Source: Methanohalophilus mahii DSM 5219
GTDB lineage: Archaea; Halobacteriota; Methanosarcinia; Methanosarcinales; Methanosarcinaceae
Reading direction: 5' to 3'
Assembly: GCF_000025865.1 (NCBI RefSeq)
Contig: NC_014002.1
Span: 806,001-870,000 of the forward strand
DNA length: 64,000 nucleotides
Every line of letters starts with the position of its first letter. Positions within the stretch are counted from its first letter, which is position 1. The position numbers and the translations under genes are program-made. Positions 1-64,000 of the stretch are shown one piece after another. The notes under the pieces were generated by a model. The model was not told the origin of the DNA and searched no databases. It worked only from the letters and a program-made list of their open reading frames with translations.

Positions 1-282
1 GTGGAAACCTCCGAGCATTTCAATGATCTTTTTGTGGTTTTTGGCGTCTCCCTGCCTGGTAATCAGTATTCTCTCCGAACGTCTGAGTAGCTCGATAAAT
101 TCCTCAGGTGAGCGGTAATCCTGCTTCTTATCTTTCGATACTAGAAATCGTAAGGGTCGCGGTCCTGCGTTGGTACTTCGCAGGGTCAGTTCACCTACTA
201 TTGCAGGAGTTTTTTTTCGGTCTTTAATCAGCATTACTGTGACCTTACCTTTTAGAGGATAGAGAAGAGTCCAGAGGGTCAT
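1..282 (-). CDS. N-terminal part of a probable DUF5814/DEAD-box helicase (runs off the window)
   Basis: An open frame on the minus strand begins at an ATG at 282 and stays open to the window edge, giving about 94 residues. The protein starts MTLWTLLYPLKGKVTVMLIK and continues with basic, polar sequence containing AGPRPLRFLVSKDKK and YRSPEEFIELLRRSERIL. This resembles the N-terminal DUF5814 region found ahead of the helicase core in a family of archaeal DEAD/DEAH helicases. The helicase motifs themselves would lie outside the window, so the assignment rests on memory of the family and is only moderately secure. It is divergent from the RAD55-like gene that starts at 430. Confidence 0.5.
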   Translation of the reverse strand, partial: MTLWTLLYPLKGKVTVMLIKDRKKTPAIVGELTLRSTNAGPRPLRFLVSKDKKQDYRSPEEFIELLRRSERILITRQGDAKNHKKIIEMLGGFH

Positions 283-382
283 ATTCTGTGATAGACGTAT
301 TTCCCTTTTATAAAGTAAGCGTCTTCTTCGTATAATACTATATATTTCATCAAATATTATTCAGTATATTTTAGCGTAAAGT

Positions 383-392
383 TTTATAAATA
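383..392 (+). promoter_or_regulatory. TATA box of the RAD55-like gene
   Basis: The sequence TTTATAAATA lies about 40 bases before the ATG at 430, preceded by a purine-rich BRE-like stretch (GCGTAAAG). Transcription would be expected to start near 410-415, with GAAGGG just before the start codon as a ribosome binding site. The 147-base gap between the divergent genes must hold both promoters. Confidence 0.5.
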
Positions 393-429
393 TGCTCTAT
401 ATACTAATCGTTAGTAGTGAAGGGTAGCT

Positions 430-1254
430 ATGCAGAATAACAATAATGAATATCTTGAATTTCAGCAAATGGTACAACCGCCAAAAAACAAGAATGTTTT
501 GGGCAATTCTAACAACTATTCTGGTAGTGCATCTACTGATGAATCAAAACCCCATGTTATGCCCACAGGCATATCTTTACTTGATGACAGTCTCAGTGGT
601 GGTCTCCCGTCAAGTTCATTGATCTATTTTTCTGCCGATCCTCTATCGATGTCCGAGGTTTTCCTGTACCAGTTTTCTCAGACACGGAAAACTTACTATT
701 TTGCCACAGGTCGGCGCCCTAAATATATCCATCAGGACATCGTAAACTTAGGCTTTGATCCCTCCAATATTATTTTTGTTGATGTTTATGGAGAATACTA
801 CTTTACACAAACCGGAGAAATGGTTAGCAGTGTGGGCAATGAGTTTGTTGATTCGAAGATAATAGAATTCACCGAATACAATCTACAGAATATTGCCCTG
901 GATGCGGAAGGCGATGAGGTGAATGTAATATTTGATACTTTTTCCTTTTATATCAATCTTAATGTCAATACGGGCCTGATCAAACGTCTATTAAACATGC
1001 TTTATGAAACAACAAAACAGATGGTTTCACAAACCTATCTTTACAGTCTGAAAAGAAGCAGTCCGGAAGCACTTGAAAGTGACCTCTTCAATTCCGCAGA
1101 TGTGATATTTGACGTAATCGTTGAAAGATCATCGGATCAAATAATAAACAAACTCTCAATCCCGAAAATCAGGGGTATGATACCTACTTCTGATGTTATC
1201 AAGTTCAATGTGGCAGATGGGGTCCATATTGATACATCAAAGGATGTTGTCTGA
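430..1254 (+). CDS. RAD55/KaiC-like RecA-superfamily protein with degenerate P-loop
   Basis: A 274-residue protein with the RecA/KaiC fold signature: PTGISLLDDSLSGGLP at about residues 45-60 corresponds to the family's opening (target-loop, GG-x-P) motif. Where active members carry a Walker A motif (GPPGTGKT type) this protein has ADPLSMSE, so both the conserved glycines and the lysine-threonine pair are gone. A Walker-B-like strand is kept (VNVIFDTFSFYI). The first 40 residues are Asn/Gln-rich and probably disordered. Archaeal RAD55-like single-domain proteins are often regulators or signalling partners; a non-ATPase, ligand-sensing or scaffold role is an inference. It is a single gene with its own promoter, convergent with the MTIP-like gene three bases downstream. 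Confidence 0.6.
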   Translation: MQNNNNEYLEFQQMVQPPKNKNVLGNSNNYSGSASTDESKPHVMPTGISLLDDSLSGGLPSSSLIYFSADPLSMSEVFLYQFSQTRKTYYFATGRRPKYIHQDIVNLGFDPSNIIFVDVYGEYYFTQTGEMVSSVGNEFVDSKIIEFTEYNLQNIALDAEGDEVNVIFDTFSFYINLNVNTGLIKRLLNMLYETTKQMVSQTYLYSLKRSSPEALESDLFNSADVIFDVIVERSSDQIINKLSIPKIRGMIPTSDVIKFNVADGVHIDTSKDVV

Positions 1255-1256
1255 TT

Positions 1257-2033
1257 TCAAAGACATGCCTGGTCTTTTGCCAGCCTGCATATACATGTCT
1301 TTTTCTCATCCATACAAAGGAATGCGTTGACAATAAGATCAAACAGTACCTTTTCCCGTTTTTTAAGTACGCTAACCACTTCATCTGCGGTCAATCTTTC
1401 ATTACTCATGCCACATGCAGGGTTGGTAACGGTACATATTGAGGCATAACAGATTTTCATTTCACGGGCAAGTATCACTTCCGGCAGGCCGGTCATACCT
1501 ACAACATCTCCAAATGAAGCCATCATTTTTATCTCTGCTTTAGTCTCAAAACGTGGCCCTTCGGTACATATGTATGTTCCTTCAAAGAATTCTTCTTTCT
1601 TTTCCTGCAAAGCACTCATGAGGGATTGTCTGAGTTGTGGGCAGTATGGTTGGCTCATGTCCACATGTACGGTCTGGTCATGATAATATGTGGATTCGCG
1701 CCCTTTTGTAAAATCAATGAAATCATCAGGGATAAAAAATGAGCCAGTAGGGTGGCCTTTCATGGAACCTACAGAATTTGTGGCGATTACGTGTTTGACG
1801 CCAAGTTTTTTTACTGCACATATTATGGCATGATAGTTGATCATGTGGGGAGGAATATGCGGGCCTGATATCGAATGTCTGGGTATGAAGGCAAAGTTAA
1901 TACCACTGGTTTTACCAATAAAACATTCCACATCCCCGTAGGTACTTGAAATGGTCATTTTTTCATAACCATTATTTTTGAGCAAACCTACGCCTCCAAT
2001 TATGGCAAAAGAAATTTCCCTGTCCATTTTCAT
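1257..2033 (-). CDS. MTAP-family purine nucleoside phosphorylase, probable 5'-methylthioinosine phosphorylase
   Basis: A 258-residue PNP/MTAP-family phosphorylase: IIGGVG at the N-terminus, a phosphate-binding PRHS, NSVGS, CTEGPRFETKAE and MTGLPEVILARE. The base-specificity loop reads NPACG (residues 204-208) where true methylthioadenosine phosphorylases have TDYDxW; the second family member in this window (59.6 kb) keeps TDYDVW. An NPAxG loop is typical of enzymes that act on 6-oxo substrates such as methylthioinosine, the product of the methanogen deaminase DadD. The start is ATG 2033 or 2027; the former overlaps the upstream DUF373 stop by four bases (ATGA), so the pair is translationally coupled. 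The tail is Cys-rich (CICRLAKDQACL). Specificity is inferred from the loop, not tested. Confidence 0.75.
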   Translation of the reverse strand: MKMDREISFAIIGGVGLLKNNGYEKMTISSTYGDVECFIGKTSGINFAFIPRHSISGPHIPPHMINYHAIICAVKKLGVKHVIATNSVGSMKGHPTGSFFIPDDFIDFTKGRESTYYHDQTVHVDMSQPYCPQLRQSLMSALQEKKEEFFEGTYICTEGPRFETKAEIKMMASFGDVVGMTGLPEVILAREMKICYASICTVTNPACGMSNERLTADEVVSVLKKREKVLFDLIVNAFLCMDEKKTCICRLAKDQACL

Positions 2034-3121
2034 TTCTCTCGATTACCTGTAATGGATAATTTTACACCCGCAAGGGCTGAAATTATGGAAAACACTACCG
2101 AGTAAATGAAATATTGTAAGCTGAAACTACCTGCTGTGGATTCGGAAGGCAGGGAACTTATTGATAATATGTATTCACTGGAGCCCCATAGGAGAAAACC
2201 TGTCGCAATCACAAATAGGGCAGGAGATAGTTTTCTCCAGCAAAAATGTTTTTCCATTTTTAGATCAATTATCTTTCCTGCAATCGCAAAAAGGAAGGCT
2301 GAAACATACCACCATACGGATTTATTTATGAAAACGGTTACAAGAGTAATCAGGCCATAATACCAGCCACCTCCTGTTGTATAGTAGCCCCATAATTCAA
2401 TAGCTCCCATTATGGTTGCGATTATTGTCAACAATCCTGCGGCCATATAGGTGACAAAGGTCATCTGGCCCGCATAAAAGGCTTGTTTCATCTTTTCCTT
2501 GGCAATAACAAATGATTCGTCCAGATTGAATCCTCTGTATAACATATAAATGCCAATAGCAGCGGATATCCCGATAATTGCTCCTTCTGGATACCGGGCT
2601 AGGAGGAATATGGCATAGATAAGAGCTGCAAGTCCCAGAGGTACAAAAAATGTCTGGGAAATCTTGGGGTCATTGAATGCATGTTTTAGAATGTAATATG
2701 TACTTTCAAGATTTGCACTTTGTTTAACGACTATCCTTTTTACAGAATCGATTTTTATTCTTGATTGAACGATAGGTAAAAGGGTTTCATCTTCAGCTCC
2801 ATCGGAAACAAAAATAGCCTCTTTGGGGCCATAGCGGGAAAGTATATCATCAAGCTGGCGTGATATGCGCTGGTCGGAAATAACACCTACATTCCGGTCA
2901 CCTGCAAAAGAGACCAGTTCAACCTCGGTTCCTTTTTCTTTCAGCTCGTCATAAACGCGGATTCCGCCAAATAGTGTATTGATATCTGAATCTTCCGGAT
3001 CTGCAGACGCAAGCCTGACAGCAGCATCTACGTGAGCCTCTCTGCCTATAATTGGTGTTTGGACCCCTGCTTTGTCCCCAAGGTCGTTGTCCCGGTCTAT
3101 ACAGATTACCAGAGTTTGCAT
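2030..3121 (-). CDS. DUF373 family membrane protein
   Basis: A 363-residue protein with a soluble N-terminal half (about residues 1-155, beginning QTLVICIDRDNDLG and containing VSFAGDRNVG and FVSDGAEDE) followed by six or so hydrophobic segments from about residue 160. This is the archaeal DUF373 family, whose function is unknown; the N-terminal Asp-rich loops look like a nucleotide- or metal-binding fold. A TATA-like CTATATATAA at about 3148-3157 (minus strand) sits roughly 30 bases before the start codon, so the leader is very short. It is the first gene of a two-gene unit with the phosphorylase. A link to nucleoside salvage is only suggested by the coupling. Confidence 0.75.
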   Translation of the reverse strand: MQTLVICIDRDNDLGDKAGVQTPIIGREAHVDAAVRLASADPEDSDINTLFGGIRVYDELKEKGTEVELVSFAGDRNVGVISDQRISRQLDDILSRYGPKEAIFVSDGAEDETLLPIVQSRIKIDSVKRIVVKQSANLESTYYILKHAFNDPKISQTFFVPLGLAALIYAIFLLARYPEGAIIGISAAIGIYMLYRGFNLDESFVIAKEKMKQAFYAGQMTFVTYMAAGLLTIIATIMGAIELWGYYTTGGGWYYGLITLVTVFINKSVWWYVSAFLFAIAGKIIDLKMEKHFCWRKLSPALFVIATGFLLWGSSEYILSISSLPSESTAGSFSLQYFIYSVVFSIISALAGVKLSITGNREK

Positions 3122-3179
3122 TGAAGTTCTAGATATAAATTAATACGAAGTTATATATAGGTTATCTGGAGCGGCTCTT

Positions 3180-3806
3180 TCATGCAAATCCTTCAATCAG
3201 CCGGCGTGCCCAGTTAAGTTTTTTCTTTTTGATTTCATCGACATTTTCGTCATCAAAATCAAAACCTACCAGAGTCATGGAAGTTGCCCCCAGCTGATGA
3301 GCCATGAAAACACATCTATCACCATCGGTAAAGCCTCCAAAGTTGAATAGACCGTGTGGTGGTTTTGTCTGGGATGTACCGATAATATTGGTCAAAAGAG
3401 GTACAAAAGAAAGAATTTTGCCTGTATTGTCCCCATGGGAATGCACAACCATTATGGCTCCCTTCTTGTTTGCCTCGATCTCTTTTTCAACATCTCCGTC
3501 AAGATCAGTTACAACCACATCCGGAATAAGGCCTTGCTCCAGCAGGACTGATGTTGCTCCATCGGCAGCAATGATCACATGGTTTGAAGGGTCTACCTGC
3601 TCGAGATCTTTTTTTAGTGTGGGGGCATTACCGCAGATCAGTGTATCTTTGCCCTTGATAACATCAGTAAGACTTTTTAGGTTCGCTTTCACGGGTCCGA
3701 TGAGAAGATTTGAGAGAAGCTGTGCAGCATCTGCATCAGCATCTTCGGAAAAACCGAAATCTTCTACTATTTTTTTGTATATCGGTTCCCATTTGTCATA
3801 CTCCAT
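3180..3806 (-). CDS. mptE: 6-hydroxymethyl-7,8-dihydropterin pyrophosphokinase MptE-like protein
   Basis: A 208-residue protein of the DUF115 family, represented by MptE of Methanocaldococcus, which transfers pyrophosphate to 6-hydroxymethyl-dihydropterin in the synthesis of tetrahydromethanopterin or tetrahydrosarcinapterin. Visible family features are ICGNAPTL (nucleotide-binding loop), IAADGATSVLL, PDVVVTDLDGD (Asp-rich metal site), VVHSHGDN and the C-terminal LVGFDFDD. The length fits. It follows ileS with a nine-base gap and probably shares its transcript. This C1-carrier enzyme agrees with a methanogenic host. Confidence 0.88.
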   Translation of the reverse strand: MEYDKWEPIYKKIVEDFGFSEDADADAAQLLSNLLIGPVKANLKSLTDVIKGKDTLICGNAPTLKKDLEQVDPSNHVIIAADGATSVLLEQGLIPDVVVTDLDGDVEKEIEANKKGAIMVVHSHGDNTGKILSFVPLLTNIIGTSQTKPPHGLFNFGGFTDGDRCVFMAHQLGATSMTLVGFDFDDENVDEIKKKKLNWARRLIEGFA

Positions 3807-3815
3807 ACAAATTCC

Positions 3816-6800
3816 TCAGTTAGCAGGGGATATTCCAATATGTACATCTATGCCTTCTACATTCCAGTCTTTTACCAGAGTGCCTGTAGCGTCCACATCA
3901 AAGCCAATTACCTGGACCTGTGATCTGACTTCTTTTGCGATGTAGTTTTCTCTGTCCAGCACCAGATCGACAATTCTTTCATCATCGATACGGATATGTG
4001 CAAGGATGTTCTCATCCACTTCCAGGTCGAGTTCCTTTCGCATGTCCTGTATCCTGCGGATCACTTCACGGGCAAAACCTTCGGATTCGATATCTCTGGT
4101 CAGTGTTGCATCTACATAGATTCTCCCTCCGCTGAAATCTGCCACAGCAACCATTGAAGGCACTCTGTCTTCAAATTTGACCATTTCCGGGGTTAAGGTT
4201 GCAGATTCACCGTCGAGGGAAATCTCCAGTTCCCCGTTTGCAAGTCCTTTTTTCAAATCAGTTGCATCGGCTTTCTGGATGTACTGAATAACCTTGCCTG
4301 CATCCTGTTTAAAGACCGGTCCTATAGCGCTGTGATTTGGAGATGCTTCTACTCCAAGTTCATCCCAGCTGTGATTAACTTCCACAAGATCGATATCCCT
4401 GGCGTTAGTCTGGTCCATAAGGACAAAACGCAGGTCGATTATAGCATCGTAGACCTGTCTGCTTTCAGGTTCAATGACTATGCGGCTGACAGGCCAGCGT
4501 AGTTTTCTTTTGACTTTCTGGCGTGCATTGGATGCGGCTTCAACCATGGCACGCACAGCCGTCATTTTTTCTTCAAGGTCGGTATCCTTGAGGGATTCCT
4601 CCACTGTTGGCCAGTTACACATGTGAACAGTCAAAGCTGCATCGTGATCAACGTTTTTCACAATATTTCCATACATTTCCTCTGCCAGGTGGGGCATGAA
4701 CGGAGCAATTACTTTGCAGAGAGTTACAAATACATCATAAAGTACCCTGTACACTGCCAGTTTGTCAGGATCATCCGCCTCATTCCAGGTACGAGGTCGA
4801 ATGAGCTGGATGTACCACCGGGAAAGATCTTCCAATACAAATTCATTGATGGTCCTGATAGCACGATGCAGCAGGTACTGCTCCATTGACCTGTCCACTT
4901 CTTCTATTACGGATTGCATCCTGGACAATATCCAGCGGTCTTCTTTGCGCAGGTATGGCTCAACTGCTTCAAAAGAAACTTCCTGTGGATCAAATTCATC
5001 CAGGGCCATATAGGGAAGAGGGAAACGATAGACATTCCAGAGAATATTTATTGTCCGGTGGATTGTTGCGAGTTCATCCTGATTAAATTTAAGGTCTTCC
5101 CAGGGAGCACTTGAAGAAAGCACATAGCAACGCAGGGAATCAGCGCCGTATTTTTCGATGACTTCATGAGGCTGTACCACATTACCCAGACTCTTGGACA
5201 TTTTCTTACCTGTGCTATCCAGTGTAAATCCGTGCATCAGCACACTCTTGTAAGGAGCCTGTCCAAAGGCCACCATGCTGGCTCCGAGCTGGGAATAGAA
5301 CCACCCTCTGGTCTGGTCATGTCCTTCTGTTATGAAATCTGCAGGCCACCATTCTTTAAACTGGTCTTGCCGGTGAGGGTAGTTCAGTGTGGCCCAGGAT
5401 GCCACGGCGGAATCAAACCATACATCAAAAACATCCTCTATCCTTGACATACGGCCACCACAATCACATGTTAATTTGATATCGTCTACATAGGGCCTGT
5501 GGAGTTCGGTGTTTGGATCGACATCGGCAATTTCCTGCAGTTCCTTGCGGGTTCCCACGACCTTGAGGGATTCACATTCCTCGCATCTCCATACAGGCAG
5601 GGGTATTCCCCAGTAGCGTTGCCTGGATATGCACCAGTCCCTTGCCCCTTCGATCCAGTCTCTGAATCTTGCAGAACCGGCCCAATCAGGATGCCATTCA
5701 ACCTTTTTGATTTCTGCAAGCATATCTTCCTTCAGATCACCGATCTTGATAAACCACTGCTTGGTGGCAAGATAGATGATAGGCGTCTTGCATCTCCAAC
5801 AATGGCCATAACGATGTGAGATGGATTCTTCAAAAAGCAAAAGGCCTTTTGCATCAAGATCTTCTATAACAACTTTGTTTGCATCCCGGATATTCATACC
5901 TTCATACTTGCCGGCTTCAAGGGTGTAGTGGCCGTTTGAACCCACCGGACAGAAAGCAGGAATATTATTTGCCTTTCCCACCTCAAAGTCGTCCACACCG
6001 TGGCCTGGTGCTATGTGGACACAGCCGGTATTCTCAGCAGTTACAAAATCAGCAAGATAGACTCGATGATCGAAATTTGATTGGTCTGGTATGTTTTGCA
6101 CAAGTGGATGCTCGTATTCCATGCCGGCAACATCTTCACCTGTCATTGTTTCAAGGATTTCATAATCTGTGTACCGTCCCTTTTTAAGTACACTTTCAAC
6201 AAGATCGGAGGCCATTATGAGTATTTCTTCTTTATCCTCTTTCACAGCCCTTACTTTTGCATATTCAAAATCAGGATTTACAGCCACAGCCATATTTGCA
6301 GGGATGGTCCAGGGTGTGGTAGTCCATATGACAATATAGGTATCATTTTCATCTTTTAATGCGAATTTGATGAAAATGGAAGGGTCGGTACGATCTTCAT
6401 ACTCAACTTCTGAATCCGCAATTGCTGTTTCACAACGGGGACACCAGTTCACTACCCGTTTACCCACTTCAAGCAGATCCTTTTCGTAAGCCTGTTTGAG
6501 GGTCCACCAGGCAGCTTCTATGTATTCATCCTTTAGGGTCATGTAAGGATCTTCCCAGTCCAGCCACGTGCCAAGGGTGCGGAACTGGTCTGTCATGGCG
6601 TCCTTTTGTTTCAGGGCAAATTCCTTGCATTTGTCAACGAAATTTTCGACACCATAACTTTCAATATCTTTTTTTGATTCAAAACCCAGAACACCTTCAA
6701 CCTTTACTTCTATGGGAAGGCCGTGCATGTCCCACCCGGCCCGATCTACAATATCATGCCCATTCATGGATTTGTAACGAAGTATGGAGTCTTTGATAAT

Positions 6801-6986
6801 TTTGTTCCAGGCAGTACCCAGATGTATATGTCCGGTAGTATATGGCGGGCCGTCCACAAAGAAAAATCGCTTTTCTCCACGGCGATGTTCTCTTACTTTA
6901 ATGTAGGCCTGGTTATCCTCCCAGAAATTGTGGACCTTTTCCTCAAGTTTTTGTGCATTATATTGATCGGTGACTTCCTTGATCAT
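3816..6986 (-). CDS. ileS: Isoleucyl-tRNA synthetase
   Basis: A 1056-residue class I aminoacyl-tRNA synthetase of the archaeal/eukaryotic IleRS type. The HIGH motif appears as HIHLG at residues 53-57 after GPPYTTG, and KMSKS as [10 protein letters not shown] at about residue 600. Between them lies the CP1 editing domain with the [11 protein letters not shown] motif, and [15 protein letters not shown] precedes KMSKS. The long C-terminal region carries the anticodon-binding helices. It loads isoleucine on tRNA-Ile and hydrolyses misformed Val-tRNA. It is the promoter-proximal gene of an ileS-mptE unit; its promoter probably contains the 22-base element at 7034. Confidence 0.97.
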
Positions 6987-7033
6987 AATAAGTAATCTCC
7001 ATGAACAGCTGATATTCTGATTATCCTAATACT

Positions 7034-7055
7034 ACAATGGGTTTAAATAATTTAG
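7034..7055. repeat. 22-bp promoter-region repeat, copy 1
   Basis: The string beginning ACAATGGGTTTAAATAATTT is identical over 22 bases to the copy at 8679-8700. Here it lies 48-70 bases before the ileS start (minus strand); the TTTAAAT core can serve as a TATA box in either direction. Partial similarity continues on the left (TAATACT versus TAAATACG). Confidence 0.6.
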
Positions 7056-7136
7056 CTTTAAATAGTTCGTGGGTCTTTATACTGAATACCAAAATGGGTG
7101 CTGGAATCAACTTTTAAGAAAAATAATATACTTGCA

Positions 7137-8581
7137 TCAGTGCAAGTTTGAATCTTCATTTAATATCCTCAGCATTTCAATTATGGAATATGCTGCACGT
7201 GTGACTCCCATACTGCGGCTATCGGTATCAGTACCTGCCACATAAAGATTTTTTACGGGCGTTCTTATCCCTGCAAAATGGCCATTTATGGTAACCGCAG
7301 CTTTTTCAGGAATGGTTATCTGGTCATGTTGCATTTCCACATGATCCTGTACCTCTGGAACAGCTGTGTATATGGTCTCATGGGCTTTTTTAATTTCCTT
7401 TTTTTCAGGGGAAGAGTCATCTATTGCAAAAGCAAAACCTACAAGTTGTTTCCCTGGTGGGGCAAGGGTTGGATCATAGTTACTAATTGGCATTGCCCAA
7501 TAGGCATTATCCTTAAACCAGATCTCAGAACCTCTGTAGTTGAATTCATTCCTGATCTCATCAAGACCCAGCCATACAGTCAGGCTCTTACTATTAACAA
7601 TTCCGCCCAAATCCTCTGTATACTTGCGGGGTAGATCTTGCACTAATTCGGGTAATTTCTTTACAAAACCGGTGTGTATAACAATGTCTGCAAGATATAT
7701 CTCATCGCTTTCCACTCCTGTTACCTGACCATTTTCAACAAGTATCTTTTTAGCCTCACTCTCAGTCTTTATATCAACTGTATCGGGTATAGAATACAGG
7801 ATTGCATTGAGCAGTGCTTTGAGACCTTTTCTTGGATATCCCTGGGAATAGTTTGCCTTGTTTGTTGCAAGCCTTCCCAGGGATGAAAACTGGCTTGATA
7901 CACTGTTAAACCGAAGTTGTAGTTGATTATGGTAATTTGCAGGGATTATGGATTGGAGGATAGAATCAACCGGTGGTTTGTCGGGTTTTGATACAATACT
8001 GGTAAATTGTGCCTGTGTAATACTGTCCCTGACAAAACTGCTCCCTGTTAATATCCTGTGCACTGAGGTTTCCTTCATTGATTTGCCTGAAAGGAAATGG
8101 GAGATTGCATCAACAAAGTTATATGAATCGGTGGAAAGTGTCTTTGGTAGTGCATCATATACAGATTTTTTTGAAAGGTCGGCCCGAAGGTAGAAAGTGT
8201 CAATTCTTTGGTAAGGGTCTGTGCAATAAGTAATCTGTCTTTGCGGGGCAGTGCATCAAATACAGCAAATTCTTTGAGATTAGAAGGTACTTTTAGAAAA
8301 TTGCGTTCAGTTCTGACAAAATAATTTCCGTAATCCTCGAAAACAGGAAGATAATCAAAGTAATTTTCCATCAATCTTTTCAAAGGTCCTACTTCCAGAT
8401 GAGTTATTGCATGGGGGCCGGTATCAACCTGGAATCCATCAACATCATAACTGTTACAGTTCCCTCCAACCTGGCTATTCTGTTCCAGTACCAGTACTTT
8501 CTTTCCGTGTTTTGAAAGTGTCAGTGCGGCAAGCAGGCCTGTTGCTCCTGCACCAATTACAATGACATCATATTTATTCAT
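7137..8581 (-). pseudogene. Phytoene-desaturase-like FAD oxidoreductase with a single-base frameshift
   Basis: Two adjacent frames together make one CrtI/phytoene-desaturase-like protein of about 481 residues. The N-terminal part (start 8581) has the FAD-binding DVIVIGAGATGLLAAL with a following acidic VLVLEQNSQVGGN; the C-terminal part ends with the family's LYVAGTDTDSRSMGVTRAAY. The first frame derails near 8181-8189: in the other frame the sequence continues smoothly as ADLSKKSVYDALPKT through the second part. Adding one base in TTCGGGCC (minus strand) restores the whole protein (F-R-A-D). Either the gene is recently broken or the read has an error. Related enzymes desaturate or saturate isoprenoid chains; the substrate here is unknown. 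Confidence 0.75.
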
Positions 8582-8678
8582 AATATTCTCCTTAAAAGAC
8601 CCGAATATTCAGATTATTCTGTAGATTTATATATGTAATATATAACCAAGATTGACAGATGTATTTTTACTAAATACG

Positions 8679-8700
8679 ACAATGGGTTTAAATAATTTAG
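8679..8700. repeat. 22-bp promoter-region repeat, copy 2
   Basis: Identical to 7034-7055 over 22 bases. It lies between the divergent oxidoreductase and PUA-protein genes. Its TTTAAATAA core is about 105 bases ahead of the PUA-protein start and about 100 before the oxidoreductase start. A second TTTAAAT at 8731 lies closer to the PUA gene and is the better TATA candidate for it. Confidence 0.55.
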
Positions 8701-8791
8701 GCAAAGTGAACAAATTGGATTAGGCATAAAGGTTTAAATCCTTATGACAGCTTTATTCTAATACAATCAGATTATCCGTCCGGGTGATATT

Positions 8792-9271
8792 TTGAAGGTT
8801 AAATCAAGGGTACAATTGAGGAAATCCGATAGGAAGAAACTTTTTGAAGGGATGGAAGAAAAGTTTGGTAAGATCAGCCATCTTGAAGATAGTAAAATAG
8901 AAAGTGCCCGGGCAGATGACATGGAAGTCCTCATCGTAGAGGGTAAAATATTGTTCTTCAAGTATGAGGAAGACTGGCACCCTACAGTTAGAGGCGTGCT
9001 TGAATATGGTATAAATGAATATGTGGTAGTTGTGGACCAGGGTGCCGTTAAATTTGTAATTAATGGCGCGGATATTATGAGTCCGGGTATTGTTTCGGCA
9101 GACCCTGTTATAAAGGAAGGGGATATTGTCGTTATTAAAGAGGAAGCTCATAATAAACCACTGGCTATCGGAAAAGCTCTTGTCCCCGGGACCCAGATGG
9201 TTGCAGACTCAGGTAAAGCAGTAGAATCCCTGCATTATGTGGGAGATGAATTCTGGAATCTGGAACTTTAA
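8792..9271 (+). CDS. PUA-domain RNA-binding protein, MCT-1-like
   Basis: A 159-residue protein with an N-terminal pre-PUA domain (DUF1947 type, about residues 1-75) and a C-terminal PUA domain (about 78-155, containing YVVVVDQGAVKFVINGADIM and a PG-x-V turn). This is the archaeal relative of eukaryotic MCT-1 and of the N-terminal part of eIF2D, proteins that act on tRNA at the small ribosomal subunit. The start is TTG at 8792, chosen because GGGTGA lies at 8783-8788 with proper spacing and no ATG fits. It opens a run of translation- and division-related genes reaching proS and cobT. Confidence 0.8.
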   Translation: MKVKSRVQLRKSDRKKLFEGMEEKFGKISHLEDSKIESARADDMEVLIVEGKILFFKYEEDWHPTVRGVLEYGINEYVVVVDQGAVKFVINGADIMSPGIVSADPVIKEGDIVVIKEEAHNKPLAIGKALVPGTQMVADSGKAVESLHYVGDEFWNLEL

Positions 9272-9348
9272 GGCAAAGATATCTTTAAAATATAATGAAC
9301 GTTATAAGAACATTATCGATCTTAAATTCAAAATAAAAGGTGCGGACT

Positions 9349-9726
9349 ATGGCATTCATGGACAAATTGTTCGGAAGTGGAACTAAAGCTACGTCTTCTG
9401 CAGAGGAGTACACTGAACTTGATCTTGGTAAATATGAAGAGGTAATGGATGAGGAACCTGCTGAAACTTATGTAAGGGTTGCTGAACTTACCAATCTTAA
9501 TGAATTACCGTCCCTTAAAAAGGAAATATATGATGGTAATATCCTCATGATTGATATTTCCAACATTAAGGCTGATAAACTTATGTTGGACCGTGCTTTG
9601 AAAGATCTCAAGGAAGTTATAATTGATGTCCACGGTGATATCGCGGGGATTAAAGAAGATCAGGTATTGGTAACACCAACTGGCGTAAAAATAGACAGGT
9701 CCAAGGTAATTGGTGGGAGATATTGA
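9349..9726 (+). CDS. sepF: Cell division protein SepF (archaeal type)
   Basis: A 125-residue protein. The N-terminus MAFMDKLFG forms the short amphipathic membrane-targeting helix of SepF; an acidic linker follows, then the compact SepF domain from about residue 45 (YVRVAELTNLNELPSLKKEI to the end). In archaea with FtsZ, SepF is the membrane anchor of the division ring. ATG 9349 is preferred over the in-frame GTG 9340 because AAAGGTG is placed six bases before it and the membrane helix begins there. The stop codon overlaps the TTG start of the next gene, so ZPR1 translation is coupled. Confidence 0.9.
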   Translation: MAFMDKLFGSGTKATSSAEEYTELDLGKYEEVMDEEPAETYVRVAELTNLNELPSLKKEIYDGNILMIDISNIKADKLMLDRALKDLKEVIIDVHGDIAGIKEDQVLVTPTGVKIDRSKVIGGRY

Positions 9727-10373
9727 ACCCTGAAAACGAAAAGAAAGAGGGTTTTGATACCCAAACCACATGTCCCCTTTGCCACAATGAAATGATTATA
9801 CACTGGCAGAGCGATGATATACCTTTTTTTGGCGAAGTTATGTACGTAACGAGTCGGTGTGAGTGTGGTTTTCGTTTTACAGATACTATGATCTTGGCTC
9901 AGAAAGAGCCGATACGTTGTGAATTGAAAATAGAAAAGGAAGAAGACCTTAACTGCAGGGTTATCCGATCAATATCGGGAACTATAAGAATTCCTGAACT
10001 TGGTATTGTTGTAGAACCTGGAAATGTTTCTGATTCATATGTGACAAATGTTGAAGGATTGCTCTTCAGGGTCAGGGATGTAGTAGAAACTGCAATTAAA
10101 TGGTCCGAAGATGACCCGGAAAAAGAGGCTGCCGGGAAAAAAATTCTGGAAAGGTTAAATGATACACTTTCCAGCAAGGCCAATCTTACCGTCATAATGG
10201 AAGATCCACTGGGCAACAGTACTATTATATCTGAGAGGGCATCCTGCAGCAATCTTACTCCGGAGGAGGCATCAGCACTTAAGACAGGGATGGTGATCCT
10301 GAATGCTGATTCCGCTGATCTTAAGGTTGACTCTTCTGAAAATATCCAACCTCTTGGAAACGACTATAAATAA
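9723..10373 (+). CDS. ZPR1-type zinc finger protein
   Basis: A 216-residue single-ZPR1-domain protein. The zinc finger is CPLCHNEM followed about 33 residues later by CECGFRF; the remaining beta-rich domain holds [20 protein letters not shown], the ZPR1 A/B core pattern. Eukaryotic ZPR1 binds and chaperones translation factor eEF1A; archaeal members have one domain and no settled role. The start is TTG 9723 with GGTGGGAGA directly before it, overlapping the sepF stop. Position between sepF and proS fits a translation-linked function. Confidence 0.82.
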
Positions 10374-10422
10374 TGGGTCAATTTATCTTCGCAGGATTTT
10401 AAAAACAATTTCTGGTGACTTT

Positions 10423-11859
10423 ATGGGCGAACAGGAAAAAGAAGCATCACTGCCATCAAAAGACAATTTCAGTGAATGGTATAATGAATTACTCCAAATT
10501 GCAAAGATAATGGATGTACGTTACCCTGTAAAGGGTCTCTATGTCTGGCATCCCTTCGGTTTTACTATTAGAAAAAAAACATATTCTATTATGCGGGAAC
10601 TTCTGGATAGGGACCATGAAGAAACAATGTTTCCTCTGCTTATCCCCGAACACGAGTTTATGAAAGAGGCACAGCACATAAAGGGATTTGAGGAAGAGGT
10701 TTACTGGGTGACTCATGGGGGTACATCTCCTCTGGAAGTAAATCTTGCATTGCGGCCCACAAGTGAAACAGCTATATATCCTATGTATAAGCTCTGGGTG
10801 CGCTCTCATGCAGACCTTCCCTTACGCCTGTATCAGATTGTCAATACATTCCGCTATGAGACAAAGCATACACGTCCCCTTATCCGCCTCAGGGAGATAA
10901 CTTCTTTCAAGGAAGCGCATACGGTTCATGCTACATGGGAGGACGCAGCCTCCCAGATTGATGAGGCGATGAGGATATACAAAGAATTCTATCGGCGGCT
11001 TGCAATCCCGGTCCTGTCTTCCAAAAGACCTGAATGGGATAAGTTCCCGGGTGCAGATTATACGATTGCTGTTGATTCACTGATGCCTGATGGCAGAACG
11101 CTTCAGGTGGGTACTGCCCATCATTTGGGCGACAATTTTGCAAAGACTTTTGAAATAACCTATGAAGATTCTGAAGGGGAGCAGGTATATGCTCACCAGG
11201 CCTGTTATGGAGTTTCCGAACGCTGTCTTGCAGCACTAATTTCCACTCATGGTGATGACAAGGGACTTGTACTTCCACCTGAGGTCGCCCCCGTCCAGGT
11301 TGTTATTATTCCTATCATATTCAAAAAGCCCGAAGAAGTTCTTTCAGCCTGTGAAATGGTCGCAGAAGATCTCAAGGATGCCGGTATTAAGGTCAAGATT
11401 GATGATAGCGATAAGCGCCCGGGTGCTAAATACTACAAGTGGGAGATGCAGGGTGTACCTATCAGGCTGGAAATTGGCCCCCGTGACCTGAAAAACCAGG
11501 CAGCAATGATGGCAAGAAGGGATACCGGTGAAAAAGAACAAATTCCACTTGAAGATATATCTTCAACCATAAAGGACACCTTCGCAGATATACATCAAAA
11601 TCTGTATTCAAATGCTGATGCCCGGTTGCGGGAACATATTTTCCTTTGCGAGGGTCTGGAGCAGATCAAAGATAAACTGGCTCTGGGAATTGTTCAGACA
11701 TACTGGTGTGGAAAAGAAGCTTGTGGTAAAGAGATGGAAGATGTCATTGGAGCCGGAATACTCGGAATACCGGATGAACAACCTGACTGTAAGGGTAAAA
11801 AATGCCCTCTGTGTGGTGAAGAGGCAGCCAATTCCATTTATATTGCAAGAACCTATTGA
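10423..11859 (+). CDS. proS: Prolyl-tRNA synthetase (archaeal type)
   Basis: A 478-residue class II synthetase. Motif 2 is visible as [20 protein letters not shown] and motif 3 near the [10 protein letters not shown] region. The C-terminal extension has four cysteines (CGKEACGKE, then [12 protein letters not shown]), the zinc domain of archaeal ProRS, and the chain ends in the typical C-terminal tyrosine. It charges tRNA-Pro. An upstream extension of the frame begins inside the ZPR1 gene, but ATG 10423 is chosen because GGTGA is correctly placed before it and the family starts here. Confidence 0.95.
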
Positions 11860-11886
11860 ACTTAATAAAATAAAACAGTGGTTATC

Positions 11887-12942
11887 ATGGATTCATTCCT
11901 ATCTGCACATAAAGATGTACCCGAAAATCCTCTTTTCGTATGTGTGCTTTCCAATACCGAAACTGCATATATAGAGGGTCTTTCAGCCGCAGGAAAGAGT
12001 GCCAAACTGACAGATTATACGCCTGCTGGAGATGCTGAAGTGCTGGAGACGGGAAATATCATAAGTGTTCCCGTGCTGCCTATGACTCCTCCCTTTAACA
12101 CTCCTACGCCCGGGCTCACTACACGTGCCGTTCTGGTTACTACGGGAGTTCCTCATGTATTTGTGCGTGCGGGTATGAAGCTCACCCCCAAGGTTCCGAT
12201 GATAGACCTTGGAGTGCCTGCAGGGGCGGATATACGCAATAAAATTGCAGTAGATGATCCGCGCACTGTTTTCAAACGTGCAGAAGAAGCGGGTAAAAAT
12301 CTGAAGGCAAAGTCAGATTTCATAGTTATTGGGGAGAGTATTCCCGGTGGAACAACAACTGCTCAGGCGGTTCTTAATGCTCTTGGGTATGATGGAAAAG
12401 TGAGCAGCAGTGCTTCAGTGAATCCTATAGGACTGAAAGCACGGGTTGTAAAGCAAGCTCTTGAATCATCAGATGTCACTCACGGAAAACTCAGGCATGA
12501 CCCACTTGAAGCTGTACGTTGTGTGGGTGATCCCATGATGCCTGCAGTTGCCGGACTTGTTTCCGGTATAGGTAGTGACACACGTGTAATTCTTGCAGGC
12601 GGAACACAGATGGCTGCCGTATTCAGCATTATAAAACATATGGGAATGGATACAGGTAATCTTTCCATTGTTACTACGAGCTATGTGGCAAACGATGAAA
12701 CTGCAAATTTCCGTGACCTGGCAAAACAGATTGGAGCAGAAATGTTTGCTGAAGACCTAGGATTTGGCAAATCAAAACTTGTAGGTCTGCAGCAGTACGA
12801 AAAGGGTTATGTGAAAGAAGGAGTCGGCGCAGGCGGGGCGTTTTATATGGGACGTTTGTTGGGCCACTCCCGTCAGGAAATGACGGCACAGGTGGAGAAT
12901 ATCTGCATTGAGCTGGCAGATCTGCTGGAAGATTACGAGTAA
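11887..12942 (+). CDS. cobT: Nicotinate-nucleotide:dimethylbenzimidazole phosphoribosyltransferase, archaeal CobT (UPF0284)
   Basis: A 351-residue protein of the archaeal CobT/UPF0284 family, recognised by PFNTPTPGLTTRAVLVTTG, VGAGGAFYMGRLLG near the C-terminus, and the GESIPGGTTTAQAVLNALGY phosphate-loop region. The family transfers the phosphoribosyl group of nicotinate mononucleotide to the lower-ligand base during cobamide (or factor III-type corrinoid) assembly. Methanogens need corrinoids for their methyltransferases. ATG 11887 is used; an in-frame GTG lies nine bases upstream. It trails proS by 27 bases and may be the last gene of that run. Confidence 0.85.
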   Translation: MDSFLSAHKDVPENPLFVCVLSNTETAYIEGLSAAGKSAKLTDYTPAGDAEVLETGNIISVPVLPMTPPFNTPTPGLTTRAVLVTTGVPHVFVRAGMKLTPKVPMIDLGVPAGADIRNKIAVDDPRTVFKRAEEAGKNLKAKSDFIVIGESIPGGTTTAQAVLNALGYDGKVSSSASVNPIGLKARVVKQALESSDVTHGKLRHDPLEAVRCVGDPMMPAVAGLVSGIGSDTRVILAGGTQMAAVFSIIKHMGMDTGNLSIVTTSYVANDETANFRDLAKQIGAEMFAEDLGFGKSKLVGLQQYEKGYVKEGVGAGGAFYMGRLLGHSRQEMTAQVENICIELADLLEDYE

Positions 12943-12983
12943 ATTCACTACATATTTGCTGTGTTATCAGCCTCTGCACCGGT

Positions 12984-12998
12984 AAATATATTATATAT
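12984..12998 (+). promoter_or_regulatory. TATA box for tRNA-Trp
   Basis: An AT-only run (AAATATATTATATAT) sits about 50 bases before the tRNA, with CCGGT just upstream as a weak BRE. Transcription would begin some 30 bases before the mature 5' end, leaving a short leader for RNase P. Confidence 0.4.
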
Positions 12999-13044
12999 GA
13001 GGTGTATTGGATGGATGCTTACACGTTCATGCAACGTGTTTTGC

Positions 13045-13244
13045 GGGGCTGTGGCCTAGCCAGGAATGGCGACGGGCTCCAGCGGATAAATGATGAACAA
13101 CGGGTCTACTGAGGCTTGCCCGACGGGGTTTGCCAGTGAGGAACCGTTGGAGCACTGATATGTGTTCATAAGAACAATCAAAGCTGCTAAGTGCAGTTGT
13201 TCGGAGAGACCCGTCGATCGTGAGTTCGAATCTCACCAGCCCCA
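13045..13244 (+). tRNA. tRNA-Trp (CCA) with a 126-nt intron
   Basis: The acceptor strand GGGGCTG pairs with CAGCCCC at 13237-13243, followed by discriminator A. The T arm is GTGAG TTCGAAT CTCAC (13220-13236). The anticodon stem ACGGG (13072-13076) pairs with CCCGT (13210-13214), and the CCA anticodon is at 13079-13081. Between lies an intron in the canonical position after base 37. The splice junction forms a bulge-helix-bulge: bulge AGC (13081-13083), four-base helix CTCC with GGAG (13077-13080 with 13203-13206), bulge AGA (13207-13209). Cutting both bulges after their second base removes 13083-13208. A T-rich tract (13246-13257) follows and probably ends transcription. No CCA end is encoded. 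Confidence 0.95.
13083..13208 (+). ncRNA. Box C/D guide RNA encoded in the tRNA-Trp intron
   Basis: The intron carries box C ATGATGA (13090-13096), box D' CTGA (13109-13112), a C'-like GTGAGGA (13136-13142) and box D CTGA (13155-13158). The guide before D (CCGTTGGAGC) pairs with the 5' exon-intron sequence over ten bases with one G-U; the fifth base before D (13150) faces C13079, anticodon position 34. The guide before D' (ACGGGTCT) pairs with the 3' exon; its fifth base (13104) faces C13210, position 39. The arrangement matches the known archaeal pre-tRNA-Trp introns that guide 2'-O-methylation at positions 34 and 39. Confidence 0.9.
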
Positions 13245-13273
13245 CGTTTTTCTTTTCTGTTGTAACACAAACC

Positions 13274-13280
13274 TTTAAAT
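13274..13280 (+). promoter_or_regulatory. TATA box of rpl15e and the RNA-processing cluster
   Basis: TTTAAAT, preceded by AAACC, lies about 25 bases before 13300-13305. That would start transcription at or just before the structured leader at 13305-13372, and is the main candidate promoter for the genes that follow. Confidence 0.55.
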
Positions 13281-13304
13281 CATATTGCCGTCGTATTAGC
13301 GGCG

Positions 13305-13372
13305 TGTTTCATCTACGGGAAGAATCCCGTTGGAGTGTGGCCTTTATGGCTGAACCGTCAATGAATGAAACA
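13305..13372 (+). promoter_or_regulatory. Structured 5' leader of rpl15e (three-way-junction-like RNA)
   Basis: TGTTTCAT (13305-13312) is perfectly complementary to ATGAAACA (13365-13372), closing a 52-base interior. Inside, ACGGGA (13315-13320) pairs with TCCCGT (13325-13330) around AGAA, and GGCC (13339-13342) can pair with GGCT (13348-13351) around a short loop. The closing stem ends one base before the ribosome binding site AGGTGA (13373-13378) of the ATG at 13383, so the fold fills the leader and sits against the translation start. A control element for ribosomal protein synthesis is inferred; I do not recognise it as a described family. Confidence 0.6.
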
Positions 13373-13382
13373 AGGTGAAATC

Positions 13383-13973
13383 ATGTCAAAATCATTTTAC
13401 AGTTATATAAGAGACGCATGGAAAAGGCCTGATGATTCTTATGTCAAGGATCTCAGGTGGGAAAGGCTTCAGGAATGGAGACGTGAAGGCTCAGTAACCC
13501 GTGTAAAAAGGCCTACCCGTGTAGACCGTGCACGTTCCCTTGGTTATAAGGCAAAACAGGGGGTCACAGTTGTGCGTGTAAAGGTACACCGTGGAAGCAG
13601 ACGTAATTCCCGTTATATGCGTGGAAGAAGGACCCAGCATATGGGTAAAAACAAGATCACGGGAGAAAAGAGTCTCCAGAGAATTGCCGAGGAAAGGGCT
13701 TCACGCCGTCATCCTAACATGGAAGTACTCAATTCTTACTGGGTAGGAGAAGATGGAAAGAATAAATGGTTCGAAGCAATTCTTGTGGATCCATTCCATC
13801 CCGCCATTGTTAAAGACAAGGATCTTAACTGGGTGTGTGACAGTTCCAGCCGGGGACGTACCTTCCGTGGGAAAACAAGCGCAGGCAGAAAGAGCCGTGG
13901 TATGCGCAGTAAAGGAACCGGTACGGAGAAAACCAGGCCGAGTGTCCGGTCCAACAATAACCAGGGCAAGTGA
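13383..13973 (+). CDS. rpl15e: Large-subunit ribosomal protein L15e
   Basis: A 196-residue, strongly basic protein starting [16 protein letters not shown], with the L15e hallmarks [37 protein letters not shown] and [26 protein letters not shown] sequence (here [13 protein letters not shown]). It is an archaeal/eukaryotic ribosomal protein absent from bacteria. ATG 13383 is chosen over the in-frame upstream ATG at 13365, which lies inside the leader helix, because AGGTGA is correctly placed. It opens a co-directional cluster reaching about 20.9 kb. Confidence 0.95.
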
Positions 13974-14425
13974 TTCACTATATAACATTGCGCGTAACTG
14001 CGCATGCAACCGAAGACAGGGACAGAGTAGTCTCGTCCCTGAAATTTCTTTTACCGGATATTATCCGTAACTCCTCGGATATCGACAACCAGATAAATAC
14101 TCTGGTTGTGGATGGACATTACGGTAACCCGATGGTCCTGTATAGTTTGGATTTAAAGCGCAAGGCTGAAACTTCCGCTTTTATGGATCGTCTGGTTTCG
14201 GAATTATCTAAGTCACAAAGAGAGGAACTTGTTCGCCAACTTGATGAGCGTCTTGATGATCAGCTGATGCTGCATCTACGATTTAGCAAGCAAGAAGCAT
14301 ATTCAGGAAAACTGGTTACGGAATCATCTTCTGATGCGATTGCTGTCAAAATAAAAATAGCCACTTATCCTAAAGACAGAAATAAAGCCCTTGAAATGCT
14401 GGAGGATTTTTTTGAGCGGGTCTGA
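13970..14425 (+). CDS. RNA-binding protein of the PF01877 (DUF54) family
   Basis: A 151-residue protein of the archaeal PF01877 family. It starts with GTG at 13970, overlapping the L15e stop (GTGA). Recognisable parts are [20 protein letters not shown] at the N-terminus, [11 protein letters not shown] in the middle and the C-terminal EMLEDFF. Members are encoded with exosome and RNase P genes and have been described as RNA-binding partners of the archaeal exosome cluster; the exact role is open. Its end overlaps the start region of the RNase P Rnp3 gene. Confidence 0.78.
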
Positions 14426-15125
14426 TTACTACGATTTGAATATCCATGTGCTTCCGGATGGTTCAAGTTCTGTAAACCAGATGCTTTCAATTGCCAACCA
14501 TCTTGGATATTCAGGAGTAGCCCTGACCAATCATATTGGCAAAGAACCAGCATCTGAAGGTTCGCATGAAGATATAGAACTGGTTCGGGGTGTGGAGATA
14601 GAAGTCCGTAATTCTTCAAAAATTCATGGTTTTGTTGGGAAGTTTCGTAAGAAAGTAGATGTTCTTGTGGTTCATGGGGGCAGCGAATCCATAAATCGCA
14701 GTGCAGTAGAAAATCCCAATGTAGATGTCCTGACTAATCTTCCCACCGGCAAAGATAATGGTTTTAATCATGTCCTTGCAAAAGCAGCCCATAATAATGA
14801 AGTGGCGATCGCATTCAACCTTGATGCCATAATCAAACAGAGAGGTGGAAGAAGGGTGCATGCTCTGGGACATTTCAGGAAAAATTTACAACTTGCAAGA
14901 AAATACAATGTTCCTACAATACTGACGAGCAATGCTATGTCTTGCTATGACATGCGGGCTCCCAGGGAAATGATTGCGCTTGCCGGGTTGTTTGGTATGG
15001 AAGAAGATGAAGCAAATGCAGCTCTGAGTACGATTCCGGAAGGAATTATTAAACGCAACCGGAGAAATTCCTCAATCCCTCAAGGTGTGCGCATTATTCA
15101 ATACAATAGTCAGGAGTTTTGTTAA
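14412..15125 (+). CDS. rnp3: RNase P protein component 3 (Rpp30 family)
   Basis: A 237-residue protein of the Rpp30/PHP-like fold. Visible are YYDLNIHVLPDG near the start, GVALTNH, VRGVEIEV, DVLVVHGGSE and the C-terminal ARKYNVPTILTSNA-type strand with ALGHFRKNL. It is a protein subunit of archaeal RNase P, which trims tRNA 5' leaders. The start is TTG at 14412: GGAGG (14401-14405) precedes it by six bases, whereas the upstream ATG lies deep in the previous gene. It pairs functionally with Rnp2, the next gene. Confidence 0.9.
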   Translation: MSGSDYYDLNIHVLPDGSSSVNQMLSIANHLGYSGVALTNHIGKEPASEGSHEDIELVRGVEIEVRNSSKIHGFVGKFRKKVDVLVVHGGSESINRSAVENPNVDVLTNLPTGKDNGFNHVLAKAAHNNEVAIAFNLDAIIKQRGGRRVHALGHFRKNLQLARKYNVPTILTSNAMSCYDMRAPREMIALAGLFGMEEDEANAALSTIPEGIIKRNRRNSSIPQGVRIIQYNSQEFC

Positions 15126-15493
15126 TGAAAGTCCTGCCTCCCACTCTTCGGGACCCGAAAAGATACCTTGCACTGGAACTAATTTGCGAGGTCCGGGTTT
15201 CACGGGATGATTTTCTCAATGAGGTTTTTTCCAATTCTGCTGCATTAATAGGAGATTTTGGTTCAAGTCAGGTCGGAATCCGGTTACTGGATTTTAATGA
15301 TAATATGGGTATACTTCGCTGCAAGCGAGGTTCAGAAGACCTGACCCGAGCTATACTTGCTACAATTACAAGAGTAGGTGGCTATCCTATAATTGTAAAT
15401 GTACTTGGAATTGCGGGTACTGTGCGGTCGGCAACCGAAAAGTACATTGAAAAAAGGGATTCATATAGCGTCCCTAATAACAAACACATATAA
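15125..15493 (+). CDS. rnp2: RNase P protein component 2 (Pop5 family)
   Basis: A 122-residue Pop5 homologue beginning MKVLPPTLRDPKRYLALEL, with FLNEVFSNSAALIGDFGSSQ and RLLDFNDNMGILRCKRG matching the family. Pop5 and Rpp30 form a heterotetramer that supports the catalytic domain of the RNase P RNA. ATG 15125 overlaps the Rnp3 stop by one base and has AGGAG ahead of it. Together with Rnp3 it makes a tightly coupled pair. Confidence 0.9.
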   Translation: MKVLPPTLRDPKRYLALELICEVRVSRDDFLNEVFSNSAALIGDFGSSQVGIRLLDFNDNMGILRCKRGSEDLTRAILATITRVGGYPIIVNVLGIAGTVRSATEKYIEKRDSYSVPNNKHI

Positions 15494-15564
15494 ATGGATA
15501 GAAACTATATTATACGTTGTTATCGATACCACGTGCATAAGAATTAATAGGAGATAGATACGAA

Positions 15565-16335
15565 ATGCAGATGGCACCACAAATGGGTTATGATAGAGCG
15601 ATCACGGTTTTCAGTCCTGATGGCAGAATATTTCAGGTAGAATATGCCCGTGAGGCAGTAAAGAGAGGAACCACAGCTGCTGGAATCAAAGCCCGTGACG
15701 GTGTAGTCCTCCTGGTGGACAAAAGAATTACCAGTCATTTGATTGAAGCTGAATCCATTGAAAAGATATTCCAGATTGATGAACACATTGGAGTAGCTAC
15801 TTCGGGACTTGTGGCTGATGCACGTGCTCTTGTAGACCGTGCCAGAGTAGAAGCACAGGTTAATGTTGTCTCCTATGATGAGCCTATAAGCGTTGATGTG
15901 CTTTCAAAGAAGATTTGTGATCACAAGCAGACCTACACTCAGTATGGTGGTGTACGTCCTTATGGAACAGCTCTTCTGATAGCAGGTGTTGATGGCTCCA
16001 TTCCAAAACTCTTCGAAACAGATCCCAGTGGGGCAATGCTTGAATACAAGGCAACAGCCATTGGTGCTGGTAGGAATGCTTTCATGGAAGTTTTCGAAGA
16101 ACAATATAAGGAAGATATGAATCTGGATGAAGCAATAATGCTTGGTATGGAAGCCCTTTACAACGCTTCAGACATGAAATTGGATGCATCCACTCTGGAA
16201 GTCGGTGTGGTGAAAGTGGAAGATAAGATGTTCACCAAATATTCCAGTCAGCAGGTTGAATCCTATGTGGAGCGGATTCTTGAAAACCACAAAGATGAAA
16301 CCGAAGACGCAGAAGATGAAGAAGCAGAAAAGTAA
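15565..16335 (+). CDS. psmA: Proteasome alpha subunit
   Basis: A 256-residue 20S proteasome alpha subunit. It carries the alpha-type N-terminal signature [21 protein letters not shown], the gating region before it, and [40 protein letters not shown] and [13 protein letters not shown]. Alpha subunits form the outer, non-catalytic rings and the gate. The C-terminus is very acidic ([12 protein letters not shown]). AGGAG at 15549-15553 precedes ATG 15565. A TATA-like CATATAAAT near 15486 could add an internal promoter. The beta subunit is not in the window. Confidence 0.96.
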
Positions 16336-16355
16336 ATCCACAGGTGTGAAAAATT

Positions 16356-17048
16356 ATGGTATCTCTTGATGAAGCTTTGATTGCACGTCTTAAGAAGGGA
16401 AATAACCACTTTGAAGTGTTGGTTGACCCTGATGGTGCTTTTGATTACAGGCAAGGAGAAGATGTAAAGCTGGAAACAATTCTTGCTGTTGAAGATATTT
16501 TCTCGGATGCAAAGAAAGGAGACCATGCAGCAGAATCCGATATCATTAACAGTTTTGGTACGGATGATGTGTATGAAGTTGCAGGCAACATCATAATGCA
16601 TGGTGAACTCCAACTTACCCAGGAACAGAGGAAGCATTTCCTTGAAGAAAAGACCAAGCAGGTTGTAAGCATTATTGCCCGTAATGCGATTAATCCGCAA
16701 ACACGTGCACCTCATCCACCCGGCCGTATAAGAACTGCAATGGAAGAAGCAAAAGTACACATTGATCCTCTCAAAAGTGTTGATGAACAGGTAAAGATTG
16801 TGATGAAAGCGATTCGTCCAATAATTCCTATCAAGTTTGAAGAGGTTGATATTAAGGTACAGATTCCTCCTTCATATGCAGCTAAATCTTACGGTGAAAT
16901 AGCAAATTTTGGAACTCTTGTAAAAGATAAATGGGAAAATGATGGTTCCTGGACAGCTGTAGTCAGGATGCCCGCAGGGTTGCAGAATGATTTTTATGGT
17001 CTTATTAACAGGCTCACAAAAGGCGATGCTGAGACTGAGCTCTTATAA
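16356..17048 (+). CDS. sdo1: Ribosome maturation protein SDO1/SBDS homologue
   Basis: A 230-residue SBDS-family protein with the three expected domains: an N-terminal FYSH domain (LDEALIARLKKGNNHFEVLVDP), a helical middle containing ITRNAINPQTRxPHPPGRI-like sequence (here IIARNAINPQTRAPHPPGRI), and a C-terminal ferredoxin-like domain ending with GDAETELL. SBDS helps release the anti-association factor aIF6 from new large subunits. Its place between the proteasome and exosome genes is a known archaeal arrangement. Confidence 0.93.
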   Translation: MVSLDEALIARLKKGNNHFEVLVDPDGAFDYRQGEDVKLETILAVEDIFSDAKKGDHAAESDIINSFGTDDVYEVAGNIIMHGELQLTQEQRKHFLEEKTKQVVSIIARNAINPQTRAPHPPGRIRTAMEEAKVHIDPLKSVDEQVKIVMKAIRPIIPIKFEEVDIKVQIPPSYAAKSYGEIANFGTLVKDKWENDGSWTAVVRMPAGLQNDFYGLINRLTKGDAETELL

Positions 17049-17060
17049 GGAGATTTCAGG

Positions 17061-17828
17061 ATGAAACGCAAAATCGTTTATCCCGGTCAGATGCTTTCCG
17101 AAAATGAAAAGCAATCTGGAATAGGTACATATGTGCAGGACGGCAAAGTATATTCACTGTTCTACGGGGTAGCCAATGATAAGAATCGTGTAACAGTTGT
17201 TCCTTTTTCAGGTAAGTACATACCGTCCCCGAAAGATTATGTGATAGGTTATGTAATAGAAGTAACTTCATCAAACTGGATATTTGACATCGGCTCCCCC
17301 TATGACGGACTTCTTCATGTATCTGAATATCCCAAAAGAGTGGATAGTTCAATGATGCGAAAGGAAATAGATATCTGGGATTGTGCGATTTTGCGTATAA
17401 AAGATGTTAATACTTCCATGAAAGTGGAACTTTCAATGAAGGATCGAGGTCTTCGCCGTCTGGATGAAGGCAGGATTATAGATGTATCCACTACGAAGGT
17501 CCCACGTATCATCGGTCATAATGGATCAATGGTTTCAATGCTCAAAAAGGAATCCAATTGTGACATCTTCATAGGACAAAACGGAAGGATATGGTTAAAG
17601 GGTAAAGATGAAGATATGAACAGGCTGACACAGGCCATAGAGATAATCGAAAATAAATCCCACATATCAGGATTAACCAACCATATTAGTGCTTTTTTGC
17701 GTTATGAAGAATCCGATGAAATTGAGGAAAAGGAAAAACCTGTACCATTTACCAGTAGTAAGAAGGACTACACAGAAGACGCTTGCCGAAAAGTAGATGT
17801 GCTGCTTAGTGATGAAGATGAAAATTGA
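17061..17828 (+). CDS. rrp4: Exosome RNA-binding subunit Rrp4
   Basis: A 255-residue cap subunit of the archaeal exosome. It has an N-terminal domain (KIVYPGQMLSE), an S1 domain (YVIGYVIEVTSSNWIFDIGS through ELSMKDRGL) and a C-terminal KH domain (KVPRIIGHNGSMVSMLKKE with IFIGQNGRIWLKG). The S1 and KH domains form the pore that feeds RNA to the Rrp41/Rrp42 ring. AAGGAG precedes the start. It is followed by rrp41 after about 50 bases. Confidence 0.95.
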   Translation: MKRKIVYPGQMLSENEKQSGIGTYVQDGKVYSLFYGVANDKNRVTVVPFSGKYIPSPKDYVIGYVIEVTSSNWIFDIGSPYDGLLHVSEYPKRVDSSMMRKEIDIWDCAILRIKDVNTSMKVELSMKDRGLRRLDEGRIIDVSTTKVPRIIGHNGSMVSMLKKESNCDIFIGQNGRIWLKGKDEDMNRLTQAIEIIENKSHISGLTNHISAFLRYEESDEIEEKEKPVPFTSSKKDYTEDACRKVDVLLSDEDEN

Positions 17829-17877
17829 GCGGCCCCTTAATATTTAATATACTGAGCAGGATTTTGGAGAACTTGTA

Positions 17878-18771
17878 ATGAGTGATAAACCGGAACGTTT
17901 TATTGATGATGAGGGTCTCCGCCTTGATGGAAGGCGTGTTGATGAGATCCGCCCCATGAAAGTAGAGATGGGTGTGCTTTCAAGAGCCGATGGCTCATGT
18001 TACCTTGAATGGGGAAATAATAAGGTGCTTGCAGCAGTTTATGGCCCCCGTGAACTGCACCCGAGAAGGATGCAGAAACCCAACGAAGTACTTGTGCGCT
18101 ACAAATATAATATGGCTTCTTTTTCTGTGGAAGACAGGATAAGACCGGGCCCAAGCAGAAGGAGTACCGAGATATCCAAGGTCAGTGGAGAAGCTTTTGA
18201 ACCTGTTGTGATGACACAATATTACCCCGGCGCTGTAATAGATGTATTCGCAGAAGTTTTACAGGCCGATGCAGGGACCAGGACTGCTGCTATTAATGCA
18301 GCAACACTTGCTCTTGCAGATGCTGGCATACCCATGAAAGGGCTTGTTTCAGCCTGTGCAGTCGGGAAAGTTGATGGACAGCTTGTCCTTGATCTCAACA
18401 AACCAGAAGATAATTATGGTCAGGCCGATCTTCCTGTCGCAATGACCCAGGACGGGGAAATAACCCTTCTCCAGATGGATGGGCATCTTACTCCTGAAGA
18501 ACTCGAAGAGGGCCTGGAAATGGTTAAAAAAGGCTGCCAGCAAATTATTGAAATTCAGCGTGAAGCCCTTATTTCCAGATATGGGAATGAGGATGAAGAG
18601 GGAGAAGAAGCTGAAGAGGACAGTCCAGAAGAAGTCCCTGAATCTGAAGAAGGCGAAGAAGAGGAAGGAGAAAGGGATGGCTCATTCGACAATGAAGAAT
18701 CTGAAGCCGAAAACCTGGATGAAAATGAAGTAACCAAAGAGGATGAGGGTGAAGAAGATGAGCGGCAGTGA
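17878..18771 (+). CDS. rrp41: Exosome exonuclease subunit Rrp41 with a long acidic tail
   Basis: A 297-residue RNase PH-like subunit, the catalytic member of the exosome ring. It has [36 protein letters not shown] and the acidic active-site region [18 protein letters not shown]. The usual archaeal protein is about 245 residues; here roughly the last 60 residues (from about 235) are almost wholly Glu, Asp and Ser, with little other composition. The tail is uninterrupted in frame and overlaps the first 14 bases of rrp42, so it is not an artefact of a missed stop. A salt-adapted solubility or regulatory tail is an inference. Confidence 0.95.
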
Positions 18772-19543
18772 GGTTATTTCCAGACTGAAAAGAGATTATA
18801 TTTACAACCTTATGCTCAAGGGTGAACGTGAAGACGGTCGCCAATTCAATGAGCTAAGGGATATTGCTCTTGAAACAGGCATCATCGATAAAGCAGAAGG
18901 TTCTGCAATGGTACAGTATGGGGATACCCAGGTAATGGTGGGTGTCAAAATGCAGGTTGGTACTCCTTTCCCCGACAGTCCTGCAGAAGGAGTTATCATA
19001 ACAAGTATGGAACTTAATCCGATTGCTTCACCTGATTTTGAAGCAGGTCCTCCCAGAGAAAAAGCTATCGAGATGGGCAGGATTGTGGATAGAGGAATAA
19101 GGGAATCTGGCGCAATAGATATAAACAAGCTCTGTATTACGGAAGGCGAAGAGGTATGGATGGTTTTCATTGATGTTCATGTTCTGAACAATTCCGGAAA
19201 TATACTTGATGCTGCATCCCTGGGTGCAATCGCTGCCCTTATGACCACAACAGTACCTTCTGAAAGAGAAGGAAAAGGTGAAGATTATCCCATGCCTGTG
19301 CGTGAAATGCCTGTGGGTGTATCGCTGGTCAAGATTGGTGACGAAATGGTGTTAGACCCCACGTATGGTGAAGAATCGGTATGTGAAACAAGAATTACCA
19401 TTTCCTCTAATCAGGACGGTTCGATTTGTTCAATGCAAAAAAGTGGCTCAGGTAGTTTGTCACCGGCACAGGTTGTTAAGGCAAGTAAGATCGCAAAGGA
19501 AAAAGGCGAGATTATACGAGAAAAGTATTTATTGGAAATATGA
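18758..19543 (+). CDS. rrp42: Exosome subunit Rrp42
   Basis: A 261-residue RNase PH-like protein, the inactive ring partner of Rrp41. Recognisable parts are [63 protein letters not shown] and [20 protein letters not shown] 18758 is chosen ([17 protein letters not shown]): it is preceded by GAGGGTGAAG and matches the usual N-terminus; an in-frame ATG lies 15 bases earlier. The overlap with the rrp41 end couples their translation, fitting the 1:1 ring. Confidence 0.95.
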
Positions 19544-19586
19544 GTAAAAGGGTTTTCAGATCATACCATCCAAGGAGACAATTATC

Positions 19587-19874
19587 ATGGCAAAAAAGTA
19601 TTCAAAAAAGGGAAGGGTTTCCCGTTCAGCAGGAAGATACGGTACCAGATACGGTCGTAAGGATCGTAAACTTGTTGGAGATATCGAAGAACGGACACAT
19701 ATGCCACATACCTGTGTAAAATGTGACAGGCCTACTGTAAAAAGGGTCGGTACAGGTATATGGGAATGCAGGAAATGTGGCCACACCTTTGCAGGTGGTA
19801 CATACACCCCATCCACTTCTGTGGGCAAAACGATATCCAGAACCGTTAAGAAAGCAGTCGAACAGGTTGAGTAA
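19587..19874 (+). CDS. rpl37ae: Large-subunit ribosomal protein L37Ae
   Basis: A 95-residue basic protein with the zinc finger [23 protein letters not shown] of L37Ae, split here as CVKC and CRKC. It starts [19 protein letters not shown] and continues in family style ([17 protein letters not shown]). It is an archaeal/eukaryotic ribosomal protein. It lies just after rrp42 and just before rpoP, as in many archaea. Confidence 0.95.
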
Positions 19875-19879
19875 TAGAT

Positions 19880-20017
19880 ATGGATTATAAATGTACCCGG
19901 TGTAAAAGAGCGGTTGAAATTGACTACCAGTACACTGGAATACGCTGTCCTTATTGTGGTAATCGTATTCTTGTAAAAGGAAGGCCTACCACTATAAAGA
20001 CGTTGAAAGCAGAGTGA
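19880..20017 (+). CDS. rpoP: RNA polymerase subunit P (Rpo12)
   Basis: A 45-residue protein: [18 protein letters not shown], then [14 protein letters not shown] and a basic end. The CxxC-CxxC zinc ribbon and length are those of archaeal Rpo12/RpoP, the homologue of eukaryotic Rpb12. It begins five bases after the rpl37ae stop, the usual pairing. It helps hold the RNA polymerase assembly platform together. Confidence 0.92.
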
Positions 20018-20021
20018 GAGG

Positions 20022-20474
20022 ATGTTAATTTCCTCATCACGCTCTCCTTCACCTCCAACCCGTACCCTTTGTAAGTATCTTGCATCTTTTTTTAACTGCA
20101 AGTATGTCACAAGGGGTAAAAGTGGTTTACAGGACATACTGTATGATATGGATACTGAAATCCTGCTTATTGTAGGGCAATATCATGGTAATCCTGCCAG
20201 CCTGACTTTTTTTGATAGTGAAGGACAACAACAATTATCCATATGGATGAATGTTGTATTCCATGACAAACCTCAAAAATCTTCTTTAAAGAACAGCATA
20301 CCATCCATTATAGGCAGGGGTAAACTGGCAGGATTGCTCGGTGATTTATTACCTGAGAGTGGTAATAATTCCAGGTGTTCAATTCAGGTAGCTGATGACC
20401 TGATGAGTTTTTATTGTAATGACAATAATCTATTCAATCTAAAGATAAAAGGGTTCAAGACAATGGATGATTAA
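20022..20474 (+). CDS. Brix-domain ribosome biogenesis protein
   Basis: A 150-residue single-Brix-domain protein (archaeal IMP4-like). It starts MLISSSRSPSPPTRTLCKYL, the family's N-terminal strand with SSSRxPS, and continues with DTEILLIVGQYHGNPASLTF. Brix proteins bind rRNA during large-subunit assembly in eukaryotes; the archaeal role is inferred. GAGAGG lies directly before the ATG. It sits between rpoP and pcc1 in the same direction with gaps of only a few bases. Confidence 0.8.
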   Translation: MLISSSRSPSPPTRTLCKYLASFFNCKYVTRGKSGLQDILYDMDTEILLIVGQYHGNPASLTFFDSEGQQQLSIWMNVVFHDKPQKSSLKNSIPSIIGRGKLAGLLGDLLPESGNNSRCSIQVADDLMSFYCNDNNLFNLKIKGFKTMDD

Positions 20475-20476
20475 GT

Positions 20477-20719
20477 ATGGATTCATATTCAGAAACAATC
20501 ATTGAAACTCCGGATGCCCTTAAATTGTACCTGTCTGTAAAACCAGAACTGGATAGATTGGTTACCGATCGTTCATCAATAGAAATGGATGTCAAAGACT
20601 ATCAGTTGATAATGAGAGTTACATCAGATGACCTGATATCAATGAGGTCCACATTGAATACATGGTATAGGTTGGTCAAAGTAGCATCCGAAATGATCTC
20701 TCTTACATCCTCAAATTAA
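20477..20719 (+). CDS. pcc1: KEOPS complex subunit Pcc1
   Basis: An 80-residue protein with the Pcc1 pattern: a strand at the N-terminus, LYLSVKPELD, and the C-terminal ISMRSTLNTWYRLVKVASEM (R-x-x-x-N-T-W type motif). Pcc1 is the dimerising subunit of KEOPS, which makes threonylcarbamoyl-adenosine on ANN-decoding tRNAs. It starts two bases after the Brix stop. In several archaea a prefoldin gene follows here; it is absent from this locus. Confidence 0.82.
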   Translation: MDSYSETIIETPDALKLYLSVKPELDRLVTDRSSIEMDVKDYQLIMRVTSDDLISMRSTLNTWYRLVKVASEMISLTSSN

Positions 20720-20810
20720 TTCCCATCCTGTTTTATACGTACTTTGAATATCTATATTCGATGAAAAACTTTAAATCCATTCTTGTTCAAGTTAAATCTG
20801 GAGGGAAATT

Positions 20811-20951
20811 ATGGCTCTTAAAACATGTAAGAAAAACAGTGAGAGACCTCTTTGTTTATGGGTTCGTGCCTGCAAAAAATTCAATAAAATAGCAAAGCAG
20901 CAGGATTATTATGAGGGAAGTCGCCTATCAAATGAAGAAGACGAACTTTAA
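20811..20951 (+). CDS. 46-residue conserved-looking small protein, function unknown
   Basis: An ATG at 20811, preceded by GGAGGGAAATT and, farther up, by a TATA-like CTTTAAATC at about 20768, opens a 46-residue frame ending in TAA. The protein reads MALKTCKKNSERPLCLWVRA, then CKKFNKIAKQQDYYEGSR and an acidic end (NEEDEL). It is basic in the first two thirds, with three cysteines and one tryptophan. The strong ribosome binding site, own promoter and amphipathic composition argue for a real gene. I do not recognise the family; an RNA- or ribosome-associated role is only suggested by the basic charge and location. Confidence 0.65.
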   Translation: MALKTCKKNSERPLCLWVRACKKFNKIAKQQDYYEGSRLSNEEDEL

Positions 20952-20988
20952 TTTACATTGGCGCATTCACTTTAAAGAAAGTTAAAAT

Positions 20989-22173
20989 TCATTTATATTT
21001 ACCCCAGGCCTTTGTTTGGGCTTTTCTTATAATTTCCCTTACCGGTATTCCGGTAATTGTTGAAACCTCTTTACAATCATCATATTCTGCTGAGATGTGC
21101 AATATGCCACTGTCTGGTGTATGGGCTATCTTGATTGCAATTTGATAGGGAGTATCGTTAATTTCAAGTTCGACTGTCCCCATTTTACGGTCTGCTATAT
21201 ATCGGTGCTTTGTAGGGATAGTCCGGATACCAAGGCTTCCGGTCTCTTCCATGATTATCCTGGCAAGTTCTTCGCCATGGTGTGAATGGGTTATAACCTT
21301 GATGATGTGTCCTGCTCTTCCCTTTTTCATTGTTGCAGGTATTATGGATACGTCTTTAGCACCATTTTCCAGTAAGCGATCGAAAAGATTTCCCAGTACT
21401 TCTCCTGTTACATCGTCGACATTTGTTTCAAGTACTTCCACTTCATCCCTGGATAGTGCTTTGTCTGTTTCTATCATAAAGGTGCGCAGCACATTGGGCC
21501 AATCATTGTCGATATCTCCTGCTCCGTATCCAGTATCCCGGACTTTGCCGGCAGGAATAGTCAGGGTGGTTTTTGCAAAATGGGCCAAAAGGGCAGCTCC
21601 TGTGGGTGTTAGGAGTTCCGTGTTTCCTTTGCCATAAAATTCCAGTCCAGACGCTTTTAATATTTCAAGGGTTGCAGGGGCAGGTATCGGCATAATCCCG
21701 TGAGATGTGTTCACTGTCCCTGTTCCTGCATTTATAGGTAGGCAAAGAACTTCTCTTATGCCCAGCTGATGCATTGCAATGCATGAGCCGATGACATCTG
21801 CAAGAGCATCGGTTTGTCCCACTTCATGAAAATGTAATTCTTCAATTGGTTTTCCATGAATCTTTGATTCAGCATCTGCAAGGATACCGAAAACACTGAT
21901 AGCATCGTTTTCTATATCTGAAGCAATCCCGCATCCCCTTATGAATTTTTCGATTTCCCGGTAACTTCTGGCATTTTCAAAACCAGGTGCATTGAATTTG
22001 ACATCAACAGCTTCAATCCCCAGTTTGACTTTTTTTCCAAAAAACATCGAGATATCAAGTATTGATTCAAGAATCTCTTTTATTTTGCTTCCATCGGCCC
22101 CGAGTGAAATCAATGAACCCATAATCATATCACCGGCAGCACCGGAGAACGGATCGAATAATAGAATTTTCAT
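20989..22173 (-). CDS. larC: Nickel-pincer cofactor biosynthesis protein LarC
   Basis: A 394-residue DUF111/LarC family protein: KILLFDPFSGAAGDMIMGSL at the start, HFHEVGQTDALADVIGSC (His-rich metal site), GTVNTSHGIMPIPAPAT and TELLTPTGAALL. LarC inserts nickel into the pyridinium dithiocarboxylate mononucleotide to make the pincer cofactor of lactate racemase. Its start overlaps the larB stop by four bases, so the two are coupled. LarE and a LarA-like racemase are not within the window, so the end user of the cofactor is unknown here. Confidence 0.9.
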   Translation of the reverse strand: MKILLFDPFSGAAGDMIMGSLISLGADGSKIKEILESILDISMFFGKKVKLGIEAVDVKFNAPGFENARSYREIEKFIRGCGIASDIENDAISVFGILADAESKIHGKPIEELHFHEVGQTDALADVIGSCIAMHQLGIREVLCLPINAGTGTVNTSHGIMPIPAPATLEILKASGLEFYGKGNTELLTPTGAALLAHFAKTTLTIPAGKVRDTGYGAGDIDNDWPNVLRTFMIETDKALSRDEVEVLETNVDDVTGEVLGNLFDRLLENGAKDVSIIPATMKKGRAGHIIKVITHSHHGEELARIIMEETGSLGIRTIPTKHRYIADRKMGTVELEINDTPYQIAIKIAHTPDSGILHISAEYDDCKEVSTITGIPVREIIRKAQTKAWGKYK

Positions 22174-22985
22174 GATAACTGGCTCTTTTGATTCTCAGTA
22201 ACAGTTGAATTAGTCTGTTCTCGTGCAGCAGCAACTGTATTTGCGATCCTGCCTGCGAATGCTCCGGCAACAAAACCTGCATCGATGTTAACAACAGACA
22301 GAACCGAGCATGACTGTAGCATTGAATAGAGGGCAGCTTCACCCTTTGCCCCTATTCCATATCCGGTGGATACAGGCAGGCCTATTACAGGTACATCAAA
22401 AAGGCTCGATACCACGGTTGGTAATGTGCCCTCTCTTCCGGCTGCAACCACTACAGCATCCGGTCTGTCTGATTCCAGGTTCTTTACTTCGTTAAGCAAC
22501 CTGTGAAGACCGGCAACTCCCACATCATATATCTTCACAGTCTCACATCCCATCTCCGCTGCCGTCATCCGTGCCTCTTCTGCAACATTGATATCAGCAG
22601 TACCGGCTGAAATTATAGCCACAACACCTCCGGTCTTTCCAATGGATGTCCCATCATGCACAACTGCAGTCCTGTGGTGGATTCCCCAATCTATCCTTTC
22701 ACTGCCAAATTCATTTTCCAGACATGAGGCTTGATCTTTGTTAAGGCGGGTTATAAGGACACGACCCGTTGCCTCAATCTGGGCTTTTGCAATTTCCAGA
22801 ATATCTTCCGGCATTTTTCCTTCTGCAAGTACTGCTTCCATGATACCTGTCCTGTGTTTCCTGAAGGTATCGATGTTGGCGACATCACATACCGGAACAT
22901 AACCCAGGGATTGGATACAGGCCTGGGTATCATCAATTCCGATTTCATCGTTTTTGTATTTTTGAAGAAGATCTTTGAGATTCAT
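22170..22985 (-). CDS. larB: Nickel-pincer cofactor biosynthesis protein LarB
   Basis: A 271-residue protein related to PurE-type carboxylases: SAGTADINVAEEARMTAAEMG and VAAGREGTLPTVVSSLFDVPVIGLP, followed by STGYGIGAKGEAAL. LarB carboxylates and hydrolyses nicotinate adenine dinucleotide to begin pincer-cofactor synthesis. The start is ATG 22985, which has GAGAGG in front; an upstream in-frame ATG at 23024 lies within the likely promoter and lacks a site. It is divergent from the carbonic anhydrase gene. Confidence 0.9.
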   Translation of the reverse strand: MNLKDLLQKYKNDEIGIDDTQACIQSLGYVPVCDVANIDTFRKHRTGIMEAVLAEGKMPEDILEIAKAQIEATGRVLITRLNKDQASCLENEFGSERIDWGIHHRTAVVHDGTSIGKTGGVVAIISAGTADINVAEEARMTAAEMGCETVKIYDVGVAGLHRLLNEVKNLESDRPDAVVVAAGREGTLPTVVSSLFDVPVIGLPVSTGYGIGAKGEAALYSMLQSCSVLSVVNIDAGFVAGAFAGRIANTVAAAREQTNSTVTENQKSQLS

Positions 22986-23096
22986 TGCTGACCTCTCTAT
23001 CCTGTAATGAATTGTGTGTTGCAATATGATTCATATATGTGGCTATCTATTATAGTTCTAATTATCCCTTATAGAAACAACAGGAGATAAATAATC

Positions 23097-23633
23097 ATGG
23101 AAAACCCAGCGGGAGACAAACCAAAAATCGATGATAGTGCCTGGATTGCTGACAGTGCCGTTGTAATGGGAAATGTAAAGATTGAGGCAGAGGTCCTTGT
23201 AGCACCAAATGCTGTAATACGGGCAGATGAACCGGGTGCATCGATTGTTATCGGAAAAGGATGCAATATACAGGACAATGTGGTTCTTCACGGGGTTGAA
23301 GGGTCGAAAGTAGTTATCTCTGAAGGTACTTCGCTGGCTCATGGGTGTATCGTGCATGGACCGTGCCAGTTGGGTAAAAGATGTTTCATAGGTTTTGGTG
23401 CGGTAGTATTTGACAGTGTCCTCGAAGATGATGTAGTGGTACTTCATAATGCTACAGTACAGGGTGTCCATCTACCCGCATCCAAAAGTGTGCCTGTAGG
23501 CCACACTGTACTGAGTGAAAGAGATGTCACAGGATTGCCATCTGTTGGTCAGGACCTTATGGATTTTAAACACAGAGTTTCCAGTGTGAACCTGGAGCTT
23601 GTTGAAGGTTATCGTAAGATGGACACTGACTGA
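23097..23633 (+). CDS. Gamma-class carbonic anhydrase family protein (CamH-like)
   Basis: A 178-residue left-handed beta-helix protein. The three zinc-ligand histidines of gamma carbonic anhydrases are present: one in QDNVVLHGVEG and two in LAHGCIVHGPC. It lacks the secretion signal and acidic loop of the prototype Cam of Methanosarcina thermophila, so it matches the intracellular CamH type. It would interconvert CO2 and bicarbonate. AGGAGA precedes the ATG. It is a single gene with its own promoter. Confidence 0.82.
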   Translation: MENPAGDKPKIDDSAWIADSAVVMGNVKIEAEVLVAPNAVIRADEPGASIVIGKGCNIQDNVVLHGVEGSKVVISEGTSLAHGCIVHGPCQLGKRCFIGFGAVVFDSVLEDDVVVLHNATVQGVHLPASKSVPVGHTVLSERDVTGLPSVGQDLMDFKHRVSSVNLELVEGYRKMDTD

Positions 23634-23679
23634 GCAAAAATATGGAAGGTTAATTCCCTTCCATTAAATAATTTAGACT

Positions 23680-23910
23680 TTAAAGTATCCATTCCTTTAC
23701 ATCATCAATCGAAGGAATCTTGCCCGCAATCTTTACATCACCGTCTACAACGACTGCGGGTGTTACCATTACACCGTAATCCATAACACTGTTTATATCT
23801 TCAACTTTTGTGATTTCGGCTTCGATTCCTGCTTCCTTTACTGCCTTTTCGACTACTTCAAAGGTCTTTTTGCACTTTGCACATCCGGTTCCAAGAATTT
23901 CTATTTTCAT
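23680..23910 (-). CDS. Small thioredoxin-like redox protein
   Basis: A 76-residue thioredoxin-fold protein with the active-site pair in EILGTGCAKCKKTFE and the cis-proline loop as MVTPAVVVDG. Such mini-thioredoxins (redox-active disulfide protein 2 type) are commonly encoded with DUF318 permeases, as here. ATG 23910 is chosen because AGGAGA lies just before it; a longer frame begins 18 bases upstream. It is the last gene of the permease-phosphoesterase-thioredoxin unit. Confidence 0.85.
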   Translation of the reverse strand: MKIEILGTGCAKCKKTFEVVEKAVKEAGIEAEITKVEDINSVMDYGVMVTPAVVVDGDVKIAGKIPSIDDVKEWIL

Positions 23911-23935
23911 TTGATTTTCTCCTGTCACTTTCTTA

Positions 23936-24646
23936 TTAGTTAGTTATTTTTTTGTTTACGCCTGCATTTTGCAGTATTGCTATAAGCTCATCACAGTGGG
24001 GCATCTTTTCTCTTATTTTGTCTGTAACACTATCCATATCGTATTCCAACCTGTATACTTTAAACTCCAGTGAATCGGTATCAAGTACAGCACATGAGGC
24101 TTGTGGAATGCCATCGCGTGGTTGTCCTACTGATCCGGGATTTACAATGGTAATATTTCCGGCATTCCTTTCCATTGGAATGTGAGAGTGGCCGACTACC
24201 AGCAGATCCGCTTCAACTCCTTCCAGCATTTCCTGTACTTCTGCATCAGGTGTTTGTGGTTTTATATACTCATAAAAGGATCTGGGACTTCCATGTGTAA
24301 ATAAAACCCTGCCTCCTTTGTATTCCTTTTCAATTTTTAAAGGAAGCTTTTTCAAAAAATCCAGCTGGGTATCATCCAGCTGTTCTTTTGTGTAATCCCT
24401 CGTGGCAATTGAAAGATGCTTGATCTCATAACTGCAGCCACAATCAATCCCTGTTGCAACTGCATTATCGTGGTTTCCCTTTATTACGGGTATATTGTTT
24501 TCCATCATGAAATCGATTACTTCTTTGGGTGATGGGCCATAGTCCACCAGATCACCCAGACAGATAACCCCGTCATGAGGAATTTCCATTGCAGCTTCCA
24601 GAGCTTTCATATTCCCATGTATATCCGAAATCACAAGCAGTTTCAT
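23936..24646 (-). CDS. Metallophosphoesterase (YfcE/calcineurin-like)
   Basis: A 236-residue phosphoesterase with the binuclear-metal motifs in order: LVISDIHGN (D-x-H), CLGDLVDYGP (GD-x-x-D), KGNHDNA (GNHD), FTHGSPRS and VVGHSHIP (GHxH). The family cleaves phosphodiesters or monoesters of small molecules; the substrate is not evident. It lies between the permease and thioredoxin genes with short gaps, so it is probably under the same operators. Confidence 0.85.
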   Translation of the reverse strand: MKLLVISDIHGNMKALEAAMEIPHDGVICLGDLVDYGPSPKEVIDFMMENNIPVIKGNHDNAVATGIDCGCSYEIKHLSIATRDYTKEQLDDTQLDFLKKLPLKIEKEYKGGRVLFTHGSPRSFYEYIKPQTPDAEVQEMLEGVEADLLVVGHSHIPMERNAGNITIVNPGSVGQPRDGIPQASCAVLDTDSLEFKVYRLEYDMDSVTDKIREKMPHCDELIAILQNAGVNKKITN

Positions 24647-24657
24647 ATTTTACCTCT

Positions 24658-25701
24658 TTATACAAAATAAAGGCCGAATATAAGGCCGGCGATTGATGCA
24701 ACTGTTACTACCAAAGCTATGTACAGGGAAGTTTTTTTCACTCCCATTATCCTGCTGATTACGATCATATTCGGAAGACTCAGTGCAGGGCCTGCAAGCA
24801 ACATTGCCAGGGCCGGACCTCTTCCCATCCCAAGTTCTGTAAGGGCGCTGATAATAGGCACTTCTGTCAGGGTGGAGAAATACATCAGTGCTGCGGCAAC
24901 CGATGCTATGAAACTTGCACCGAAAGATGCTCCTCCAACCACTGCAGCCACATAATCTGCCGGCAACAGTTCCACCATAATACCTGCAAAGAAAACACCA
25001 AGCAAAAGCAGAGGTGTTATTTGCTTTATCAGGAACCATGTTTCTGACATCCAGTCTTTCAATTCATCTTTACTGAACCAGTTGAATGATAGGAACACTG
25101 TTATCAAAACAAGCACAGTTTCCACGGCTAGCAGCGGAATCCATTCCGTAAGTATCTCCGGAACAACCAGGATTGCCAGAAGTAGGAGGAAAAGATATGC
25201 GCTGTGAGCATGTTTTTCTCCACCAATATTTTTAAATCCTTCCTTTTTCTCCCTGTGGCGCTCGAATACGGCTGCCATTGTAAGTCCAATAGCAATTGAC
25301 AGAAGGATTGCAATTACAGCTCTTGCCACTCCCAGGTCATATCCCAGGATTTTTGCTGTGTAGACAATTGCCAGGATATTTATTGCTGGTGCCGCGAACA
25401 GGAAGGTAGTTGCAGGCCCTATTCCTGCACCCCTGCGATAGATTCCTGCAAAAAGCGGTAGCACCGTACAGCTGCATACCGCAAGCAGGCAACCTGAAAC
25501 TGCAGCGATTGGGTAGGAAATGTATTTTGAGGTCTCACTGCCAAAGAATTTCAGTACTGATTCTTTGGAAAAGAGGGATGCTATAGCTCCGGCCAGGAAA
25601 AAGGCCGGCACCAGGCATAACAGTACATGTAGGGCCAGATACTCCTGGACAGATTCCAGTCCTACAATAGCAAGATTATAAATTAACGATTGATCAGGCA
25701 T
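24658..25701 (-). CDS. DUF318-type permease
   Basis: A 347-residue membrane protein with about ten hydrophobic segments and two related halves. The first half has GCLLAVCSCTVLPLFAGIYR and a GPATTFLFAAPAIN motif; the second has GRGPALAMLLAGPALSLPN. The CSCT-x-LP cysteine pair is typical of this permease family, proposed to move metal or metalloid ions or their complexes. It leads an operon with a phosphoesterase and a mini-thioredoxin. Two 18-base palindromes flank its TATA box, suggesting tight repression. The ion is unknown. Confidence 0.85.
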   Translation of the reverse strand: MPDQSLIYNLAIVGLESVQEYLALHVLLCLVPAFFLAGAIASLFSKESVLKFFGSETSKYISYPIAAVSGCLLAVCSCTVLPLFAGIYRRGAGIGPATTFLFAAPAINILAIVYTAKILGYDLGVARAVIAILLSIAIGLTMAAVFERHREKKEGFKNIGGEKHAHSAYLFLLLLAILVVPEILTEWIPLLAVETVLVLITVFLSFNWFSKDELKDWMSETWFLIKQITPLLLLGVFFAGIMVELLPADYVAAVVGGASFGASFIASVAAALMYFSTLTEVPIISALTELGMGRGPALAMLLAGPALSLPNMIVISRIMGVKKTSLYIALVVTVASIAGLIFGLYFV

Positions 25702-25714
25702 TGTGTAACCTCTA

Positions 25715-25732
25715 TTTCAATATTATTTGAAA
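25715..25732. promoter_or_regulatory. Operator palindrome 1 of the permease operon
   Basis: TTTCAA, six bases, TTGAAA: a perfect inverted repeat. It lies 14-31 bases before the permease start, where the transcription start is expected. Its twin is at 25755-25772; the centres are exactly 40 bases apart, about four helical turns. Confidence 0.65.
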
Positions 25733-25737
25733 CAATG

Positions 25738-25747
25738 GTATATAAAA
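25738..25747 (-). promoter_or_regulatory. TATA box of the permease operon
   Basis: GTATATAAAA on the plus strand (TTTTATATAC on the minus strand) lies between the two operators, about 25 bases from the expected transcription start under palindrome 1. Confidence 0.6.
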
Positions 25748-25754
25748 CTATTCA

Positions 25755-25772
25755 TTTCAACTTTTGTTGAAA
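25755..25772. promoter_or_regulatory. Operator palindrome 2 of the permease operon
   Basis: TTTCAA, six bases, TTGAAA again; here the inverted repeat extends to TTTCAAC and GTTGAAA around TTTT. It lies just upstream of the TATA box, over the BRE region, and ends before the U32 gene's stop codon at 25777. Confidence 0.65.
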
Positions 25773-25776
25773 CACA

Positions 25777-28221
25777 TCATATGCCTGAGTAATAAAGCCC
25801 TTTGGAGTATACCTTTGAGTGCGGGATATTTTTTTTACTTTTTCCATCCAGAATTTTCCTGAATTCAGAGACCACACTTGCTACTTTCTGATTGCTTTCT
25901 TGTGGAAACTCCAGACGAAGAACATTGATACCGGTATTCTTCATATCATCTATATTATTCAACATGTTGATGACATGGGAATCATAGATCACAGTTCTGT
26001 TTCTCCATCTTTTAACCGGATACCTGTCTATCTTTTTGTGCTGCAGGAAAGCATTGCTATTTTCATCATAGAATCCTTTATCCACAATTGGTTTGAGCAG
26101 GTCATGCTCGGTAACAAGTAGTTGTTGCCTGCCATAGGCTATCGCCTCAAACTGGACACCATTGCCTGACGTCTGCACAACATTCTTCGTTTCTTCAAGT
26201 GTAAGTTCAGGGGAAAGGATTACACGGGATGCACCATTTTCCTGCAACACATTTGCCGTAAGGGAATTGAAAACAGTGAAGTTTTTCAGTGCAACACAAT
26301 TAATTTCCATCTGGTGTGCCAAATGGAGTGTTCCCGGCTCACCACATCCGACAGTATATCCTCTTGACTTTATTTTTTCAAGGATATCTGTCCATTCTTC
26401 GAGTTCTTTTTCATGAATAATAGCAGGCAATGTGAATACTATTTCAATATTTTTCTTTTTTATTTTTAGAACGAGTTCCCTGTTGTCCTCGACTGTGCCG
26501 AAAATATTTCCGGGGATATATATGATGTCCGCTCCGCTATCAGCAGCTGCTTTTGCTCCCTCGATGTCTGCCACTTCTACAGACAGGAGTAATTTACCTG
26601 GAATTCTATTTGCGGTTTTGTGTTTGACTGCTGGTATTTTTGGGTTTATAGGCTGCCTGTGGAAACTTTCCAGTTGTTTCTCCTGAAGTTTCTCCACAAC
26701 ACTGCGACGGGCCCGGGTGAGTTCCCCGAGGGGTACAAAGATATCTTCTTCACCTTTCAACTCAATTTCATCTGCTATATAGGGGGTATCTCCCAGTCTT
26801 TTTATTATGTCGGTAATCTGTTCTACAGAAGTAGGGGCTTTTTTTGGCCTCTGTACGAGATAATCAGACACATAAAGCACTTCTATATCTGCTGCAGAAG
26901 CAGTAATTTCAAGTTGTCTGCCGATATTTGCACGTATCTGGAAATTCACAGGTACCTTTTTAACATCCCTTTCACTCATTTCTTCCAGAAGGGAAACGTC
27001 TGTATTCAGGTATACATCGTCCCCGGTTTTTACAGATTTTACCGTTTTGGGACTGATATGTATGTAGGGGATACTCCCCTTTTCTGCTACCTCAACTTCC
27101 CCGCCGTCAACTGTGAGCCTTTCAACCTTTGACCCAAGCATCCTTTGTCTTGTATGGATGCTTATCCCATCATTGACTTCAAGTGTCTGGTTTAATTTCA
27201 CTTTAATGGATGCAGCGTTTTTACTTCTCTTTACCCGGCGTGTCTTACCCAGAAATGCCCCATAACTGGAGCTGTATTCGGGATGGGTCACGTTCCTGTC
27301 CCCCAGTACAAAACCACGGGTAAAACCTCTGTAAAATAGCTTTGCCAGGTCATTCTCCCTTTCCTGCAACCAGCTGGGATCGGGTCTTTTATCCTGGCAG
27401 ATTAGCTCTGCAGTTTCTCTGTATATTTCAGAACTGGCGGTCACATACTCAGCTCTTTTCATACGCCCTTCTATCTTGAGACTTTTGATACCTGTGTTGA
27501 TGAGTTCTTCCAATCCCGGCAGGGTACAGAGTTCAGCACAACTTATTGGGGATACACCGCCAATATGATGGTTCATGTTCTTGCCATTGATATACAGCTC
27601 GAATTCCCATCGGCAAGGCTGGGCACATGCACCACGGTTTGCGCTCCGGTTGGCAGCAAAGCTGCTAAAGAGACACTGCCCGGAGTAAGAATAACAAAGA
27701 GCACCATGGGCAAAGATTTCTATTTCCATATCGGTGCTGTCAATGATGTGTTTCAATTCTGCAGTGTCAAGTTCCCTTGCTACAATTATTCTTGAGAGAC
27801 CAAGTTTTTCCAGAAATTTGACAGTTTCAGTGTTATTGGTGTTTAGCTGGGTGCTCCCATGTATGGGTAGGTCAGGATAATTCTTTTTGACCAGGTCTAT
27901 AAATCCGAAATCCCTCATGATAACTGCGTCAATTCCCGTTGCGTAGGCGCGGTCTATGACATCGATCGCATCCTGTAGTTCCGTTTCTTTCAACGGCACA
28001 TTGAATGCTAAATATACTGAGATTCCATGCAGATGGGCAAGATCTATTGCATTTTCCATCTCTTCGGGTGTAAAATTGGATGCCCCCTGGCGGGCATTGA
28101 ATTCACCAACCCCCAGATAAACAGCATCAGTTCCTCCCCCGATAGCGCCCAGCAGTGAATCATAATTTCCGACAGGCGACAGTATTTCCGGGGGAGTAAT
28201 TTTTTCAGGATGTTTGGCCAT
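25777..28221 (-). CDS. U32-family peptidase-like protein (RlhA/TrhP type)
   Basis: An 814-residue U32-family protein. The N-terminal barrel begins PEILSPVGNYDSLLGAIGGG and contains the four-cysteine signature GALCYSYSGQCLF followed by RSANRGACAQPCRWEF, which in UbiU/V, TrhP and RlhA binds a 4Fe-4S cluster. The length and second half (a further beta/alpha region from about residue 540) are like the large RlhA-type members, which hydroxylate RNA; a tRNA or rRNA hydroxylation role is an inference. The old name 'collagenase' is not supported. It ends five bases from operator 2 of the permease operon. Confidence 0.8.
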   Translation of the reverse strand: MAKHPEKITPPEILSPVGNYDSLLGAIGGGTDAVYLGVGEFNARQGASNFTPEEMENAIDLAHLHGISVYLAFNVPLKETELQDAIDVIDRAYATGIDAVIMRDFGFIDLVKKNYPDLPIHGSTQLNTNNTETVKFLEKLGLSRIIVARELDTAELKHIIDSTDMEIEIFAHGALCYSYSGQCLFSSFAANRSANRGACAQPCRWEFELYINGKNMNHHIGGVSPISCAELCTLPGLEELINTGIKSLKIEGRMKRAEYVTASSEIYRETAELICQDKRPDPSWLQERENDLAKLFYRGFTRGFVLGDRNVTHPEYSSSYGAFLGKTRRVKRSKNAASIKVKLNQTLEVNDGISIHTRQRMLGSKVERLTVDGGEVEVAEKGSIPYIHISPKTVKSVKTGDDVYLNTDVSLLEEMSERDVKKVPVNFQIRANIGRQLEITASAADIEVLYVSDYLVQRPKKAPTSVEQITDIIKRLGDTPYIADEIELKGEEDIFVPLGELTRARRSVVEKLQEKQLESFHRQPINPKIPAVKHKTANRIPGKLLLSVEVADIEGAKAAADSGADIIYIPGNIFGTVEDNRELVLKIKKKNIEIVFTLPAIIHEKELEEWTDILEKIKSRGYTVGCGEPGTLHLAHQMEINCVALKNFTVFNSLTANVLQENGASRVILSPELTLEETKNVVQTSGNGVQFEAIAYGRQQLLVTEHDLLKPIVDKGFYDENSNAFLQHKKIDRYPVKRWRNRTVIYDSHVINMLNNIDDMKNTGINVLRLEFPQESNQKVASVVSEFRKILDGKSKKNIPHSKVYSKGLYYSGI

Positions 28222-28296
28222 AGTTTTTCATTTTCCGTTGCAGTTTGTCTTTTTATGCAACAGAACAGTACAAGTTATATGAATGCTTCGAACGAT

Positions 28297-28917
28297 TTAC
28301 TTACCTTTTTGGACCATCCATCCGACAACAGGAGGCAGCCAGCAGAGATTTGCTACAATGGTCTCAAAGGCGGTAAAAGTCTGTGTTGTCGGGCTGAATC
28401 CGAGAATTCGGGCTGAAAGCAGTCCCAATGGCACCAGCAGGATTACAGCAATACTGGTAAGCATCACAGGATGATGTATGTATCGATCTATTCCTGCAGA
28501 CCACGAACCTTCGATTCGTTTGAGATACACAAGTCCGGAAATATTGGCACCGATCTGGTCACTAAGGGCATAAAAGTAGGGAATATAGAATCCCTGTATG
28601 CCATATACATCAACTCCTGCCATTCGGCTTGCAGCATCTATTATCCAGGGGATTGCAATACCAAAAAATTTCCCCCAGCCGTATGCTTGGGCCATTGATC
28701 CAGCTGCACCTTCCAGATGTTGCCTGATTGAGTACAAACCTTCAAGTATTGATTCTCCCTCGCCTGCAAGAGTCCTCACGATCCACTGGCCAAAGGGATT
28801 GGTCTGGTATCCCTGAATATCAAGAAATATGCCGGCAATCAAACCTAAAATATAACCCGGAACAGTATAGCGAAGTAATTCATCAAATCCTTCACCCTCC
28901 AGTTCTTCCTCTTCCAT
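28297..28917 (-). CDS. Uncharacterised multi-pass membrane protein
   Basis: A 206-residue protein with an acidic N-terminus ([13 protein letters not shown]) and several hydrophobic segments, including [41 protein letters not shown] and a last one ending [13 protein letters not shown] 28917 is used, as GGAG precedes it; the in-frame ATG at 28959 falls in the promoter, where TTTAATATAAAT lies at about 28962-28973. No known domain is recognised. It precedes the U32 gene by 75 bases in the same direction. Confidence 0.65.
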
Positions 28918-29038
28918 ACTCTCTTCTCCGGGCGATTTCAAATGTGATATCGAAGGCATTTATATTAAATAGTTGTAATGCAATACAGAAGGGCTGTTAT
29001 TCCTCTAATAAATGTTACAATTATCTGAAGGCAATACG

Positions 29039-30238
29039 GTGATCCGGTCAATACTTGATAATGATATGTACAAGCTGACCATGCAAATGGCAGTACTTGA
29101 GCTTTTTCCTGAAGCACAGGCAGAATATCGCTTCATAAACCGTGGAGATCAACGTTTCAATTCCCGGTTCAAGGAAAAATTTGAACGTATCGTCCGGGAA
29201 GAAATTCCCAAATTACGCCTTCTGGATGAAGAACGACAGTGGCTGGGAAAGAATTGTCCTTTTTTCAAACATACCTACCTTGACCATCTACAAAATTACC
29301 GCTTTAATCCCGATGAGGTTGAGATTTTCCTGACGGATGACAATAATCTTGATATCCGTATCAAAGGCCCGTGGCATAGTACCATTCTCTGGGAAATCGT
29401 GCTCATGGCCACCGTTTCCGAGCTTTATTTTGAAGCAATTGAAAATAACTGGACCGATAAATATCTTTCAAAGACTAACCTTCTGGACAAATATGCAGAT
29501 ACGATAAAGGAAGTATCCGACAAACTTGATAATGCCGGATGTGTACTAAGTGAATTCGGAACTCGCCGTCGTCGCAGTTTTGAACTTCACGACAGGGTCG
29601 TGGAAACCTTAAGTCGATCCCGCAGTTTTGCAGGTACAAGTAATGTATATCTTGCAATGAAATATGGAACCCGGCCGATAGGTACGATAGGTCATGAATG
29701 GATTATGGGTAATTCTGCTCTTGTGGGTTTGCGCAACGCCAACAAATTTGCCTTTGAAAACTGGGTCAAAGTTTATGATGGCAGACTCGGTATTGCCCTT
29801 GCAGATACCTATGGGTATGATGCCTTCTTCAACAACTTTGATGGCCGCCTGGCACGTCTTTATGATGGTATCAGGCATGATAGTGGTGACCCTTATGCTT
29901 TCATTGACAAGGCAGTTCAACATTACAAAGATCTTGGAATTGATTCTTCCCAGAAGATGGTGGTATTCAGTAATTCCCTCCGGGCCGAAGATGCAATCAG
30001 GATACAGGAATATTGTAAGGATAAAATCAAGTGCAGTTTCGGTATCGGTACAAGCCTGACCAATAACTCAGAGTTTTTCCGGAAGAATCCTCCGTTGAAT
30101 ATTGTGATCAAGTTGCATAAAATCAATGGTATTCCTGTTGTCAAGCTCAGCGACTCAGAGGAAAAAGTAACAGGCGACAGGGATGCTGTAAGAGTGGCCA
30201 ATTATATATTTGGTACAAAAGGACTTGATGAGGAATAA
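29039..30238 (+). CDS. pncB: Nicotinate phosphoribosyltransferase
   Basis: A 399-residue NAPRTase: [20 protein letters not shown] at the start, [39 protein letters not shown] and [12 protein letters not shown]. It makes nicotinate mononucleotide from nicotinate and PRPP, feeding NAD synthesis and also CobT and Lar chemistry. The start is taken as GTG 29039, with AAGG ahead and matching the family N-terminus; an in-frame ATG at 29012 is possible. It is convergent with the ArsR gene. Confidence 0.9.
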
Positions 30239-30241
30239 AGA

Positions 30242-30559
30242 TCAATTCTTTTTTGTGATTGTTTCTGTCTCAAAGATGTTTTTAAGGTCCTTTACGTCTA
30301 ATTTTACATCAAATTCTTTTAACTTAAAGAATTTCTTGGCACGCATGTCATCTTCTTCCAGTCGAAGATCACTTTCAACGATATCGGCTTTCTCAAGACG
30401 TTTCAGGTGAAGATACAGTACCTGTCTGGAAACATCGAGTTCTTTGGCAAGCTCATATACATACCATTCCCTGTCTGCAAGCATACATATGAGTTTCAGT
30501 CGAAGAGGATGAGATAAAGCTTCGCCAAGGCTGACAACTCCCTGAAGTTTTTTTTGCAT
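30242..30559 (-). CDS. ArsR-family winged-helix regulator
   Basis: A 105-residue helix-turn-helix protein: LGEALSHPLRLKLICMLAD, then the recognition region WYVYELAKELDVSRQVLYLHLKRLEKADIVES and a beta wing. The cysteine pair of metal-sensing ArsR proteins (ELCVC) is replaced by ELAKEL, so a metal site of that type is absent; only one Cys remains, near residue 25. It is the last gene of the minus-strand cluster of small membrane proteins (30.6-31.7 kb), with 33 bases to its neighbour, and may regulate it. Confidence 0.8.
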   Translation of the reverse strand: MQKKLQGVVSLGEALSHPLRLKLICMLADREWYVYELAKELDVSRQVLYLHLKRLEKADIVESDLRLEEDDMRAKKFFKLKEFDVKLDVKDLKNIFETETITKKN

Positions 30560-30592
30560 GGGTTGTACCTTTACACTAACGGTTAAACTAAA

Positions 30593-30829
30593 TTATATCT
30601 CATCAAGTTTATCCCTTATTTCTTCGACCATTTTTTTTGTATCCCTTACTTCATTTTCCAGCCTGTTCAAGCGTTCCAGATCTGCTGTTTTCTGGCTTTC
30701 ACTATTTATGGCACCACTGCGCGTTAAAAGCACGACAACAGCACCAACTACGAGCAGGATAAGAAGTAAATTTAGTATCACTCCCCATATCGAAAACCCT
30801 GTGCCATACATCATATTTCCATACATCAT
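30593..30829 (-). CDS. Met-rich mini-membrane protein with coiled coil (copy A)
   Basis: A 78-residue protein with MMYGNMMYGTGFSIWG at the N-terminus, one hydrophobic segment (VILNLLLILLVVGAVVVLL), and a charged heptad-like tail (LERLNRLENEVRDTKKMVEE). It resembles bacterial short SHOCT-type membrane proteins in its Met/Gly/Trp head, but no SHOCT domain is visible. It is a tandem duplicate of the next gene (30871-31146). GGGTGA precedes the ATG. Function unknown; methionine-rich heads often bind copper(I), which is a hypothesis here. Confidence 0.72.
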   Translation of the reverse strand: MMYGNMMYGTGFSIWGVILNLLLILLVVGAVVVLLTRSGAINSESQKTADLERLNRLENEVRDTKKMVEEIRDKLDEI

Positions 30830-30870
30830 ATTATCATGTCACCCGTGTAAAAGATTCATTTGTCCAATAA

Positions 30871-31146
30871 TTAGACTTCATCAAATTTATCTTTTATTTC
30901 TTCAATCATCTTTTTTGTATCTTTGACCTCATTTTCCAGTCTGTTTAAACGCTCCGTGTCTCCTTTATTTTGGCTTTCAGCATTTATATTTTCATTGCGT
31001 GGCGTATTCTGGCTACCACAACACATTGTGCCACCTCGGTTCAAAAATGAAACAACGAAGCCTATGACTAGTAAGATCAGGAGGAAATTTAATATCATTC
31101 CCCATACGGAAAAACCTGTGCCGTACATCATATTACCAAACATCAT
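30871..31146 (-). CDS. Met-rich mini-membrane protein with coiled coil (copy B)
   Basis: A 91-residue protein, the paralogue of copy A: head MMFGNMMYGTGFSVWG, membrane segment MILNFLLILLVIGFVVSFL, then an insert absent from A (RGGTMCCGSQNTPRNENINA) with a Cys-Cys pair, and the same tail (LNRLENEVKDTKKMIEE). The two genes are also alike at DNA level, including their ribosome binding sites (GAGGTGATAC), so the duplication is fairly recent. The CC insertion and Met-rich head suggest soft-metal binding; this is inferred. Confidence 0.72.
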   Translation of the reverse strand: MMFGNMMYGTGFSVWGMILNFLLILLVIGFVVSFLNRGGTMCCGSQNTPRNENINAESQNKGDTERLNRLENEVKDTKKMIEEIKDKFDEV

Positions 31147-31184
31147 ATTATTGTATCACCTCTAAATAAAAAGAATATGGAGGC

Positions 31185-31664
31185 TTAACGGTAACCCATC
31201 ATGTGGCCGCCGGCCCCTCTCTGATACCTGTAGTTGTTCTGGTATTCATAGGATTCCTGTGTTGCATAGGCCGAAAAATCCTCGATTACATCTTCTGTTA
31301 TTGAATCTACACGTCCCTGTTTAATAGTGTCCTGATCAATGTAGTTGATTACAAACCAGCGTCCCATCTGATAGACGTTTTCATCGTTTACATCAATACC
31401 TGTGGTTTCTTCAAAAAGTGAGATTGCTTCATCTTCGCCAATCACTGATGTTGCACCCTCGTCTGAATAAACTCCGTTGGAATTATATCCCTGTCCATAG
31501 CCATAGTTGCAGTAATAGCCTGCTCCGCTGCCATCGACATAACCACTGTTTCGTGAGTCGGTGAGTCCATATCCGCCACCTGCCCAGTGAGCTGAAACGG
31601 TCCCTATCAGCATTATGCCGATAAGGATGGTGCCTGCAAGCACTACAATTGTTTTATTTTCCAT
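31185..31664 (-). CDS. Secreted Gly/Tyr-rich protein with PepSY-like domain
   Basis: A 159-residue exported protein. MENKTIVVLAGTILIGIMLIG plus TVSAHWAGG forms a clear signal peptide (written here as two parts), probably cut after SA. A low-complexity region rich in Gly, Tyr and Ser follows (GYVDGSGAGYYCNYGYGQGY), then a PepSY-like segment (EDEAISLFEETTGIDVNDE, VYQMGRWFVINYID), ending AGGHMMGYR. The start is ATG 31664, with GGTGATAG before it; a longer frame runs through the operator. It is the promoter-proximal gene of the cluster with the two Met-rich proteins and ArsR. Confidence 0.72.
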   Translation of the reverse strand: MENKTIVVLAGTILIGIMLIGTVSAHWAGGGYGLTDSRNSGYVDGSGAGYYCNYGYGQGYNSNGVYSDEGATSVIGEDEAISLFEETTGIDVNDENVYQMGRWFVINYIDQDTIKQGRVDSITEDVIEDFSAYATQESYEYQNNYRYQRGAGGHMMGYR

Positions 31665-31681
31665 TTCTATCACCTTTTCTG

Positions 31682-31723
31682 TTACATACATGTGTAATGT
31701 ATTTGTTACACATATAGATGTGT
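31682..31723. promoter_or_regulatory. Clustered TTACA/TGTGTAA operator half-sites
   Basis: TGTGTAA (31691-31697) and TTACACA (31706-31712) form a perfect inverted repeat with an eight-base spacer. ACACAT (31708-31713) and ATGTGT (31718-31723) form a second, overlapping palindrome, and TTACA at 31682 adds a half-site. They cover the expected start of transcription; the TATA box (ATTTATAG at about 31734-31741, read on the minus strand as CTATAAAT) is just upstream. Confidence 0.55.
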
Positions 31724-31878
31724 GCTTGCGCATATTTATAGTTAACGATTGTGAATCATCTTGTCAGACATAACTGAAAAGCAAAAAAGCAAAATTTGTT
31801 ATTAATTCAAAATTAAAATGAGGTGGTCTAGACGTATAGATGTCACCTCATATTCACGAAATAAAAAAGTACAAAGAT

Positions 31879-32562
31879 TCAGCCAAACATCTCATGAGCT
31901 GCTTCTATCATATCATGCAACCTTTCCACAGGGATACCGATTATCATTTCATCTTCTGCAACATTGGCATACTTTCGACTTCCTCCACAACCCAGGGATG
32001 CGCTTATGTGCCCATCCTTATAGGGCTGGACTACCCCGTCAGCACACATACTTTGGATTCCTGCAAAACTTGCATTAACACGGCCACCGAAACGGTGCAA
32101 AAGGGCCTGTGAGAGTTGCATTGCCTTTTTTGGTGTATCGATAACAAGTACCACATCCGGAATGAAACTTACCTTATCAAGAGGGCCATATAATACTGCT
32201 TTGATGGAACCCGCTTCTAAGGTTGGGACTTGTTGCATGGTACGTCTTGCGGAATTGATTGTTTTGTAACGGTTCAGGTTGTAGTACACATCTCCGTTGG
32301 CAAGTTTGGGCGTCATTTCCTGTAGTCCCATAACAGCTGCACCGCCTTTGCATTGCTGGTCATCAACCAGGGCATAGAACTCACTTGCCTCTTTGCGGGC
32401 TTTGTCTACCATCTGGCAGTGTCTCATTTTTTCTTCAATTTTATTGATACCTTCAGGTATTTCATGAGTGCCTGGCACAAGTCCAATAGCTACCGGTGGA
32501 TTTTTGAGCTTTAACAGGTCTTTCAATTCTTTTCCCATCTGGTTTATTTCTTCAATTTTCAT
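31879..32562 (-). CDS. DUF169 family protein
   Basis: A 227-residue DUF169 protein: an N-terminal helix, LKNPPVAIGLVPGTHEIPEG, a cysteine-containing CKGGAAVMGLQEM, PDVVLVIDTPKKAMQLSQAL, and SASLGCGGSRKYANVAEDEM towards the C-terminus. These proteins are common in methanogens and other anaerobes; several conserved cysteines suggest a cofactor or metal, but no activity is established. It is a single gene upstream (on the minus strand) of the cluster ending at ArsR. Confidence 0.78.
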   Translation of the reverse strand: MKIEEINQMGKELKDLLKLKNPPVAIGLVPGTHEIPEGINKIEEKMRHCQMVDKARKEASEFYALVDDQQCKGGAAVMGLQEMTPKLANGDVYYNLNRYKTINSARRTMQQVPTLEAGSIKAVLYGPLDKVSFIPDVVLVIDTPKKAMQLSQALLHRFGGRVNASFAGIQSMCADGVVQPYKDGHISASLGCGGSRKYANVAEDEMIIGIPVERLHDMIEAAHEMFG

Positions 32563-32748
32563 TTTTTTATTCCTTGTTTGTCAAATGCGAAGATACTATG
32601 TTCATGGCACATTACTGCTCAATATATAAGTTTTGCATCTTAATTGCCTGACTGGGTTTTGATTTAAAAGCGATATCATTAGACTTCAAAATTGTTTTCA
32701 GTTGAAGATAGCTATACATCTTCTCACTTTGTCTGCCTATTATGAGAT
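32563..32748. other. Non-coding stretch ahead of a small membrane-protein frame
   Basis: Part of a 422-base stretch without a large gene (32563-32984). It holds the DUF169 promoter region (AT-rich sequence around 32620-32635) and nothing else recognised on either strand. Confidence 0.4.
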
Positions 32749-32913
32749 ATGAAAATGAAAACAATTAATGTCCTTATAGGTATCATTCTGATTCTTGTAT
32801 TGGCGGTTGTTGGTTTTATGGCAATAAATTATTTATGTATCAGTATCTACGACTGCGATGTGGTGATTTCAGAAGAAACAAAAAATACAATTGATGGGGT
32901 AGTCAACTTTTAG
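32749..32913 (+). CDS. Possible 54-residue single-pass membrane protein
   Basis: ATG 32749 (or 32755) opens a 54-residue frame: a basic MKMKTINV, a hydrophobic segment (LIGIILILVLAVVGFMAI), and a short polar tail (SIYDCDVVISEETKN). It has no clear ribosome binding site. It ends in TAG, a stop not used by any secure gene in this window, followed two codons later by another TAG and then TAA. Either it is a real small membrane protein or a chance frame; the organised membrane-segment-plus-tail layout mildly favours a gene. Confidence 0.35.
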   Translation: MKMKTINVLIGIILILVLAVVGFMAINYLCISIYDCDVVISEETKNTIDGVVNF

Positions 32914-32984
32914 TACCATTAGATCTATTAATTTTTATTCAGGCCAGTATGAAAATTTATATATGTTTGATTTAAGGTGTACTT

Positions 32985-33890
32985 ATGAATACTGTTGGAC
33001 GGAATTTTTCTGCAGTGAAAAAGGATACATACAAACCATTGCTTGATAATATAATGCATGATCCTGTAGATTTTTTTGTTTTTCTTCTTTTTGTACCCTG
33101 GTTAAACATTGTGATATACTTCCTTCTTCAATCGGATCCCTCGCTTGCAACGTATTTTGTCCTCGATTCAAATGATCCGTCTAAATTGCCCATGTTCTTA
33201 TCAAATTATTCACATGTAGATTTGTCCCATCTGCTTTCCAATATGCGAAGTTATCTTCTTGTAACGCCTCTTATTATAGCCCTGAATTTTGAACGTATAA
33301 AGTTTAGAATTCATATGTTATTCTTTTTTTTGTTCCTCCCTGTCCTTTTCTCAATATTAACACTCAAGGGTGTTCCTTCGGCAGGTACTGTTAATGGTAT
33401 GTCCGGCATTGTAGCGGCGATGTTTGGTTATCTTTTGTATTCTACATTTGCTTATATAGCAGGGAAATGGGATACTGGTAACCCGATTCATCTTCTGTTT
33501 GCAGTACTCTGTACCAATCTTGTGATCATATCCCTTACTTATGGACGCATGTGGTTAGTAGTTTTATGTTCTTTTATTGTATTTGCCAATATTATAAGGG
33601 GTCAGGAAGTGTTACACCAGATTGTTTCCAGAGCCGAATTTATCCTGCGTAGATGGGATCGGGAAAATCTGGATTTAATGCATCGTCCCTGGGGAAGAAT
33701 AAAACAGGAAAGGATAATTGAGATCGCAACTGCAGTATCTATAATTATATTCCTTCCGGCCACTTCTGCTTTTCTTTTTCTTGGTAATATTATTTCTCTG
33801 GATGGTTTGCGCACGAATGTTCTCGTTCATTATGTTGGTTATGTGTCAGGAGCCTTGCTCCCATTTATAACTGGTTCATTGGAAAAGTGA
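32985..33890 (+). CDS. Rhomboid-like intramembrane serine protease
   Basis: A 301-residue membrane protein with at least six hydrophobic segments. It has three rhomboid marks in order: SHVDLSHLLSNM (H-x-x-x-x-HL-x-x-N type) at about residue 77, NGMSGIVAAMFGYLL (G-x-S-G nucleophile) at about 137, and HYVGYVSGAL (catalytic histidine plus G-x-x-x-G) at about 284. The spacing between Ser and His is longer than usual because of a large loop with RAEFILRRWDRENLD. The Ser-His dyad seems intact. Substrates are unknown. It is a lone gene with a TATA-like TTTATATATG at about 32955. Confidence 0.65.
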   Translation: MNTVGRNFSAVKKDTYKPLLDNIMHDPVDFFVFLLFVPWLNIVIYFLLQSDPSLATYFVLDSNDPSKLPMFLSNYSHVDLSHLLSNMRSYLLVTPLIIALNFERIKFRIHMLFFFLFLPVLFSILTLKGVPSAGTVNGMSGIVAAMFGYLLYSTFAYIAGKWDTGNPIHLLFAVLCTNLVIISLTYGRMWLVVLCSFIVFANIIRGQEVLHQIVSRAEFILRRWDRENLDLMHRPWGRIKQERIIEIATAVSIIIFLPATSAFLFLGNIISLDGLRTNVLVHYVGYVSGALLPFITGSLEK

Positions 33891-34117
33891 TTTACCTAAT
33901 GGTATTTCATAGCTATTATAAATCCAAATAAACGACTTTTGCCACTCATACTTGTCTAAATATAGAAAGGTTTATTAATTATATATTCTATTCTTTCTAT
34001 GTTGCCAGATGAAGGTTGCTGCACCATCAATCCATATTGATGCCACCTTACTACCCCCTCTCAGTATTTCACTTCACCTGGCAACTTTACAATTTACTAA
34101 TTTCATGAGGCTATGCT

Positions 34118-34747
34118 ATGAGCGAAATAATCAATGTACTTACAAACCCGGATAGTTTTTTCAAAAGAAGGATGACAGAAAGAATACAATTCAAAGTCCC
34201 TGCCCTTATAGTAATATTGAATGGCCTGCTAGGGGGACTTTCCGGTTATATTATGGTTAAGGCACTTTTATCATCCGCAGCTGTCGGGGGAGGATTTGCA
34301 GGTGCAGGTGCCATTTTTGGTGCTTTGGGGGGTTTTCTGGGTGTTTTCATAGTATGGCCGATATACACAGCGGTTTTCTATGGACTGTCAGCCCTGTTTG
34401 GCGGGGAAGGCTCATTTAAGCGCAGCCTTGAGTTTGTCGGTTATGGTTACATCCCGGCCCTATTTAACTCTCTCTTTGGCCTGTATGTTCTAAATCAAGT
34501 ATCATCTTCTCTCCAGGCATCTTCTGCAGACCCTACACAGATGGCACAAATACTTACCAGTGATCCCATGATGCAGGTTGCAACACTTGTCGGTATCATA
34601 TTCCAGCTGTGGAGTGCTAACATCTGGATTTTTGGTCTTAAGAATGCACGTAACTTAAACCTGCGTAGTGCCCTGATTTCTGTAGGACTTCCTGTAGGCC
34701 TTTTGATTACTTATTCCCTCATTAATTATATTGGAGGAATTGTGTGA
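34118..34747 (+). CDS. Yip1-domain membrane protein
   Basis: A 209-residue protein with an N-terminal cytoplasmic strand (VLTNPDSFFKRRM) and about five membrane segments, including GGFAGAGAIFGALGGFLGVF, a glycine-rich helix, and FQLWSANIWIFGLKNARNL. The NPDxFF start and the layout are those of archaeal Yip1 proteins, of unknown role. The preceding 227-base gap (33891-34117) holds a TATA-like TTAATTATATA at about 33976 and no gene. Confidence 0.75.
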   Translation: MSEIINVLTNPDSFFKRRMTERIQFKVPALIVILNGLLGGLSGYIMVKALLSSAAVGGGFAGAGAIFGALGGFLGVFIVWPIYTAVFYGLSALFGGEGSFKRSLEFVGYGYIPALFNSLFGLYVLNQVSSSLQASSADPTQMAQILTSDPMMQVATLVGIIFQLWSANIWIFGLKNARNLNLRSALISVGLPVGLLITYSLINYIGGIV

Positions 34748-34795
34748 AAAAGTTAATTTTCACTCTATTTCTTCTTTTCTTTTTTGAGTGACCCA

Positions 34796-35230
34796 TCAAA
34801 GGGTCACATTTTCCTGTTCCTGACGCAATTTAGGCGAATCAATCCATGCACCGGCAACCCTTGTTTCTCCATTTTCTTCTTTTAAAGCGATACTGAACAA
34901 TCCTTCTGAACCATCTTCAAAGGTAACGGTATAAACAATAGTTACAAACCTTTCACCTTCAACAGATTTGAGGAACTCCAATGATACAGGTTTGCCTACG
35001 GTGGACATCAACATCCCATTTACTTCATAGAAAGTTTCCTCAGGAAGGGCCTTTTTCATAGTGGGTGTGAATTTTTCCGAAAAAAGTGTGTAATTGTCCT
35101 GTTGCATCCCTTTTATAAGCTGATTTGCAATGGGGTCTGCATATTCCTTTGCACGTTGTTCTTCTGAATCATGCATGCATCCTGCTGTCAACAGGAACAA
35201 AATTACACATACCATTACTATTTTTTTCAT
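34796..35230 (-). CDS. DUF3887-like lipoprotein
   Basis: A 144-residue exported protein: a basic start, a hydrophobic signal (VMVCVILFLLTAGC) ending in a lipobox-like LTAGC, then a small alpha/beta domain (ADPIANQLIKGMQQDNYTLF, VTIVYTVTFEDG) like DUF3887. ATG 35230 overlaps the kinase stop (ATGA), so it is the third gene of the unit response regulator - kinase - lipoprotein. It could be a sensor partner or a target of the kinase; not established. Confidence 0.7.
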   Translation of the reverse strand: MKKIVMVCVILFLLTAGCMHDSEEQRAKEYADPIANQLIKGMQQDNYTLFSEKFTPTMKKALPEETFYEVNGMLMSTVGKPVSLEFLKSVEGERFVTIVYTVTFEDGSEGLFSIALKEENGETRVAGAWIDSPKLRQEQENVTL

Positions 35231-36954
35231 TCTTCCCACTTCCTCAACGTAAATACAAATGTGCTGCCGACCCCTGGCTCACTTTTTACCCTTATAGAGC
35301 CACCGTGGCCTTCTATTATTCCCTTGATAATCGCAAGCCCAAGGCCACTACCTCCCACTTTGCGGCGTGAGGTACTGTCTACCTGATAGAATTTTTCAAA
35401 TATTTTTTCCTGCTCGTTTTCGGGTATGCCTATACCCTTGTCAATAACACTTATTTCCACGAAATCTCCAGTCTCTTCAGTTTTAATTTTTATGCTTTCG
35501 CCTCTATCGGCTGTGAATTTGATAGCGTTGTTGAGTAAATTGACAAAAACCCTCAACAGTTTATCCTTATCCGCTTTGACCCGGGGGTCATTATCCAACT
35601 CTCTTTCAATGGCAATTCCATGTTTTGTTGCCATTGGTTCCATCATCTGGATTACATTATCAATGATTTCTTTGAGGTCGACCTTTTCTTCTTTGAAAAC
35701 CATCCTGCCTGATTCAATGCGGGAAATGTCAAGCAGGTCATCAACCATCCTGGATTGCCTGTCTATATTGCGGATTATGAGGTCAAGCATCTCTTCCTGG
35801 GTTTCTCTGTCATAGTCTTCTTCCCGGAGAAACTCACTTGATGTGCGTATGGCTGTGAGAGGAGTTTTCAATTCATGTGAGACCATGGATAGGAACTCAT
35901 TCTTCACACGGTTGAGTTTTTGCAGTCGCTGGTTGGAATTTTCCAGTTGTTCGGTTTTTTTATCTACCTCTTCCTCCAATTTACGATTCCAGGAGAAAAA
36001 GATCAATGATATCAGTGAGGTGAAGAACAAAATAAAAAATGTCGTTATTATCATAAAGGTTGCCTGTTTCAGGTATATGGAGCGTACAATTGAGGTTATG
36101 AAAGGTACAGGTGTCACAACACCTACAGACCACACCTGGTTATACCATTGTATTGGTACATATGATACGAGTTTTTCTTCCAGTTCATTGTTTTCATTGA
36201 GTTCTTCAAAACGCCCCATTCCTTCTTTTCCTTCCGTCTGTTCCCCAAGTATGTAAAGACGGTCCTGGTCAGGCTCATTGAGAATATCGAAGTAATTTTT
36301 TCCTGTTTCGTTTGGTTTGTCACTGCGATAAAGCAGCTTTCCTCTGTCATTGATAATGTATACATAACCGGCAGATGAATCATAACTTTGTATGACCCTT
36401 TCTGTGATTTCCTCGATACGTATTATTGCCAGGACAGTTCCTTTGAAATCATTTCCAGAATAAACGGGAACCCAAACATACATTGCAAGTTCGTCTTCAA
36501 ATGTGTATGTAGGATCGGTAATATAGGTCCTTCCCATTGATTTTGTTTTTTGGAAGGCTTGATCCATGTTGTTTTCATGCAGGTTATATCCCAGAGGTGT
36601 TCTATCCTCAGGATAACCAGAGACAATGGTGCCGCTTTCATCGATATATTCAAGGGCATAAAATCCCTGCGACCTTTCGTAAAGGGATTTGAAAGATCTC
36701 ATATAGAAGTCATCAGGAACTCCATTTTCAGCACCTGCTATTACTTCCAGGGCTACGATCTTCTCATTCAGAAACTCTGTGACGCCCGATGATATTTGTT
36801 TTGCATTGAGGGTCTGTTGTTCTGTATATTGTTCCTCAAAGATTTCCTGGACCTCGAGGTTTGAACGTGCCCCCAAAAAAACAACAGAACCTATAAAAAG
36901 AAGGGCAATGAAAGTTATGATGATTATGTTATATCGTCGATTGCTGAAAAACAT
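35227..36954 (-). CDS. Membrane sensor histidine kinase with extracellular Cache domain
   Basis: A 575-residue kinase. A first membrane helix (about 8-30), a roughly 250-residue external double-Cache-like domain (FYALEYIDESGTIVSGYPED, MYVWVPVYSGND), a second helix (about 295-318), a coiled coil, a HisKA domain with LSMVSHELKTPLTAI (phospho-accepting His), and an HATPase domain with the N box (NLLNNAIKFT) and glycine boxes (VIDKGIGIPENE, VGGSGLGLAII). It senses a small ligand outside the cell. The response regulator is encoded eight bases upstream and is the likely partner. Confidence 0.92.
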   Translation of the reverse strand: MFFSNRRYNIIIITFIALLFIGSVVFLGARSNLEVQEIFEEQYTEQQTLNAKQISSGVTEFLNEKIVALEVIAGAENGVPDDFYMRSFKSLYERSQGFYALEYIDESGTIVSGYPEDRTPLGYNLHENNMDQAFQKTKSMGRTYITDPTYTFEDELAMYVWVPVYSGNDFKGTVLAIIRIEEITERVIQSYDSSAGYVYIINDRGKLLYRSDKPNETGKNYFDILNEPDQDRLYILGEQTEGKEGMGRFEELNENNELEEKLVSYVPIQWYNQVWSVGVVTPVPFITSIVRSIYLKQATFMIITTFFILFFTSLISLIFFSWNRKLEEEVDKKTEQLENSNQRLQKLNRVKNEFLSMVSHELKTPLTAIRTSSEFLREEDYDRETQEEMLDLIIRNIDRQSRMVDDLLDISRIESGRMVFKEEKVDLKEIIDNVIQMMEPMATKHGIAIERELDNDPRVKADKDKLLRVFVNLLNNAIKFTADRGESIKIKTEETGDFVEISVIDKGIGIPENEQEKIFEKFYQVDSTSRRKVGGSGLGLAIIKGIIEGHGGSIRVKSEPGVGSTFVFTLRKWEE

Positions 36955-36962
36955 GAGAATGA

Positions 36963-37475
36963 TCAGTTTTGTGCCCGGCGCAATACCATTCTAATACGGG
37001 CTTTGAGTTCTCTCAGGTTGAAGGGTTTTGTGATATAATCGTCTGCACCTGTCTCGATTCCTTCTATCCGGTCATCAACTTCGCCTTTTGCAGTAAGCAT
37101 TATTATGGGGATGTGGTTATACAACTCATCTTTTTTCAGTTGTTTGCATATTTCAAAACCATCCATATCCGGCATCATGACATCCAGAAGAATAAGATCG
37201 GGTGTTTTTTCTTCGATTGCTTCAAGACCTGTCTTCCCGTTATATGCCTCAATAACGTTATATCCTTCTGATTGTAATGCTCTTTTTGCGGCAATTATAG
37301 CATCGGGCTCGTCATCTATTATAAGGATGGTTTGCCTGGAATCTCCCATCTCTTCAAGTCTTGTTTGTATTGTTTTTTCAGATATTTTCAGTACATCTGC
37401 CAGTTCGACTGCAGAAAGGGCCGGATTCTTTTCAAGAAGGCTGAGTATCTTGTCGTCAAGTTCTTTTTCGGGCAT
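36963..37475 (-). CDS. Response regulator with N-terminal helix-turn-helix
   Basis: A 170-residue protein in an unusual order: a short N-terminal winged-helix-like HTH (about residues 1-45: KILSLLEKNPALSAVELADV, then KISEKTIQTRLEEMG) followed by a complete receiver domain (ILIIDDEPDAIIAAKRAL, phospho-Asp in LILLDVMMPDMDG, conserved Thr in MLTAKG, Lys in ITKPFNLRELKARI). Most regulators have the receiver first. Start ATG 37475 is used; an in-frame ATG is nine bases up. It precedes the kinase gene and probably works with it. Confidence 0.85.
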   Translation of the reverse strand: MPEKELDDKILSLLEKNPALSAVELADVLKISEKTIQTRLEEMGDSRQTILIIDDEPDAIIAAKRALQSEGYNVIEAYNGKTGLEAIEEKTPDLILLDVMMPDMDGFEICKQLKKDELYNHIPIIMLTAKGEVDDRIEGIETGADDYITKPFNLRELKARIRMVLRRAQN

Positions 37476-37589
37476 AATGACCACTAAATAATATCAGTAT
37501 TCCTATCAAATAGTCTATGCTATTAAAGCTTTTCCAAATATATGAAAGACCTGTTATTCAGAGATATAAGTTGACCATAATTAGAAAAC

Positions 37590-37600
37590 CTTATAAAATA
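37590..37600 (+). promoter_or_regulatory. TATA box giving a probable leaderless transcript
   Basis: CTTATAAAATA lies with its centre 26 bases before the ATG at 37621. At the usual archaeal distance transcription would begin at or next to the start codon. No ribosome binding site is visible in between. Confidence 0.5.
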
Positions 37601-37620
37601 TAATATTGTAAGTAAACAGG

Positions 37621-37902
37621 ATGGATGTTCTCGAAAAGATATTCGGCAAGACTGCACAGATGACTGTGCTTAAAAATCTGATATCCCATAGGGAAGACTC
37701 TACCTATCTCTCAGGGATTGCAGAAGAGACGGGCTTGTCTCATTCGAGTGTTGCCCGTGTCATAGCACCCCTTGTAGAAACAGGTATTGTTAAGGAGAAA
37801 CCCCTGGGAAAACAGATACGTACTTTCAGTCTGAATATGGATAGTGAATTGACACAGCTTGTCCTTGAATTCTATGATCGTATTCAGGAGTTTGCCGATT
37901 AA
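37621..37902 (+). CDS. Winged-helix transcriptional regulator
   Basis: A 93-residue single-domain regulator: FGKTAQMTVLKNLISHRED, then TYLSGIAEETGLSHSSVARVIAPL (helix-turn-helix), a wing (KPLGKQIRTFSLN) and a C-terminal dimer helix. It resembles many small MarR/ArsR-like archaeal regulators. It is divergent from the response regulator and ends three bases before the convergent sensor-domain gene of the ABC operon, so either may be under its control. Confidence 0.78.
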   Translation: MDVLEKIFGKTAQMTVLKNLISHREDSTYLSGIAEETGLSHSSVARVIAPLVETGIVKEKPLGKQIRTFSLNMDSELTQLVLEFYDRIQEFAD

Positions 37903-37905
37903 TTC

Positions 37906-38571
37906 TTAATATGATTTTTGTTCATCCAATGTTTCCGTATGAACGTCACTGTTATTCTTTTCAAGCATAATTTTTGCAAGATTACCGGATATAGCCGCCA
38001 GGGCATTGGTTATGTGAAGTGTACAGACTGCAATTATTATTCCCAGACAGGCTGTTAGAATTGCCTCAGGCAAGATGTCTATCAGGATTCTTGATTTTCC
38101 CGGAGACCAGTATATAGTTATAAACGGTGCGAATATAAGTCCAAGGGTCAAAGTAAAACAGATAGCCAGTATTATAAGTGTAAATATCCCGAAGGGAAAT
38201 TTGATGAATAAAAACATCATACCCTTCCAGGCAGCTGGGTCTGCAAGCCTGTTTTTAATGTTACTCCAGAAGTTTACAGGGGGTTTTTCCTCATAAGAAA
38301 GCGGAGATATATCTACGCCAAGCAATCTGGTTGCCAGTTCCCTTTCAAAATTTACCAGTTCCCACCATGCCACCAGTACCAGCAGAAGGACGGGTAGTCC
38401 TATGATAATTATGGAAAAGCTTAAGCCTACAAGCAGGCCGGATGTCAGGAAAAGGAAATATGCGGTACCCAGGGGAAATGTGAATATTACATAAAGCAGG
38501 TTCAGGTACGTCTGACGCTGGAACATCACACCAAAAAATGAACTGAACAATTTGTTTATGTTTCTCATCAC
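37906..38571 (-). CDS. PF13796-type 'Sensor' domain membrane protein
   Basis: A 221-residue membrane protein with four strong helices: TYLNLLYVIFTFPLGTAYFL, a second with SIIIIGLPVLLLVLVAWWELV, the linker ERELATRLLGVDISP, and two later helices. This order (helix pair, RxLLGVDI linker, helix pair) is that of the PF13796 Sensor module, normally joined to a kinase. Here it stands alone as the last gene of the ABC exporter unit. Role inferred as an accessory or sensor of that transporter. Confidence 0.65.
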   Translation of the reverse strand: MMRNINKLFSSFFGVMFQRQTYLNLLYVIFTFPLGTAYFLFLTSGLLVGLSFSIIIIGLPVLLLVLVAWWELVNFERELATRLLGVDISPLSYEEKPPVNFWSNIKNRLADPAAWKGMMFLFIKFPFGIFTLIILAICFTLTLGLIFAPFITIYWSPGKSRILIDILPEAILTACLGIIIAVCTLHITNALAAISGNLAKIMLEKNNSDVHTETLDEQKSY

Positions 38572-38595
38572 AAATCCTGCTGTTTTATATTTCTA

Positions 38596-38814
38596 TTATC
38601 GGTTGCGTTTATTCTTCCTGAGGATAAAGTATAGTATGGCTCCCAGTAAATGGGTAAATACAATAACTATTATCCAGATCAGTCTCTCATTGCTTCTGTC
38701 TGTTTCCTTTGTGATGCAATCTATAAGCATCCATATCCAGAATAATGTCCCGAATATTCCTATTCCAAAAAGAAGGATGATATTAAAGAAAGGCATTGCT
38801 ATCATGTCAAACAT
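38596..38814 (-). CDS. PLDc_N-type small membrane protein
   Basis: A 72-residue protein with two membrane helices: IILLFGIGIFGTLFWIWMLI, a DCITKETDRSNERLIW linker, then IVIVFTHLLGAILYFILRK. This is the N-terminal domain seen ahead of cardiolipin-synthase-like proteins, often found alone next to transporters. It begins nine bases after the ABC permease stop on the minus strand. Confidence 0.72.
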   Translation of the reverse strand: MFDMIAMPFFNIILLFGIGIFGTLFWIWMLIDCITKETDRSNERLIWIIVIVFTHLLGAILYFILRKNKRNR

Positions 38815-38823
38815 TCCATCACC

Positions 38824-40038
38824 TCATTCGTTTCTTAAAGCATCTGTCGGATTCATCTTTGCAGCCTTGTTGGCGGGATATACCCCTGCTACAAGCCCTA
38901 CAAAGACTGAAATTATAAAACCGGCTGCGATTTTGGATAACGGGAATGCTACCGGCAAATTCATGAAACTTTCAGCTATATAGGCACCTGCCATTCCCAT
39001 CAAAGTCCCTGCAATCCCTCCGAAAAGTCCCACTATCATTGCCTCTACGATAAATAGATTCAGTATACTTGTATTGGTATATCCCAGCGATTTCATCAAA
39101 CCGATTTCCTGTGTTCTTTCAGTCACTGTGACAAGCATAATATTCATTATTCCGATTGATCCAACTACAAGAGATATCAGGGCGACAGCAGTTAGCAGTG
39201 CCCCCAGAGAATCAGATAGTTGCTTTGTTTGTTCCAGGATTTCCACCTGATCCATTATGAAATATGGTTTAGCGTTGTCATTATTCATTTCCCTTGAGTC
39301 TATGCCGAACTGGCGTCCCAGTTTCCCATCAATCTCCTCTGATGTTTGCTCAACTACCTCCATACTTTTTGCCTTTATGAAAAATGAATCATAATGATTT
39401 TCCCCAAGCATGGAATTCATTGTGGCAATCGGTATGAATATTCTATTGTCTGGTTCTATGCCCGATTGTACCAGTTGAGTATCAGGGCTCTGGAGTATTC
39501 CTTTTACAACAAACCTGTGGCTGACACTTTCTCCATTGCTTTTGGTGAAAGTCACATCTATTGAATTCTTATTCCCCACGGGCCTGTCAAAGATTTCTTC
39601 TGCAACTTCAGAGCCAATCACTGCAGCATAGCTGTCTTTATCTATCAGGAAATTTCCTTCAGCCAGCTGCAGGTTTGCCACTTCGGGGTAATCTTCTGTC
39701 ACCCCCATTATACCTACATGCCGCCGGGATGATTGGTAACTGACAGTCGCAGTCTGACTATTTATAGGTGAGATTCCGTCAACTTCCTGCAGATTGGAAA
39801 TAAGGCTCTTTTCTTCCTTGCCAAGAATACCCGGTTCCTTACTTTCTACTATAATGAAATTTGAACCTACGGCTCCGATCTCATCAGTAAAAAACTGGTT
39901 GAAACTGGCACCAAGTGACACATTGGCAATTACTGCTGCCACTCCTATTACAATTCCCAGGGTAGTCAGGAGGGAACGCAGTTTTGCACTGCGTATGCTC
40001 CCAAGGGCTATCTTGAATGCCTGTTTGGGATTTACCAT
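38824..40038 (-). CDS. ABC transporter permease (MacB/FtsX type)
   Basis: A 404-residue permease: an N-terminal helix (SLLTTLGIVIGVAAVIANVS), a large external MacB_PCD domain (about residues 45-270), and three C-terminal helices with SIGIMNIMLVTVTERTQEIG and GLMKSLGYTNTSILNLFIVE. This topology is that of MacB-like exporters that push substrates out from the membrane face. It follows a COG1361 protein gene and works with the ATPase at 41.3 kb. Confidence 0.88.
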   Translation of the reverse strand: MVNPKQAFKIALGSIRSAKLRSLLTTLGIVIGVAAVIANVSLGASFNQFFTDEIGAVGSNFIIVESKEPGILGKEEKSLISNLQEVDGISPINSQTATVSYQSSRRHVGIMGVTEDYPEVANLQLAEGNFLIDKDSYAAVIGSEVAEEIFDRPVGNKNSIDVTFTKSNGESVSHRFVVKGILQSPDTQLVQSGIEPDNRIFIPIATMNSMLGENHYDSFFIKAKSMEVVEQTSEEIDGKLGRQFGIDSREMNNDNAKPYFIMDQVEILEQTKQLSDSLGALLTAVALISLVVGSIGIMNIMLVTVTERTQEIGLMKSLGYTNTSILNLFIVEAMIVGLFGGIAGTLMGMAGAYIAESFMNLPVAFPLSKIAAGFIISVFVGLVAGVYPANKAAKMNPTDALRNE

Positions 40039-40050
40039 GAGTGTCCCACC

Positions 40051-41280
40051 TTAATTCTTTCTTCGATACAGTACGGCTGCAGGAATCAGCAGGCCAACAA
40101 GTGCAAGAGCGGCAATTGCAATATTGCTGATCCCGTTTTCGTCTTCATGTACTGTTTTGAAAGCTTCCAGTTGTGATGTGGTCTGGTGTGCATTCATTCC
40201 GTTGCGATATTCAACGGTTATTTCCAGAGGTTCTGTGATATTTTCTCTCATCTGGTTGGCTTCGAATTGGATGGAGAACAGTTCATCAGGTTCCATTGTA
40301 CCCACGAAATATTCTCGGGGTGAAAATTCAATACCTTCTGCTTCTGGTATTACGTTGACCGAATAAAGGGTGTTCTGTCGTATATTTGCCACATCAAATT
40401 CTATTGTTCCTTTCCCGTTAACCAGGGTAGGGGTAATGGTTGGTATTACCTTTACATCTGCATTATCAACCTTTACAGGAATTTCCCAGTTGCAGTCATA
40501 TATGTGGGAGTTACTCTTGATTACAAGATTCAGGTAATGAGTACCTGCAAAGAGCTGTTCATCCACTTCAAGGTTATAAGTGATGTCCATCTTATCCCCG
40601 GGTCCCAGTAATCCGTAAGTATCGGATATGCTTGATACTTCAATTCCTTCATCAGCTTCCAGGGAAGATGATTGGATATGAGCATTGGTGTCGTACTCCT
40701 TACCATCAATAGTTACAGAATGAGTTGTTGCACTGTTTTTGAGACTAAAAGTGATAGTTCCACTGTCGCCGGGTGAGAATACTTCGGGCTCGGCACTTAC
40801 TTCTTCAAGTTCAATTGAACCTTTGCTGTCATAGGATGTTGATCCCACTTTAATCTCAAAGGTATTTTTCAACCAAATAGAATCTTCAGGTTGGTATCTG
40901 ATATCAAATTCGACAGGCCCTGATTTTGCTTCCTCGTCCACATACAGGCGATACTTGTGCACAGCTGCAGTGTCCGGCTTCAGTCTTCCAATATTTTTGA
41001 CAGCATTGGGTGAGGAATCCAGGGCCAGTGGATATTCGGGAAGCATTTCAATTGAGACATCTTCTGCCTCTCCGCTTCCTATGTTTTCTATTTTTATCCA
41101 TACGTCCACGTACTGGCCAATCTCGGCCGGCGAAGGACTATAGCGCATCACGCTTACATCGAGAGTATTTGGCGATGATACTGCTGCGGTTGAGTTAATT
41201 GGGGTCAGTGCGATCAGTAGTATCAGTAGTATCATGAGTGAAATATAAGTCAAGGGTTTCCTGTAATTCATTTGTTTCAC
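40051..41280 (-). CDS. Exported COG1361-type protein with C-terminal membrane anchor
   Basis: A 409-residue protein: signal peptide (about residues 8-33, LTYISLMILLILLIALTPIN), then three or so beta-sandwich repeats (WIKIENIGSGEAEDVSIEM is one), and a C-terminal membrane helix (IAIAALALVGLLIPAAVLY) followed by RRKN. COG1361 proteins are S-layer-like archaeal exoproteins, often encoded between ABC permease and ATPase genes as here. It may be an adaptor on the outer face of the transporter. Confidence 0.75.
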   Translation of the reverse strand: MKQMNYRKPLTYISLMILLILLIALTPINSTAAVSSPNTLDVSVMRYSPSPAEIGQYVDVWIKIENIGSGEAEDVSIEMLPEYPLALDSSPNAVKNIGRLKPDTAAVHKYRLYVDEEAKSGPVEFDIRYQPEDSIWLKNTFEIKVGSTSYDSKGSIELEEVSAEPEVFSPGDSGTITFSLKNSATTHSVTIDGKEYDTNAHIQSSSLEADEGIEVSSISDTYGLLGPGDKMDITYNLEVDEQLFAGTHYLNLVIKSNSHIYDCNWEIPVKVDNADVKVIPTITPTLVNGKGTIEFDVANIRQNTLYSVNVIPEAEGIEFSPREYFVGTMEPDELFSIQFEANQMRENITEPLEITVEYRNGMNAHQTTSQLEAFKTVHEDENGISNIAIAALALVGLLIPAAVLYRRKN

Positions 41281-41281
41281 C

Positions 41282-41989
41282 TCAGTTGTTTTCTATGTAT
41301 CCATCTTTCAGGTGTATGGTTCGGCTTGCATACTCAGCGGTCTGTGGATCGTGTGTTATCATTATTACTGTACTTCCCTGCCGATGCAGTTTTGAGAAGA
41401 GGTTCATTATTTCCAGACTGGTTTTAGAATCCAGGTTACCTGTGGGTTCATCGGCAAGAATTATCGATGGATTATTGATAAGTGAACGTGCTATGGCAAC
41501 CCTCTGGCATTGGCCTCCTGACATTTCGGAAGGTTTGTGACCCATCCGGTTTCCCAGTCCTACAAGTTCAAGGAGTTCAATGCCTCTTTTTTCCGGATCC
41601 ACGTTATCCTTGCTGTTCTCGTAGGTTGGAAGCAGGACATTTTCAAGAGCATTCATACGGGAAATAAGATTGAAATTCTGGAAGACAAAACCGATTTCCA
41701 GTCCTCGTAATTTTGCGATTTCACTATCAGAAAGTTCACTTATGTTACGATTGCTAGTCCTTACCTCTCCCATCGTGGGCCTGTCAAGGCAGCCAAGCAT
41801 ATTCATAAGTGTACTTTTTCCGGAACCTGAAGGCCCCATTATTGCCACGAATTCTCCGCGGTTTATTGTGAGATCAATTCCATGCAATATCGGGATTTCC
41901 TGATCAGCGAGCCTGTAACTTTTGAGCAGGCCTATAGTTTCAATAGCAGGGTTGCATGATGTTTTGTTTTCTCTTGGGGGTTGCTGCAT
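41282..41989 (-). CDS. ABC transporter ATP-binding protein (LolD/MacB-like)
   Basis: A 235-residue ATPase with Walker A in AIMGPSGSGKSTLMNMLGCL, Q-loop in FVFQNFNLISR, the signature MSGGQCQRVAIARSLINNP (QCQR in place of the common QQQR), Walker B ILADEPTGNLDS and the H-loop ITHDPQ. The start is ATG 41989, with GAGGT ahead; a longer frame begins in the promoter. It powers the neighbouring permease and is the first gene of the unit reaching 37906. Confidence 0.88.
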   Translation of the reverse strand: MQQPPRENKTSCNPAIETIGLLKSYRLADQEIPILHGIDLTINRGEFVAIMGPSGSGKSTLMNMLGCLDRPTMGEVRTSNRNISELSDSEIAKLRGLEIGFVFQNFNLISRMNALENVLLPTYENSKDNVDPEKRGIELLELVGLGNRMGHKPSEMSGGQCQRVAIARSLINNPSIILADEPTGNLDSKTSLEIMNLFSKLHRQGSTVIMITHDPQTAEYASRTIHLKDGYIENN

Positions 41990-42041
41990 ATGCCATACCT
42001 CAAAATTTAGTAACATTTGTCTATTTTTAGGCAGGCTAGGC

Positions 42042-42056
42042 TATGGCAATATGGCA
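42042..42056 (+). promoter_or_regulatory. Repeated TATGGCA elements at the ABC operon promoter
   Basis: TATGGCA occurs at 42042-42048 and 42050-42056 on the plus strand, beside the minus-strand TATA box (ATATATAATT at 42056-42065 on the plus strand). A third copy in opposite orientation lies at 41991-41997, next to the start codon. They could be regulator sites; weak evidence. Confidence 0.35.
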
Positions 42057-42109
42057 TATATAATTTACGATACATAGACAAGTTATTTTGAATATATTCA
42101 GGTATGAGA

Positions 42110-42138
42110 AAAAAGTTAAAAGTTAAAAGTTAAAAGTT
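42110..42138. repeat. Heptanucleotide tandem repeat at the end of the MBL gene
   Basis: Four tandem AAAAGTT units run across the stop codon of the metallo-hydrolase gene; read on the minus strand they encode its last residues and stop. Slippage here could change the C-terminus. Confidence 0.7.
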
Positions 42139-42962
42139 GAACCGACGCCAATCTCTTTGACATTGCAGTATCTGGAAAGGAATATCTTTGCTTCAAGATC
42201 AGTGCAATGGCAGGGGTGGATGTTTTTTATATTTCTCTGGTATAGATATTCTGCTGTGTCACGGAGTCGATCTCTGGAAGCAGATAAAAGGTGAAAACCG
42301 CCTATAATATCAATAATTGTATCATTTTTACAGACCTTTTTTGCATATTCAGTTATGTTGCAAATCCCTGAATGGGAACAGCCTGTTATGATAACAATTC
42401 CTTCATCCGAGCACCACACAAGTGCCGAATCATCAGACATTTCGTCCGGTATGGTATCTCCGTTTGGATTTTGCTTTTCTCCAATTGCCTCAGTGGTTTC
42501 AAATTCCAGCTGTCGGGGAATTTCTCCCAGGAAAACAAGATTTTCAGTAATCCAGAAGTTTTTCGTTGTTAAATTCAGTTCAAAGTAATTTTTGAGAACT
42601 TCATCGCTTATGATATTGCCAATATGTGTTGTATTTTCAAAAATAGTAGGTGTCAGAGCAAGTGGGTGGCACACAAGAGCGGGTTTATTTACCTTTTTTT
42701 CCTGAAATTCCCGGTTTGTGTAGTACTTTATCAGTTCGGTCAAGCCCCATGTGTGATCCAGATGGCTGTGGGATAATACTAGATAATCCAGTTTTGCAGG
42801 ATCTATTTCCATTAGAGCGGCATTTTTCAGGAACAAACCTGAATAACCGGTATCAAAAAGAACCTTTTTTCCTCCATCTTCGATAAAAAAGGAAAGAGCA
42901 GGTTCCCCTTCAAAATAATTGTCTATAAGAGTATTATTATCCACAAGCACTGTAATTCTCAT
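42123..42962 (-). CDS. Metallo-beta-lactamase-fold hydrolase, MJ0301-like
   Basis: A 279-residue MBL-fold protein: LVDNNTLIDNYFEGEPALSF at the start, LFDTGYSG, the metal motif VLSHSHLDHTWG (HxHxDH), VIITGCSHSGICNI and HPCHCTD near the C-terminus. The family includes proteins once assigned to methanopterin biosynthesis (dihydropterin aminobenzene phosphate synthase). The specific reaction cannot be told from sequence. The final residues are encoded by a heptamer repeat. It is downstream of thiC. Confidence 0.8.
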   Translation of the reverse strand: MRITVLVDNNTLIDNYFEGEPALSFFIEDGGKKVLFDTGYSGLFLKNAALMEIDPAKLDYLVLSHSHLDHTWGLTELIKYYTNREFQEKKVNKPALVCHPLALTPTIFENTTHIGNIISDEVLKNYFELNLTTKNFWITENLVFLGEIPRQLEFETTEAIGEKQNPNGDTIPDEMSDDSALVWCSDEGIVIITGCSHSGICNITEYAKKVCKNDTIIDIIGGFHLLSASRDRLRDTAEYLYQRNIKNIHPCHCTDLEAKIFLSRYCNVKEIGVGSTFNF

Positions 42963-42983
42963 AAAGAAAAAATTGAGGCCCTG

Positions 42984-44264
42984 TTATTTAGTGTTACCTT
43001 TCAGGGCATCCTGTACTATTTTCAGGGCGCAGAGTTCACCGCACATGGAACATGCATCACTTCCTGTCTTGCGGCTCTGGCGGATGGCAGCAGGTTTTTC
43101 ACTGTCAATTGCAATGTCAAATTGTTTCTCCCAGTCAAGGTCACGTCTGGCTTGTGCCATCTGGAGGTCTGTTTGTCTTGCCTTTTCGCGCTGTCCCTGT
43201 CGTGTAAGATCGGCAGCATGTGCTGCTATCTTTGTGATAATCGCTCCCTCCCTGATATCGTCTTCAGTGGGAAGGGCGAGGTGTTCTGCAGGAGTGGTCA
43301 TGCACAGGAAGTCCGCTCCAGACATGCCGGCAATGGTTCCGCCGATCGCACCTGTAATATGGTCATAGCCGGGTGCAATATCCGTGACCAGTGGTCCAAG
43401 AAGATAGAGAGGAGCTTCATGGCATAGTTGTTTCATGCTTTTTACACTCAGCTGCACCTCGTCAGCTGCCACATGGCCGGGTCCTTCCACAAAGGTCTGG
43501 ACATTGGAGTTACGTGCCTCTTTTACAAGTTCACCCAGGGTTATGAATTCCATGAATTTTGCATTATCTGAGGCATCATGGATACAACCGGGACGCATTC
43601 CGTCACCCAGGCTCAGGGTCATGTCATACTCTCTTGCTATCTCTATCAGGTAGTCAAATTCACTGTAGAGGGGATTTTCCTGCTCATTGTGGATCATCCA
43701 GGCAATTGTAAATGAGCCTCCCCTGCTTACAACATCCATCACCCTTTCACCTTTACGCAGGCGTTGCAGGGCGTTCTGGTTCACTCCTGCATGGATTGTC
43801 ACAAAATCGACACCGTCTTCTGCATGTTTGCGCACAGCATTGATGATGTCATCGGAGGTCATATCAACTACAGTTTTTTGGGATGAAGCAGCCTGATAGA
43901 TTGGCACTGTACCAAAGGGTACATCTACGGCTTCCATGAGAAGTTTGCGGGTGGAATCAAGGTCTCCCCCTGTGGAGAGGTCCATTATGCTGTCTGCCCC
44001 GTACTTAACGGCAGTTTCTGCCTTTTTAAGTTCATCTTCCACATCAACAAAATCTCTTGAGGTTCCGATGTTGGCGTTGACCTTGACACTCATACATTTT
44101 CCGATACCTTTTGGGGATGTTTCCCTCAGCACATTTTTTGGGATAGTAATAAGCCCCTCTGCAACATATTTTCTTACTATTTCAGGATCAATACCCTCCT
44201 CCTTTGCAACCTTATGTATCTGAGGGGGAATGTTTCCCTTCTTTGCTTCATCCATCAATGTCAT
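42984..44264 (-). CDS. thiC: Phosphomethylpyrimidine synthase (ThiC)
   Basis: A 426-residue radical-SAM ThiC. It has [59 protein letters not shown] and the C-terminal cluster motif CSMCGELC. It turns aminoimidazole ribotide into the pyrimidine of thiamine. Length fits the archaeal/bacterial short form. No THI-box riboswitch was recognised in the upstream 110 bases. Confidence 0.95.
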
Positions 44265-44376
44265 TTTTAACGCCTGCCGTGCTTAATTTATTCCAGAATA
44301 ATAGGTATTCGCATATATAGGTTTCACAGGTAAAAAAGGAATTAGAATGAAATCTATCGTTAAATATTCAGATCCT

Positions 44377-47300
44377 TTAAAAGGGCTGGATTGGAATTGT
44401 GAATACAAAGGAATTTCCGGCTCCGGATTCACTCTCCACTTCTATCTCTCCGCCATGTAATTCTATATACTCTTTAGCAAGTGAAAGGCCCAGGTTACTA
44501 TCAGGTGGTTTCACCCCAGATTCGGAATATATTTCTTTGAAAGGTCGGAACAATTCTTCTAACTGGGTCGGAGAAATGCCGATTCCGGAATCATTTACTT
44601 CAAACTTCAGGTCATAACTGCTGTATTCCATACTGATATGTACATTTCTTCCTTCAGGGGTAAAGTGTATTGCATTGATGATGAGATTATATATTGCCTG
44701 CTTGATTTTTGCTTTGTCCACATTTATTTCCGGTATGTATTCAGGTATATCAGTAGTTATTTCAACATTTCTGTCCTCTGCGAAAGGTTTAAGGAATATC
44801 AAAATTTCATTGAGTAACTCAATAATGGAAAACATCTCAATATTGAGTTCCATTTTTCCTGCTTCAACATCTGATATTTCTAAAATATCATCAATTAAAT
44901 TCATCAAATGTTCCGCACTTTTTTGTATACCTTGAATGTGCTTTTGCTGTTTTGGATTTAATCTTCCATATATATTATTGTGAAGCATCTGGGTAAAACC
45001 AATTATATTACCCAATGAAGTTCTCAGTTCATGACCCAAATTGGCCTTTAACTCAGAGTTGGTTTTGCTTACTTCCCTGCCATGAAGCCTAGCTTCTGCA
45101 AGTTCTGCCTCAGCACGCTTGTGATCTGTAATATCCTTTACGAATTCGACTGTACCGGTAATTTCACCTGTGGTGGAGTCTTTTAATGGATAAGCCAGGA
45201 GTTCAAACCATTGTGGTTCCGGGTCTGGCAAACCCTGCACAATATTTCTTTCTGTTTCGCCTGTTTCCATGCACCTGATTACCGGGCAGGGTGTACAGGG
45301 GCTGTCCCTGTCATGATATGCTTCATAACATTTCTTGCCTTCAAGTGGTGTATTTTTTTCATACCATTTATTCATGGCATCATTTACACGTACGATATTC
45401 ATGTCAGCATCAAGTATGCTGACCCCGTCCTTTATGCTTTCAATGATGCTGTTCAGGAACAATTTGTTCTTGATCAATGCCTCTTCCATAAGTTTGGATT
45501 CTGTGGTATCCTTTGTGAAACCTAAATAACGGGTGTCTGAAAGTTTAGTAGAAGTTACACGCCACCATCTTCTGCTTCCATCCTTTCTTAAGAAATTAAA
45601 TTCAACATCAACATATCCTTTTTTGACGAGGGTTTCAAAGCCCTCAATGACTTTTTCATGATTGTCAGGAGGTATGAGGTCAATGAGATTCATAGAAAGG
45701 AGTTCCTCTTTTGAATAACCTGTAGTTTCACAGGCTTCTGTATTGACTTCAACATAATCTCCGTTTTCATCTGCAACAAAAACACCATCAGGAGCTTTAT
45801 TTATGTAATTCCTGAACTTCGCTTCACTTTCCCTAAGGGCGTTTTCCGTGTTCTTCATATCAGTGATATCGATCCCAGTAGCCGCTATATACCGGTCGCT
45901 ATCCTGTTTATCTTCATGGACCACGGCCTCCATCAACATAGGAAATTCGGTTCCGTCCTTATGGGTGTGCCAGATCTCACGATGCTTGTAATCAGAATCT
46001 TCAATGAGCTTATTTCTAAACCTGTATGTCTCTTCCAACTGGTTTTTATTATGAAAAATAGAAATGTCTTTTCCAATTACTTCTTCAGGAGTGTAGCCAT
46101 GAATATTTGCAAAATAATCATTTATGTATGTGATATTGCCATCAAGATCAAGGAGAAGGCTACCGTAATTGGCCCTGTCAACAATATTTTTGAATTTCCT
46201 TATTTCTTTTTGGGCTAATTTACGCTCTGTAACATCAATTCCTGAAGCGATTATGCCTGTAATTTCCCCCTTGTCATTTCTCAGCACAGAGTTGTGCCAT
46301 TCGATCACAAATTCTTTGTTACTGATGTTGAGGACCGGATTTTGATATCCCTGCACAATTTCTTCTTTTCCAGATACTATTTCATTTATTATTTGTCTGA
46401 CATGTGCTTTGTTTCTGGAGGGAATAAAATTATCGACCCAATTTTTCCCGACAATTTCTTCTTCAGGGTATCCAAGTATCTCTGAGGTCTTGAGGTTGGA
46501 AAAAAGAACGTTTCCTTCAGGGTCCAACACGACAAAAATGACCTCTGCGGCATCCAGGCATTCACCTGTCTTTTTCTTTTCTTCCCTTAATTCTTTCTCT
46601 TTTGCTTTCAGGTCACTTATATCCAGCATCGAACCAATAATACCGGCAACATTTCCATCCCTGTCATTATATGTTGCTTTGTAAAACCTGAATTCCTTAT
46701 TTTCTCCGTCTGCACACCGAACTTTAGTTTCATAAACCTGTTTTCTCTGCTTTTTTATAAGTTCCATGTCATGCTCATGGTAGATTTCAGCAAGTTCTGG
46801 AGGTATTTGTTCAGCAAGTTCAAACAATGTATGATTGACGGCTTTTTCACATGGGATTCCCAGTATTTCCTTACAAAATATTTTATTAAAACCTTTGTAT
46901 ACACCATTTATATCTTTATAAAATATAGGACCTGGAATAGTATCTATCAATTTTTTTAGGAATTTGGCCCGCTCGTCAAGAGAGATTTTCTTTTCTTCAA
47001 GTTCATTTTCACTTTTAACCCTTAAAATTAAGTTTCCTATCTGGCTGGCAATGGATTCCAGAACTATTTTTGTATCTTCAGCAATTCCTTCAGGATTAAA
47101 AGACGAGACGACAAATGAGGCAATTACCTCCCCATCTTCTTTCTTTATTGGAATGATGCCGATGGTTTTCATTTCTTTAATATATTCTTTGTCCTTGAGT
47201 GTGCCAGCAATTTCTTCGGGTGGCATGTAACGAATTTTACCTTCTTCAACGAGCTTTGCCTGCAATGAATCCGCAGGATAATGCTAGCTATTTTTCAAGA

Positions 47301-47502
47301 TGTCTTCAGGAACGTCTCCCCCATAAGCTATGAGATTCGATCCTTCATTTTTTGACCTCAGGTATATCGCTGTGACGTCAATATCTTCCAGTGAAAGAAT
47401 ATGTTTTGACAAAGAATGAAAAGCAGTTTCTAAATTGTTTGATGCGCCAAGCTCAATAGCAATATCTCTCTGCAAGGTTAACATCTTTTCCCTGTTCAAC
47501 AA
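44377..47502 (-). CDS. Large GAF-PAS5 histidine kinase with an in-frame TAG codon
   Basis: One frame runs from TTG 47502 (GGAG ahead) to TAA at 44377, broken only by TAG at 47284-47286 (codon 73). The part before it (72 residues, ALGASNN-like GAF start) and the part after it (IIPIKKEDGEVIASFVVSS) make a single GAF domain. Five PAS domains follow; the fifth has a Cys-rich insert (CYEAYHDRDSPCTPCPVIRC). Then comes HisKA (LGHELRTSLGNIIGF) and HATPase (NLIINAIHFT, VNDSGIGIS). No membrane helix is seen, so it is cytoplasmic. The TAG may be read as pyrrolysine, or may be a nonsense mutation leaving a shorter kinase from ATG 47265. Length with read-through is 1041 residues. Confidence 0.8.
47284..47286 (-). 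other. In-frame TAG codon within the GAF domain
   Basis: On the minus strand the codons around it are AAA AAT AGC TAG CAT TAT CCT. Upstream and downstream parts share the frame and one domain. TAG is not used as a stop by any secure gene in the window. Confidence 0.8.
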
Positions 47503-47625
47503 AGTACTCTCCAGTGTAAAGTTAATAATTTATAGGCATATAATGTTTTACATGACTATATTTTTGGTTATGTTATGTATATACATAAAAAAGTTGCATT
47601 TATTTTAATTTGTTGATTGTATTTG

Positions 47626-47638
47626 TTTATATATAAAT
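47626..47638 (+). promoter_or_regulatory. Probable TATA box of topA
   Basis: TTTATATATAAAT would start transcription near 47658-47665, leaving a leader of about 65-70 bases that contains a short reading frame and a hairpin before the topA start. Confidence 0.4.
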
Positions 47639-47702
47639 CAATAGTACAAATCTTGTCTTAATCAACACTTAAAGAAGCGTTTCCAGCTACCTTTATGTAA
47701 TC

Positions 47703-47750
47703 ATGGCAACATCTAGTTGCCGTGTATATGACTATTGTTGTATTTGCTGA
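47703..47750 (+). other. Possible 15-codon upstream frame overlapping the topA start
   Basis: ATG 47703 opens MATSSCRVYDYCCIC, ending TGA at 47748-47750, in another frame and covering the topA ATG. It could be chance; the cysteines are notable. Confidence 0.25.
47705..47721 (+). promoter_or_regulatory. Hairpin directly before the topA start
   Basis: GGCAAC pairs with GTTGCC around ATCTA, a perfect six-base stem ending six bases before ATG 47728, where a ribosome binding site would normally be. No such site is seen for topA. Confidence 0.5.
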
Positions 47751-50058
47751 AAAAAACAAGGCTGCAGCCAAACTTGCGACTATTTTGAGCGGAGGAAATA
47801 GTACAAGAGAGCATGTGGCTGACCTGCCGGTGTATTCCTTTGTGGCTAAAGGGGATGAATACAAGATAATTGGTCTTGCCGGGCACATTACATCCTATGA
47901 TTTTGATCCGGCTTACCGGGACTGGAAGGCAATTGACCCTGCGGTCCTTTTGACAGCTGACCCGATCAAAAATATCACCAAGAAAAATTATGAACGGGCT
48001 GTCAGGCAACTTGCAAAACAAGCAGATTCCATTGTACTTGCATGTGATTATGACCGGGAAGGAGAGAATATCGGTTTTGAGGCACGTGATATTGCTCTGC
48101 AGGTCAAAAAAGTTCCTGTAAAAAGGGCCAGGTTTTCTTCCCTGTCTGCAAATGAGGTCCAAAAGGCTTTTAATAATCTTGTAGAGCCGGATACCAATCT
48201 GGCCCTGTCCGCAGATACTCGCCAGATACTTGACCTGAGAATGGGTGCGGCTTTCACCCGTTTTATGACCCTTGCTGTCCGGGAGGAGGCATACACCAAA
48301 AACATTCTTTCAATCGGTCCGTGCCAGACTCCAACCTGCGGTTTTGTATATGAAAGGGAAAAAACCATCCGTGATTTTCAACCCGAGGATTTCTGGAAGA
48401 TAGAAGCGGTTTTCCAGGCAGGATCCAGTGAATTTGAGGGTGTACATCGTAAAGGCAACATCCGGGATGTTGAACTTGCAAAAAAGATATATGAAAAACT
48501 GCAGGGTACCAGAGAAGCCATCGTGTTTCGCCTCAATATCAAAGAAAAACAGATCAATCCTCCTTATCCTCTAAATACGAATGAGTTCCTCAAAAGGGCT
48601 TCCAAATTTCTGGATATCAGTCCGGAAAAAGCCCTGGAAATAGCAGAGCAGCTTTACCTGGCCGGCTTTATCAGTTATCCCAGGACAGAAACAAACCGCT
48701 ATCCTGAGGACCATGACTTTAAATCCATGCTTAAAAACCTTCTCAGGATAGATGAATACGCCCCCTTTGCAGAAAATTTACTCAAAACGACAGTATCTCC
48801 CCGTAATGGGAAAAAGGATGGCCATGACCACCCGCCTATCCATCCTATAAAAGCAGTTTCCGAAAAACAGATCAAAAATGCAGTTAAACTGGATAATTCC
48901 TGGAAAGTATATGACCTGATTGTGCGTCATTTTCTCGCCAATCTTATGGATCCTGCCCTCTTTGAAAAAACTCACATGGAAGTGCATGTGAAAGATGAAC
49001 CTTTTGATTGTAAGGGTTCGGTTATGAAATCTGAAGGATGGAAACAGGTCTATCCGTTTGAGATATCAAAAGAAAAGCTCCTTCCTCATGTACAAGAAGG
49101 GGACAAGGTGGCTGTAAACAAACTCACAAACACCAAATCCCAGACCACACCTCCCAAACGTCTAACTGAAGCCGAACTTCTGACCCTCATGGATAAACAT
49201 GGTATCGGAACCAAGGCAACAGCCCCCTCACACATCGAAACAAACAAGAAAAGAGGTTATTTTGAGATTAAAGGCAAGACAATTTCCATGCTGGATACCG
49301 GCTTTAACCTCATGGATGCACTGGGGGTTTCGGTACCTATATTGATACAACCTGAAATCAGGGCAAAAATTGAAGGGTTGATAGAGGATGTTGAAAAAGG
49401 AATAAAATCCTTTGATGAGGCCATCAGTGAAGGTACCGTCCTTATACAGAAAATGTATACACGGCTCAAGTCCGGTAAAGGCGATATTGTGCTGCGTATC
49501 GCAGGCTCTATAAAAGATGAAAAACTGGCTGAAGATAAGAAAAATCACATTGGCAAATGCGATAAATGTGGCAGGACGCTGAGTATTATACGTACTGATA
49601 AGGGTCGTTTTGTAGGTTGCAGCGGCTATCCACAATGTCGCAATACGTATCCTCTCCCCCGAAAAGGTTCCCTGGATGTAATGCGCTCCCGGGAGTGCAA
49701 AAAGGGTGGATTTGCCGTACTCAAGGTCGGTGGTGGGAAATATTACTGGAGTGTTGGGGTTGGTCCATGTTTTAATTGTGAAAAACAAAAACTATGCTTC
49801 CCGCCTACTGTGATAGGTAAATGTCCAACCTGTGGCTGCGACATGATATTGATTGAGACCAAAGATTCGAAATTCCTGGGCTGTGCACGACGCTGTGGTT
49901 TTACGTGTTCATACCCCCAAAAGGGTCGTGTTACACTGCGGGATGAGACCTGTGACGAATGTGGATGGAGAATCGTCAGGGTAAAGGAACCCAAAAAAGA
50001 CGGCCGGCATTATTGCATTAACCGCAAATGCAATCAAAAATTCAAGAATCTGCTCTGA
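47728..50058 (+). CDS. topA: DNA topoisomerase I (type IA)
   Basis: A 776-residue type IA topoisomerase. The TOPRIM domain has VVFAEKNKAAAKLATIL (catalytic Glu) and ACDYDREGENIG; the active-site tyrosine is in GFISYPRTETNRYP; LMDKHGIGTKATAPSHIET follows. The C-terminus has three or four Cys4 zinc ribbons (CDKCGRTLSII with CSGYPQC; CPTCGCDMIL with CARRCGFTC; CDECGWRIVR with CINRKC). It relaxes negative supercoils. No helicase domain is present, so it is not reverse gyrase. Start ATG 47728 fits the family. Confidence 0.94.
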   Translation: MTIVVFAEKNKAAAKLATILSGGNSTREHVADLPVYSFVAKGDEYKIIGLAGHITSYDFDPAYRDWKAIDPAVLLTADPIKNITKKNYERAVRQLAKQADSIVLACDYDREGENIGFEARDIALQVKKVPVKRARFSSLSANEVQKAFNNLVEPDTNLALSADTRQILDLRMGAAFTRFMTLAVREEAYTKNILSIGPCQTPTCGFVYEREKTIRDFQPEDFWKIEAVFQAGSSEFEGVHRKGNIRDVELAKKIYEKLQGTREAIVFRLNIKEKQINPPYPLNTNEFLKRASKFLDISPEKALEIAEQLYLAGFISYPRTETNRYPEDHDFKSMLKNLLRIDEYAPFAENLLKTTVSPRNGKKDGHDHPPIHPIKAVSEKQIKNAVKLDNSWKVYDLIVRHFLANLMDPALFEKTHMEVHVKDEPFDCKGSVMKSEGWKQVYPFEISKEKLLPHVQEGDKVAVNKLTNTKSQTTPPKRLTEAELLTLMDKHGIGTKATAPSHIETNKKRGYFEIKGKTISMLDTGFNLMDALGVSVPILIQPEIRAKIEGLIEDVEKGIKSFDEAISEGTVLIQKMYTRLKSGKGDIVLRIAGSIKDEKLAEDKKNHIGKCDKCGRTLSIIRTDKGRFVGCSGYPQCRNTYPLPRKGSLDVMRSRECKKGGFAVLKVGGGKYYWSVGVGPCFNCEKQKLCFPPTVIGKCPTCGCDMILIETKDSKFLGCARRCGFTCSYPQKGRVTLRDETCDECGWRIVRVKEPKKDGRHYCINRKCNQKFKNLL

Positions 50059-50067
50059 GGTTATATT

Positions 50068-50511
50068 ATGTGTCCCAAAGGGACTTATTGCCTTATACTG
50101 AAAACAGGTGGCTGTACGGTTAGTGTAGGAAGTCTCAAATCCATCGTATTTGAAGCAGGTTATTATGTTTATGTGGGGTCTGCACTGGGTCCCGGCGGAC
50201 TCAAACGTATGTATCGCCATCAAAAGCTTGCCCGGGAAAAGGACAAAAACCCCAGGTGGCATATTGATTATTTACTTGTCCATCCGGATTTTGAGTTTGT
50301 TGATGTTGTTTACACCTGCTCTGAAAAACATATCGAATGTGGCATTGCTGACAATCTGCAGGGTAATTATGTGTTGAAATTCGGTTGTTCGGATTGTTCC
50401 TGCCAATCCCATCTATTCCACAGGTTGACCTGTCCTGTAAATGAAATACAGGCAGCAATTGAGGATATCGGGCAAATACCAAAAACATTGAGCGAAAATG
50501 ATGATTCCTGA
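50068..50511 (+). CDS. GIY-YIG nuclease-like protein (DUF123)
   Basis: A 147-residue protein of the archaeal DUF123/GIY-YIG group: GTYCLILKTGG, FEAGYYVYVGSALGPGGLKRMYRH (the GIY...YVG core), WHIDYLLVHPDF and a Cys-rich C-terminal part (KFGCSDCSCQSHLFH). GIY-YIG domains cut DNA in repair or restriction; members of this group are small and unstudied. It begins nine bases after topA and is probably cotranscribed. DNA-related function is inferred. Confidence 0.78.
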   Translation: MCPKGTYCLILKTGGCTVSVGSLKSIVFEAGYYVYVGSALGPGGLKRMYRHQKLAREKDKNPRWHIDYLLVHPDFEFVDVVYTCSEKHIECGIADNLQGNYVLKFGCSDCSCQSHLFHRLTCPVNEIQAAIEDIGQIPKTLSENDDS

Positions 50512-50514
50512 GAA

Positions 50515-51033
50515 TCACCATTCATTCTCAAAATTATCCCTGTACGTGATTTCTGCCAGGGATTTCCTTGTGGATGACCTTTCTTCGTCTGTTGGATGGC
50601 CTATTGCGATAATAGCCATAAGTTCCATATCTGCCGGTGCTTTGAGAATTGAATTTACTTTATCTTCCTGATTGAGTATCTCTCCCAGCCAGACAGCACC
50701 CAGACCAAGTTCATTGCATGCAAGGAGCATGTTCTCTATCGAAGCACCTATGGACTGGATGTCCTTGGTACGGTTATATCCGCTTTCCTTATCGAAATAG
50801 AAAGCAACAAGCACTTTTGCACCTTTCACAGTGTCACTGTAATGGGTGCAACCGGCTAGTTGATCGATAGTATCTTCCCTGCGAATCACCACAAATTTCC
50901 AGGGCTGGTTATTGAGTCCTGAAGGAGCCCAGCGAGCACATTCTAAGAGAGTTGTGATGGTCTTGTCATCCACATCCTCTTCAGTAAAATGGCGTACACT
51001 TCTGCGATTGTAGATATTATCTAAAGTGTTCAT
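50515..51033 (-). CDS. Nitroreductase-family FMN oxidoreductase
   Basis: A 172-residue nitroreductase: IYNRRSVRHFTEEDV (phosphate-binding start), ARWAPSGLNNQPWKFVVI, IGASIENMLLACNELGLGAVW and a final IGHPTDEERS. The family uses FMN to reduce nitro groups, flavins or related substrates. The start is ATG 51033, since GGAGG lies in front; the longer frame runs back into ilvC. It follows ilvC in the same direction but is probably an unrelated trailing gene. Confidence 0.85.
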   Translation of the reverse strand: MNTLDNIYNRRSVRHFTEEDVDDKTITTLLECARWAPSGLNNQPWKFVVIRREDTIDQLAGCTHYSDTVKGAKVLVAFYFDKESGYNRTKDIQSIGASIENMLLACNELGLGAVWLGEILNQEDKVNSILKAPADMELMAIIAIGHPTDEERSSTRKSLAEITYRDNFENEW

Positions 51034-51073
51034 GTTTTCCTCCAAAAAAGGAAAATAAAGGAAAGAAAATGGG

Positions 51074-52081
51074 TTATTTTTCGTTGAGTTCACTGTTAAG
51101 CCAGGGCATCATGGCACGCAGTTTCCTGCCTACCTCTTCAACCGGGTGTTCCCTGTCCTGACGTTCCATTGCTTTAAGTACAGGGTTGTTGGCTTTATTT
51201 TCCAGTACGAAATCTTTTGCAAATTCTCCACTCTGGATGCGGTCCAGGGCTTCATACATTGCCAGTCTGGATTCATCGTTGATGACCTTGGGTCCAACTG
51301 TCATTCCACCGTATTCTGCTGTGTTGGAGACAGAGTACCACATTTTTTCCAGTCCCCCTTCGTGGATAAGGTCAACGATAAGTTTGACTTCGTGCAGTGT
51401 CTCGAAATATGCCATTTCAGGCTTGTAACCTGCTTCCACAAGTACCTCAAAGGAATTCTTGATCAGGGAAGCAACACCGCCACAGAGATCCACCTGTTCA
51501 CCGAAAAGATCGGTCTCTGTTTCCTCGCGGAATGTGGTTTCAATGACACCCGCACGGGTACATCCCACACCCCGGGCATGGGCAAGGGCCAGTTTCTTTG
51601 CATTGCCTGTAGCATCCTGATAGATCGCGATCAGACCTGGCACACCGGCATTGTCCATGTAGGTCCTCCTGACCAGGTGCCCCGGACTCTTTGGAGCAAC
51701 CATGTAGACATCAACGTCTACTGGGGGCACGATCTGGTTGTAGTGGATGTTGAACCCATGGGAAAAGACAAGTGCATTTCCTCCTTCAAGTCCCGGCTCG
51801 ATTTTGTCCCTGTATACATCAGCCTGTACTTCATCGGGCATGAGAATCTGGATAATGTCGGCTTCCCTTGCAGCATCTTCAACAGACATGACTTTCAGGC
51901 CATCTTCTTCTGCCTGTTTCCAGCGTCTGCTACCAACCCTAAGGCCGACCCTGACATCAAGACCGGAGTCATGAAGGTTCTGTGCCTGAGCGTGTCCCTG
52001 GCTTCCATAACCGATAACTGCAATCTTCTTGCTATCCATCACTGAAAAATCAGCATCTTCATCGTAATATAGGTCTACCAT
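51074..52081 (-). CDS. ilvC: Ketol-acid reductoisomerase
   Basis: A 335-residue class I KARI. The NADPH site has [17 protein letters not shown] and [51 protein letters not shown]-like metal region (here [15 protein letters not shown]) and the C-terminal knot domain ([16 protein letters not shown]) follow. It reduces and rearranges acetolactate and acetohydroxybutyrate. It is third in the cimA-ilvB-ilvN-ilvC unit. Confidence 0.96.
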
Positions 52082-52110
52082 TTATTTCAATCTCCTGTTA
52101 AATATTATAA

Positions 52111-52596
52111 TTATGAACTTTTTGAGCCCCTTGTCAGGGCAATTCTTCCTGTACGGACAAGTTCCTTGATCCCGAAGGGTTTGAGTAGTTTCTCTATAGC
52201 TGCAATTTTTTCTTCATCGCCGGTAACTTCAATGATAATGGATTTTGAAGCTACGTCAACAATACGTGCACGGAAGATATCAACTATCTGGATTATCTCA
52301 GCCCTCGTATCCTTATCGGATTTAACCTTGATAAGAGCCAGTTCCCTTTCCACGGATTCGTCAGCACCAAGATCGGTAACACGAATCACATCGATCAGTT
52401 TATTCAGTTGTTTGCTAACCTGTTCTACGACATGGTCATCCCCGCGGACCACCAGGGTCATTCTGGAGACGTTAGGATCTTCAGTAACTCCTACTGCAAG
52501 ACTATCGATATTATATCCGCGTCTTGCAAAGAGCCCTGCCACCCTTGACAGCACTCCGAACTTATTCTCTACCAGAACTGCAAGTGTGTGTCTCAT
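52111..52596 (-). CDS. ilvN: Acetolactate synthase small subunit
   Basis: A 161-residue regulatory subunit with an N-terminal ACT domain ([34 protein letters not shown]) and the usual C-terminal ALS_ss domain ([21 protein letters not shown]). It confers valine feedback on the catalytic subunit. ATG 52596 overlaps the ilvB stop by four bases. Confidence 0.95.
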
Positions 52597-54293
52597 TCTT
52601 TCCTCTCCAGGTCAAGTATTTCATTGATAGGTGCACCTGCAGGCACCATTGGCGATACGTTTTCCTCACATTCTACAATAAAGTCTATAATTACCGGTTT
52701 ACCTGAATCCATCGCTTTTTCAAGAGCCGGTTTGACCTCTGAAGTTTTCTCAACCCTGATACCAACCGCACCATAAGCTTGGGCCAGTTTCACGAAATCA
52801 ACACTGTCCCGGATGCAGGTATGTGAATAACGCTTCTCAAAGAACAATTCCTGCCACTGCCTGACCATTCCCAGATAACCGTTGTTCATTATGGCTACGA
52901 TGACCGGAATGTCATTCTGGACAGCAGTTGCGATTTCCTGGGAATTCATCTGGAATGAACCATCGCCTGCAATATTGAATACAACTCTATCCGGCTTTCC
53001 GACCTTGGCACCGATTGCTGCAGGATAGCCGTATCCCATTGTCCCAAGTCCCCCGGATGTGATGAAACTGCGAGGCTGGCTAAATTTATAATACTGGGCT
53101 GCCCACATCTGGTGCTGGCCGACTTCAGTAACTATGATGGCATCTTTGCATGCTTCATAGACCTGTTCAATAATGTACTGGGGTTTGAGACCGTCCTGTT
53201 CACCAACATAGTGAAGTGGGTAGGATTTTTTCCAGCCCTCTATCCTGTCAAGCCACTCTTTCCTGGTTTCGTGTTCAACAGGGTTTACATATTTGTTAAG
53301 GGAAGATAAGATATTCTTTGCGTCCCCGACAATCGGTATATCCACCTTTATGTTCTTGGAAATCTCGGCAGGATCGATGTCAATGTGCAGGATTTTTGCG
53401 TTGGATGCAAAGGATGCAAGTTTACCCGTCACACGGTCGTCAAATCTTGCGCCGACTGCTATGAGAAGATCACATTCCTGTATTGCGTAGTTGGCATATT
53501 TAGTTCCGTGCATACCGGGCATTCCTATGTACAGGGGATGCTGTGTAGGGAACCCTCCTATTCCGGTAAGGGTAGTGGTGACGGGTGTCTGTATATGTTC
53601 AGCAAACTGCAGTAGTTCTTCACTGGCATTGGATCCCAGTATTCCACCGCCTGCATATATCAAAGGCCGATGGGCCTTTTCAATTGCAGATGCAGCCCGT
53701 TTTACCTGTTGGAGATTTCCCTTGTAGGTTGGTTTGTACCCTTTAAGGTCCACTTTATCCGGATAGGAAAATTCGATTTCCTCGGTTGTGATATCCTTGG
53801 GCAGGTCTATCAAAACAGGTCCGGGCCTTCCTGTGGATGCAATGTGAAAAGCCTCCTTGATTATACGGGGCAGGTCCTTTGCATCCTGCACAAGATAGTT
53901 GTGCTTGGTGATTGGCATTGTGATACCGGTGATATTTGCTTCCTGGAACGCATCGTTACCTATCATTGAACGGGGAACCTGTCCTGTGAGTGCGACCATT
54001 GGTATAGAATCCATGTAGGCATTTGCAATACCGGTTACAAGGTTGGTGGCACCGGGTCCTGAGGTTGCAAGACAGACACCGACTTTGCCAGTGGCCCTTG
54101 CGTACCCTTCGGCGGCATGGGCTGCTGCCTGTTCATGCCTGACAAGGATATGCCTGAGATCTGATTTGTATATCTCATCATATATTTGAAGAAGGGCACC
54201 TCCGGGATAACCGAAGATAACCTCCACATTTTCTTCATAGAGGCACTCGATGATCGCGCGGGCACCTGTCATCTTCCTGGTATTTTCACTCAT
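52593..54293 (-). CDS. ilvB: Acetolactate synthase large subunit
   Basis: A 566-residue thiamine-diphosphate enzyme: [18 protein letters not shown] (catalytic Glu), [20 protein letters not shown], the FAD-region, and the ThDP motif from [19 protein letters not shown] to [13 protein letters not shown]. It condenses pyruvate with pyruvate or 2-oxobutyrate in valine and isoleucine synthesis. It follows cimA by about 35 bases and overlaps ilvN. Confidence 0.96.
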
Positions 54294-54327
54294 TATATCC
54301 CTTCGTTTTCTTCTCTTGGTTATAACT

Positions 54328-55809
54328 TCAATTCATTAGCTGGTTTATTGCATTTATCACAGCCTCAACGGATGCTGTGATTATATCTGTACGGGCACCC
54401 CTGGAGGAAACAATTTTTCCGTCCTTGGAAAGTTTAACACGCACTTCCACCAGAGCATCAGTACCGCCGGTAATCGCATCAACGTGATACTCTTCCAGCT
54501 GGATATCACCGATACCCGATACGGCCTTGCGGATTCCTTTTACGACTGCATCAACGGGGCCATCCCCGATATCGGCCTCGACGACTTCCTCGCCATCCAC
54601 GGTTATCCTTACCGAGGCTGTGGGCATTACCTGATTACCGGATACGATAGTGAAATCTTTGAGTTTGACCCGGGATTCCCTGTAAATATTCAGTACAGTA
54701 TCGGCAATTGTCTGCAAATCGGAATCTGTGACATGTTTTCCATGGTCACCGATTTCCTTGACCCGGGCGAGAATCTCCCTGAGCTGGGAATCGTCTACTT
54801 CCAGTCCCAGTTCTTTCAATGCCAGGGTTACTGAGCTTTTGCCGGCGTGTTTGCCCAGCACTATCTTTCTTTCCCTGCCCAGCACTTCAGGTTTCAGGGG
54901 CTCATAGGTCGAAGTGTCTGCCAGGAGTCCGTGTACATGGATACCGGCTTCATGGGTAAATGCATTACCTCCAACAAGCGATTTGTTGATCGCCACAGGT
55001 ATGCCGGTCAAGCGGCTGACCAGTCTGGATGTTTTATAAATTTCTTGTGATTTTATACCGGTCCTGTGATCATAAAGCCATTCCAGGATCATCACAACCT
55101 CTTCCAGCGAGGTATTTCCGGCCCTTTCACCAATCCCGTTTATGGTCATATGGGCTTCTCCTGCTCCGGCTTTCAGGGCAGCTATGGTATTGGCCACAGA
55201 TAGTCCGAAATCGTCATGACAGTGAATGCTTACCGGTACACTGCATGCACTGGAAAGTTCGCTGAAAATCTTCTCTGTTTTTTCGGGAACCAGCATTCCC
55301 ACGGTATCACAGTAGCATAACCTGTCGGCTCCGGCATCTATTCCGTCCTGATAGAGGCTCTTCAGGAAATCAAAATCTGCTCTGGATGCATCTTCCCCAC
55401 TGAATTCAACAATCAGACCATGATCCTTTGCGTATTCAATTACACTGGTTGACATTTCCCTGACTGCTTGCCTGTCCTTTTTCAATTTCACATTGATATG
55501 CAGGTCTGATACAGGTGCGACTAGATGGATGGAATCCACATCACATTCCAGAGCGTAGTCTACATCCCGCTGCATTATACGGCAATAACTACATATTTCA
55601 GAATCAAGGCCTTCAGCAGTAATGCCTCTTATAGCGTTTCTCTCACCTTCGGAGGTGATGGCAGAGCCTGCTTCGATGATGTGTACTCCCATTTCGTCCA
55701 GTTTACGGGCGATCCAGAGTTTTTCTTCGCAAGTCAGTGCTACACCGGGTGTCTGTTCACCGTCTCTCAGAGTAGTATCCAGAAAGCGTACATTTTCGAA
55801 TAATACAAT
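54328..55809 (-). CDS. cimA: (R)-citramalate synthase-like enzyme with no standard start codon
   Basis: About 493 residues of the LeuA/CimA family. After the N-terminal [17 protein letters not shown] (metal and acetyl-CoA site) come [44 protein letters not shown] and the C-terminal LeuA dimer domain. It is closer in these parts to Methanocaldococcus CimA than to LeuA, and sits ahead of ilvB, fitting isoleucine synthesis through citramalate. The N-terminal frame has no ATG, GTG or TTG: a TGA at 55813-55815 is followed by GGG, then ATT at 55809. ATG 55692 would lose the catalytic N-terminus. An ATG one frame off at about 55793 suggests a lost base (ATG-GTA-CGC expected). The 5' end is therefore uncertain. 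Confidence 0.8.
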
Positions 55810-56007
55810 CCCTCACGATTTTTATGAATATTGTGCAACCATGTGACACGTTCATATTAAATATAAGTTCGCGTTGGCCACATATCTGTCAGGCTTTCAT
55901 GTATACAAAGGGTATAGAGCATGAAATGCTGTGAAAAGTAGAATTCTATTATTAAAATAATTGATGGTATAAGCCGTTTTTAATGTGAAAAAGTAAGTGG
56001 AGAAGTA

Positions 56008-57060
56008 TTAGAAATACTTCCCTACATTTTTAGCTGCTTTTGCGACAAGAGAGGCGCTTGCTTTCAGGTCATCAATGGAAATCACTTCTACCGGGGAGTG
56101 AATATACCTTGCGGCCACACTGATAGTACTTGAGGGTACACCCTCTCTTGTCAGGTGTATTGCCGTTGCGTCGGTAGTTCCTCCGTCTCCCACATCGAGC
56201 TGGTGGGGCAGGTCATTCTCCTGTGCTGTTTCCTTTAGCCATTTGACAACCTGCTTGTCTGCCATCAGGCCCCTGCCGGCACCATCAACCACAGTAATTA
56301 CCGGACCTTTGCCTACTTCCAGGGCTGAATCCTTCTTTTCTATACCGGGATGATCACCGGGGATGGTGACATCTGTTGCAATTGCAATATCCGGATTCAG
56401 ACCGAAAGCAGATGTACGTGCACCTTTAAGCCCCACCTCTTCCTGAACCGTTCCCACAGCATAAATTGTGGCATCAATGTCCATTTCGGAAATTTGTTTC
56501 AGGGCGTCAATCACCATGGCCACTCCAACCCGGTTATCAAAGGCTTTGGAGGTGTAGAGACCGTTTTGCAATGCCACGAAGTTCCTGTCTATAGAAATGG
56601 GTGTACCAACTTCAATCCCTAAGTTTTCAGCATCTTCCTTGTCCTTTGCCCCGACATCCACAAACATTTCTTCTGCCTTTATCGGTTTCTTTTTATCCTC
56701 ATCTTTCATTACATGAGGGGGTTTGGAACCGATGACACCCGGGATTGGTCCCTTGTTGGTGTGCACCATGACACGCTGGCTGTGCAGAGTCTGGTCAAAC
56801 CATCCACCTATAGTCACAAACCGGAGAAATCCATTCTCATCGACATATTTTACCATCAGGCCTATCTCATCCATGTGTGCGGCAAGCATAATGGACGGAC
56901 CTGTTCCCTTTTTGGTACCTATGAGATTTCCCATTTTATCTACTTCTATGGTATCGACATAAGGTTTGATTTCCCTTTCCATGATTTTGCGGATTCCTTC
57001 TTCATTACCGGAAATTCCGTGGGCGTTTGCCAGTTCTTCAAGAAGTTTTTCTATTTCCAT
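56008..57060 (-). CDS. M42-family aminopeptidase (TET-like)
   Basis: A 350-residue M42 metallopeptidase: MLAAHMDEIGLMVKYVD (zinc His, Asp), KAFDNRVGVAMVIDAL (bridging Asp), VGTVQEEVGLKGARTSAF (catalytic and metal Glu), IATDVTIPGD, and GTTDATAIHLTREGVPS with a final YIHSPVEVI. These enzymes form tetrahedral dodecamers that trim peptides released by the proteasome. A single gene, divergent from dinB. The 198 bases before it (55810-56007) hold only spacer and the cimA promoter region. Confidence 0.92.
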   Translation of the reverse strand: MEIEKLLEELANAHGISGNEEGIRKIMEREIKPYVDTIEVDKMGNLIGTKKGTGPSIMLAAHMDEIGLMVKYVDENGFLRFVTIGGWFDQTLHSQRVMVHTNKGPIPGVIGSKPPHVMKDEDKKKPIKAEEMFVDVGAKDKEDAENLGIEVGTPISIDRNFVALQNGLYTSKAFDNRVGVAMVIDALKQISEMDIDATIYAVGTVQEEVGLKGARTSAFGLNPDIAIATDVTIPGDHPGIEKKDSALEVGKGPVITVVDGAGRGLMADKQVVKWLKETAQENDLPHQLDVGDGGTTDATAIHLTREGVPSSTISVAARYIHSPVEVISIDDLKASASLVAKAAKNVGKYF

Positions 57061-57193
57061 TCGTATACCTTCCTTGATTCTTTCAGGTTTAATAGTCCTC
57101 CCGGGATAAATAGTTTTGAGTGCTTGATGAAAGGATGATTTATAGGCATCATAATATCTGGTGGAAACATTTTAATTCTGGACAACAGAAGAT

Positions 57194-58324
57194 ATGCAGA
57201 TGCCTGCCTCCCGAATAATTTTCCATATTGATATGGATAGTTTTTTCTCCTCGGTAGAAGTTCGCGAAAGACCATCCCTAAAGGGGCTCCCAGTCGTGGT
57301 TGGGTCTGACCCAAAAAAAGGGGAAGGAAGGGGTGTGGTAAGTACATGTTCCTACGAGGCGCGCAAGTATGGGATCCATTCGGCAATGCCTATTTCGAAA
57401 GCCTACATGCTTTGTCCGGATGCGGTCTTTTTGCGGGTGAACATGCCACTCTATAAGCAAGTTTCAGAAAATATAATGCTTCTGCTGCAGCGCTACACTT
57501 CTGTTTTCCAGCAGGTAAGTGTGGATGAAGCATATCTGGATGTTACTGATATTGTAATAAACTACACTGAGGCACAGGAACTTGCTCTAAGGATAAAGAA
57601 AGAGATGTATGATGAGGAGGGTCTCAACTGTTCTATCGGCGTAGCACCCAACAAGGTTGTGGCCAAGATTGCTTCTGATTACCAAAAGCCCGATGGTCTG
57701 ACGATTGTGAAGCCTGAAAATGTACAGGAATTCCTGTTTCCGATGGAAGTATCTGCCATTCCCGGTGTAGGCAGGCGTACCCGTGAGATCCTGGGAAAAA
57801 TGGATATCCGGACGATTGGTGACATGGCACGTACCGATGTGCAACTGCTTGTATCCCGTCTGGGCAAATCCGCCCTTAAATTGCGCCAGATGGCGCTGGG
57901 TAATTATCACAGTAAAGTGGCCGGGAAAACCGAGGTTAAATCCATCAGCAAGGAGGATACCTTTGAAGAAGATGTCGGGGATATAGAAATTTTAAGAGAA
58001 ACTATGGACAGACTTGCGCAACAGGTACACAGCAGGCTGGTCAGGCATGGTTATGTATTTCGTACTGTCAACCTAAAGATACGTTTTGAGGATTTTACTA
58101 CATACACACGGGCTTTTTCTCTCAGGGCAACCAGCAATGACCTTTCTGTGATCTGCAAGGTGGGCACCCGTATGTTAAATGAATTCAGCTGTAAGAAGAA
58201 GGTAAGGCTTATCGGGATAGGTGTGTCAAGCCTGATGAAGATTGATTCCCAACAGACTACTCTGGAAGATTTCATAAGAGGGGATCAGAATGAAAATGGA
58301 AACCTGATCAAACCCAGCAAATAA
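57194..58324 (+). CDS. dinB: DNA polymerase IV (Y family)
   Basis: A 376-residue Y-family polymerase with IFHIDMDSFFSSVEVRE (metal Asp), YEARKYGIHSAMPISKAY, VSVDEAYLDVTD (Asp-Glu pair), IPGVGRRTREILGKM (helix-hairpin-helix) and the little-finger domain. The C-terminus QQTTLEDFI is a PCNA-binding peptide. It copies damaged DNA. Its last 40 bases overlap the 3' end of the convergent DUF1624 gene. Confidence 0.95.
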   Translation: MQMPASRIIFHIDMDSFFSSVEVRERPSLKGLPVVVGSDPKKGEGRGVVSTCSYEARKYGIHSAMPISKAYMLCPDAVFLRVNMPLYKQVSENIMLLLQRYTSVFQQVSVDEAYLDVTDIVINYTEAQELALRIKKEMYDEEGLNCSIGVAPNKVVAKIASDYQKPDGLTIVKPENVQEFLFPMEVSAIPGVGRRTREILGKMDIRTIGDMARTDVQLLVSRLGKSALKLRQMALGNYHSKVAGKTEVKSISKEDTFEEDVGDIEILRETMDRLAQQVHSRLVRHGYVFRTVNLKIRFEDFTTYTRAFSLRATSNDLSVICKVGTRMLNEFSCKKKVRLIGIGVSSLMKIDSQQTTLEDFIRGDQNENGNLIKPSK

Positions 58325-59058
58325 AGGATCAGGATTAGGGCCGGCTGGTGCAACAGGTACATTGCAAGGGATCTTTTTCCCATTGCAGTGAGCAGTCGTA
58401 TCGGAGCAATATCTGTCATCTCAGGTATATTGAATCTTCTTTCATAGACGGGATACAGGTGGTTGCTGGTGGCAATTCCTATTAGTACAAGGCCAAACCA
58501 GGGAAACAGGGGAAAGTAATCAAGTGTCTGGAATGATGTGGAATGCAGTCCCAGCCACAAAAACCAGTCATTAGTCACAGTTATTGTTTTCAGGTAAAAT
58601 CCAATTAAGATTACAACTCCTGCGACAATCAGGTTGACATCTTTCTTTTCAATCAACGGATAGGCAACTATTATTGAGATTCCCAGAAAATGCAGTATCC
58701 CGAAAATGATTGGCATAGAGGGATACGCAAACCAGCTGACTAAAGTAATCAGACTTCCCCAGAGAAAGATCCGAATTCCCCTTTTTACATATTTGTGCCA
58801 GGGATTTCTGTTTTCGGGATGTTTCAAACGGTATCTTGAATAACTAAGGCTCAGGGCAATCCCTGCAGTATATATAAAAAGAACAGCTGAACTTCTGCCG
58901 ATTATCCATAATTTGCCCTGGTTAACTGCGAAAGAGAAATTGCCCAGCAGGTCCAGATCATAGAATGTATGATATATAATCATGAGGACAATGGCACAGC
59001 CCCGTAAAAGGTCAACTTCCCAGAAACGTTGTTCAGGCAGTACCATTGGTTTTACCAT
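58285..59058 (-). CDS. DUF1624-type membrane protein (acyltransferase-like)
   Basis: A 257-residue protein with about seven membrane helices. It has the start RFWEVDLLRGCAIVLMIIYH (E-x-D-x-x-RG), characteristic of DUF1624 and the heparan glucosaminide acetyltransferase fold, with a conserved His in the same helix, and later FPLFPWFGLVLIGIA and RSLAMYLLHQP. Members probably transfer acyl groups across the membrane. A single gene ending inside dinB; it lies just downstream of the zinc-ribbon gene. Confidence 0.8.
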   Translation of the reverse strand: MVKPMVLPEQRFWEVDLLRGCAIVLMIIYHTFYDLDLLGNFSFAVNQGKLWIIGRSSAVLFIYTAGIALSLSYSRYRLKHPENRNPWHKYVKRGIRIFLWGSLITLVSWFAYPSMPIIFGILHFLGISIIVAYPLIEKKDVNLIVAGVVILIGFYLKTITVTNDWFLWLGLHSTSFQTLDYFPLFPWFGLVLIGIATSNHLYPVYERRFNIPEMTDIAPIRLLTAMGKRSLAMYLLHQPALILILYLLGLIRFPFSF

Positions 59059-59073
59059 GAAAAAGGAATAATA

Positions 59074-59502
59074 TCATTTTTTCTTGCGCTTGCCGTGGAA
59101 TGTGGAGGCGAGATCTACTGCATAGGTCCCGTTTTCCTTGATTGCCATTATGATTTCCTTGCGTTCAAGCAGGGAATCAAGGTTCAACTCATAGGACCCC
59201 GGCCCAATAATACGTACAGATTCAACTTTCTCCCCATCATCTTCTATAATGGTGCTTTCTTTATGCTCAATCCCTATGAATTCATCAACATCATGAATGA
59301 ATTCTTCAGAAGGAGATGTCTTTTCTTTTCCCTCAGTAACTTCTTTGGTGGTTTCACTACCTTTCTCTACTTCATCAGTTTCCTTTTCGGACTCTTTGCT
59401 TACGTAGAGAAATTTGTTCCATCCACAGTTCGGGCAGCCATTGAGGATAACTTCGGCCCCGTCTTCAAATACAGTCTCACATTTAGTACATTTGTGAGGC
59501 AT
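59074..59502 (-). CDS. OapC/ArvC-like zinc-ribbon protein
   Basis: A 142-residue protein: an N-terminal zinc ribbon (PHKCTKCETVFEDG and GCPNCGWNKF), a long acidic, low-complexity linker (SEKETDEVEKGSETTKEVTE), and a C-terminal basic domain (ESVRIIGPGSYELNLDSLLE to STFHGKRKKK). The layout fits the archaeal OapC/ArvC zinc-ribbon group. Function is not established; the linker suggests disorder. It precedes DUF1624 by 15 bases on the same strand. Confidence 0.72.
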   Translation of the reverse strand: MPHKCTKCETVFEDGAEVILNGCPNCGWNKFLYVSKESEKETDEVEKGSETTKEVTEGKEKTSPSEEFIHDVDEFIGIEHKESTIIEDDGEKVESVRIIGPGSYELNLDSLLERKEIIMAIKENGTYAVDLASTFHGKRKKK

Positions 59503-59563
59503 TAGTTCACCGGTTTACTATTTGGATATCTGTCTTTTAACCCTTACGAGTAAATGGCTTATT

Positions 59564-60424
59564 TTAGTCGCTATATTTGCCAATAAGAGCTTTTAGTCTG
59601 TACTTTGTTTCGTAAGATATCATTTCAGAATCAGTCATTATTGCTCCATCAAGAGCATGCCTGCATTCACAATCCTGCTCAATATCAAGGGATTCAAGTG
59701 CCTGATGAATAATAGTTCTAACTGCTTTTTCGTTTTTTATTACATTTGCGATGATAGTTTCCATAGTCACATCTTCTTCATGCCATACATCATAATCGGT
59801 TACAGTTGCAATGGTGCTATAACAGATTTCGGCTTCCCGTGCAAGTTTTGCCTCAGGTATGGCAGTCATTCCTATTATATCAAAACCCAGTGACCTATAA
59901 ACATTTGATTCGGCTCTGGTCGAAAACTGGGGTCCTTCGATACATACGTAGGTCCCTTCCGGATGACTGTTGTAGCCGTTTGCGATTGCAATTTTATGGA
60001 GCAATTTTGACATCCCGGAACAAAAAGGATCAGCAAAACCCGTGTGAACAACTATATCCTGATCAAAGAACGTTGAAGGGCGAATTTTTGTCCTGTCATA
60101 TATCTGGTAAGGGATTACAATATCCTGAGGCTTTATATCTTCTTTCAGGCTTCCAACAGCTGAGGCAGCTATTATCTGTTTGACACCAAGTTTTTTCAGG
60201 GCAAAGATGTTGGCCCTGGAATTCAGGTTGGTTGGAGATACCCTGTGTCCTGTACCATGCCGTGGTAGAAAACAGACTTTCTTTTCGCCAAAATCTCCCA
60301 CTGTAATCGAGTCTGACGGTTTGCCAAAAGGTGTATCCACCTCTATCTGGCGGATGTTGTCAAATAGGCTTACGTCATATACGCCGCTTCCGCCGATGAT
60401 CGCAATATCTGCATGTCCCTTCAA
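59564..60424 (-). CDS. mtnP: S-methyl-5'-thioadenosine phosphorylase
   Basis: A 286-residue MTAP: IAIIGGSGVYDVSLF, FLPRHGTGHRVSPTNLN, AASAVGSLKEDIKP, CIEGPQFSTRAESN, MTAIPEAKLAREAEICY and the adenine loop TDYDVW (residues 209-214), with the two Asp residues that select a 6-amino base. It splits methylthioadenosine to adenine and methylthioribose-1-phosphate. It is the second, and canonical, family member in the window. The phosphoribosyltransferase gene lies 15 bases upstream in the same direction. Confidence 0.92.
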   Translation of the reverse strand: MKGHADIAIIGGSGVYDVSLFDNIRQIEVDTPFGKPSDSITVGDFGEKKVCFLPRHGTGHRVSPTNLNSRANIFALKKLGVKQIIAASAVGSLKEDIKPQDIVIPYQIYDRTKIRPSTFFDQDIVVHTGFADPFCSGMSKLLHKIAIANGYNSHPEGTYVCIEGPQFSTRAESNVYRSLGFDIIGMTAIPEAKLAREAEICYSTIATVTDYDVWHEEDVTMETIIANVIKNEKAVRTIIHQALESLDIEQDCECRHALDGAIMTDSEMISYETKYRLKALIGKYSD

Positions 60425-60439
60425 TTTATCACCTTATTT

Positions 60440-61138
60440 TCAAAGTTTTTTCCAGAATGTTTTGCCCTTTGTGGTTTCGGAAGTTAAAATTCCTCTTCTT
60501 TCCATTTCCCTTAGTACTTCAACAAGACGGCCTGGTTGGGCTATTTCAAAAGATATGGATTCCACTGAATGGTGCTTATAAAGGACATGTTTCAGAGCGG
60601 GAATGTCCCAGTATTCGACTTCTTCGCGCTCCATGGTGCCGGTAATGATGTCAGTCATATCCTCGATAAAATTCCAGGGATAGACTATCCATGCCCATTC
60701 CTCCAATCTTTCACCACAATAATCGGGTTCAAGGACAGAGTTGTAGAGATACTGCAGGGTAGCGGTCCTGATCTCTTTTGGTTCCTGCTTCTGGATATAA
60801 TCCTTTGCATGAAGCATACTCTGGCCACTGTCTGTTATATCGTCCACGATGAGTACCTTCTTGCCGGTAGCGGCACTTTCTGCCAGTGGGTAGCGTATCA
60901 GTGGCTCGTCTCCTGCAACGGCAGTTCCTGTGTAGTGTTCGATCTTGAGACTTGTAAGATCATCCAGTCCCAGAAAGTCACACATCACGCGACCGGCAAA
61001 CCAGCCACCTCTGGCCAGTGCAATAATGATATCGGGTTCATAACCAGATTTTTTAACGTCTTCAGAAACATCCCTGCAAAGATTATAGATGTAATCCCAG
61101 TTTGTAATAACACATTTGAATTTATCAGGTAATGCCAT
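60440..61138 (-). CDS. Purine-type phosphoribosyltransferase with C-terminal winged-helix-like extension
   Basis: A 232-residue protein. The PRTase domain (about residues 1-185) has PDIIIALARGGWFAGRVM and the PRPP motif KVLIVDDITDSGQSMLHA, like archaeal Gpt-type enzymes. The last 45 or so residues (ISFEIAQPGRLVEVLREMER, then RGILTSETTKGKTFW) look like a winged helix. It would turn a purine base into its nucleotide. Being in a unit with mtnP, it may recycle the released adenine, though Gpt-like enzymes usually prefer 6-oxopurines. The base is not determined. Confidence 0.78.
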   Translation of the reverse strand: MALPDKFKCVITNWDYIYNLCRDVSEDVKKSGYEPDIIIALARGGWFAGRVMCDFLGLDDLTSLKIEHYTGTAVAGDEPLIRYPLAESAATGKKVLIVDDITDSGQSMLHAKDYIQKQEPKEIRTATLQYLYNSVLEPDYCGERLEEWAWIVYPWNFIEDMTDIITGTMEREEVEYWDIPALKHVLYKHHSVESISFEIAQPGRLVEVLREMERRGILTSETTKGKTFWKKL

Positions 61139-61272
61139 TGATTTTCCTCCTGCTATGGGTTGGTTAACCGTGCTGTATTATATCTTTTTTCATGTAGTTT
61201 TTCCATGCACAACCTTTATGTACCATAATACCGTTATCAGGTTCCGCGACAAATGCAATATAAGCCACCCGT

Positions 61273-61347
61273 AGCGGGGTGGGGTAGCCAGGAGATCCCG
61301 ACGGGCTCATAACCCGTAGACCGATGGTTCGAATCCATCCCCCGCTA
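61273..61347 (+). tRNA. Initiator tRNA-Met (CAT), copy 1
   Basis: A 75-base cloverleaf: acceptor AGCGGGG with CCCCGCT, T arm GATGG TTCGAAT CCATC, anticodon CAT at 61308-61310 in stem ACGGG/CCCGT. The three G-C pairs next to the anticodon loop and the A1-T72 pair are those of an archaeal initiator. Identical to copy 2. No CCA is encoded. Confidence 0.95.
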
Positions 61348-61410
61348 TACATCTTTTAATTGAAGATGGCTGATTTTTGCTTTATTGTGTTCGTTGAAGT
61401 ATCCACCCGT

Positions 61411-61485
61411 AGCGGGGTGGGGTAGCCAGGAGATCCCGACGGGCTCATAACCCGTAGACCGATGGTTCGAATCCATCCCCCGCTA
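61411..61485 (+). tRNA. Initiator tRNA-Met (CAT), copy 2
   Basis: Identical in all 75 bases to the copy 138 bases upstream. The shared block also includes CCACCCGT before and TACA-like bases after the gene, so the unit was duplicated with short flanks. Anticodon CAT at 61446-61448. Confidence 0.95.
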
Positions 61486-61590
61486 TACACTCTTTTTTTG
61501 AACATATTAACTTTCATTTCAATTTCAAAGAGTATTACAGATATTGTCCAATATAGTCAAATTTAAGGGTCAGGAATCATTTTAGGGAGT

Positions 61591-62442
61591 ATGTTCCCAT
61601 TTCCTGCTGAATTGTTAGTCGTAGTTTTTGGTCTTGCAGCTGCTATGTCCTGGGGCACGGGGGATTTCAGTGGCGGTATTGCGACCAGAAAAACCAGTGT
61701 TTACATAGTTGTTATGATAACCCAGTTCATAGGTTTCTTCTTGCTTATTACTACAGGCCACATAACCTCGGAACCATTTCCTCTAAAAATTGATTATTTA
61801 TGGGGCCTTCTGGTAGGTGTATTCGGGAATATAGGAATTCTTTCCCTTTACAAGGGACTTTCATCGGGAAAAATGGGACTTGTAGCGCCTGTTTCTGCAG
61901 TTGTCGCTGTTCTTGTTCCTGTTATTTATAGCCTTTTTACAGAAGGGGTGCCTGCATTCCATAAATTTTTGGGATTTAGCATTGCTCTTGTAGGTGTATG
62001 GCTGGTCTCAAGCAGCAGCAGTATGTCAAAAATCAATATGGGTGATCTTAAATTCCCCTTTATTGCAGGACTGGGATTTGGATTGGCTTACATATCGATT
62101 AGCAATTTCAGTGGAGTCTCAATCTTCTGGACACTGGCAGTTGCTAAAATTGAAGGTGCAGCAATATTGCTATTGTTTCTACTCTCAAAAGGCAATCTAG
62201 GCATACCGTCTAGAAAAGTGGCTCTGCCTATTCTTATCGCAGGTGTTGGTGACACTGCAGGCAGTATCTTTTTCACAGCAGCAAGTCAGGTGGGAAGGCT
62301 GGATATTGCGACGGTTACATCTGCTCTTTACCCGGCAGGCACAGTCCTGCTTTCCTGGATAGTGCTTGGCGAATATCTATCTTCCAGACAATGGATGGGA
62401 GTATTGATGGCTTTGTTTTCAGTTATTTTATTGTCTGTTTGA
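61591..62442 (+). CDS. EamA/DMT-family transporter
   Basis: A 283-residue membrane protein with ten helices in two repeated halves (LLVGVFGNIGILSLYKGLSS in the first, GVGDTAGSIFFTAASQVGRL and VLLSWIVLGEYLSSRQWMGV in the second). The GEYLS-x-x-QWxGV closing motif is typical of EamA exporters. The substrate cannot be told. It starts at ATG 61591 after GGGAG. A lone gene downstream of the initiator tRNAs; the 105 bases between hold only AT-rich spacer. Confidence 0.85.
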   Translation: MFPFPAELLVVVFGLAAAMSWGTGDFSGGIATRKTSVYIVVMITQFIGFFLLITTGHITSEPFPLKIDYLWGLLVGVFGNIGILSLYKGLSSGKMGLVAPVSAVVAVLVPVIYSLFTEGVPAFHKFLGFSIALVGVWLVSSSSSMSKINMGDLKFPFIAGLGFGLAYISISNFSGVSIFWTLAVAKIEGAAILLLFLLSKGNLGIPSRKVALPILIAGVGDTAGSIFFTAASQVGRLDIATVTSALYPAGTVLLSWIVLGEYLSSRQWMGVLMALFSVILLSV

Positions 62443-62528
62443 TATGATACTGACCATTTGTCACAAAATAATTATATAAAACAATCGAGTACTATTGAAG
62501 CAGAACTTAAAAAAGGACGATCCCTATT

Positions 62529-63848
62529 ATGGTAATGGACAAACTCAGTAATTCCCTGCAGGATGCCCTCAAAAAACTCGTAGGTGCCGGACGCATTGAT
62601 GAGCGGACGGTAAACGATGTTGTAAAGGATATCCAGAGGGCACTTCTTCAATCCGATGTTAATGTCAAGATGGTGATGCAGCTTTCCAAGAGCATAAAGG
62701 AGCGAGCTCTTGATGAGGACGTGCCCCAGGGTATGAATCCCCGGGAACATGTGATACGCATCGTTTATGAGGAACTGATGAAAATTGTGGGCGAAGGTAC
62801 TGATATCCCGCTAAAGCCCCAGAAAATAATGATGATTGGATTGCAGGGTAGTGGTAAGACTACAACCACGGCCAAACTTGCCCGTTATTTCCAGCGCAAA
62901 GGGCTCAAACCTGCTGTGGTCTGTGCTGATACTTTCAGGCCCGGGGCTTACCAGCAGCTGAAAACCCTCTGTGAATCCCTGAATGTGGCATTCTATGGTG
63001 AAGAAGGCAATCCTGATGCTGTGGGTATAGTCGAAAGGGGACTTGCTGAAATTGACAAATATGATGTGAAAATCATTGATACGGCAGGTCGCCACTCTCT
63101 TGAAAGCGATCTTATAGATGAGATGGAGAGAATCCACGCAATTTCCAGTCCTGATTATAAATTGCTTGTACTTGATGCCGGTATAGGTCAACAGGCAAGC
63201 GAACAGGCAAAAGCATTCAACGACTCAGTTGGAATTTCCGGTGTTGTAATCTCAAAACTTGATGGTACCGCAAAAGGTGGTGGTGCTATGTCTGCTGTTG
63301 CTGCAACCGATTCCTCGATAGCCTTCATCGGTGTTGGTGAAACACCACAAGATCTGGAAAAATTCGAGGCAGATAGGTTCATTTCCCGCCTGCTTGGGAT
63401 GGGTGATCTCAGGTCCCTGATGGAAAAGGCAGAAGAATCCCTCTCAGAAGATGAACTCGATGTCGAGTCCATGATGAAGGGGAAATTTACCCTCAAGGAC
63501 ATGTACAAGCAGCTTGAAGCCATGAACAAGATGGGTCCCATGAAGCAGATCATGCAAATGTTGCCACTGGGTGGTATGGGTATGAAAGTTTCCGATGAGG
63601 ATTATGAAGTTACGGGACAGAAAATGGCACAGTACAAAACCCTCATGGATTCAATGACAGAAGAGGAAATGACAAATCCACGCATTATCGGCAGTTCCCG
63701 CATTAAAAGGATATCCATAGGTGCTGGTTCTAATCCGGAAACAGTTCGTGAGCTGCTGAAATATCACAAACAGATGCAAAACGCCATGAAAGGTATGCGT
63801 GGCGGCAAATTCAACATGAAGAAAATGATGAAGAAAATGGGAATGTAA
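62529..63848 (+). CDS. srp54: Signal recognition particle GTPase SRP54
   Basis: A 439-residue SRP54/Ffh: an N domain, the G domain with [18 protein letters not shown] (P-loop), [23 protein letters not shown] and [14 protein letters not shown], and a Met-rich M domain ending MKKMGM that binds SRP RNA and signal sequences. It targets membrane and secreted proteins. The start may be ATG 62529 or 62535. A TATA-like AATTATATAAAAC at about 62469 fits its promoter. Confidence 0.95.
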
Positions 63849-64000
63849 TCATTCCCTCAGTTCTATTTTTCCGTCTTTGTAACCGATATACACCTTATCG
63901 GTATTGGTAAATATTCCGTGTTCTACGATTCCGACAACGTTTGACAGTTTATCTGCAAATTCCTGTGGGTTTGGGATCTCTCCGAAAGCAGCATCCATAA
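63849..64000 (-). CDS. rpiA: C-terminal part of ribose-5-phosphate isomerase A
   Basis: The minus-strand frame that enters at the window edge ends in TGA at 63849-63851. It reads MDAAFGEIPNPQEFADKLSN, then VVGIVEHGIFTNTDKVYIGY and a charged end. The VVExGxF-x-x-x-ADxVxVG pattern is the C-terminal RpiA signature. It converts ribulose-5-phosphate and ribose-5-phosphate. Convergent with srp54. The start is outside the window. Confidence 0.75.
   Translation of the reverse strand, partial: MDAAFGEIPNPQEFADKLSNVVGIVEHGIFTNTDKVYIGYKDGKIELRE

Follow-up and report, generated by a model that had tools for sequence, protein, structure and literature searches.

A recent in-frame TAG in a sensor histidine kinase gene of Methanohalophilus mahii, probably read as pyrrolysine

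The window analyzed here, 64,000 nucleotides of the Methanohalophilus mahii DSM 5219 genome (NC_014002.1, positions 806,001 to 870,000), contains a gene for a PAS/GAF sensor histidine kinase (hereafter HK1) whose reading frame is interrupted by a single TAG. The features of the gene, in positions of the window, are as follows.

44377..47502, minus strand: HK1, gene for a PAS/GAF sensor histidine kinase; 1041 codons ahead of TAA, one of them an in-frame TAG
47507..47512, minus strand: Shine-Dalgarno sequence GGAGAG of HK1, kept in most orthologues
47497..47499, minus strand: likely HK1 start codon TTG, aligned with the GTG of relatives
47282..47284, minus strand: TAG inside the HK1 frame at codon 73, residue 72 if counted from the likely start; the five orthologues have CAG
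47026..47415, minus strand: GAF-like domain that includes the TAG, residues 30-159; Pfam match below threshold
46219..46557, minus strand: PAS domain, residues 316-428 (Pfam)
45859..46164, minus strand: PAS domain, residues 447-548 (Pfam)
45526..45819, minus strand: PAS domain, residues 562-659 (Pfam)
44857..45057, minus strand: HisKA domain, residues 816-882 (Pfam)
44386..44718, minus strand: HATPase_c domain, residues 929-1039 (Pfam)

Translation of the minus strand from 47502 to 44377 gives a single frame of 1041 codons with TAG 47284 as its sole internal stop, confirming the original prediction that the frame is the same on either side, and no further disabling lesion was found across these codons. 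As relatives use GTG at codon 2 behind a GGAGAG Shine-Dalgarno sequence, we place the likely start at TTG 47499 (codon 2), which would make the TAG residue 72. A Pfam search on the read-through protein identified HisKA (816-882) and HATPase_c (929-1039) above their cut-offs, domains that mark HK1 as a PAS sensor histidine kinase. The domain order first proposed, one GAF domain across the TAG followed by five PAS domains and a kinase core, holds for the core; PAS models match four significant stretches, five being suggested by spacing, and GAF_2 is a weak match on residues 30-159 (21.2 bits versus a cut-off of 28.6). The predicted structure of the GAF part has a mean pLDDT of 56, and below 50 for residues 60-109, too poor a model to locate residue 73. 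A search by sequence for a solved structure of HK1 found none.

We compared HK1 with its orthologues in five congeneric genomes (G001, G002, G004, G005 and G006). The G002 orthologue covers HK1 residues 2-1040 at 81% identity without a stop, and HK1 on either side of the TAG is therefore one gene; the other four lack one or more PAS domains (up to three) and keep the GAF part and the kinase. Codon 73 is CAG (Gln) in 5/5 orthologues, within the context AATATCCAGCATTAC, as against AATAGCTAGCATTAT around the TAG of M. mahii, and the TAG is conserved in none; more distant homologues have Ser, Arg or Gln at this variable site. Because all five orthologues have CAG, the alignments indicate that the TAG is one recent C-to-T transition on the short M. 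mahii branch and not a conserved pyrrolysine site, which bears out the recent point mutation that had been offered as the alternative to pyrrolysine. In two motifs, HELRTP and SEPGAG, M. mahii HK1 alone has Ser in place of Pro.

Codon substitution patterns suggest that the M. mahii gene after the TAG is under purifying selection equal to that of its relatives. Across codons 552-1041, omega is 0.294 on the M. mahii branch and 0.285 on the other branches, with omega = 1 rejected (LRT 22.8), and the PAS codons 297-551 give 0.246 for M. mahii (LRT 14.9). Relaxed selection on the M. mahii branch is thus not seen, the GAF stretch alone being uninformative: at codons 74-165 the branch is short, with 0.044 changes per codon, and omega = 1 is not rejected (LRT 0.95). 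With so short a branch and so few changes, any decay since the TAG arose may not yet be visible; these estimates exclude an old pseudogene, but not a very young one.

The M. mahii genome, a single contig of 2,012,424 bp, contains all five of the pyl genes whose presence was to be checked: pylT-S-B-C-D is complete at C1:300.5-304.8 kb, and the tRNA-Pyl anticodon is CUA. PF21360, tried as a probe for PylC, gave zero matches though pylC sits in the pyl cluster, reflecting the wrong choice of family and not absence of the gene. As positive controls, two mtmB genes carry the expected TAG, and in the sister species M. portucalensis pyrrolysine has been observed by mass spectrometry at the TAG of MttB (PMC4928046). 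A further MtmB-like protein (L101:1495-2868 (+)), 31% identical, has Val at MtmB's pyrrolysine position, making it a member of the MtmB family that lacks Pyl. Two observations had been named as speaking against pyrrolysine in HK1; of these, an ordinary codon with no TAG in the relatives is what we find, whereas absence of the pyl genes is not.

Secure genes of the window end only in TAA or TGA, as first noted (29/50 TGA, 21/50 TAA, 0/50 TAG). We extended the stop-codon census to 1.278 Mb of the genome (about 64%), in which 969 secure genes end in TGA (498), TAA (456) or TAG (15). Eight of these 15 TAG ends run on as coding sequence, leaving about 7 true TAG ends, some with a second stop within 0-5 codons. 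pylB (L069:6386-7447 (-)) is one of these roughly seven genes, with 39 weakly coding codons to the next stop; since it ends in TAG, the length of PylB could depend on its own product.

We then screened the same 1.278 Mb for every in-frame TAG, TAA or TGA flanked by coding sequence, using Pfam or orthologues to decide if a single protein runs across the stop. Outside the methylamine methyltransferases, TAG interrupts nine otherwise intact genes (HK1, HK2, HK4, HK5, citrate synthase, coaD, ksgA, an MFS transporter and a TPR protein), TGA one, and TAA none that could be proven, the sole spanning TAA case being the natural rpoA1/rpoA2 split. With events treated as independent, TAG accounts for 9/10 interruptions against an expected share of 0.38 (P = 0.0012), and for 9/13 if three doubtful TAA/TGA cases are counted against it (P = 0.024); cases without a domain comprise three TAA/TGA and one TAG. 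At the TAG of HK2 relatives have GAG, and the TAG of HK4 lies within one of two tandem PAS copies, the other copy having Lys. The TAGs of the MFS transporter (TAG289; L088:11155-12297 (-)) and the TPR protein (TAG91; L135:7600-8226 (-)) fall inside Pfam-covered stretches. Besides HK1 and HK5, M. mahii kinases with an in-frame TAG, at differing positions, are those at L081:10476-13169 (-), L136:15461-18640 (+) and L199:2151-3464 (-); the L136 kinase has a tandem PAS duplication not present in congeners. In HK3 (L127:10511-14218 (+)), a 1235-codon PAS/GAF kinase, a TGG codon of a PAS domain has become TGA. This interruption is either a genuine nonsense mutation or a recoding of another kind, and it suggests that nonsense mutations occur and persist in M. 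mahii kinase genes.

TAG also interrupts single-copy core genes, of which coaD is, together with HK5, among the strongest cases. Pantetheine-phosphate adenylyltransferase (CoaD) is generally regarded as essential. Its gene (genome C1:270750-271217; L153:10750-11217 (-)) is present once in M. mahii and is single-copy almost throughout the family. Codon 44 of the M. mahii gene, within the enzyme domain, is TAG (TAG44), against Gly, Glu or Gln in relatives; the M. mahii product still scores as this enzyme. The single-copy ksgA/rsmA (genome C1:1057876-1058679; L129:17876-18679 (-)) has TAG230, mostly CAG in congeners, with 37 conserved residues behind it. If both proteins are made, TAG in their sole genes calls for a constant supply of pyrrolysine. 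Citrate synthase (L084:9568-10671 (-)), with TAG61 in M. mahii, is found only as remnants in G001, G002, G005 and G006 (L073-L076) and is thus being lost within the genus; with this decay in several congeners it carries less weight as evidence than coaD does.

A kinase TAG that is shared between species occurs in HK5 (genome C1:1482160-1483830; L139:2157-3830 (-); L202:2573-4243), a PAS-GAF-HATPase kinase with TAG85 in its PAS domain. This TAG is common to M. mahii, G004 (93% identity) and a fragment in G006. A comparison of the M. mahii and G004 genes gives a dS of 0.28 and, for the sequence after the TAG, an omega of 0.118 (LRT versus neutrality 95.5), indicating that function was maintained downstream of the TAG for as long as the two lineages had it. 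The HK5 signal could also arise from internal initiation, which would hardly account for coaD. From these alignments HK5 is the best candidate for a pyrrolysine kept in signalling, and a better place to look for one than HK1. An HK5 paralogue in Methanohalophilus sp. RSK (L201:2267-3889 (-)) has its in-frame TAG elsewhere, in the GAF region.

With pylTSBCD present and TAG behaving as a sense codon genome-wide, pyrrolysine is the likeliest residue at the HK1 TAG. The sequences themselves supply the TAG, the pyl genes, the CAG of relatives, the few TAG ends, the excess of TAG among interruptions and the purifying selection; they give good support to TAG being a sense codon in M. mahii, and that HK1 contains pyrrolysine would follow from it with moderate confidence. 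The account we consider probable is that M. mahii uses TAG sparingly as a general sense codon and that HK1 is made at full length with a near-neutral Gln-to-Pyl change. Pyl-tRNA(CUA) would decode TAG wherever it is present, the organism having apparently nearly ceased to end genes with TAG; through a recent CAG-to-TAG transition a tolerant Gln in the GAF-like domain would have given way to pyrrolysine with the protein retained, and an HK1 of about 1040 aa would be made constitutively at full length, its pyrrolysine probably without a special role. For HK1 we infer actual read-through, its efficiency and near-neutrality. Pyrrolysine and recent mutation, which the original prediction posed as alternatives, are thus probably both true.

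If release factor instead mostly stops at TAG 47284, the recent mutation would be a nonsense mutation yielding a 72-residue peptide and a young pseudogene. This is unlikely, though we take it seriously: the TAG is unique to M. mahii where five relatives have CAG, another kinase of the same genome, HK3, carries a TGA, citrate synthase, also TAG-interrupted in M. mahii, is reduced to remnants in four congeners, kinase repertoires turn over (PAS domains differ among the HK1 orthologues), and two kinase-motif Pro residues, Ser in M. mahii alone, speak against the favoured account. However, HK1 has no second lesion and an omega equal to that of intact orthologues, interruptions are strongly biased to TAG, single-copy coaD has one, and HK5 is conserved together with its TAG. 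A sequencing error might be suspected where a single base in one strain decides, but the chance is negligible: the genome is finished, errors would not prefer TAG over TAA and TGA, and the HK5 TAG is identical in independent genomes.

Two further readings give the stop a role in expression. Production of full-length HK1 might be confined to times of ample pyrrolysine, which would tie signalling to methylamine use as first suggested; a review regards pyrrolysine insertion as competing with termination (PMC9499178), and the meaning of TAG varies with carbon source in the bacterium Acetohalobium (PMC8211752). We consider such regulation very unlikely in HK1, because the TAG is not conserved at this site, the same switch would starve coaD and ksgA, whose own TAGs would call for constitutive pyrrolysine, and we found no PYLIS or unusual structure after the HK1 TAG (fold z-score +0.5). 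Alternatively, termination at the TAG followed by internal initiation, at in-frame starts available at codons 80 (TTG), 93 and 111 (ATG), would yield a PAS-kinase without the GAF part; its kinase core would remain intact, which would also account for the downstream purifying selection. No Shine-Dalgarno sequence was found at a proper distance before codons 80, 93 and 111, however, an internal start would lie within the GAF domain, and coaD, whose one catalytic domain is cut in two by its TAG, would be left unexplained, making split expression hard to credit. We return to TAG as a general sense codon.

TAG as a general sense codon with few TAG terminators is also what M. mahii has in common with an archaeal 'Pyl code' that assigns every TAG codon to pyrrolysine, reportedly described by Kivenson et al. 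in Science in 2025. Like HK1, the methyltransferases MtmB, MtbB and MttB have an in-frame TAG in a pylTSBCD genome and tRNA-Pyl reading (predicted for HK1); their TAG is conserved and catalytic, whereas the HK1 TAG took the place of Gln in a single species, at a site that varies. UAG-containing sensory histidine kinases were listed in 2013 as candidates from M. acetivorans, M. mahii (as a pseudogene) and M. barkeri (cluster 16; PMC3639795). These resemble HK1 in being histidine kinases with a TAG in frame, one of them from M. mahii, and in being pyrrolysine candidates; unlike HK1 they are conserved between species, and the main-text account of the cluster gives no locus (PMC3639795), such that its M. 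mahii member may be HK5 or another paralogue, not HK1. The genome authors likewise proposed pyrrolysine for the M. mahii citrate synthase (Mmah_0479; PMC3017947), which shares with HK1 the genome and a TAG within an otherwise intact gene but is a metabolic enzyme. From what these accounts present, pyrrolysine kinases and the drift of TAG into genes had already been proposed earlier (PMC3639795, PMC3017947).

A more far-reaching possibility, which we regard as a long shot, is that TAG is fully reassigned to pyrrolysine across Methanohalophilus, essential metabolism (CoA synthesis, coaD) and many sensor kinases included, with the pyrrolysine in the PAS domain of HK5 kept between species for a function, possibly ligand binding. 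Single-copy coaD with its TAG offers a sharp test of full TAG reassignment in the genus. In a Pyl-decoding archaeon, an in-frame TAG should by default be taken neither for a pseudogene nor for a regulatory switch.
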